From Terramyces sp. JEL0728 (lineage: Eukaryota > Chytridiomycota > Chytridiomycetes > Rhizophydiales > Terramycetaceae), in NCBI GenBank assembly GCA_027603945.1, contig JADIIU010000132.1, positions 1 through 34,399 on the forward strand: a stretch of 34,399 nt of DNA. The letters run 5' to 3'. The first letter of the stretch is position 1, and every line of letters starts with the position of its first letter. A program made the translations under genes and the position numbers. Below, piece after piece: positions 1 through 34,399 of the stretch. The notes beneath the pieces are model-generated. The model saw only the letters and a program-made list of their open reading frames with translations, had not been told where the DNA came from and made no database searches.

Positions 1-48
1 TCTCCGCCTGTCACGCGGAAGACCGGGGTTCGATTCCCCGACAAAGAG
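1..48 (+). tRNA. tRNA-Asp (GTC), 5'-truncated by window edge
   Basis: The first 48 bases equal residues 25-72 of the complete tRNA-Asp found on the other strand at 1438-1509. The piece covers the anticodon arm with GTC, the variable loop, the T arm around TTCGATT, the acceptor strand ACAAAGA and a G discriminator. A T run at 51-55 follows as a Pol III terminator. The 5' half lies outside the window. Unlike the other copy, no tRNA-Tyr follows. Confidence 0.9.
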
Positions 49-187
49 CATTTTTATATTTTACTCAAACTTGCTTCTCTTTTTAGGTATCTTTTTCGCT
101 AGTATTACAAGCTGTAATACCTTTTGATTCATAATCTATTGTAAGAGGCTTAATATCAGTGATGTCAGCCATTTACATTTTCCTAAA

Positions 188-1036
188 ATGGAGTTAATCT
201 CAGCAGTCATAATATTACAAGGCTTGGCTGGATTTTTACTAGTTATATATGGATTATACATAGTTTATTCACCTTCGATACAGTTTTCTGCAGTATTCCG
301 CTCGACATACATTCTGATACTTGTTCAGTGTTTTTTAGAGATATCATGCGTCCTAATATACAGATTCTGGTGGCAAAACTATTACTTGGCAAGAGTTGCG
401 GGTGTGCTAGTGTATCTTTTGATTTTTTCCAACACCTTTTTAAATATCCAGATTCTACAAGTATTCGCGGTCCTAATTCCCCAAATTACCCCAAAAGTCA
501 TAGTGCGCTCAAAGATATTTCTAGTATTATGGTTTATTCTGACAAATTTCCATAACGTTGTCGGATTGCTCTATGGACAAGTTCTGCCGGACTGGATCAA
601 TTTTTACAACCCGTTCGGAACAATATTATTTGCAGTATCTTCAATATTATACGATAATGTTCAGGCGATTTATCTTACTTTTTTGGTATTCAATTCCAAA
701 AAGATGAAATCAAGAGGGAATTTGTCACCTCAGACAATAAAATCATTAAAAAAGATGGTTATTACAAACATGTCTATCCTGATATTTGATTGGTCCAGCT
801 TTTTCCTGTTTGCTGGTGTTATGGGCAGCAATGTACAAACTTCTTCAAACCCTGGAAATCCAGTGTACAGCGTGACTGAATTATCAACTTGTTTGCATGG
901 GTGCTGCTCAGTCTTTGTCATACAAATGCTAAAAAAGTTGACATTTTCGGATATAAAGAAAAACCCTGCAAATTGCCAGCCAATGAAGAAAGGTGAATCC
1001 ACAATTCAAATAAAAAATAACAACGGCTCTACGTGA
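188..1036 (+). CDS. Seven-helix membrane protein of unknown function
   Basis: This is a single-exon protein of 282 residues that I do not recognise as a named family. Seven hydrophobic stretches can be seen at roughly residues 5-27, 36-57, 66-95, 109-127, 142-167, 191-213 and 233-250. A basic loop (NSKKMKSRGN) follows helix 5, and the tail is hydrophilic with lysine and asparagine. The layout resembles a G-protein-coupled-receptor-like or sensory fungal 7TM protein, but no rhodopsin lysine, DRY or other diagnostic motif is evident, so receptor function is only a guess. There is no mini-intron inside and no AATAAA overlapping the stop. It lies between two inverted tRNA-Asp copies. The ATG at 188 is the first in frame. 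Confidence 0.75.
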   Translation: MELISAVIILQGLAGFLLVIYGLYIVYSPSIQFSAVFRSTYILILVQCFLEISCVLIYRFWWQNYYLARVAGVLVYLLIFSNTFLNIQILQVFAVLIPQITPKVIVRSKIFLVLWFILTNFHNVVGLLYGQVLPDWINFYNPFGTILFAVSSILYDNVQAIYLTFLVFNSKKMKSRGNLSPQTIKSLKKMVITNMSILIFDWSSFFLFAGVMGSNVQTSSNPGNPVYSVTELSTCLHGCCSVFVIQMLKKLTFSDIKKNPANCQPMKKGESTIQIKNNNGST

Positions 1037-1350
1037 TATATCAGCTAGATATTTGTTTTTACCATGGTGCACTTGTTCTATTCTCATTCGAAATACCCAG
1101 ACCGATGTATTTAATCGGGCTTGTCTAAGAAAGATTTCTGGTTATCGTTTGCGACTGATGATTAAAATATTTGTTGTCAGTTTCATAATGGATGGTAAAT
1201 GTGTCTGGTTGTTGGATTGAGATTACTTTGAACGAGATCATGAAAAATTAGTTGGCTCTCGATGCAATATCTGCAACCTGCAGCTATGATGAAATTCAAC
1301 GAAGCCCGTCTCGCATAGCTTGTCTAAAAGTACGATGTAAAAACAAAAAT
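1037..1350. other. Intergenic, no gene seen
   Basis: The stretch runs between the 7TM gene and the tRNA-Tyr/tRNA-Asp unit. An isolated box-C-like ATGATGA lies near 1286, but I see no matching box D or terminal stem, so I do not call a snoRNA. The right end holds the T-run terminators of tRNA-Tyr, which are A-rich on this strand (about 1338-1350). Confidence 0.6.
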
Positions 1351-1433
1351 CCGACCTCTCGGGATCGAACCGAGGGCCCCAAGATAGCTTCAATCGTTAC
1401 AGTCTTGTGCTCTTCCAACTGAGCTAAGGTCGG
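1351..1433 (-). tRNA. tRNA-Tyr (GTA) with 11-nt intron
   Basis: The reverse strand folds as a tRNA. The acceptor arms are CCGACCT/AGGTCGG, the D arm is GCTC...GAGC, the anticodon stem is CAAGA/TCTTG and the T arm is CTCGG-TTCGATC-CCGAG. The loop reads CTGTAA, then an 11-nt insert (CGATTGAAGCT), then A. That is the canonical 37/38 intron position usual for eukaryotic tRNA-Tyr, and the anticodon is GTA. It starts 4 nt after tRNA-Asp on the same strand and is followed by two T runs, so both are probably made as one Pol III transcript. Confidence 0.93.
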
Positions 1434-1437
1434 AATG

Positions 1438-1509
1438 CTCTTTGTCGGGGAATCGAACCCCGGTCTTCCGCGTGACAGGCGGAGATACTAACCACTATAC
1501 TAACAAAGA
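1438..1509 (-). tRNA. tRNA-Asp (GTC), complete
   Basis: On the reverse strand the acceptor TCTTTGT pairs with ACAAAGA. The anticodon arm is TCCGC-CTGTCAC-GCGGA, the T arm is CGGGG-TTCGATT-CCCCG and the discriminator is G. It is identical over 48 nt to the partial copy at 1-48 in opposite orientation. Only 4 nt (CATT) separate it from tRNA-Tyr, and no terminator lies between, which indicates a dicistronic Asp-Tyr precursor. Confidence 0.95.
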
Positions 1510-1571
1510 ACCTGTCTGTTATCAATGTTAGTATAGATATGATGAACCATTCATCTACCATTCATCTGCAT

Positions 1572-1585
1572 TGACTCATGACTCA
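1572..1585. promoter_or_regulatory. Two abutting TGACTCA (Gcn4/AP-1-type) sites
   Basis: The sequence TGACTCATGACTCA contains two perfect head-to-tail copies of the 7-bp bZIP recognition site. They lie 63 bp upstream of tRNA-Asp on its strand and past the 3' end of NHP2. That the site acts is inference. Confidence 0.4.
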
Positions 1586-1706
1586 CCATTTACCGTTATT
1601 GATCATACCAGTCAAATCGCTTAATAGCAGAATACAATTACTGATAGATGGTTTGATATTTCACGTGACCAAAGACTGACATTCATTTAGATTTTTATTA
1701 AACTGC

Positions 1707-2169
1707 TCACACAGTAGTGATTAATTTTTCATTGAGGGTTTGAACTTCCTTTAATACTTCGTCATATGTTTCTTGATAATCTGCTTCCTTTTTTGTAACA
1801 ATCATAACTACACTTGTAGGTCGCTTGGTTGATCCTGCAGATCCTAAATCTTCTTTGGATGGAACGTAAACGTATGGAATATTTGCATCTTCACAAAGTA
1901 CCGGAACGTGTGTTATAACATCAATTGGAGAAATATCACCAGCGATTACGACTATCCTACGTTCAAATTCGCAATTACCCTTTAGCTCCTTTTCTCAATC
2001 CTTTGACGACTTCCTTTACTCCTCTTTTTATCGACTTTGCTTTTTCTGCTTTTTTAACAACTTTCAGGACTTTTTTGTTTAATTTCTTTGAAGCCAACGG
2101 ATGAGCTATTTCGCTGACAGACTCCAATCTTTTTTCATAGGTTTCTTCCTTGTCTTCCTTTTCTCCCAT
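1707..2169 (-). CDS. NHP2: H/ACA snoRNP protein Nhp2 (L7Ae family)
   Basis: Nhp2 is a core protein of H/ACA snoRNPs, which guide pseudouridylation of rRNA, and it acts in the nucleolus. The gene has two exons with a 22-nt intron at 1957-1978. The spliced length of 441 nt encodes 146 residues. The N-terminus is lysine-rich. The L7Ae core follows: a GVKEVVKGLRKGAKG segment continues across the intron into IVVIAGD, then PIDVITHVPVLCED, IPYVYVPSKEDLG and KRPTSVVMI, all hallmarks of Nhp2. Without intron removal the frame breaks exactly inside the conserved RNA-binding region. The ATG at 2169 is the first Met in frame. A telobox-like element lies 30 nt upstream. AATAAA follows the stop by 9 nt. Confidence 0.93.
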
Positions 2170-2198
2170 TTGCAAAAAAAGAAAAAAATTCGAGAAAA

Positions 2199-2210
2199 GG
2201 GTTAGGGTTA
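2199..2210. promoter_or_regulatory. Telobox-like GGGTTAGGGTTA upstream of NHP2
   Basis: Two TTAGGG-type units lie 30-41 nt upstream of the NHP2 ATG. Telobox/Tbf1-type sites are established promoter elements of ribosomal-protein and snoRNP genes in several fungi. A similar doublet lies before RPL37 in this window. The position could also place it in the 5'UTR. Confidence 0.5.
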
Positions 2211-2443
2211 AAATTTGGATGGGAAACCAAATTCATTGGACATTCTAATTCATCGTTAAGCACATTACAAACTGTTTTTGAATTCAAAGGTTTCCTTGGA
2301 TTTAAACTTTTGGTCCGTCTGTAATTTTATCACTCTTTGAGACTTGTTAATAGAGTCAGACATTCGCCTTTCCGCACAATCGCCATTTGTATGGCAGATA
2401 TAATTTGACTTTGGAATGATTCAATTTCTTGACCAACGCGTTC

Positions 2444-4684
2444 ATGAGCAGTAAGTGTCGCTAAAAAATAGATTGTACTTCTCCCACTATAAATTTATTG
2501 GTACCACCAGATATAGTATTTGCATTGGGGCCGAATACAATCACCAGGCAATTTCCTTACTCTGTAATTGGATTTTAATTTAGGTGACATCTGGCTGCAG
2601 TCCAACCGTTGCTCCATCTTGTCAAATTACCACAAATAATCCAAACATCACTGTAAATAATGGGGTAGTATCAATTTCTCCATCTGCGCCAATAGGCATT
2701 TATAATGGCACCATTAACTGCACGCAACCCTCGACGAGCGTAATTCAAAATACTACATCGTACTACTATTCCTTACAGTCGTTTACTTTCTCTGTAGTCA
2801 ACCCAACGAATTTAGTCTATAACCCACCCGCAGTCTTGCAGACTTTTCCGGACTGTGTCAAGACATACCTAAACAGGTCCTTTGTCAATTTCACTGACAA
2901 CGGAAACACTACACCGCGAATGCTGCTTATTACAGCTTCCACCTCGAATAACAGCGATGCTATTGTAGCACCCTCCAATAGATCATGGCTTCCCACTTCA
3001 ACTTTTACGCAGGAAGATGTCGATAATTCATTAGTGTATGTTTCGCCGGTTATATTGACCAAAATTGGCAGTTCAAAGACATCAAAGTTTTTAGCAAGAG
3101 GCATCGATCCAGCCGGCACAGCTTTAAATGTTAACTTTCAATTCAAATTTCAACATTTTTACTGCCTAAATGCTCCGTCTTCATCAGCTGCAGTTGTAAG
3201 TTATCAGCAAATACCAGAGATAATCACGGCAAATCAACTTGCTTTAGTTGAATTGCATGGGTTGAGTGTCTGGGATATTATATGGCGAAATCCAGTCGTA
3301 CCTGTCGGCCGATTGGAATGGTATTGTCCTGACCAATACTGCAATGGACCAGGATGGCAACAATTCGGCTCGTTTGCAACCTTTCCTCACGTAATTCATT
3401 TCTGACCTAGTCATGGTTCATCACAAATGGCATTAGGTGGAATCCTTTAGGCTCGCAAGTTGGGGTCAATTCGACAATCAGCTTAATTTCAGCGAATCAA
3501 ACAGTGACTTCTGGAACAGTATCAGTTGATCTGATTACCTCGGTCGGGACAGTGAATCCTGATTCGGAGGCAATACCGCTTCCCTATCAAAATTCAGCCT
3601 TTGGAAGTTGCCAAATATATACACTAACGCAAAGTGGAGCTAAATTGGCAGGGAATTTGCCGTTCGGTCCATTTATGGCAAATTCCCCAATAAGACCAAT
3701 ATGTGCCTCAATAACCTCATCCCCAACTCCAACTACGGTAGGGGACTTTCGAATATCTTCTTCAACTCCACTAAGTGTAACATTATCTACATCTGTAATT
3801 ATTGGAAGCAATTTGATATTACCCAAAGGATTCACCCCTTTTACTTTCACTGGTATAAAGTCTACAATTGGCCAACTGCACCAAGCGTTTTACATAAGTA
3901 TTGATCCTGCATACGTCTACCAACCTATTACTATTGTATTACCTCAAATTAAATATCCGTTGACAGTTCCATTGCAGGATGTTGGCCAAATTTCAATTTT
4001 ACGGTATGAATCATCAACAGGACTAATGTCCCATATCGCAGCACAGTCATATGTTGATGATAACAGCAACCAACCTTTACTTTCAATAACGGCATCTTTT
4101 CCTGATACAAACTACTATATTGCCGGATATATGAACTATCAATCTGGACTGATACCTGCAGAGCCAGGGCAGTGGATAGATTATTTGAAAAGTTACGGAA
4201 CAATGGCATTGGTGATTAATTCCTTCAACATGGTTATGCTATTTTCCTGCGACGTGAATACCAGATTTTCATTGATGCCAGCATCCAACATCCTGTGGAC
4301 ACCCGACGGATATACGCCAATTCAGAGTTTTGTAGTACAAGGAGATTGGAGTGCTGGGAATAAAGTTGCTATTAGCATCATTGCTGGAGTTCAGAGTTTG
4401 GATGTTTTTTGGGGGTATTCTTATTTGACATTAGAAATTTGGTTAGCAATCCATCAAATCCAACTGGGTTCTACTGGAACATCTCCTCTAGTGCTCCGCA
4501 TGTTAACGACGGCGCATACTTTGACAATTCCTCTTTCAAGTATGTCGTTCAAATGAACTCTATTGGATCAGGCACGTGGGGAACGTTCCAACAGAGCTCC
4601 AGGATAATAGCAGTAAGCTCCAGTTATCCATCGTTTTCAATTCATGGCATAGTAATCTTGTTGGCTTATGTAATAAACTATTAA
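2444..4684 (+). CDS. Surface-type protein, novel tandem family, copy A
   Basis: There are five exons with introns at 2451-2471, 2564-2583, 3391-3410 and 4415-4434. The spliced 2160 nt encode 719 residues. I do not recognise the family. It is rich in Ser, Thr, Asn and aromatic residues with several NxS/T sites, which suggests an extracellular glycoprotein. It ends in a hydrophobic tail (IHGIVILLAYVINY) that could be a GPI-anchor signal. No clear signal peptide is seen. The start is the only in-frame ATG after a TGA at 2417, giving a 7-nt coding exon 1, so an unrecognised upstream exon is possible. The second half is clearly paralogous to the next gene: the blocks W-D-[IL]-[IV]-W, W-Y/YYCP, RW-P---P-G and SPIRP[IL]C occur in the same order. 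Confidence 0.75.
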
Positions 4685-4751
4685 ATTGTTTTCATTCAAG
4701 AAACTTGCAAGTTGACGTCACCGAAAGTTTGCCTGAAAGACTTTCAGCTTA

Positions 4752-6252
4752 ATGTCTACTACCCAACCTTACAGTGTCGTTTTCAATCCAAACCCCTCCT
4801 TCATCAACACCTATCAAGGACAAAATTTAGTTTTGACACCAAACTACCTTAACCCTGTTGAAAATCACAAGCGAAGTACATGGGATCTAGTGTGGACAAA
4901 CTGGCCCGATCTGTATACTAATGGCTTGGGCGATTGGGAGTATTATTGCCCCGAGGCAACTTGCAAAACATCTCTCAACCCAGATGGTTGGTACAGCATA
5001 TCTGACATCCCCGACCAAACTGTTGTGCCGCAGGTAATGTACAACTAACAAGGCTTGGATTGCTATGGGAGCCCTAAGATGGAGTCCAAAATCCAATCCG
5101 GTTGGAAATTCAGAAACTTTGTTCAATATTACAGGGAAAATTAACGGCTATGTCGCAACGCAAACCATAGAAATGGAAATTTTAACTGCATCTGGAAGCA
5201 GTAACATTGCTGTGACTCCATACGCATCTGCCGCATCTTGTGGTACCTACGGATATTCACTGTCGGCTAATGGTGCGTCTAGGCTAGGAAATCCATATGG
5301 CTTTGGAAGTTTTGTCCAGTTATCTCCAATTAGACCGCTATGCGGTTCTGGATCCTCATCAGCGAGCACAAATTTTTACATTGGCGACTTTACCATTACG
5401 CCAACAGACTCAAATACCGTTTTGCTGAATGGCTGGATTTCTGTAGACTCTACGATCAATGCGCCAACTGGCTTTTCAGTATTAAATTTCACCGGAACTT
5501 TGTCGAACATTGGAGTTATTGACACTGGAGTTTATGTGAATCTCGCGAATCAGATTACAATGATCACACCAGAGGTCAGATTTTCGCATGCATCGCAAAT
5601 TGCTTCAAAAGCAAATGTTGGGGCACTCGTATACGATACTACCAGCGGACATAGCTGGTATTTAGCAGCATACGATTGGAACTTTGATACTAATATCCCA
5701 AATAGAATCAAAATGATTGTATCTTCATCCTGCTTATTGGTATTTGGAAAACTGGACAACACAATCAATACCATATTACCAGCGCAATTTTCAGCTTTGC
5801 TGTACTATGTTGGGCTGTGGAGCACAAAAACATATAGTTTTGGCAGCGGGGGTTTAAGTGTTTCGTTTCAAGGCTCTTCTGACCTTTCATTCATGGTGTC
5901 TCCAATTTCAGTTCTCTCAGCCGGCACTAGTCCAGCAGTTAGCTACAATGTCGGGTTTGTACAATCTATCTCAGACACTGTAATTACGCTTTCGTACCCT
6001 GGAAATACTACTTTATACTACTGGGCGTAAGAATTTGCTAACGATAGTCAATATGTCTCGTCAAATTCTGCAACCGGTGGATCATGGGTTGCAATTACTA
6101 CCACAGGAGCCAATTCTAGCGTAAATGCGGCTATTGGCGGCTCGGGGATCTATGGTCTCTTCCCTGCTGCACAAACTGCTTCTTCAAGCGAAAAAATAGC
6201 AAATGCATTATTTTATCTGCCACTGATGATGGCGGCTGTTTTCGCATTTTGA
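4752..6252 (+). CDS. Surface-type protein, novel tandem family, copy B
   Basis: There are three exons with introns at 5034-5052 (19 nt) and 6027-6047 (21 nt). The spliced 1461 nt encode 486 residues. It is paralogous to copy A from about A's residue 240 onward: STWDLVWTNW, YYCPEATC, ALRWSPKSNPVGN and LSPIRPLC match A in order. It lacks A's N-terminal third of about 200 residues, and also lacks a recognisable signal peptide. The C-terminus ends SSSEKIANALFYLPLMMAAV plus three residues, a convincing GPI-attachment signal (small residues, spacer, hydrophobic tail). The missing leader may lie in an unrecognised exon in the 67-nt gap before the ATG, or the copy may be 5'-truncated. AATAAA follows 22 nt after the stop. 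Confidence 0.75.
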
Positions 6253-6413
6253 CCGGCAGTGTAGAATAAACCTCTGTAAATTTTAGAGCTACATTTTACT
6301 ATAAGCATCTCGCGTTCATCGACTGACGTAAGTTCGGAGTGTTTTCGAAAAATATCGAAAGAGTAGATTTTTGATTTCAATTATATTCAAGTAATTGATT
6401 GCTAATTCGATAG

Positions 6414-7376
6414 ATGGGTTATAACGAATTAGAAAGCGATCCACTGCGTGAAGTTGAGGGTAACTAAAGTTTGACAGGTAGAATATGATACCGCCAACGG
6501 CTTCCCCCCATGCCCGTTATCAGCAAATGTAAACGAAGTAGACCCATTTTATCTCGGATCTTATGACTATTATAACAACAAGGACGATATCCAACACAAT
6601 CTGGGACTATCTCTTGACACAAGTTTCGAAGGAGGCCAAGTTGGCTTGTAATTGTAATCTAATAGTTCAGGGGGCTGACTTATCCTAAGCTGCGATCTGA
6701 AGTTCACTATGGCCTTGGAATGTTTCAGCCAGTCTTGATTCCAACCCCAACTGATGCGTATGCTTCCGCACCAGCGGCATTTGGAGTATATCAGCACTCT
6801 TCTCATTCTACACCACACGGAGAAGAATATAATTCAACCGTGCCTTTAGATATTACTCCGGAAAACTACGACTATTACTATCAATACCAGCTTGAAAATC
6901 ACAATAGCGAGTGGCTAGACCAACGAAATCCTTATGAAATGGATCAATTCTCAGAGTTTGTCCAAGAAGACATAAATGTTTTTGATTATCCTCGCATCAA
7001 CCACTCAATTCACGTAAATCCTGCGATCCTTGAAGGAAACTTGGGCGTAGAGTCAGAACAAACGATTGCTATTGATTCACCGCATGAAAAGAAACGCAAA
7101 GGTGGGCGATCTGGCGGGCAACCAACGAATATTGTCCCTAGCACCAAAATGGACAGAAAGACTTTGAAAAGATTGAGAAATAGAGTGTCTGCTTCCAGAT
7201 GCCGAATCAAAAAGAAGGAATGGATCCATGAGATGGAAGACCAATCCCTGCAATTGCAAGATGAAAATATGTTTTTAATGGAAAGAATTTCGTTTTTAGA
7301 AGAATCGATTGCAAACTCTCGTAAATTCCTTGAATACTACCAGCTCCAAAAAGCCGAATCCAGTCTTAACCTCTAA
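6414..7376 (+). CDS. bZIP transcription factor
   Basis: There are three exons with introns at 6460-6481 (22 nt) and 6648-6670 (23 nt). The spliced 918 nt encode 305 residues. The acidic, Tyr/Pro/Ser-rich N-terminal two thirds look like an activation region. A nuclear-localisation-like KKRKGGRSGG precedes the bZIP. The basic region starts near residue 230 and contains NRVSASRCR, the canonical N-x7-R signature of CREB/Jun-like proteins. A heptad leucine zipper with L, L, M, L and I at a positions runs to about residue 290. Targets are unknown, but this class binds TGACTCA or TGACGTCA cores. Both introns contain an AG at nt 18 that is not used. The stop overlaps the poly(A) signal (TAATAAA). Confidence 0.9.
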
Positions 7377-7531
7377 TAAATTGTAATTTTTTCAATGCTT
7401 GCGCGAATCACAGTGATTTGGACAGCGAGGAGAATTAAACAGACCGAGGATTCTAATGATCAATTCCAGACAATTTTAAAAAGTAATCACTGCCATGGAA
7501 TTTGCTCGAAAAAGTTGCAAAAACAGGGTGG

Positions 7532-8462
7532 ATGTCGAGGGAAAACTTTCCCTTGATGAATCGAATTACTAGTCCACGCAGAGAAATGGATTCGATATCC
7601 GTAATTACTCAGGATACCTTTGACAAACCGCTGCAGGTCCTGGAAGACAGCGAAGAACAATTAGAAAAAATCAGCAGTTTGGGGAGGTTATTTCTTCTTT
7701 CGAATGCATGCATCCTGGTATTCACAATTATTCCAGTAGTAATCAGTCTGCCAAATATATACAAAGATTGGTATGGCTTGGGAGACGTCATCCGCTTAAT
7801 TGAACCTGTAGTTGCGCTTCCAATCAACTTGCTGATTTTCCATGAGATACTGACAATTAAAAGAAGGAACGGCAGTGAAAATTTGTATCTTACGATTCTA
7901 TTTGGAATTTCGCTCGCGATATACCAACAAGGCGCTGGGTTTCATTCAGCAGCAAACATGTTCAAGCATTCCATAGTAGCTGTTCAGTCAGCCCTGCCTC
8001 CTGATTCAAGCACATATGCAGATTTACAGACAGTATACGGCTGGATCAGAAATACTTGGGAACATGTGGTTTCCCACTATATGGTACGCGTTGCTAATCT
8101 AGTATGCTGCTGGTGGGATATTCACATCTTGGATATTTGCATTTGGGTTCAGGGATTTAGTGTACCATAGCGGAATTCAAAAAAAGTTGGATAAAAGCAT
8201 TTGGGCATTGGCAACTGTTACTTATGGCTTGGTGATAGCGGCAATCGCAATCGAATACCCTTACGGGTCGATAGTCGCCTTGGCACTTATTATACTTTAT
8301 GGGTATGGCGTGCTTGGCTACTATTATTTCACTCGCCACAAAATGCTGATATTCGGTTACTGCGTAGTATTACAGTATTATTTGTTGGCATACTCAATAG
8401 CACTTATAATAATCATCATCTGGGTCGCCAAAAATGGATTTCGCGGGAGAGATTTGGGATAA
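7532..8462 (+). CDS. Polytopic membrane protein with clustered histidines
   Basis: There are two exons with a 19-nt intron at 8084-8102. The spliced 912 nt encode 303 residues. It has about seven hydrophobic helices after a hydrophilic N-terminus of about 50 residues. Three histidine sites lie at or near membrane faces: HEI after helix 2, GAGFHSAANMFKH after helix 3, and WEHVVSHYMYAAGG before helix 4, the latter containing H-x3-H across the intron junction. The pattern recalls metal-dependent CREST-type membrane hydrolases (ceramidase/Per1/PAQR), but spacing and order differ and I cannot assign it. ATGs at 7532, 7556 and 7586 are alternative starts. The 7532 choice is the longest. The stop overlaps AATAAA. 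Confidence 0.75.
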
Positions 8463-8485
8463 ATAAACATGGTAATATAAATATA

Positions 8486-10128
8486 TTAGAATTTTGTAGA
8501 TCTAGACAAATTAGATTTGATACCGGTAAGTTCTCCCTGGTATTTAGACAATTTGGATTTATCAACTGCCACTCTACGGACGGAAGATAATTTCTTTTTG
8601 GCTGCATCGTACTTCATGCGTTTCTTCACACGCGGGTTTCTATTCTCCTTCTTCCTGAATGGAGTCAATCCGCGATTAGCCAAGATCTTGTATGTAGCCT
8701 TTCGTTTTACATCCATTTCTAAATCATCTTCTTGGAAAGGCTCCTCAAGCGGTTTATGTAGTTCAGCATGCAGCTCTTCTTTTTCCTCTTTACGCTTACG
8801 CTTCATGTTCTTTACTTCTTCATAGTAATCGTCAGAATCATCTTGATCTTCTTGTTCATTATCCGAAAGTTTGCCGTAAATCTGCTCTGTTTGGTTTAGA
8901 TAGTGTTCATCTTCGTCTTCATTAAACTCAGGCTCCTGAGACTTTTCTGTCTCTGGTTTAGATTCTAGTTTGGCTCTGATTTTGCTGGCTAGATTCTTGT
9001 CTAACAGATTCTATGTTCAACACGGATAATTACCTGATCAACTCTATTAACATGGAATTGCAACGATTTCTTTTTCAAAATCTTGTCTTGTAAATCCACT
9101 TCAGCAATGTCTTCTCCTTCTCCAAAAGCCCCAGAACTATATTTCTTTTTCTTTTTCAGCGGAACCAGCGGTTTATATTCTTGCACCAGCTCGTCCTCGG
9201 ATCCCTCTTCATCTTGGACGACATCCTGTTCAAACTCTTGTTCCTCTTCAATCAAATCCTCGAATTCCTCCTCTACGTCGTCATCTTCAACATCTTCCTC
9301 AACATCGTCGACTTTAGTTTGTTGCTTTGATTGGGACACTAGCTCCTCGAATTTCTTTAAATGGTCTACAACAGGATGTGAAGTTCTGGTATTTGTATCT
9401 GAAGCAGCCATTGCCAAGAAATAAGCAAGATTGGCCAGATAAAGATATTTCAAAAATAGCACTTCATCTCGATCTTCTTCGTCTTGCAGTTCTTCCCATA
9501 TGACTGAAAATTCTTTTTTATATTTTAAAATATCAGGCATATTCTTTTTCAGTAATCGCATCTGTTCTTTAACGGAAAGGTTGGACAAATTTGGTTGAAT
9601 TCTTTCAGCCTCGTCCAGATTGAATTCCTTGCGCTCGACATCTTTTAATTTGTTTTGGATGAGGTTTTCAAAGTCGTCGTCCAAGAAATCTTGCTCTTCA
9701 AATGTTTCAACCTGTTTTTTTTGAAGTCTTAGAGCTTCTTGCTCTTCTTCTTTTGCTGCTGTAAATAAATAGTTACCTTCATCGTCTGTAGCTTCATCGG
9801 ACACATAATAATCGTTTCTTGACGAGCCCCAGCCAGCTTCGTCCTGTTCTTCTTCATTGTCCGAATTTGGTTCCAAAACATGTCTGTTATGGGCTTTAAA
9901 TTTTTCCAATAATTCTTCTTCTTCAGCAGAATCATCATCATAATCCATCCCAAACACTTCTTGTTCGCTATCTTCATCTCGTTGCAATCTGCCATCCAAG
10001 TTGATCATTTCGGACTGATCTTGGAATTCATCCTCAGAATTTAAATCCAGGTTGTTTAAATCGGCTCTAGTCTCTGTATATTCCCTTGGAGCAGCTGCAC
10101 GATTTCTGGATTTTCTTTTTCTGGCCAT
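8486..10128 (-). CDS. SAS10: Sas10/Utp3, SSU processome protein
   Basis: This is a nucleolar factor of the small-subunit processome needed for 18S rRNA maturation. There are two exons with a 23-nt intron at 9011-9033. The spliced 1620 nt encode 539 residues. The start is MARKRKSRN followed by long acidic tracts. The Sas10/Utp3/C1D helical domain lies in the middle (EQMRLLKKNMPDILKYK, FLKYLYLANLAYFLAM). A highly conserved C-terminal Sas10 domain carries KRKATYKILANRGLTPFRKK, NPRVKKRMKYDAAKKKL and YQGELTGIKSNLSRS. The intron falls between the acidic linker and the C-terminal part, and without it the protein ends early. It is divergent from RPL37 across 399 bp. Confidence 0.95.
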
Positions 10129-10527
10129 TCTTGACTTTTCGATAAAGAGGAGAATTTTTTTTTCTTACCTCTTTCCATAAGCCAAGCCAAGCCGGCTTGT
10201 TTGTGCTAATTCTACATATAACATTCCTATTTACAGCGTGAAATCTCTGTGCCTTTTCGTTTAACTGCAGTCCATACAGCTCCCAATATGACAAAGAAAT
10301 GAAAGCTCTCCTGGTTACTCAGATATGAAATAATTCCCTCTGTATTTTAATGGCCCTACACAAATAAGAACCACCACGAAATAAAGGCGAGTGATATTTT
10401 GAATTTGCCAATTATGCAAGCGCTTTGCCTCTGAAATTATCCTTGAATGAAAAAGTTGTCGCCTAGGGCTAGGGCTGTTTTTTTTCTTCAACTGTTCTCC
10501 ATTTTTTTTCTTCACTTTTAAACCCAG
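10129..10527. promoter_or_regulatory. SAS10/RPL37 divergent intergenic region
   Basis: I see no gene here. It holds a perfect 12-bp palindrome CAAGCCGGCTTG at 10188-10199, 60 nt upstream of the SAS10 ATG, preceded by GCCAA repeats. A telobox-like doublet lies at 10463-10475. Two T tracts (around 10478-10484 and 10503-10509) precede RPL37, as is usual for ribosomal-protein promoters. Confidence 0.5.
10463..10475. promoter_or_regulatory. CTAGGGCTAGGGC doublet upstream of RPL37
   Basis: Two CTAGGG units lie 52-65 nt before the RPL37 ATG, next to T tracts. They resemble telobox/HomolE-type elements of fungal ribosomal-protein promoters and the GGGTTAGGGTTA before NHP2. The function is inferred from position. 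Confidence 0.5.
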
Positions 10528-10816
10528 ATGGTAATAGAATTGATAACAATAGACTAAAGGTACTCAAGCATTCGGTAAAAAACACACCAAATCTCACACT
10601 CTCTGTCGCCGTTGCGGACGTAGATCATTCCACAACCAAAAGAAAACTTGCGCACAATGTGGATATCCTGCAGCAAAAACTCGCAACTACCAATGGAGTG
10701 AAAAGGGACGTCGTAGAAAGACTACCGGAACTGGACGTATGTCTCACTTGAAGACTTTAGCTCGTCGCTTCAAGAACGGATTCCGTGAAGGACAAGTAGC
10801 AAAGAAGTCTGCTTAA
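10528..10816 (+). CDS. RPL37: Ribosomal protein eL37
   Basis: This is a structural protein of the 60S subunit. There are two exons. The first is only the ATG (10528-10530), followed by a 22-nt intron at 10531-10552. The spliced 267 nt encode 88 residues beginning [16 protein letters not shown]. The zinc ribbon uses C19, C22, C34 and C37 (CRRCG and CAQCG). Signature segments [13 protein letters not shown] and [11 protein letters not shown], and the basic tail [10 protein letters not shown], are intact. An intron directly at the start codon is common for fungal ribosomal-protein genes, though here it is tiny. The stop is not overlapped by AATAAA. Confidence 0.97.
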
Positions 10817-10987
10817 TTTGGAATATAGTTTCATTTACAGTATTACAGAATTGGATGATCAATTATTACAATTGGTTTGTTTTATGAGTATTAGTATGGA
10901 ATGCCAGTGCTTGATTCATTCAGATTCATTACTTGAGCCATTTCTACCGCTGGAGTAACTTCTTAGTTGCTCATACTGGTGCTACAT

Positions 10988-11105
10988 GGCCAGGATGAAC
11001 GCAGCCAATATGCCTTTGTTAATAATCCTTGCCTTTTGAGATAACCCTTTAGCAGCCATGTTTAAGACAGCCTTGGACATTCTGTGCCAGTAGTTTTCCT
11101 GAAAT
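10988..11105 (-). pseudogene. Relic of a duplicated short-chain dehydrogenase
   Basis: The reverse strand encodes YWHRMSKAVLNMAAKGLS followed by KGILAAFILAM. This is a decayed copy of the active-site segment YGYRMSKTALNMATKGLS and KGILVGAIHPG of the intact SDR just upstream. Nucleotide identity is obvious in the core (around 11048-11085) and fades on both sides with small indels. No N-terminal nucleotide-binding part is present. Confidence 0.8.
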
Positions 11106-11171
11106 GTTTCTGTTATTGGCAGTGAGTCGCTTTCTCTCGTTTTAAAATACAATTTATACGAACAGCGTTTA

Positions 11172-11864
11172 TTAGTACGGAATGATATCTCCGTCTCTCC
11201 CAAAGAAACATCCCGTGTTGGATTCATTCAATTTTTCAACGACTTGTGCCATCAACGATACAGAATCATCTGCAGTAATGTCACCCTTTCCACTAGTCAT
11301 GCCAGTTTGGACAAATCCAGGATGAATGGCACCAACCAGAATTCCTTTTGGCTTCAAGTCAATGGATAGCCCTTTAGTTGCCATATTCAATGCGGTCTTG
11401 GACATTCTGTATCCATAATATCTTCCTGAGCCGTTATCTTCAACGGATCCCATTCTCGAAGTAATATTGACTACCTTGGACCCAGGCTTCAAGTAATCTA
11501 ATAATGCTCTAGTGGTCAACAGCGGACCTAGTGCGTTTACAGCAAATTGTTGAATGGCGGTTTCACGCAATTTAGTATCGTCGAGGCTATCCGAGTACAA
11601 CACTCCCGCATTGTTTATCAACAAATCAACCGATTGAACCCCAAGTGATTTTAATTTGGAAGGAAGTGCGTTAATGGAAGATTCGTCAGAAGTGTCAAGC
11701 TGTAAGTGTTGGGAATTTGGAATGATTGCAGCCAATTCTTTGACCTGGTCGTATGAGGCTCTTGAAGTTGCATACACTTTATATTGCTTTTGGACATAGT
11801 ATTTTACAAATTCCAATCCAATTCCTCTGTTCCCTCCTGTAATCAATGCAATTTTCCCACTCAT
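11172..11864 (-). CDS. Short-chain dehydrogenase/reductase
   Basis: This is an intact single-exon classical SDR of 230 residues, predicted to be a cytosolic NAD(P)-dependent oxidoreductase with unknown substrate. The Rossmann motif TGGNRGIG is at residues 8-15, followed by NNAG after the fourth strand, the catalytic Ser region NITSRMGS, and YxxxK as YRMSK. The C-terminal GCFFGRDGDIIPY resembles the C-factor-like subgroup. The slightly short length is typical for that subgroup. The stop codon overlaps the poly(A) signal (TAATAAA on the coding strand). A degraded duplicate lies directly downstream. Confidence 0.93.
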   Translation of the reverse strand: MSGKIALITGGNRGIGLEFVKYYVQKQYKVYATSRASYDQVKELAAIIPNSQHLQLDTSDESSINALPSKLKSLGVQSVDLLINNAGVLYSDSLDDTKLRETAIQQFAVNALGPLLTTRALLDYLKPGSKVVNITSRMGSVEDNGSGRYYGYRMSKTALNMATKGLSIDLKPKGILVGAIHPGFVQTGMTSGKGDITADDSVSLMAQVVEKLNESNTGCFFGRDGDIIPY

Positions 11865-12202
11865 TTAGATTAGAAAAGCCGAATATCATTGAATCGGCCG
11901 ATTTTGAATCTTAATGTAAAAACAAATAATCATATTGGCTAGTATTCTGTCTTTGATGCCTTTAAAGTTGGGAATCATTCAATATAAAATTGGTGATTGC
12001 TTGTCTGGAAAACATTGAATCTGTACCTATTCATGGAATTTATATTCCAGTTAGTAGATTATGATGTCCAATGTCTCGACGTTACCAAAGTGGAAGAGCA
12101 GGAATCAAAACAGGTTGGAATTTCAAGATTGTATGCCGCCGACAATTCTGGAATAGCAATTGATTGAGAAGAATGATGTTGACAGTTTGATTTTTTTCAA
12201 TC
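11865..12202. promoter_or_regulatory. SDR/WDR55 divergent intergenic region
   Basis: There is no convincing gene on either strand. AT-rich segments near 11920-12000 and a T run at 12191-12197 immediately before the WDR55 ATG are the only notable features. No TAGGG-type element is present, unlike before NHP2 and RPL37. Confidence 0.5.
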
Positions 12203-13349
12203 ATGAAAAAACCCCTCTCCATAGAATGTTCGTCAACAGTATTCGACATTGCTTTCCATCCTCTGTCAAATATTATATGCGCAGGCACCATTGAAGGCCA
12301 AATTGACTGGTAGTTATGCTTTTAATCAGCTTTTCATTCAATGAAACCTGTGAACCTCTTTTTTCTGCCCACCCTCACCAACTTTCATGCAGATCATTGG
12401 ATTTTAACGCAGACGGATCAGGGCTATTCACAGTATCCAAAGATAGATCATTGCAGGTGAATGAAAATTTACAGTAGCTGATCGATGTCGAGACACATAA
12501 AATGATTTTACGAAAAGTAAAAGCCCACAGTTCTCCAATCAACAAGGTCCGTTATATATCAGAAAACTTGGTTGCAACCGGAGATGATGCGGGATGTGTT
12601 AAAGTACGAATTGCTAACGCAGATTTGGGATATAAGGACGAGGAAATTGTCGCTAAAGTTCAAGGAGAATCAGGATTACATCTCGGACATGTGCTATGTT
12701 AGTGATAAGAACACCTTGTTGGCAACTTCGGGCGGAGGTTGTCTCTCTGTATTCGACGTTCGTAAAGATAGCCCAATAGCAGTGTCAGCAAATCAGGATG
12801 ATGAGCTACTATCCGTTGTGGTAGTAAAAGTAACAATAGACTGAACTAGAATAACAAAAAAGCCGTCATTGGAACTCAGTCCGGAACTATTTTATTGTTT
12901 TCGTGGAATGATTGGGGAGATTGTACTGATAGATTCCCTGGTATACAATTGCTTATCTAGGCCACCCAATGAGTGTATCAACGTTATGCAAATCTAATGA
13001 AACTACAGTATATACAGGATCAAGTGATGGAATAATTAGAGCCGTAGGCATACTTCCAAATCAATTACTTGGAACCGTTGGTGACAACGGGGAGATGCCT
13101 ATTGAAGCTCTTGAACTATCCAACGACGGGAAATGGTTAGCTAGCTGCTCTCATGACGAGACAGTAAAATTGTGGGAAGCGGACATTACAGCTTTAGATA
13201 ATGAAGTTTTTGGAGATGAGTTGGAAAAGGACTCTGACGAGTCTGACTACGATCTACCAGCGAACAAGAAGCACAAGAAAACCAAGAAAACAATGGGTAA
13301 TGAGCGTGGGAATGCAGCAGCCAAGTCTTTCTTTGAAGACCTCGACTAA
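12203..13349 (+). CDS. WDR55: WD-repeat protein WDR55/Jip5
   Basis: This is a nucleolar WD40 protein linked to rRNA maturation. There are six exons with introns at 12310-12329, 12457-12477, 12604-12622, 12830-12849 and 12941-12960 (20, 21, 19, 20 and 20 nt). The spliced 1047 nt encode 348 residues. WD40 blades are visible as VFDIAFHPLSNIICAGTIEG, LDFNADGSGLFTVSKDRSLQ, ENLVATGDDAGCVKIWDIRT, TTVYTGSSDGIIRAV and WLASCSHDETVKLWEAD. The second and third blades are reconstituted only across introns. The C-terminal tail is acidic then lysine-rich (KKHKKTKKTMG), typical of the family. The stop overlaps AATAAA. The next gene starts 78 bp later. Confidence 0.93.
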
Positions 13350-13427
13350 TAAATTAATATATCCTAATAAAGTTCTAATAACTCTGCGATGGTTGAACTT
13401 TTCTAATATTTTTGACGCGTCAGATCA

Positions 13428-16400
13428 ATGGCAGAACTGAAACGGCAAGAAAAGCTGTTAAAGCGAGCGAAACCATTGCTGGATGACAAGCTGAAAGCAA
13501 AGCAGAGAATACGAGGGCTTCAATCGTTTTTAGGTATGTGGGGGTTAATTAGAATTTTCAACAGAGGCGGATGAATTGAAATTCTTTCAACAAAATGATC
13601 AAGTCATATTTAGTGTAATTTTTGAATGCTTTGTTTATCGAATCAAAAAAGTCAAAGGTATCTGGTGTTTTATAAAGAACGTGTATTTACAATTACTTCA
13701 AAGGACGCACAAAACCTGTTTGAGATACTGGATCTGATTCAAAAGGCAATGAAATACCTGCATGAAAAAATTAACACTGGATGGAATCAATTATATATCT
13801 GCTCCATAATTGAAGGTCTGTTGTATGAGCAAAATCATGAAAAGCTTCGCAGATATGGACTAAAGTTGCTGATTCAATATTTGGAAATGAAGACTGAAGT
13901 TGACGAGACGTCGGCTTCGCTGATTGGATTGCTGGTTAACGCTGATGAAATTGAAGTAAAACAGAATGGGGATGCATTCAACGATTGCATTGGCGAAGAC
14001 GAGCAAGGTCTGATAACCAAAAGGAAAGATGACTGGAGATATACACCAGTCAAACGTACTAGACAAGAAAAAAGAATTTTTAAACTTCCGTCGATTGAAA
14101 ATATGTCTCCTGCTGACGACAATCTATTTGCTGTTGTTTCCAAAGAACCAAATGAAAAATTTACAAGCGCTGATATGATCGCAGAGTATCTTTCTAGCCT
14201 GATTGAAATTTCAAAGTCCATTGCTGGGAAACCTGCCATTCATGGTATTTGTTCTATAACAGTTTAGAGTACAAAGCTTCTCACTTGGGACCTGTGTTGG
14301 ATTCACCGCTGTCCCTTCCACTGAGAAATATCTGGGAGCTGTTCAAATCAAGGATTCTTACAAGATTCTTTCCAGCGGTTTCCAGAAGACTGGGTTTAGC
14401 CGTACCAGAAGATGCAGTCGAGTATTGTCCCGAAAGTATCCTAAACAGCTTGCTCCAATTTGTTTTTAAGGTCTCTGCAACTACAATTCAAATAAGCGAA
14501 CATTCACCAGTGACAGATGTTGCACTTTCATTGCTGCAACTACTACTGCTGGAAAATGAAGAAAATAGAGAAATGATTCACGAAATGTCACGACAATCAT
14601 TTATTTTGGGTAAATTTCACACTACCACAAATCTCTTTGCAAGCTGGCTGGCTGTCCCACAAGAAGATTTGCATTCCTTTTTAAAGGAAAAGCGTGGAAA
14701 GTCAAAAGAGGGTATAGATTCACCCGTAATAGTGCATTCCGCGGATTGTTGTACAAATATCATGCTTCGCAGATACATTAGATATTTCCGATTATCAATT
14801 TTGCATATCGATGTGGAAAAAGAAGATTTTGTATTCTAGAATTTATAATAGGTTTCAAACTTTAAAGAAGTATTGAATTTCTTCAAATTTGTCGGCTATG
14901 AAAGATACCATATGCTTGAAAGTGCCACTTGGAATGTTTTGATGAACCTTCTTATCGACATTCAAATGCAAATTTTCAGGAATTCAAATCCGCAGTATGA
15001 AGTCGAAAAAATGCTGGCTGAGACCATTTTCTGTACCTGGATACGCAGCAGGAATTTCAGCGAGCAGACATGGAAGAAGCTGGAGTCATATATTTCCAGA
15101 GTAAAGGAATCAAAAGGAGTTATGAAAGTCTGGACGGTATTGTGGTTTTAAAACAGGAAATAATGAATAGCCTTACAACAATCATGTGCGAAAAAGTATA
15201 CGGAATTTCCAATCTGGCTACTTTGATGAAGGAAGACCCTTCAAAAAGAAAACGAGTTGGAAAAGCCAAAGGAGAACATCCAGGGACGCCAATTAATCGA
15301 AATTTAAATAATTTGGAAGACAATGTAAGCAAGAGTATTTCTGTGTTAACCAGGAAATATTGTCGCCAACTTTGAAAAAGGCTCCGATGATGGGGGACTA
15401 GACCTGTCCCCAATGGCAAATATAACTGGCGATTCAGCATTGTTTGTGCAGTTAAACGAAATTAAATGGTGGGATACCTCGTCTATTTTATTTCTTTGGA
15501 AGAACATTCTCACTTGTATTGGAAGGCTGCATGAAATTAAAGTAACCAGCGTTAATTTAGGACTCGAATGTCCATTTGGACGCAATCACCTGTGTTGTTA
15601 ATATTTGGGACACTTTGAATAGGGTAAATGTATCTAATGCAGGTAAAGTGCACTCTTCCTTTATCTCACCCAAAAGTTCCGTCCTTGTTTGATTTTGTTG
15701 GGATTATCTTTAAGGCAGCCGATATGCCGTCGTAAATATTGTTAATTTAGCGAGTATATTAGGAGTATCGCAGTTGCAGCTGGATGTGTATGCCGCATAA
15801 TGTGTAGAAGGCATGACCAACCTGAATTTTCACAATGGCTACCTTCGTTTTACAAATTGTTGCTCAAAGTAATATCAATCTAAAGCAGCATCTCGCACTA
15901 CCAATGGACGAAGTTATATTTTCGATTTTAACCAATTCAACCAAAATTTTTACCTTAACTTTGCCAGGTTGCTCCCTTACAATACCAACATTTATTAAGT
16001 GCTGCTACATGGTGGTAATTTCCTTTCATATATAGACACTGCTTGAAGATGTCCCAGATGTTGTCTTGCGATCTGTTTTTGCAATTCTGGGTTCCTTACT
16101 GACGTATGAAAAACACTACCATAATGCCCTTCCAGAAGTGCAATTTGAAGATCGCGATAACATAGTGTATGCACCACCGGCTGATTCTTGCCCTCCACAT
16201 TCCATTGTAAACTTGAAATTTGGCTTATTTACAGTCCTGCAGAAATTTTTGATAAAACAGCAACAACTCAAAAACTATGATTATTGCGAAATGATACTAT
16301 CACTTTTCGGTATATTCTTGTTTGAAGAGACAAAGTCGGCTCAAAAATCGTAAATCAAAGTAATTTTAGGTCTCACAAGCTTAAACATGATATTTTAAAT

Positions 16401-18380
16401 GTATTGCTTGACAGCATCTCGACAAAGAACTACAAAGCCGCAAATGCAGCAGCAATTGGTATATCTTTGATAGGGGAGTGCCATGAGAGCTTTGAATCGG
16501 TACTTTTTTGTAATTGCAGGAAACCATTATGCAAATCATAGATAGGGTGGTTTGGGGAATATCAGAGCATTTGCAGTACGATGATAGACGTAGAAAACTA
16601 TCAGATGTTATCACTTGCGTGAGTATTGTGTCCAATTTGTTGAAAACCCTGTTGGATTTGCTAATGAGTTTTCCTTCCAACATTGTTTCCAATCCAAACA
16701 TCTCCCTCCGCATTTCGGAAGTAATTGAAGAAACAATTCACCATGCTGTACGGATCAACTAATGGTAGACTATTGGGATGGATCCAAATTCATCAGAAAA
16801 TTCGGACCTGACGGAAGCTGAACTGAATGAGGTGATCAAGAGCTATCAGATTTTAAAGGTACTCTTTACTAAATTAGGAATCTGCGATCAACGTTCTCAT
16901 TCACCTGACGCACCATCTAGATAACTTTTCTCCTATGCATGGTGCGGCTGTCATTAATTCGTACGTGTTTATTTATATAGTGATTTGATTGAACCTGTTG
17001 GGGAGGAAGAAGAAAACACTCAGTATCTTTCAACGAAATCGGGAACAATAACTACTTTGATCGACATGCCTGCAGGTATTCACAAAATTTATCAAGAAAA
17101 CAAAGTTAGGCTAATAATACGAAATGCAGCTGGCAAATTTGCCTGGGATATGAAATCGTTTTACCACAATATAGATGAGGTTGAAGGCGAACACAAATGT
17201 TCAATTTCACCAACTGCACTACCAAAACGGTCGGCAGAATCATCAAAGGTGGACAACAACTCTTCTTTGTCTTCGTTCTCCAGTTTTGCAAATGGAGGGG
17301 ATATGCTTGAAAGTCTGCTTATTAGGATTGCAAAAAACAATCCAGAGTGTATATATCCAGATCCACCAAACCTTGATCCAGAATTTCATAAATTGATAAT
17401 GAAGCATGTCGAGCAAGAATACCTCTCTCAGGAACAAGACGTTCGATTGTCCCAAATACGCAAATCAATTGGGAAAAGGGAAGGGCTAGATCAACAGACA
17501 GAAACGGCAGCAGTGTTTGAAAAAGCCAGATTGCTACTTGCGCATTTTGGACAATTAAATTTCGATCACCTCAAAAGCGCAGACATACATTTATTGACTA
17601 AAAGCGTTAATTTAACCAGGGATTTGCGAGGATTAGATAGAAAATTCAGGTAATACAAAGTAACATAGCCGCGAAGTTGCTAAATTTGCAATCATATACG
17701 TTGGACCAGATCAAGAAGATGAAATGTCTATTTTTAAAAATGAAACAGGAAGTGTAGAGTACGATGAATTTGTTTTGAGTTTGGGGTGGGAGGTTAATCT
17801 GGCGGAACATCTTGGATACGCAGGGGGTCTAGATTCCAATTTAGTTAAAGACGGTATTTGCACATATTATTGCAATTCCATGATAGAAATGGTATTCCAC
17901 GATGTTACAAAAATGCGGATCGACAAAGAAGATTTAAAGCAGCTGAAAAAGAAGAGACATATCGGTAACGACCATGTGCAAATCGTTTGGAGTGAAAACA
18001 GGAGAGATTACAAGTACGACACAATCGGAGGTGACTTTGGCAACGCGCAAATTATAATTACACCATTGCCTAATGCGCTGTATGCAATCGACACTTATCG
18101 CGATGAGCAAGTGCAGTGTTTCGGTCCATTGCAAAGCAGAAATGTAGTTACAAAAGAATGCTTGGGGCCACTAGTGAGGAAAACGGCAATCAACGCATAC
18201 AGATCTGCATTATCAGTTGATGTGACTCCAGGAATGGAAACACATCCATTTACGCTGAGAAAACAGACAATTAGTTTGATTTCTAGCAGACACAAGTCTA
18301 ATCCTAACACGTATGAGAAATTCATCACTTCCATCCTTGTGAATGAACATAGTATGGCGGAAGAAGCGCAAGCGGTCTAA
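13428..18380 (+). CDS. RALGAPA: RalGAP-alpha-type Rap/Ran-GAP protein
   Basis: This is a GTPase-activating protein of the tuberin/RalGAP class, expected to act on Ral/Rheb/Rap-like small GTPases, usually with a beta partner. There are 18 exons and 17 introns of 19-23 nt. They begin at 13534, 13658, 14245, 14831, 15137, 15335, 15542, 15624, 15732, 15869, 16015, 16350, 16500, 16748, 16859, 16961 and 17650. Removing 339 nt leaves 4614 nt, exactly 1538 codons, for 1537 residues. The long helical scaffold is followed by a C-terminal GAP domain (about residues 1301-1490). It contains KRHIGNDHVQIVWSEN with the catalytic 'asparagine thumb' at about residue 1401, then YDTIGGDFGN, FGPLQSR and LVRKTAINAYRSAL. 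It is shorter than animal RalGAP-alpha. It converges on the next gene with only 50 bp between stop codons. Confidence 0.92.
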
Positions 18381-18430
18381 TAAACTGAAATTAGTTTACA
18401 ACTAAAAGCATCCATAGAGCTACAGATTTA

Positions 18431-19952
18431 TTAAAGTTTGGCTTTAAACATTTCCAAAGAATACTTTAACTCTTTCAATGAAGAATTAGGTATCCATATT
18501 TTAAACAACTCTTGTAAATCTTTTAAATCACCAGCCAACTCTTCATCTTTCATGATATTTTCATCACCAGTAAGTTTAGCCATCATCCAAGGCAAATTGA
18601 ATGGATTTGTCTTGTATGGGGCTCTGAATTTTACCGAAATTTCGTCTTGATTTGTATCCCAGAGTTTGTTTTGCCCCATTATCCACGATAAAGATACGTA
18701 ATAAGTATCAAGTTCTTCATAGATGGCTGAATGGCCTTGCGTACCAAAACCATAGATATTTCCAGCCACATAATCACTTAGTTGCGTGATTAAGCCATAA
18801 TCCGTTAAGCCCTTGTTTCTCAATTTCAAACCAAATACTACTAAATGAGATAAGAAGTCTGGCTGGTAATCTTGTGCATGGATATATAACGCTCTGTATA
18901 CATTTGGATGATTGATACCTTGCAGAGTTGCAGAGTATAGTGGGACCACTTGATCATACCAACTGCCTACGGCGGATATCCTTACACCTCTACTCAGTAT
19001 ATATTCTAAGGCTACGTTAGGAACATTAACCTTTATAATATGCGGTAGTAATTGTTGCACTGGGATCGTTGAAATCAAACAATTGCTTGGCATTTTCATT
19101 TTCCACATACTTAATAACCAGACTTTGTTTTAGGTTAGGATATGGCCCATGGGATATACCAGCCATTGCTAATATTAGCTTTATCTACCTAATTATCAAT
19201 AATTACTTACCCATCAATCCGGTTCGTTGTTTTTTGGGATTGATAATCTTGTTTTCAATCAACCGCTCAATAATCATAGCAGACACAGGAGTACCTTGCG
19301 AATGAGCAACAAATAAAACTAAATCGGCTTCTTGTAACTTGTCCAAATAATTATTCAACTGCGAGTACAGTAATTCCACTCTATCTTCTATTTTACCTTC
19401 ACCATTCAGTGATATTAGAGATAAATCTTCAATTTGAATGCCGTTTCTTTCTTTAAAGTACTTGATTGTAGCTTGTTGCATTTTGTCTGCAAAATAGTCT
19501 GAAGTTCCGACAGGTTCGCCTACAATCCTGTTAAACATTTTATTCGGAAACCACCTGGTACGTTAGTTCCTCTGTACCTTATATTAGCCAGATAAATACC
19601 TAGGCATTAGCAATCCAGCTACCTAGGTCAGATCCACGGTTACCTAAGAGTTAAACGCTTAATCCTACCCATGCACACCGACAATCGCAACTTTCTCCAC
19701 ATCAAATCCAGTCTTTTCCTGCTTTACTTTATAAAAATAATTATAAATTCGCTGCAGAAATCCAAGTGGCTCTTGAATCTTTAATTCCTCAATGTAATTG
19801 GGCAGTACGATATTTTTAGGTCTTTTTTTGAATTCATTTGGGTCGCCATTGTATTTGAAATCGTTTTCGTTCCAGCTGTAGCGTACTTGAGTATGAGGTT
19901 TTTTCATTCTCTTCAAATGTCGAAGCATTCGAGATGGAAAAATGAAGGACAT
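18431..19952 (-). CDS. YML020W-like alpha/beta hydrolase-fold protein
   Basis: This is a fungal family of predicted serine hydrolases with unknown substrate. Intervening sequences are at 19555-19668 (114 nt), 19169-19210 (42 nt) and 19012-19030 (19 nt). The spliced 1347 nt encode 448 residues. Family blocks run continuously across the junctions: VAIVGVHG joins WFPNK, then GEPVGTSDYFADKM, LNGEGKIEDRVELLY, the nucleophile elbow VAHSQGTP (Ser about 180), AMAGISHGPYPNL, DQVVPLYSATLQGI, LRNKGLTDYGL and GHSAIYEELD. Two of the three intervening sequences are head-to-tail stacks of mini-introns. A hydrophobic stretch lies just before the chosen ATG (19952), with no in-frame Met before a TAA, so an extra N-terminal exon carrying a membrane anchor is possible. 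The stop overlaps AATAAA. Confidence 0.87.
19169..19210 (-). other. Two mini-introns stacked head to tail
   Basis: The 42-nt intervening sequence consists, in transcript order, of a 22-nt unit (19189-19210, starting GTAAGT, ending ATTAG) and a 20-nt unit GTAGATAAAGCTAATATTAG (19169-19188). The AG of the first abuts the GTA of the second with no exon between. Removing both joins GLM to AMAGISHG in the hydrolase family frame. Confidence 0.8.
19555..19668 (-). other. Five mini-introns stacked head to tail
   Basis: In transcript order the 114-nt intervening sequence divides without remainder into units of 25, 21, 23, 22 and 23 nt (19644-19668, 19623-19643, 19600-19622, 19578-19599, 19555-19577). 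Each begins GTA, ends TAG, AAG or CAG, and carries a branch-like element (TTTAAC, CTGAC, GCTAAT, GCTAAT, ACTAAC) a few bases before its AG. The whole lies between the Gly codon of VGVHG and the Trp of WFPNK. Confidence 0.8.
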
Positions 19953-20046
19953 GTGATGCAGATAAATTACCAGGGATATTATTATGCAGGGATTAAGCAG
20001 CCCTCGTAAGTGTTGAATTAGTGCTTGCACGTGGAACCGCTTTCCA

Positions 20047-20126
20047 AATTATCGAGTGGTAGTCTAGAAAGTCGTCTAGAAATATTAATTATCGAGCGGT
20101 AGTCTAGAAAGTCGTCTAGAAATATT
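20047..20126. repeat. 40-bp tandem direct repeat (two copies)
   Basis: Units 20047-20086 and 20087-20126 are identical except for one T/C difference at their tenth-eleventh base (GAGTGG versus GAGCGG). Each unit contains TCTAGA twice, in TCTAGAAAGTCGTCTAGA, so each can fold back. It lies in the 258-bp divergent region between the hydrolase and PIH1 genes. The GTCTAGAA cores are one base off a heat-shock TTCTAGAA element. Confidence 0.9.
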
Positions 20127-20210
20127 AACAGCATCGCTGAAATAATAATCGGCCAGTTTGCCATTCCGGTGTGGTTCAACTCAATTTTATTTTTTTAAAT
20201 TTACAATCTC

Positions 20211-21076
20211 ATGATTGATCCGATAATTGGCAACTTGGTCTCTTCCTTCAACAAGCAAATAGAACCAAACACACCGATATTGCCGCAAAAGGGGTTTGTA
20301 CTAAAGACTCAGGTCATGGAGGAATCGGCGTATCCTTGCAATACAAAAGTATTTATTAACGTCTGCTTCTCTGACGAAATCCCTTCCCCACCTCTGTTAT
20401 CGCAACAGCAAATCCTACAATTAATTTCCGACCAGGATAATTCCAAATACAGAGTCCCAATGTCCTGTTCTAAAGCAAGGAATGATGTAGATAAAAAGGG
20501 AAAAGTATGTATAGTTTACGATGTTTGTATTAATTCTGTTCCATTCAAGATGTGTGAAAATGAACAGTACAAGACTTTTATTATTGAATTATGTCTGGAG
20601 TGGATTGAAGAAAAGTACACCCTGCTGCTCTCCAGAGGTAAGAATTTCATCAGATCATTCCTGTCTTTTTCTTGAAGAATAGGAAATAATCTCGCAGAAA
20701 TGTTGCGGTCAAAGGTGTAATACAATATATTACACCTTGTCCTCTGATCAGACTAACAGTAGATATCAGCTTACCAAAGATGGCTTCAAAAGGCCAACTG
20801 GTTCCCCACTATATTAAACAAAAAAGACCACTGATTCAACAGACCAAATCAGTGCCGAAATACATTGTACAAAAGGACGAAAAAGTGTCGATTCAGGTGC
20901 AACTACCTCTTTTGGATACCATTAAAGATTTGGTATTGGAGATTGAAAAAACTAAAGTATTTATCGATCATGAACTTTATGAATTGGCAATTGATTTGGA
21001 TTGCGTCGTTTTCGACGGAAAGGCACAGTTTGACTGTACCAGCAAGTATCTTTATATTACGCTCGATATCTTGTAA
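20211..21076 (+). CDS. PIH1-domain protein (R2TP/dynein-assembly adaptor family)
   Basis: PIH1 proteins link HSP90 and R2TP to client assembly. Some members serve snoRNP and PIKK assembly and others preassemble axonemal dyneins. There are two exons with a 125-nt intron at 20638-20762. The spliced 741 nt encode 246 residues. The N-terminal PIH1 domain contains KGFVLKTQVMEE, KVFINVCFSDEIPSPP, YRVPMSCSKARND and VYDVCINSV. LLSR then joins DISLPKMASKGQ across the intron. The C-terminal CS-like beta domain carries PKYIVQKDEKVSIQVQLP and ELAIDLDCV, and ends YLYITLDIL. Whether it is the PIH1D1 or a flagellar paralogue cannot be settled here. The stop overlaps AATAAA. Confidence 0.88.
20638..20762 (+). 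other. Exceptional 125-nt intron with perfect hairpin
   Basis: The intron starts GTAAGA and ends ACTAACAGTAG. It is about six times longer than any other single intron here and does not split into AG|GT units. It contains GGTGTAATA (20714-20722), a CAATA loop and TATTACACC (20728-20736), a perfect 9-bp stem. No convincing snoRNA boxes were found. The splice sites were chosen because the flanking PIH1-family residues join in frame. Confidence 0.75.
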
Positions 21077-21297
21077 TAAAATTAATTTTAATCGGACAAG
21101 CTATTCGGTGTGGAATTACTGTAATTGACTACGAAATACCACAAACGATTCTCAGAAACATTTGGCTAATAAAAGCCGGTAGTCTCACCGCAAGAGTTTA
21201 ATGATTGGTTCAAGGATGAAATTGTCTATGCATGGCCATTGAGGAAACACGTTTCTACCAGGAAAGTAAACTCAATGGAGGAAACGTGTATTCGCAC

Positions 21298-21305
21298 TAT
21301 AAATA
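21298..21305 (+). promoter_or_regulatory. TATA element TATAAATA
   Basis: The element ends 21 nt before the ATG of the phospholipase gene. Just upstream lie GAAACACGTTTC (21244-21255, inverted repeat) and a half-copy GGAAACGTGT near 21280. Confidence 0.55.
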
Positions 21306-21326
21306 AGCACTGCTCTATTACTACAC

Positions 21327-22662
21327 ATGCGCTCCTTATTGATTGGCACTGTCTTTGGTCTGTCATCCAAAATCAAGCATGTGGTAGTTTTGGTACAAGA
21401 GAATAGATCCTTTGATACATTGGCGGGTGGTTTCGACTACGACCCATCAATCAATGGACTGGTAGGGAAATCATACTGCAATCCAACAAGCGTCAATAAT
21501 CCATCACAAGTTGTCTGCTCAGATCAAATTCAACAAGCTCTAGATGTCGTAGACGACGATCCTGACCATTCCCTAACCGGTACTTCTTTTGGACTGTATT
21601 CCCAATATGTTCCCGATGAACAAAAGATTAAGAGTGGGCAGTTGGCAGCTACCATGCAAGGATTCATGAATTTACAAGAAAACAACTATGGAAAAGATGA
21701 TACGACAGCATCGGCTATCTTGAATTACTATCATCCAGCCCAAGTCCCAGTGTTCCACGATTTGGCACAGAATTATGTCTTGTTTGACGAATGGTTTTGT
21801 GCAGTGCCTGGTCCAACAAATCCAAACAGAGCATATATCACTTCAGGCACTTCGCACGGCAGCGGAGACAACGATGGCAGCATCTACGGGTTCGGCGGGT
21901 TTACACATAGATCTATTTTCCAACAATTGACTGAAAACGGGATTTCGTGGATCAATTACTCGAATTCTTCTGGTACTCCAACAGGATACATTGAAAAATC
22001 CCATTCTGCAAATGGGTTTAACCCAGATTCATTGTTTTATGACTGGACTTGGTCAAGCGGTGTGTACAAGAAGCAAGTGAAAGGAATCCAGCAGTTCTTT
22101 GATGATGCAAAGTCAGGCAGCCTGCCTCAATTTAGTTACATTAACCCCGAATGCTGCTCTTTTGATTCCATGCATCCACCGTCTCCTATTAGTATGGGAG
22201 AAGCATTCGTAAAGAAAATTTATGATTCGCTGGTATCTTCTCCTCAATGGAATGAAACCTTGTTTATCCTGACATTTGACGAAGCAGGTGGTTTTGCTGA
22301 CCATGTAAACTCTATTAACGTAGGTACCACCACCAGTAAATGTACCAGCAGGCGATTCTTTGACTTATCAACAAACCGCAGCCAATGGTCAGCGAGCTAC
22401 TTTTGATTTCACCAGATTGGGAGTGCGAGTGCCAACATTGCTGATTTCACCTTGGGTTGGCAAAGGTGTAGTTGAACATCAACCACAACAAGGTGCTTAT
22501 ACTCATACATCTATACCGAAATTCATCTCCAGTTTGTGGAATTTGGATAGCCAAAAACCGTTGACTCCGCGAGTTGACTGGTCGGCTTCATTCGACCATT
22601 TGATACTCGACCAACCTAGAACTGATAGACCTAAGCTCTCATTTCCAAACCTCGCTTTCTGA
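21327..22662 (+). CDS. Secreted phospholipase C/acid phosphatase-type phosphoesterase
   Basis: This belongs to the AcpA/PLC superfamily of metal-dependent phosphoesterases. There are two exons with a 19-nt intron GTAAACTCTATTAACGTAG at 22305-22323. The spliced 1317 nt encode 438 residues. A short signal peptide (MRSLLIGTVFGLS) is followed by the family opening IKHVVVLVQENRSFD, whose Glu-Asn bind metal. Then come VPVFHDLAQNYVLFDEWF, the catalytic region GPTNPNRAY, and the C-terminal metal site FDEAGGFADH, which continues across the intron into VPPP. LLISPWVGKG and HTSIPKFISSLW complete the fold. It probably releases phosphate or headgroups from external substrates. The stop overlaps the poly(A) signal (TGAATAAA). 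Confidence 0.93.
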
Positions 22663-22747
22663 ATAAACCTGCATTTGATGTAGATTTTAATAACGCGCAC
22701 AGACATTAAATTTATAGATTTTAATCTTTTGAAATGAAAATGTTTTT

Positions 22748-24704
22748 ATGCTTTTATTGATAACTGCAGTCCTAGGCCAAAGTAGAGTATGGCTGACTTG
22801 CCCACCGTCGTTTGATATGGCCAATGGAAGGTCTGGAAACACGCAACCGCCTTGTGAACAATTCACTGCAGATTCATTTATTCAAACGGTGCAAGCTGGA
22901 TCGAGACTTAAAGTTGGATGGTGGTCTGGTAATCTATGTGGAGGATTTGCAAAGTTATCTTTAGCACCTTTTAAGCAGCAGCCCACGCAACAGGATTTTG
23001 ACAACAGTTTATTGAAAATCACTTGTTTTGGCAGTAATGGGGATGTCTGCTCTGCGTCTGGTTGTGCTCATCCTTGTGGAGCTCGGGGAGGTTGCGAATT
23101 CGCCAATTCAACAAGCGACAATGAAAGGTAATTGTGGATTAACAAGATATGACACCACCATTACCGTTCCTTACAATTTGAATGGTGCGTATACATTGCA
23201 ATTGGTTGCATATGTTGGCACGTCTTCTACTCCTATATATTCATGTTCAAGATTGGAAATTGTTGGAGGCACGACAAATTTGGTGTGTCCGCCAGATACT
23301 GCCGTTCCTACTCCACAATGTATGCAGACCCCAATCACGTTCTATAACACTACTGAGATCATCCAGAACACACTTGGAGGTAAATATTTCTAATGCAGGC
23401 CCATTCTGTTATGCTCCTGATGGAAGTGGAAATATTGATGACGCGATAGCTGAAACGCCGGCGAATGTCGACTGTGATCCAAGAGGAGGGTGTACAGGCT
23501 ATGCAGTACCGCTTAAAGTCCAACTTTGTAACAATATTATTGGAATTGATATATTCTCACCATTCGTTTCACCTCATGATATTTGCGCAATTACCTCCAC
23601 ATCAATTGGAATCACTTCAACGGCTGACAGCAGTACTATAACCGAATATACTTCTATCGTTACCAGTACACCAGCTGTTTCTACCGTTGAATTTAGCACG
23701 ACCTTGGATCCAGTTGCTACCGCGACTCCTATGATAACTTCAACCGATGTTATTTCAGCAACTAGTACTTTGGACACAACTGTTACCTCGATCCAGACAA
23801 CAGCGGGCATAACCACTACAGACATACCACTGCTCACAATTTCTACCACCATAAGTTCTATTACTGAAATTCAATCAACCACAAGCCAAATTTCAAGTTC
23901 CATTTTAACGGAATCAGCTACTATTTCCACTAGTACAGTGGAATCTAAGGTAGTTAGCACCTATCTTTCGTCTACTGCTACAGATAACGCATCTACTAGC
24001 GGTGCTGTTGCGATTACCCAAACAGCTGCTGATACTGCAAGCTCAACCTCGAACATGGGCACTACAATAGAACCTACTACAACGTTTTCTATCCACTCTT
24101 ATAGTTTATCCAAACAATTTTCAGTTTCGTCAGTATTGCTAACAGAATCCAGCACAGTTCAAATGGAAACTGCGATTGCTGAATCCCCAACCGCTATCTC
24201 TTCAGGTATCCTCGGCACATCAACAGTTACGAATACTCTTTCGAGAACTAAAGCAATAAACTTGCTGGGAACCATGTCTGAAACACCTGCTTCAACGTTC
24301 ATCCCAATACCAGTTCCTACCATTAGCGCTACAATGAATGTGTCTGTATCGATGCCAACGTCTGTTTTAGGTGAGTGTGGTCCAGATTATGGATCCTGCT
24401 CGGACGGGCTCTGCTGTTCACAGTATAACTACTGCGGTATTTCAAGCTTAATCTAGGGACGGAGATCTCATATTGTGGAACCGGGTGTCAGGCTCTTTAC
24501 GGACAATGCAGCACCAGTCCAACAGCTGATTTGGCCTTGCCGTGTGTTTATGGGAACCAAACTTGTATCGAAGGCCAATATGCAGTGTGCAATTATGTTG
24601 AAGCTGACGGAGCCTACACTACCCAATTCGTACTGCAGGATTGTGGGCCAGGGATGATTTGCAGTTTAAGCTTCGGATTTCCAGTTTGTGATTTAGCTCA
24701 GTAA
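22748..24704 (+). CDS. Secreted LPMO-like protein with CBM18 and cysteine-rich module
   Basis: There are four exons with introns at 23128-23146, 23380-23398 and 24437-24456 (19, 19 and 20 nt). The spliced 1899 nt encode 632 residues. The signal peptide is MLLLITAVLG. The first domain (RVWLTCPPS, PPCEQF, VQAGSRLKVGWWSGN, then many Cys) looks like the LPMO-like beta-sandwich found in fungi and other eukaryotes. The mature N-terminus appears to be Gln/Ser/Arg rather than the copper-binding His, so oxidase activity is doubtful. A Ser/Thr-rich linker of about 260 residues follows. A CBM18 hevein-type chitin-binding domain (ECGPDYGSCSDGLCCSQYNY, then CG across the intron) comes next, and then a CBM19-like module ending LQDCGPGMICSLSFGFPVC. 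The stop overlaps AATAAA. Confidence 0.83.
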
Positions 24705-24756
24705 TAAATTGAATTTAGTGTTTTATAAGTGCACGTTAGCTGATGAGATTATTGGG

Positions 24757-24771
24757 GAGATCAAAGATCTC
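24757..24771. promoter_or_regulatory. Palindrome GAGATCAAAGATCTC before UGT copy 1
   Basis: A perfect 6-bp inverted repeat with a 3-nt centre lies 41 nt upstream of the first UGT start. It is absent from the other three UGT upstream regions. It could be an operator-like site or chance. Confidence 0.35.
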
Positions 24772-24812
24772 TACCAAATTACCGATAAAAAGTTGCACCT
24801 TGTGGATTGATC

Positions 24813-26132
24813 ATGGCACTAGCTGGACATTATGTTGTTTTCACCTTTAAAAATTATTCTCATTACTTGCCTACCATCCATTTGTGTGCCAATCTCTGTA
24901 GCACAAATAATATCCATTGCACGATTATTGTTGACGAGACTGCTTGGGACTGCATAAAAACAAACAATTTGATACCAGACCAACTTGGAAATGCAATACC
25001 TGGGATTGAATTGTACCCCTTTCAAATCAGCGAAAATACAAACGAAGCTTACATCTCCCAGCTAGTTGGAATCGCACCACAAGCCATTAAAAATATATCC
25101 AAAAGGAAAAGGGTTACCGGATTCGTATTCGAAACATTTGGCACTCATGCATTCGAACAGACAATCCCCTTCCATCTTCCACATTATGTATTTTTTTCTA
25201 TCAATGGATTAGCTACCATGCACCGAATCCTGCCAGATATTTATCCTAAACTCTGTGAAAACCCACCTCTATTACCAGACAAAATAACCCCTCCAGTTTG
25301 CAAACAGGCAATTAACGATATAGCTCTGATGCACTGGCTGCATCAGCGGTTTCGATACAGTGAAAAGAAAAGGAAATCAAAGAAAGTCGATATGATGGAA
25401 GATCATTCACAGCTAGTAAGAGCAGTCAAGACATCGCGCGCCGTATGGATTAATTCGTTTGATGGTTTCGAAACTAAAAGTTCGCTGGACCTAATTCGAA
25501 ATCACCACCAAATAAACGCAGAGATCTGCTTTGTTGGTCCAGTGGGCTTGCATCTAAATACTGTCCTTGCGCATCCAATATTAGACTGGCTAAATGGGAA
25601 ACCAACAAACTCTGTGCTGTACATTGCTCATGGCTGTTACTTGAAAATTAAAGATGAGGAAGTAGTGGAAATGGAAATGGCGTTGAAAAAACTAGGAATT
25701 CCGTTTATTTGGTCTTTGCCTGACAATCAACAAGCCCTGTTAATAGACAACTCGTCATGCAATGAATTTGCCGGTAGTCAGCAAGGAATCATTACCAGTT
25801 GGGCACCGCAAGTATCAATTCTTCATCATAATAGTACCTGCGCGTTTTTATCTCATGTTGGTTGGAATAGCACTTTGGAGGCTATTAATGCAGGTGTCCC
25901 GATAATTGCTTGGCCGTTGCACACTGAACAGTTTATTAATGCAGCAATGATAGATGCTAAAGGGATTGGTATTTTTGTAGAAGGAACAAGCAGAGCGCAT
26001 GACACTATACTGAAATGTGATGATATTGTCGATTGTATCCTGCAAGTCTATGAAAACGAAACTTGTAGAGAAAGCATTAGGTTCTATCAAGCTGAATTGA
26101 AAAAGGCGAAATTACATTTTAAAACCTATTAG
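24813..26132 (+). CDS. UDP-glycosyltransferase (GT1, plant-type PSPG), copy 1
   Basis: This is a GT1 enzyme transferring sugar from a UDP donor to a small acceptor. It is probably cytosolic, as no signal or membrane anchor is seen. It is intronless and 439 residues long. The N-terminal acceptor domain has His17 in the position of the catalytic base. The PSPG box spans residues 330-373, exactly the plant length of 44. It starts WAPQVSILHH, has SHVGWNSTLEA where plants have HCGWNS, and ends EQ. It is the most divergent of the four tandem copies, with the shortest C-terminus and acceptor loop. It ends in TAG without an overlapping AATAAA. The ATG at 24813 aligns with the starts of the other copies. 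Confidence 0.92.
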   Translation: MALAGHYVVFTFKNYSHYLPTIHLCANLCSTNNIHCTIIVDETAWDCIKTNNLIPDQLGNAIPGIELYPFQISENTNEAYISQLVGIAPQAIKNISKRKRVTGFVFETFGTHAFEQTIPFHLPHYVFFSINGLATMHRILPDIYPKLCENPPLLPDKITPPVCKQAINDIALMHWLHQRFRYSEKKRKSKKVDMMEDHSQLVRAVKTSRAVWINSFDGFETKSSLDLIRNHHQINAEICFVGPVGLHLNTVLAHPILDWLNGKPTNSVLYIAHGCYLKIKDEEVVEMEMALKKLGIPFIWSLPDNQQALLIDNSSCNEFAGSQQGIITSWAPQVSILHHNSTCAFLSHVGWNSTLEAINAGVPIIAWPLHTEQFINAAMIDAKGIGIFVEGTSRAHDTILKCDDIVDCILQVYENETCRESIRFYQAELKKAKLHFKTY

Positions 26133-26223
26133 TTTGTTCGTTTTACTGAAAGACAACACCCATCTGATCTCTTGGTTCCGATAGTTTAGCCGGTTTATCC
26201 TTTCCGAGACTGCGCCGCCTCCG

Positions 26224-26232
26224 AATATAAAC
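26224..26232 (+). promoter_or_regulatory. TATA element AATATAAAC before UGT copy 2
   Basis: It lies 28 nt before the ATG. The identical 9-mer occurs 25 nt before UGT copy 3. Confidence 0.6.
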
Positions 26233-26260
26233 AAGATATTCAAGTGCTTTTTCATTCACA

Positions 26261-27673
26261 ATGACCGTCACTGAACATTTACTTGCATTTACATTTAGAG
26301 ATTTCTCGCACTTTCTTCCAACCATTCAGCTCTGCACAATTCTAGCAAAAACCAAAAACATTCACACGACAATTGTGCTTGACGAAACGTCCATCAAACG
26401 AATCCACGACAGCGATTTAATTCCGGACGATCTCAAAAATTCAATACCTGGGATTGAGTTGTACTCGTTCAGTTCAGGCAAAGATGGTTTCCATGACTTT
26501 TTTGATGCGATGGTTGAAGTAACACCAAAAGCAATGCAAGAGGTATCTGCAAAACTACCAGTAACCGGGTTCTTGTTTGAAACATTCGGCGCTCATGCGT
26601 ATCAACAAGCAGCCCAGTTCAATCTCCCCCACTATGTCTTTTTCTCAATCAACGGCTTGGCCACCACCCACCGCGCTTCTCCAGACTTTTATCCTGAAAT
26701 GTTCAAGACGCAGCCTGAATTGCCAGTAAGGGTAACTCATGAAGTTTGTGAAAAATCCGTCAATGATATAGAATTGATGCACTGGCTCAACAAGAGATTC
26801 AAAGGAGGATTGAAACCAAAATCGCCTCCAATTGAACATGAAAAGGAAGATATCAACGACCCACCAAGACCAAAGCAAGCCAAAATGCATGATAATGCAG
26901 ATTTGATCAATGCAATGAAATCTGCAAAAGCAATCTTGATCAACTCATTTGAAGCATTTGACACTGAAGATTCATTCCAGCTATTGTTAAACCATCCAGA
27001 AATGAATTCTGAATTCAAATTTGTTGGGCCTGTTGGTATTTATGACGAAATCAAACCAAGAGATCAAGGCGACCATCCAATTTTGACTTGGCTTGACGGG
27101 CAAAAAGAAGGATCTGTACTGTACGTTGCTCATGGATCTCATTTACTAATTAAAGACAGTGAAGTACCTGAATTGGAAAAAGCACTATTGGAATTGGATG
27201 TTCCATTCATATGGTCTTTACCCGAAAGACAGCACCATCTATTAGCAGACAAATCCCTTTGCATCGCATCAGATGTCAAATCTTTGGACCAAAAAGCCAT
27301 TATTACTATTTGGGCACCGCAAGATGGTATTCTCAAGCACAAGAATACTGCTGCGTTTGTGTCCCATGTAGGATGGAACAGTATGTTGGAAGCTATGAAT
27401 GGCGGTGTTCCGATAATTGCCTGGCCATTATTTGCAGAGCAATTCATCAATGCTTCAATGGTATCTGCAAAAGGAATGGGAATCTTGATGGAAGGCACCA
27501 GCAAATCAGAAGAGGGCCAATTAAAGAGCAAAGATATCAAGAATGAAATACTAAGGGTATTGCCCAAAGATGGCTCCAGTCCGTTCAAAGCAAGAATGGT
27601 GTATTATCAATCTGAAATTAGAATAGCCGCTCAAAAGAATGGCTCGTCCCACAATGCCATTTATAGTTTATAA
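26261..27673 (+). CDS. UDP-glycosyltransferase (GT1, plant-type PSPG), copy 2
   Basis: This is an intronless GT1 enzyme of 470 residues. The start MTVTEHLLAFTFRDFSH places the probable catalytic His at residue 17. The variable acceptor region contains a charged insert (KPKSPPIEHEKEDINDPPRP, about residues 187-206) absent from copy 1. The 44-residue PSPG box is at 351-394, starting WAPQDGILKH, with SHVGWNSMLEA and a terminal EQ. The closest relative in the window is copy 4, sharing GPVG-YDEIKPRD and DHPILTWL. The leaving group and acceptor are unknown. The family commonly glycosylates sterols, phenolics or xenobiotics. The stop overlaps AATAAA. Confidence 0.93.
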   Translation: MTVTEHLLAFTFRDFSHFLPTIQLCTILAKTKNIHTTIVLDETSIKRIHDSDLIPDDLKNSIPGIELYSFSSGKDGFHDFFDAMVEVTPKAMQEVSAKLPVTGFLFETFGAHAYQQAAQFNLPHYVFFSINGLATTHRASPDFYPEMFKTQPELPVRVTHEVCEKSVNDIELMHWLNKRFKGGLKPKSPPIEHEKEDINDPPRPKQAKMHDNADLINAMKSAKAILINSFEAFDTEDSFQLLLNHPEMNSEFKFVGPVGIYDEIKPRDQGDHPILTWLDGQKEGSVLYVAHGSHLLIKDSEVPELEKALLELDVPFIWSLPERQHHLLADKSLCIASDVKSLDQKAIITIWAPQDGILKHKNTAAFVSHVGWNSMLEAMNGGVPIIAWPLFAEQFINASMVSAKGMGILMEGTSKSEEGQLKSKDIKNEILRVLPKDGSSPFKARMVYYQSEIRIAAQKNGSSHNAIYSL

Positions 27674-27798
27674 TAAAGGTCATATTTCTTACTCCAAGTC
27701 AAGTCGGTAAAGCTGGCGAGCCAGTATTAACAAGAACTGCATGCAATTATCGTCTACATGTTTAGAAGAGTGCTTTCCATTTTTTACGCGTTTCAATA

Positions 27799-29012
27799 AT
27801 GCTATACTTGGCCATTCTACTAATTGCAGTCTGTAATTGCAATATCATCGATAAAAGAGTCGTTTCCACACTAGCCAATGGTATAGAATGAACTAACTAG
27901 ATTGCTTGGTGTTAAACGCGGCATGGACGCAAATGGGAGGAACCCCAGCACCAGGTCCAACTTCAAACTGTTGCCAGTTTCAAGGAATTTCATGTGTAAA
28001 TGGTCGTGTGAGTGTGGTGTAGTTGAAAAACTGATGGTAGAGATTGGACAGGACGATTTGCAGGAAAGCAAAAGTCAATCGGAACATTCACGGGCGGTTT
28101 ACAAAACCTTAAAGAATTGTATATTGAATTAATGTAGACATCTCGGCTACAACAACCTCAAAGGCAAGTTTCCTTCCTTTTCCGGCTTGACGAACCTTTA
28201 TTTTTTGGATTTGCAGAGCAACCAGTTAACAGGGTATCTTCCGTCATTAAGCTATATCAAAAACTTGAATTATCTTCACTTGGAATTGAACAACTTTACC
28301 GGACCGATACCCACTGATTGGCCACCAAAAATGGTATACATCAATTTGGAGTTTAACGTGTTCCTTGGCGGCGGCTTCAGTGAAAAAGTACCAGATTTGA
28401 ACCTCCCTCTTTTGAAATACCTGTAGTTCTAGCCTGAAATTAGCGTGTTGAATGGGAATAGATTGTCTGGAACCCTCCCAATGTTTTCAAATCTGACCAG
28501 CTTAAGTTATTTGGAACTCGGATACAATCAATTGACAGGCTCAATACCAAACTTTGTCTTTTGGTCCATGGTTTCAATGTAATTGCTTTTAATTGTAGAA
28601 AACTGGACCATAATAAGTTGACAGGACCAGTACCCTCTTTTCTAAAGTATAAATGGATAAGATCACTGTAGATGTATCTAATTTAGGCGCGTTGACAATA
28701 ATCAGTTGAGTGGAACAGTGCCCGTACTACCCTCCAGTCTGAAAGTCCTGTAATTCCATTTAATTCTAGATCCTTGAACAACAACAAGTTTACTGGATTT
28801 AACCAATCTCAAACTTATCCGAGCCTGGAAACCCTGTACGCGGATGCTAATGTAGGTATATTTCAAACAACAACTTGAAAGGACCGCTTACGATTAAATC
28901 CAATACTACCATCTACGAATGTGACGCTTTGTTCAAGAACAACTTTTGCATACCTAAAGGACAGAGTATTCCTAGAGCATGCGGATACCTAGGAAAGATT
29001 ATTACTTGCTGA
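27799..29012 (+). CDS. Secreted leucine-rich-repeat protein
   Basis: There are nine exons with introns at 27881-27900, 28019-28040, 28119-28137, 28423-28443, 28579-28598, 28668-28686, 28750-28769 and 28836-28855 (19-22 nt). The spliced 1053 nt encode 350 residues. The signal peptide is MLYLAILLIAVC. An LRRNT-like cap follows (NDCLVLNAAWTQMGG, SNCCQFQGISC). Several plant/fungal-type LRRs come next, of the form LxxLxLxxNxLxGxxP (for example YLELGYNQLTGSIP). A Cys-containing cap ends GKIITC. No transmembrane segment or kinase is present, so it is probably a secreted recognition or scaffold protein. Six introns interrupt the same Leu or Ile codon of successive repeats in phase 2. It sits between UGT copies 2 and 3 on the same strand. 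Confidence 0.85.
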
Positions 29013-29115
29013 TTCCGCTCGCAGTGATTCAATGGAAAATAAAAAAGTATCTTTCAGCTTTCATGGCATAGAAATGGAGAATTTCGGTGAGTAACATGAC
29101 TCTTTCCATTTTGAA

Positions 29116-29124
29116 AATATAAAC
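29116..29124 (+). promoter_or_regulatory. TATA element AATATAAAC before UGT copy 3
   Basis: It lies 25 nt before the ATG and is identical to the element before UGT copy 2. Confidence 0.6.
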
Positions 29125-29149
29125 CTCCAAACTCCCCGAACCAGTTGGA

Positions 29150-30529
29150 ATGGCTGTAACTGAACATTTGTTGGCATTTACCTTTAGAGAAATCTCTCAC
29201 TTTTTACCAACATTTCAATTATGTACGGTCCTTGCAAAGACAAAGAATATTCACACTACAATTATGGTGGATCAAAACACTTGCAAGGAAATAATTGATC
29301 GCAGCTTGATTTCAAATGAACTCTTGAATTCTATCCCTGGAGTAGCGCTATTTCAATTCACCACGGCAGAGGATAAAGCTCCACAATATCTTGAAGGACT
29401 GATCAACGCAACCCCTGTAGCTGTACACGAATTATCAGAGCGATTACCGGTTACCGGATTTATATTTGAAACTTTTGGAGCACAAGCATTTCCAGCAACC
29501 TTGCAATTCAACTTGCCACACTATGTTTTCTATTCCATCAATGCTCTGGCAACTACATTAAGGGTAGCTACTGATTTCTATCCAGAGCTATATAAAACTC
29601 TGCCTGATTTGCCAGATCAGGTAACTAGAGAAGTTTGCAAACAAGCTGTTAGTGATGTGGAGTTGATGTACTGGCTAAACAAACGATTCAGAACGCCTTC
29701 AAACCCAACAGAAGAACCAGTTCAAGCCGCAGTCCCAATACAATATAATATGCATGACAATACCAACATTGTCAAAGCAATGAAAACCGCAAGGGCAGTA
29801 TGGATTAACTCTTTTGAAGGATTTGATACCGAATCTTCACTACAATTGTTGCTGGATCACCCAGAAATGAAATCGCAATTCAAATTAATTGGGCCAGTAG
29901 GGGTTTATGATGTTGCGAAACAAAGAAAAATGGATAGCCCAGTCATCGAATGGTTGGATACACAGAAAGAAGCATCGGTACTCTACATTGCACACGGATC
30001 TTATTTGCAAATTAAGGATGAGGAAGTCCCAGAGATGGAACAGGCTCTTCTGGAATTGGATATTCCATTTATATGGTCGTTAAATGAAAAGAAACAAGCT
30101 TTATTAAAGGACAAGTCTTTGATCGTCAGTCCTGATTCAATACCAATTAATCATAGGGGGATTATTACTACTTGGGCTCCGCAAGTGCCAATTCTACAAC
30201 ATAGGAGCACTGGTGCATTCTTATCTCACACTGGCTGGAATAGCACGTTGGAAGCAATCGGCGGTGGAGTGCCAGTTATTTCGTGGCCGATTTCTGCCGA
30301 GCAGTTTGTCAATGGATCCATGATTGCTGCTAAAGACATGGGAGTTCTTGTGGAAGGAACAAGTAAAACACATGACACAATTGTAAAATGCAGTGAAATC
30401 AAAGATAAAATTGGGCAAGTGTTACCAAAAGAAAGTACCTCTCCTTTCAAAGCAAAAATGATTTACTTGCAAAATGCAATGCAACAAGCCGTACGTGGTG
30501 ATGGCAAATCAATTACATCTTTGTGCTGA
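29150..30529 (+). CDS. UDP-glycosyltransferase (GT1, plant-type PSPG), copy 3
   Basis: This is an intronless GT1 enzyme of 459 residues. The start is MAVTEHLLAFTFREISH with His17 as probable catalytic base. LPVTGFIFETFGA follows in the acceptor domain, then GPVGVYD near the domain boundary. The 44-residue PSPG box spans 342-385. It starts WAPQVPILQH, has SHTGWNSTLEA (Thr where the others have Val) and ends AEQ. The acceptor loop before MHDN is shorter than in copies 2 and 4. No signal peptide or anchor is seen. The stop overlaps the poly(A) signal as TGAATAAA. Copy 4 starts 57 bp later. Confidence 0.93.
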   Translation: MAVTEHLLAFTFREISHFLPTFQLCTVLAKTKNIHTTIMVDQNTCKEIIDRSLISNELLNSIPGVALFQFTTAEDKAPQYLEGLINATPVAVHELSERLPVTGFIFETFGAQAFPATLQFNLPHYVFYSINALATTLRVATDFYPELYKTLPDLPDQVTREVCKQAVSDVELMYWLNKRFRTPSNPTEEPVQAAVPIQYNMHDNTNIVKAMKTARAVWINSFEGFDTESSLQLLLDHPEMKSQFKLIGPVGVYDVAKQRKMDSPVIEWLDTQKEASVLYIAHGSYLQIKDEEVPEMEQALLELDIPFIWSLNEKKQALLKDKSLIVSPDSIPINHRGIITTWAPQVPILQHRSTGAFLSHTGWNSTLEAIGGGVPVISWPISAEQFVNGSMIAAKDMGVLVEGTSKTHDTIVKCSEIKDKIGQVLPKESTSPFKAKMIYLQNAMQQAVRGDGKSITSLC

Positions 30530-30586
30530 ATAAAGTTGGTGGCACAGTTCTTTTAATGACTCGATACTTTTTCATTTTTTTGATTT

Positions 30587-31987
30587 ATGATGGCTATCTC
30601 TGAACATTTGGTTGCCTTTACCTTCAAGGATTTTTCTCACTTTCTACCAACAATTCAGCTGTGCACGATTTTAGCAAAGAAACGGAATATCCACACAACG
30701 CTAGTTATCGACCAAGTATCTATAAAAAAGATCCATGAAACCGAATTAATTCCAGAGGATCTCAGGAATTCAGTTCCTGGGATTGAATTGTTCCAGTACA
30801 ACGTTTGTCCAGAAACCCAGCACGATTACTTTGATGAAATGAAGAGGGTTGCAGCAGAAGCAGTTACAGAAATATCAGCAAAATTACCAGTAACTGGATT
30901 CTTGTTTGAAACATTTGGTGCTCATGCATTTGAACAGTGTCAACAATTCAATTTACCACACTATGTTTTCTTTTCAATCAACGCACTAGCAACTACATTA
31001 AGGGTAGCACTGGATTTTTATCCGAAATGGTCTGAAGAGCAGCCGGAATTGCCAGCCTTGTTAAGCAGCGACATATGCAAGGCAGCAATTGAGGATGTCA
31101 AACTAATGCACTGGCTGAACAAGAGATTCAGAGGCGGACTGAAACCCAAAGAAGAAACAAAACCTCAAGAACCTGCACGTAAAGAGTTTGTTATGCCAAG
31201 CAATACTTGGTTGGTCCAAGCAGATGCAATGAAAACTGCGAAAGCAATCTTGGTTAATTCATTCGATGAATTCGAATCTAAAGATCCTTTCCGAGTACTG
31301 CTGGGCCATCCAGATATAAAATGCCAATTTAAATTAATTGGTCCGGTTGGTTTATATGATGAAATCAAGCCAAGAGACAATGTTGATCATCCTATTTTGA
31401 CTTGGCTGGGTCAGAGAAAGGAAGGGTCTGTGTTGTATATCGCTCATGGATCGCACTTGCAGATCAAGGATGAAGAAGTGCCAGAAATGGAAATGGCTTT
31501 AAAAGATCTTGGAATTCCATTCGTTTGGTCGCTGACTGGAGAGAAGCAAGGGTTTTTAAAGGACAAGTCACTATGTGTGAAACCAGGTGCTGCAGCCTGT
31601 GATCAAGTTGGTATTATAACAACCTGGTCTCCTCAAGTTGCCATCTTGGAACATAAAAGCACTGGGGCATTTTTATCGCATGTAGGCTGGAATAGCATGC
31701 TTGAAGCCTTAAATGCTGGTGTGCCAATCATCGCTTGGCCAATCTGGGCTGAACAGTTTATCAATGCTTCAATGGTGTCCGCAAAAGGCATGGGTATACT
31801 GGTTGAAGGAACTGGAAAAGCATCTGATACATTTGTAAAGTGCAATGATATTAAACATGCGATCCTGCAAGTATTGCCTAACGATGTTGAAAGTCCGTTC
31901 AAACAAAAGATGCTCCATTTCCAAGCTGAAATCCGTAAAGCGGTACAGCCAGGTGGAAAATCATTTAATACAATTCGCGATTTGTAA
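30587..31987 (+). CDS. UDP-glycosyltransferase (GT1, plant-type PSPG), copy 4
   Basis: This is an intronless GT1 enzyme of 466 residues. It begins MMAISEHLVAFTFKDFSH, so either of two adjacent Met codons could start it, and His18 matches the catalytic base of the other copies. The PSPG box spans 347-390 and opens WSPQVAILEH, with Ser in place of the usual Ala, followed by SHVGWNSMLEA and AEQ. It shares with copy 2 the segments VGLYDEIKPRD and DHPILTWL and the C-terminus SPFK. It ends TAATAAA. The tandem layout suggests duplication and acceptor diversification. Confidence 0.93.
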   Translation: MMAISEHLVAFTFKDFSHFLPTIQLCTILAKKRNIHTTLVIDQVSIKKIHETELIPEDLRNSVPGIELFQYNVCPETQHDYFDEMKRVAAEAVTEISAKLPVTGFLFETFGAHAFEQCQQFNLPHYVFFSINALATTLRVALDFYPKWSEEQPELPALLSSDICKAAIEDVKLMHWLNKRFRGGLKPKEETKPQEPARKEFVMPSNTWLVQADAMKTAKAILVNSFDEFESKDPFRVLLGHPDIKCQFKLIGPVGLYDEIKPRDNVDHPILTWLGQRKEGSVLYIAHGSHLQIKDEEVPEMEMALKDLGIPFVWSLTGEKQGFLKDKSLCVKPGAAACDQVGIITTWSPQVAILEHKSTGAFLSHVGWNSMLEALNAGVPIIAWPIWAEQFINASMVSAKGMGILVEGTGKASDTFVKCNDIKHAILQVLPNDVESPFKQKMLHFQAEIRKAVQPGGKSFNTIRDL

Positions 31988-32095
31988 TAAATTTGCTCTG
32001 AGCACTTTTGCCTTAATCTATTGATTTTCCACGCGTTCTATGGGTCAGTGCAACATTAAAACAAAGTTGTTATTAAAAATATATTAAAAAATTCA

Positions 32096-32102
32096 TATAA
32101 AA
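32096..32102 (+). promoter_or_regulatory. TATA element TATAAAA
   Basis: It lies 25 nt before the ATG of the Thr/Lys-rich protein, in an A/T-only stretch. Confidence 0.5.
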
Positions 32103-32127
32103 CAATTTAATAAACCAAAACATTTAC

Positions 32128-32859
32128 ATGAAACTCCTTGCATCATTTTTATTCTTGACATTTGCCATTGCAACTACAACAAAAACAGCAACCAATACCA
32201 AAACTGCTACAAAAACTAAAACTGAAACTGCTACAAAAACTAAAACTGAAACTGCTACAAAAACAGCAACCAAGACTAAAACTGCAACTAAAACTGCAAC
32301 CAAAACCAAAACTAAAACTGCAACCAATACCAAAACCAAAACTTTATCCATAACAACAGCTAAAACCACTACTACCAAGAACATCAATCCAATCCCTACT
32401 TTTACGACTTCCACGGATATGTCGACTCCAACTGGTAGTTGCCCAGTTTATCCTGATATCGCCGATAACTCTGATTGCTCCGCTTTTTCTGAAGGTTATT
32501 CCACCTGTGTTGGAGACACTGGTTCAACTTTGTCTTCAATTGCTGTCTGCGACCACAATGCATTTGCCTTGATTACATGCCCGTCTGGCACTTCATGTGT
32601 AGTGATGAATGGTGCTGCTTACTGCGGTTATCAATGTGTAAACGGTGGATCTGGTAATTCTTGCGGAACCACTTACCCTGACCTTTCGCAAGTTACTGGG
32701 TGCACTTTTGGCGACCAAACTTGCTCTGGTACCCAGCTTGCGACTTGTATTTACACTGACGTATACCTCAACACCGCTTATGTTATTTCTGACTGTGGTC
32801 CGGAACAGCAATGTTTGTTGTCAAACAATGCACCAATCTGCCAATTGTGCCCATCTTGA
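32128..32859 (+). CDS. Secreted Thr/Lys-rich protein with two CBM19-like modules
   Basis: This is a single-exon protein of 243 residues. The signal peptide is MKLLASFLFLTFAIA. Then comes a low-complexity Thr/Lys linker of about 65 residues (TKTATKTKTE-type repeats) ending TTTTKNINPIPT, a phrase repeated in the gene at the window end. Two cysteine-rich modules of about 60 residues follow. The first opens CPVYPDIADNSDC. The second is CGTTYPDLSQVTGCTFGDQT, then Cys-spaced residues through DCGPEQQCLLSNNAPICQLC. The cysteine spacing resembles CBM19 chitin-binding domains, and the second module matches the C-terminal module of the LPMO-like protein. It is probably a cell-wall or substrate-bound glycoprotein. 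Confidence 0.85.
   Translation: MKLLASFLFLTFAIATTTKTATNTKTATKTKTETATKTKTETATKTATKTKTATKTATKTKTKTATNTKTKTLSITTAKTTTTKNINPIPTFTTSTDMSTPTGSCPVYPDIADNSDCSAFSEGYSTCVGDTGSTLSSIAVCDHNAFALITCPSGTSCVVMNGAAYCGYQCVNGGSGNSCGTTYPDLSQVTGCTFGDQTCSGTQLATCIYTDVYLNTAYVISDCGPEQQCLLSNNAPICQLCPS
32203..32250. repeat. 24-bp tandem repeat in Thr/Lys linker
   Basis: Two identical 24-bp units (32203-32226 and 32227-32250) encode TATKTKTE twice. They lie inside a stretch of nearly 190 bp whose plus strand has very few G residues. Confidence 0.9.
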
Positions 32860-33056
32860 GCTTGAATTACTTTGAATATAATCATTCATTTGATATTTGA
32901 CGTTTCCTTCTACCAAATACCAACTAATTTGGTAATATCCAGAATCATATGAGAATAATATTACGGATTGAGGACACATTGATATTTAATTTGCCTGCAT
33001 AATTTCCAGCCAACATTAAATGAATATAAATACGGAATTTGGCAAGTAGCAGCTTA

Positions 33057-33769
33057 ATGCGATTGATCTTTTGATTGTGGTAGCGATTTCCCAGACGACT
33101 AACCCTTTACCAATCTATGTATGGGAACGCTCCCAGCTTCTACAACGAAAAAGGAGCTGTCGGCACAACTAAAACCTGCACCTCGCACAAAGTTACTTTC
33201 TTACAAAGACTGCCACAGTTAGTACTGCTCCAATACCCACACCAACTGCTTGTCCAGTGTACCCTGATTTGAGTAACGGATTCGGATGTAAATACAAAAC
33301 AACTACCTGCTCAAAAACGTTCTGCAACTATATTGACAACTACAACAATACTGGGTATGATTTGACACCGTGTCTGGTCGTAGGTGTCAATCAAGTAACC
33401 TGTGCCAACATTGCTGCAGTTACTAGCACGACAATGAAAGCTTCACAGTGCAGCTCGAACAGCACTTCCAACTCCGCAAGGTCAACAAATACTCTAGCAA
33501 TTAAAACAAACTCCCAGAATTTCATACCAATTTCCGAAAGTAACAAGAAGCAGGTGCTGGCTCTGATTTAACACTATCCTAATTTAACCGTGGTAACTAG
33601 CTGCTCCTTTGGGGAACAAGCTTGTTCTCGGAGACAAGTAGCTATTTGCGTTTACACAGATACATCTCTGAACACTGCATATGTCACTTTTAATTGCGGT
33701 GCTCAATTGAAATGTCAGTTATCCAATGGCGTACCTTTCTGCAAATTATGTCCCTCTGCTAATGATTAA
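33057..33769 (+). pseudogene. Damaged CBM19-like secreted protein gene
   Basis: The remains resemble the preceding Thr/Lys-rich gene. The start MRLIF runs into TGA after five codons, while a signal-peptide-like LIVVAISQTT continues in another frame, consistent with loss of one T in CTTTTG near 33070. A first Cys module follows in frame (ACPVYPDLSNGFGCKYKTTT), then a Ser/Thr linker. An in-frame TAA at 33569 stands directly before HYPNLTVVTSCSFGEQACS. The second module then continues intact to CKLCPSAND and TAA. No mini-intron removes the TAA. A 17-nt GT-AG gap near 33200 would be below the observed intron minimum. A TATA-like AATATAAAT (33023-33031) remains 25 nt before the old ATG. Sequencing error in the T run cannot be excluded. 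Confidence 0.65.
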
Positions 33770-33996
33770 TCTGTGTTTGAATGTCACTTTATATGAAATT
33801 TTCCGTATTTTATTGAGCGATCAGTTGGCACACTTGAAGTGTATAAAGCAGAGATGGAACCAAGAGCAATTTAGAGATCATGGCAGAAATGTGCCAGATT
33901 ATGCGGCTTGACTATGTGTTATTCATTATCCTTCGGACTTTCGGATTTTAATTAGATTTTTTAATTTGTGTGTTTTAGCGGAGCGTAAATTAAATC

Positions 33997-34005
33997 AATA
34001 TAAAA
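33997..34005 (+). promoter_or_regulatory. TATA element AATATAAAA
   Basis: It lies 25 nt before the ATG of the last gene, with the same spacing as for UGT copy 3 and the Thr/Lys-rich gene. Confidence 0.55.
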
Positions 34006-34030
34006 ATGAAATCTGGATACAAGAATCTTA

Positions 34031-34399
34031 ATGAAACAGATCTTTTTGATTGGTATCGCGCTGGCTCAAACCACAACCACAATACCCCCAAATCCAAGCG
34101 GGTTGTGTGGACCAAACTCTCCAGTGCCTACTTGTATTATTGGCTGTTGTTCTGCATTTGGTTACTGGTAATTCCTCAATAATTTTAGTGGTACAGCTAC
34201 AGCCTGGTGCGGTGCTAACTCTGGATGTCTGACACAGTACTCCCAATCTATCAACGGAGTTAATCTCTGTTTGGCACCACAATCTACCACCACCACAACC
34301 AAAAATATCAATCCTATCCCTACCCAGACTAGCTCAACCACTGTTAAAACCACAACTACCAAAAATATCAATCCTATTCCAACCAAGACTACTACCACC
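34031..34399 (+). CDS. Secreted CBM18 chitin-binding protein (3' end outside window)
   Basis: There are two visible exons with a 21-nt intron at 34168-34188. The coding sequence stays open to the window edge. The signal peptide is MKQIFLIGIALAQ. A hevein-type CBM18 follows: CGPNSPVPTCIIGCCSAFGY, then CGTATAWCGANSGC across the intron, matching the Cys pattern of chitin-binding lectin domains. After it comes a Thr-rich linker with two copies of TTTKNINPIPT, the phrase also found in the gene at 32128. It probably belongs to the same family of modular chitin-bound secreted proteins. Confidence 0.85.

Follow-up and report, generated by a model that had tools for sequence, protein, structure and literature searches.

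The window analyzed here, a stretch of 34,399 nt that makes up contig C132 of the Terramyces sp. JEL0728 assembly (15.0 Mb, 231 contigs), comes from a chytrid of the order Rhizophydiales, family Terramycetaceae. Its minus strand carries an alpha/beta hydrolase gene, annotated in that genome as HDV01_001348 (protein P0001), whose coding span is broken three times; the host gene identity put forward in the original prediction agrees with the homologues, by which the gene is YMC020W-like. The gene and its interruptions lie at the following window positions:

18431..19952, minus strand: YMC020W-like alpha/beta hydrolase gene, coding span from the ATG at 19952 to the stop at 18431, with three interruptions
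19555..19668, minus strand: five-unit mini-intron stack, 114 nt (tiling, shuffles, homologue alignment)
19644..19668, minus strand: unit 1, 25 nt, GTAGGATTAAGCGTTTAACTCTTAG, GTAGGA..TTAAC..TTAG
19623..19643, minus strand: unit 2, 21 nt, GTAACCGTGGATCTGACCTAG, GTAACC..CTGAC..TAG
19600..19622, minus strand: unit 3, 23 nt, GTAGCTGGATTGCTAATGCCTAG, GTAGCT..CTAAT..TAG
19578..19599, minus strand: unit 4, 22 nt, GTATTTATCTGGCTAATATAAG, GTATTT..CTAAT..AAG
19555..19577, minus strand: unit 5, 23 nt, GTACAGAGGAACTAACGTACCAG, GTACAG..CTAAC..CAG
19169..19210, minus strand: second stack in the same gene, two units of 22 and 20 nt (42 nt); P0001 reads TGLM|AMAG across it
19012..19030, minus strand: single 19-nt intron of the same gene, GTTAATGTTCCTAACGTAG, giving AYYK|ALEY as in P0001

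Conceptual splicing yields a protein of 448 aa with 206 homologues at E ≤ 0.001, of which 120 were listed; Pfam returned no family for it. Elsewhere in the window, two tRNA genes lie on the minus strand at 1350–1509 with few bases between them, and a 40-nt repeat (TATCGAGYGGTAGTCTAGAAAGTCGTCTAGAAATATTAAY) occurs twice at 20050–20129, between the hydrolase gene and its divergent neighbor.

The 114-nt interruption, hereafter the target, admits a single GT..AG tiling with units of 14–32 nt. Each of its five units has GT..AG ends and the YTRAY-like branch element of a U2-type mini-intron, and the four AG|GT junctions are placed to act as acceptor and then as donor. Re-parsing recovered the coordinates, the strand, and the division into five units of 21–25 nt that the original prediction had proposed, with no other tiling available, as well as its reading of each unit as self-contained in donor, branch element (TTAAC, CTGAC, CTAAT, CTAAT, and CTAAC), and acceptor, separated by zero-length exons. 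Among 100,000 dinucleotide shuffles of the target with fixed ends, none tiled fully under GTA + YTRAY + AG (17–27-nt units) and one did so under GT..AG alone; chance tiling was rejected on this basis. Identity between adjacent units is 0.37–0.60, compared with a median of 0.47 for random single introns, and the target is accordingly, in agreement with the original prediction, not a simple tandem repeat.

Taking out all 114 nt joins VGVHG|WFPNK in frame, and GVHGWFP stands at this junction in all six outside homologues aligned from among the 120 listed (P0004, P0005, P0006, P0009, P0052, and P0058). The gene is coding and conserved on both sides of the stack, and a pseudogene was therefore rejected. 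The annotated proteins of Terramyces and two Boothiomyces genomes (P0001–P0003) are without the target junction, which suggests that annotation breaks down there; in practice, stacks of this kind seem to defeat gene prediction.

Ordinary introns of this genome are very short. A gene finder run on 234 kb with neither splice signals nor any length preference up to 400 nt predicted 146 introns, of which 30 formed a peak at 19–23 nt with a clear GTA..YTRAY..TAG signal, the rest being scattered over 14–395 nt. The broad sample covered 284 kb, comprising C1:1–250000 and the window, which had been chosen for its stack. When the signal was built in and long introns were penalized but allowed up to 400 nt, 400 of the 419 introns predicted in this sample measured 18–32 nt, and the 19 longer ones consisted of 4 stacks and 15 other predictions. 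With introns >32 nt excluded, the gene models called in the same 284 kb numbered 140 and contained 391 single introns, of which 379 were 18–23 nt long. A strict YTRAY motif lies 2–8 nt before the 3′ end in 276 of these single introns, with the branch A 14–16 nt from the 5′ site in 257 and 5–7 nt from the intron end in 245.

The 15 non-stack predictions >32 nt have the appearance of merged genes or modeling errors, two of them having been inspected by eye; YTRAY lies near the AG in 1 of the 15, compared with 1020 of 14 650 random AGs (7%). For a 45-nt prediction, inspection by eye found no settled alternative. At C1:127880, in a gene that we take to be RIC1-like, a 62-nt frame break can be read neither as one mini-intron nor as a stack and is perhaps a frameshift or sequencing error in an A run. 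This case aside, the 284 kb held no credible non-stack intron >32 nt.

We searched the genome for AGGTA-N(8–14)-YTRAY-N(1–6)-AGGTA, which describes an inner unit bounded by AG|GTA at both ends and gave 98 matches vs 28 for the reversed pattern; with one extra base of any letter at the second junction, the pattern gave 21 matches and its own reversed control also 21. A chance-level frequency of stacks was one of the two grounds for abandoning it that the original prediction had named, and the counts lie above that level. Introns called in C1 and in the window enclose four and five zero-length exons, respectively, and no exon of 1–20 nt, the next shortest being 21 nt. Units in C1 scoring ≥0 abut directly (gap 0) in four cases and are separated by gaps of 1–15 nt in four cases altogether. 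AG|GTA sites in C1 with units on both sides numbered 9 vs 7.1 expected at the loosest threshold, almost no excess, and 4 vs 1.5 and 3 vs 0.9 at stricter thresholds.

Twenty pattern loci were examined individually, namely the first 20 in contig order of 55, places with chained matches having been taken earlier. An upstream unit was present at 10, a downstream unit at 9, and both at 7, against a C1 background at the same threshold of 24 upstream and 110 downstream units at 370 AG|GTA sites, which suggests that about half of the matches are true stacks; the remainder may be chance matches or single introns beside exon ends in AG and GTA. The 284-kb sample contained only 5 stacks, one of them in a weak gene model, and in C1 alone the 349 introns yielded two stacks, with a third standing in a weak gene model.

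From part of the 98 matches and from gene-model calls, we assembled by hand a catalog of 25 stacks with 2–9 units each (105 units) and lengths of 41–198 nt. Left off the list were weaker chains (L035, L038, L039, and L042), two-unit cases (L064, L066, and one at C1:92376 with a weak gene model), and second copies (L046, L056, and L060). Gene models called 19 of the 25 whole, three in part (L026_c, L026_m, and L041, completed by eye), and three not at all (L027, recognized by eye in open frames, L034, and L059). The longest, L027 on C91, has nine units in 198 nt between flanks that are open in one frame. An eight-unit, 165-nt stack at L026 on C128 lies in a coiled-coil-like gene and includes five identical 20-nt copies, a kind of array whose copy number the assembly may miscount; its removal, completed by eye, gives NEK|VKKEDEMQ. 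Within this stack (bases 1781–1945 of L026), the unit GCAAGTAGCAATCTGATCCGTAG starts with GC (GCAAGT..AG) and is apparently a GC–AG mini-intron. The locus as a whole (G000:C128:20900–24200) holds five stacks of 3–8 units each, over two neighboring genes on opposite strands.

Strict YTRAY occurs in 75 of the 94 stack units examined (25 first units and 69 distinct later ones), and in these 75 the branch A lies 14–18 nt from the 5′ site and 4–8 nt from the end, near the values of single introns; because stacks were found by the signals later judged conserved, the argument from conservation is to some extent circular beyond the 284 kb, and the search pattern itself contributes to the GTA bias of later units. 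T at position +6 is present in 19 of 25 first units vs 28 of 69 distinct later units (Fisher p = 0.0045), with single introns at 222 of 391. The excess in first units could mean ordered, 5′-first removal, or that first units are ancestral.

Protein homology bears on whether stacks leave the mRNA. In the proteasome alpha-6 gene (L050, C30:14748–14828), the stack comprises four units (81 nt), of which three are identical; taking it out gives RSQ|VQRA, and the joined 100-aa piece aligns without gaps to solved alpha type-6 chains (E 8.8e-44). The pyruvate carboxylase stack (L031; two units, 42 nt) leaves GGGGR|GMRVV, with the alignment ungapped at the junction. At L041, in a gene that is presumably phosphatidylinositol synthase-like, five units (105 nt) leave VTDR|STTACLL inside PF01066 (CDP-alcohol phosphatidyltransferase), residues 5–110; a 53-aa piece of this gene matched no Pfam family and no solved structure, and a longer piece matched PF01066. 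Pfam was run on 8 of the 13 host proteins of stacks. Matches span the stack in an EXS protein (L028), a GST_N_4/Tom37 protein (L040), a TPR protein (L033+), a WD40 protein (L033-), and a LisH protein (L038, outside the 25); a PH_TFIIH match runs across the stack of a TFIIH p62-like protein (C1:242503) below the Pfam cut-off, and the Pfam domain of L032 lies outside the stack junction. Removal of whole stacks from the mRNA is, on this homology, well supported.

The origin of stacks left clearer traces in some arrays than in the target. At least one adjacent unit pair with identity ≥0.8 (ends excluded) is found in eight of the 25 stacks, at five loci, four of these stacks lying at L026 and the others at L027, L028, L050, and L054; overall, 17 of 80 adjacent pairs reach this identity vs 4 of 1500 pairs drawn at random from single introns. 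Two gene copies, on C37 and C56, are identical at 495 of 501 ungapped columns (98.8%, 6 substitutions) and differ by one gap of exactly 21 nt, with five units in C37 and four in C56, which is direct evidence for gain or loss of one whole unit. Copy pairs involving C18 and C100 have equal unit numbers, the C60 pair has no called stack, and the assembly has no second copy of the target surroundings or of nine other stretches, so that unit numbers were compared at few loci. Near-identical duplicated stretches, either haplotypes or segmental copies, are a feature of this assembly (C37/C56, C18, C60, and C100, all aligned), and equal kinase matches on C3, C26, and C42 mark further ones; such stretches lend themselves to comparing unit numbers.

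Given the near-identical neighbors and the one-unit difference between gene copies, the best reading is that exact tandem duplication of whole mini-introns is probably the main source of stacks, rather than the repeated insertion at AG|GT junctions that the original prediction had offered as a possibility. We regard as doubtful the alternative in which unrelated mini-introns, or an introner-like element, inserted repeatedly at AG|GT and are now removed stepwise, a scenario that differs in origin only. It draws on the 17 stacks lacking an adjacent pair at ≥0.8 and on the target, whose neighbors are no more alike than random singles; yet eight stacks do have near-identical neighbors, the sole difference in unit number observed is an exact tandem copy, and ordinary single introns show no strong AG|GT context, the preceding exon ending in AG in 85 and the next exon beginning with GT in 25 of 391 cases. 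As the target units are as unlike as random introns, no trace of duplication is left in that diverged stack and its history is unreadable. The notion that stacks reflect chance, assembly error, or pseudogenes can be given very little credence: assemblies can miscount tandem copies and parts of this one are duplicated, but no shuffle tiled fully with the branch motif required, the excess is genome-wide, and conserved genes recover their frame.

Our preferred reading, to which we assign a probability of roughly three in four, is that the target consists of five complete U2-type mini-introns joined at AG|GT, and that stacks are mainly tandem-duplicated and spliced unit by unit. A copy duplicated from GT to AG would itself be spliceable and would carry no cost in the mRNA. 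The spliceosome would span ∼15 nt from the 5′ site to the branch A and 5–7 nt from there to the AG, and units would be removed singly by intron definition, each removal regenerating an AG|GT junction that could serve as donor for the next unit. Duplication of a unit would be harmless because every removal path, in whatever order, would end in the same mRNA, and duplicated units could then drift apart while selection kept their internal splice signals. A competing reading, which we find improbable, is that the first donor and the last acceptor are used in one step to remove a block of 40–200 nt, the inner signals being relics of duplication. The final mRNA would be identical, so that homology does not discriminate between the two; near-identical units in eight stacks may be young, with inner signals kept by descent; and T at +6 is more frequent in first units than in later ones. 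Against one-step removal, the only non-stack case >32 nt to consider in 284 kb is the RIC1-like frame break, so that long introns do not seem to be customary for this spliceosome, and the target and many other stacks have diverged like unrelated introns, yet hold GT, branch element, and AG at the usual spacing, signals that relics should have lost at such divergence. Two observations argue for unit-wise removal: credible plain introns of greater length are lacking, and signals persist in stacks that have diverged.

A broader proposition seems to us fairly likely: that intron arrays form a system throughout this genome, in which complete ∼20-nt introns multiply in tandem in a minisatellite-like manner, up to nine in a row, each copy being recognized on its own and removed by serial zero-exon splicing. 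The splicing RNAs of such a mini-intron fungus deserve attention. A canonical U2 snRNA is present in the genome (140 bits), and a U1 search gave no match, with a control unable to judge U1. U6 was represented by two near-identical weak matches (27 bits, below cut-off); in the U6 core search the 3′ part had no match at ≤1 mismatch, and the search for an interrupted core gave one unconvincing match.

The question of how spliceosomal introns multiply has stood for a long time, and the mechanisms put forward have mostly been inferred from old events. In Terramyces, intermediate states coexist: introns standing alone, tandem copies that are identical, stacks that have diverged, and two gene copies one unit apart. 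If our reading is true, these arrays offer a view of spliceosomal intron gain as it happens, by a route that is neutral and variable in copy number. They also probe the physical limits of the spliceosome, both in choosing one 20-nt intron with the neighboring donor and acceptor 0 nt away and in whether it can process eight or nine introns successively.

Several known arrangements invite comparison. A stwintron, as defined in the literature on this family, has an inner intron that interrupts one splice element of the outer intron, whether donor, branch, or acceptor (PMC7138796, PMC9024468). Stwintrons and complex fungal intervening sequences, as described there, would share with the present stacks multiple U2 introns, consecutive reactions, and intron definition (PMC7138796, PMC9024468). 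Nesting fixes the order of stwintron removal, whereas Terramyces units are complete, abutting, up to nine in number, and apparently free in order. The statement in the original prediction that the target is not a stwintron holds, each unit having its own donor, branch, and acceptor in a single tiling. Animal ratchet points and zero-length exons, in the sections that treat them, likewise use AG|GT as acceptor and then as donor; animal recursive splicing, however, is described for large introns (PMC2773006, PMC5126111), whereas Terramyces has ∼20-nt introns in arrays apparently growing by duplication. The very long host intron that characterizes recursive splicing has no counterpart among the 25 stacks, with their 41–198 nt.

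Ciliates offer similarly extreme shortness, Terramyces being a fungus, in the parts of the literature that concern intron size (PMC9505925, PMC2633312, PMC5014332, PMC12862383): introns measure 15–16 nt in Stentor (PMC9505925), and 21–29 nt in Nyctotherus and 20–33 nt in Paramecium (PMC2633312). The relevant passages of three of these papers (PMC2633312; PMC5014332, a survey of ciliates; and PMC12862383, on Paramecium bursaria) describe no stacks. Synthetic two-intron constructs in yeast, in the passage describing them, retain an exon between the introns (PMC8496845). In the Terramyces/Boothiomyces literature, the portion of PMC11210171 consulted uses "intron" only within a company name.

Among the open-licence PubMed Central papers that the literature searches retrieved, none presents tandem zero-exon mini-introns in its title or in the opening of its abstract, which is in keeping with the earlier suggestion that no equivalent had been described. 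Intragenic minisatellites are made of tandem, near-identical units whose number varies between copies. The likeness is evident in the ∼20-nt near-identical tandem units of 8 of the 25 stacks and in the difference in unit number, and does not extend to the target. Unlike a minisatellite, every repeat unit in Terramyces is a full intron, and many arrays are built of unlike units.
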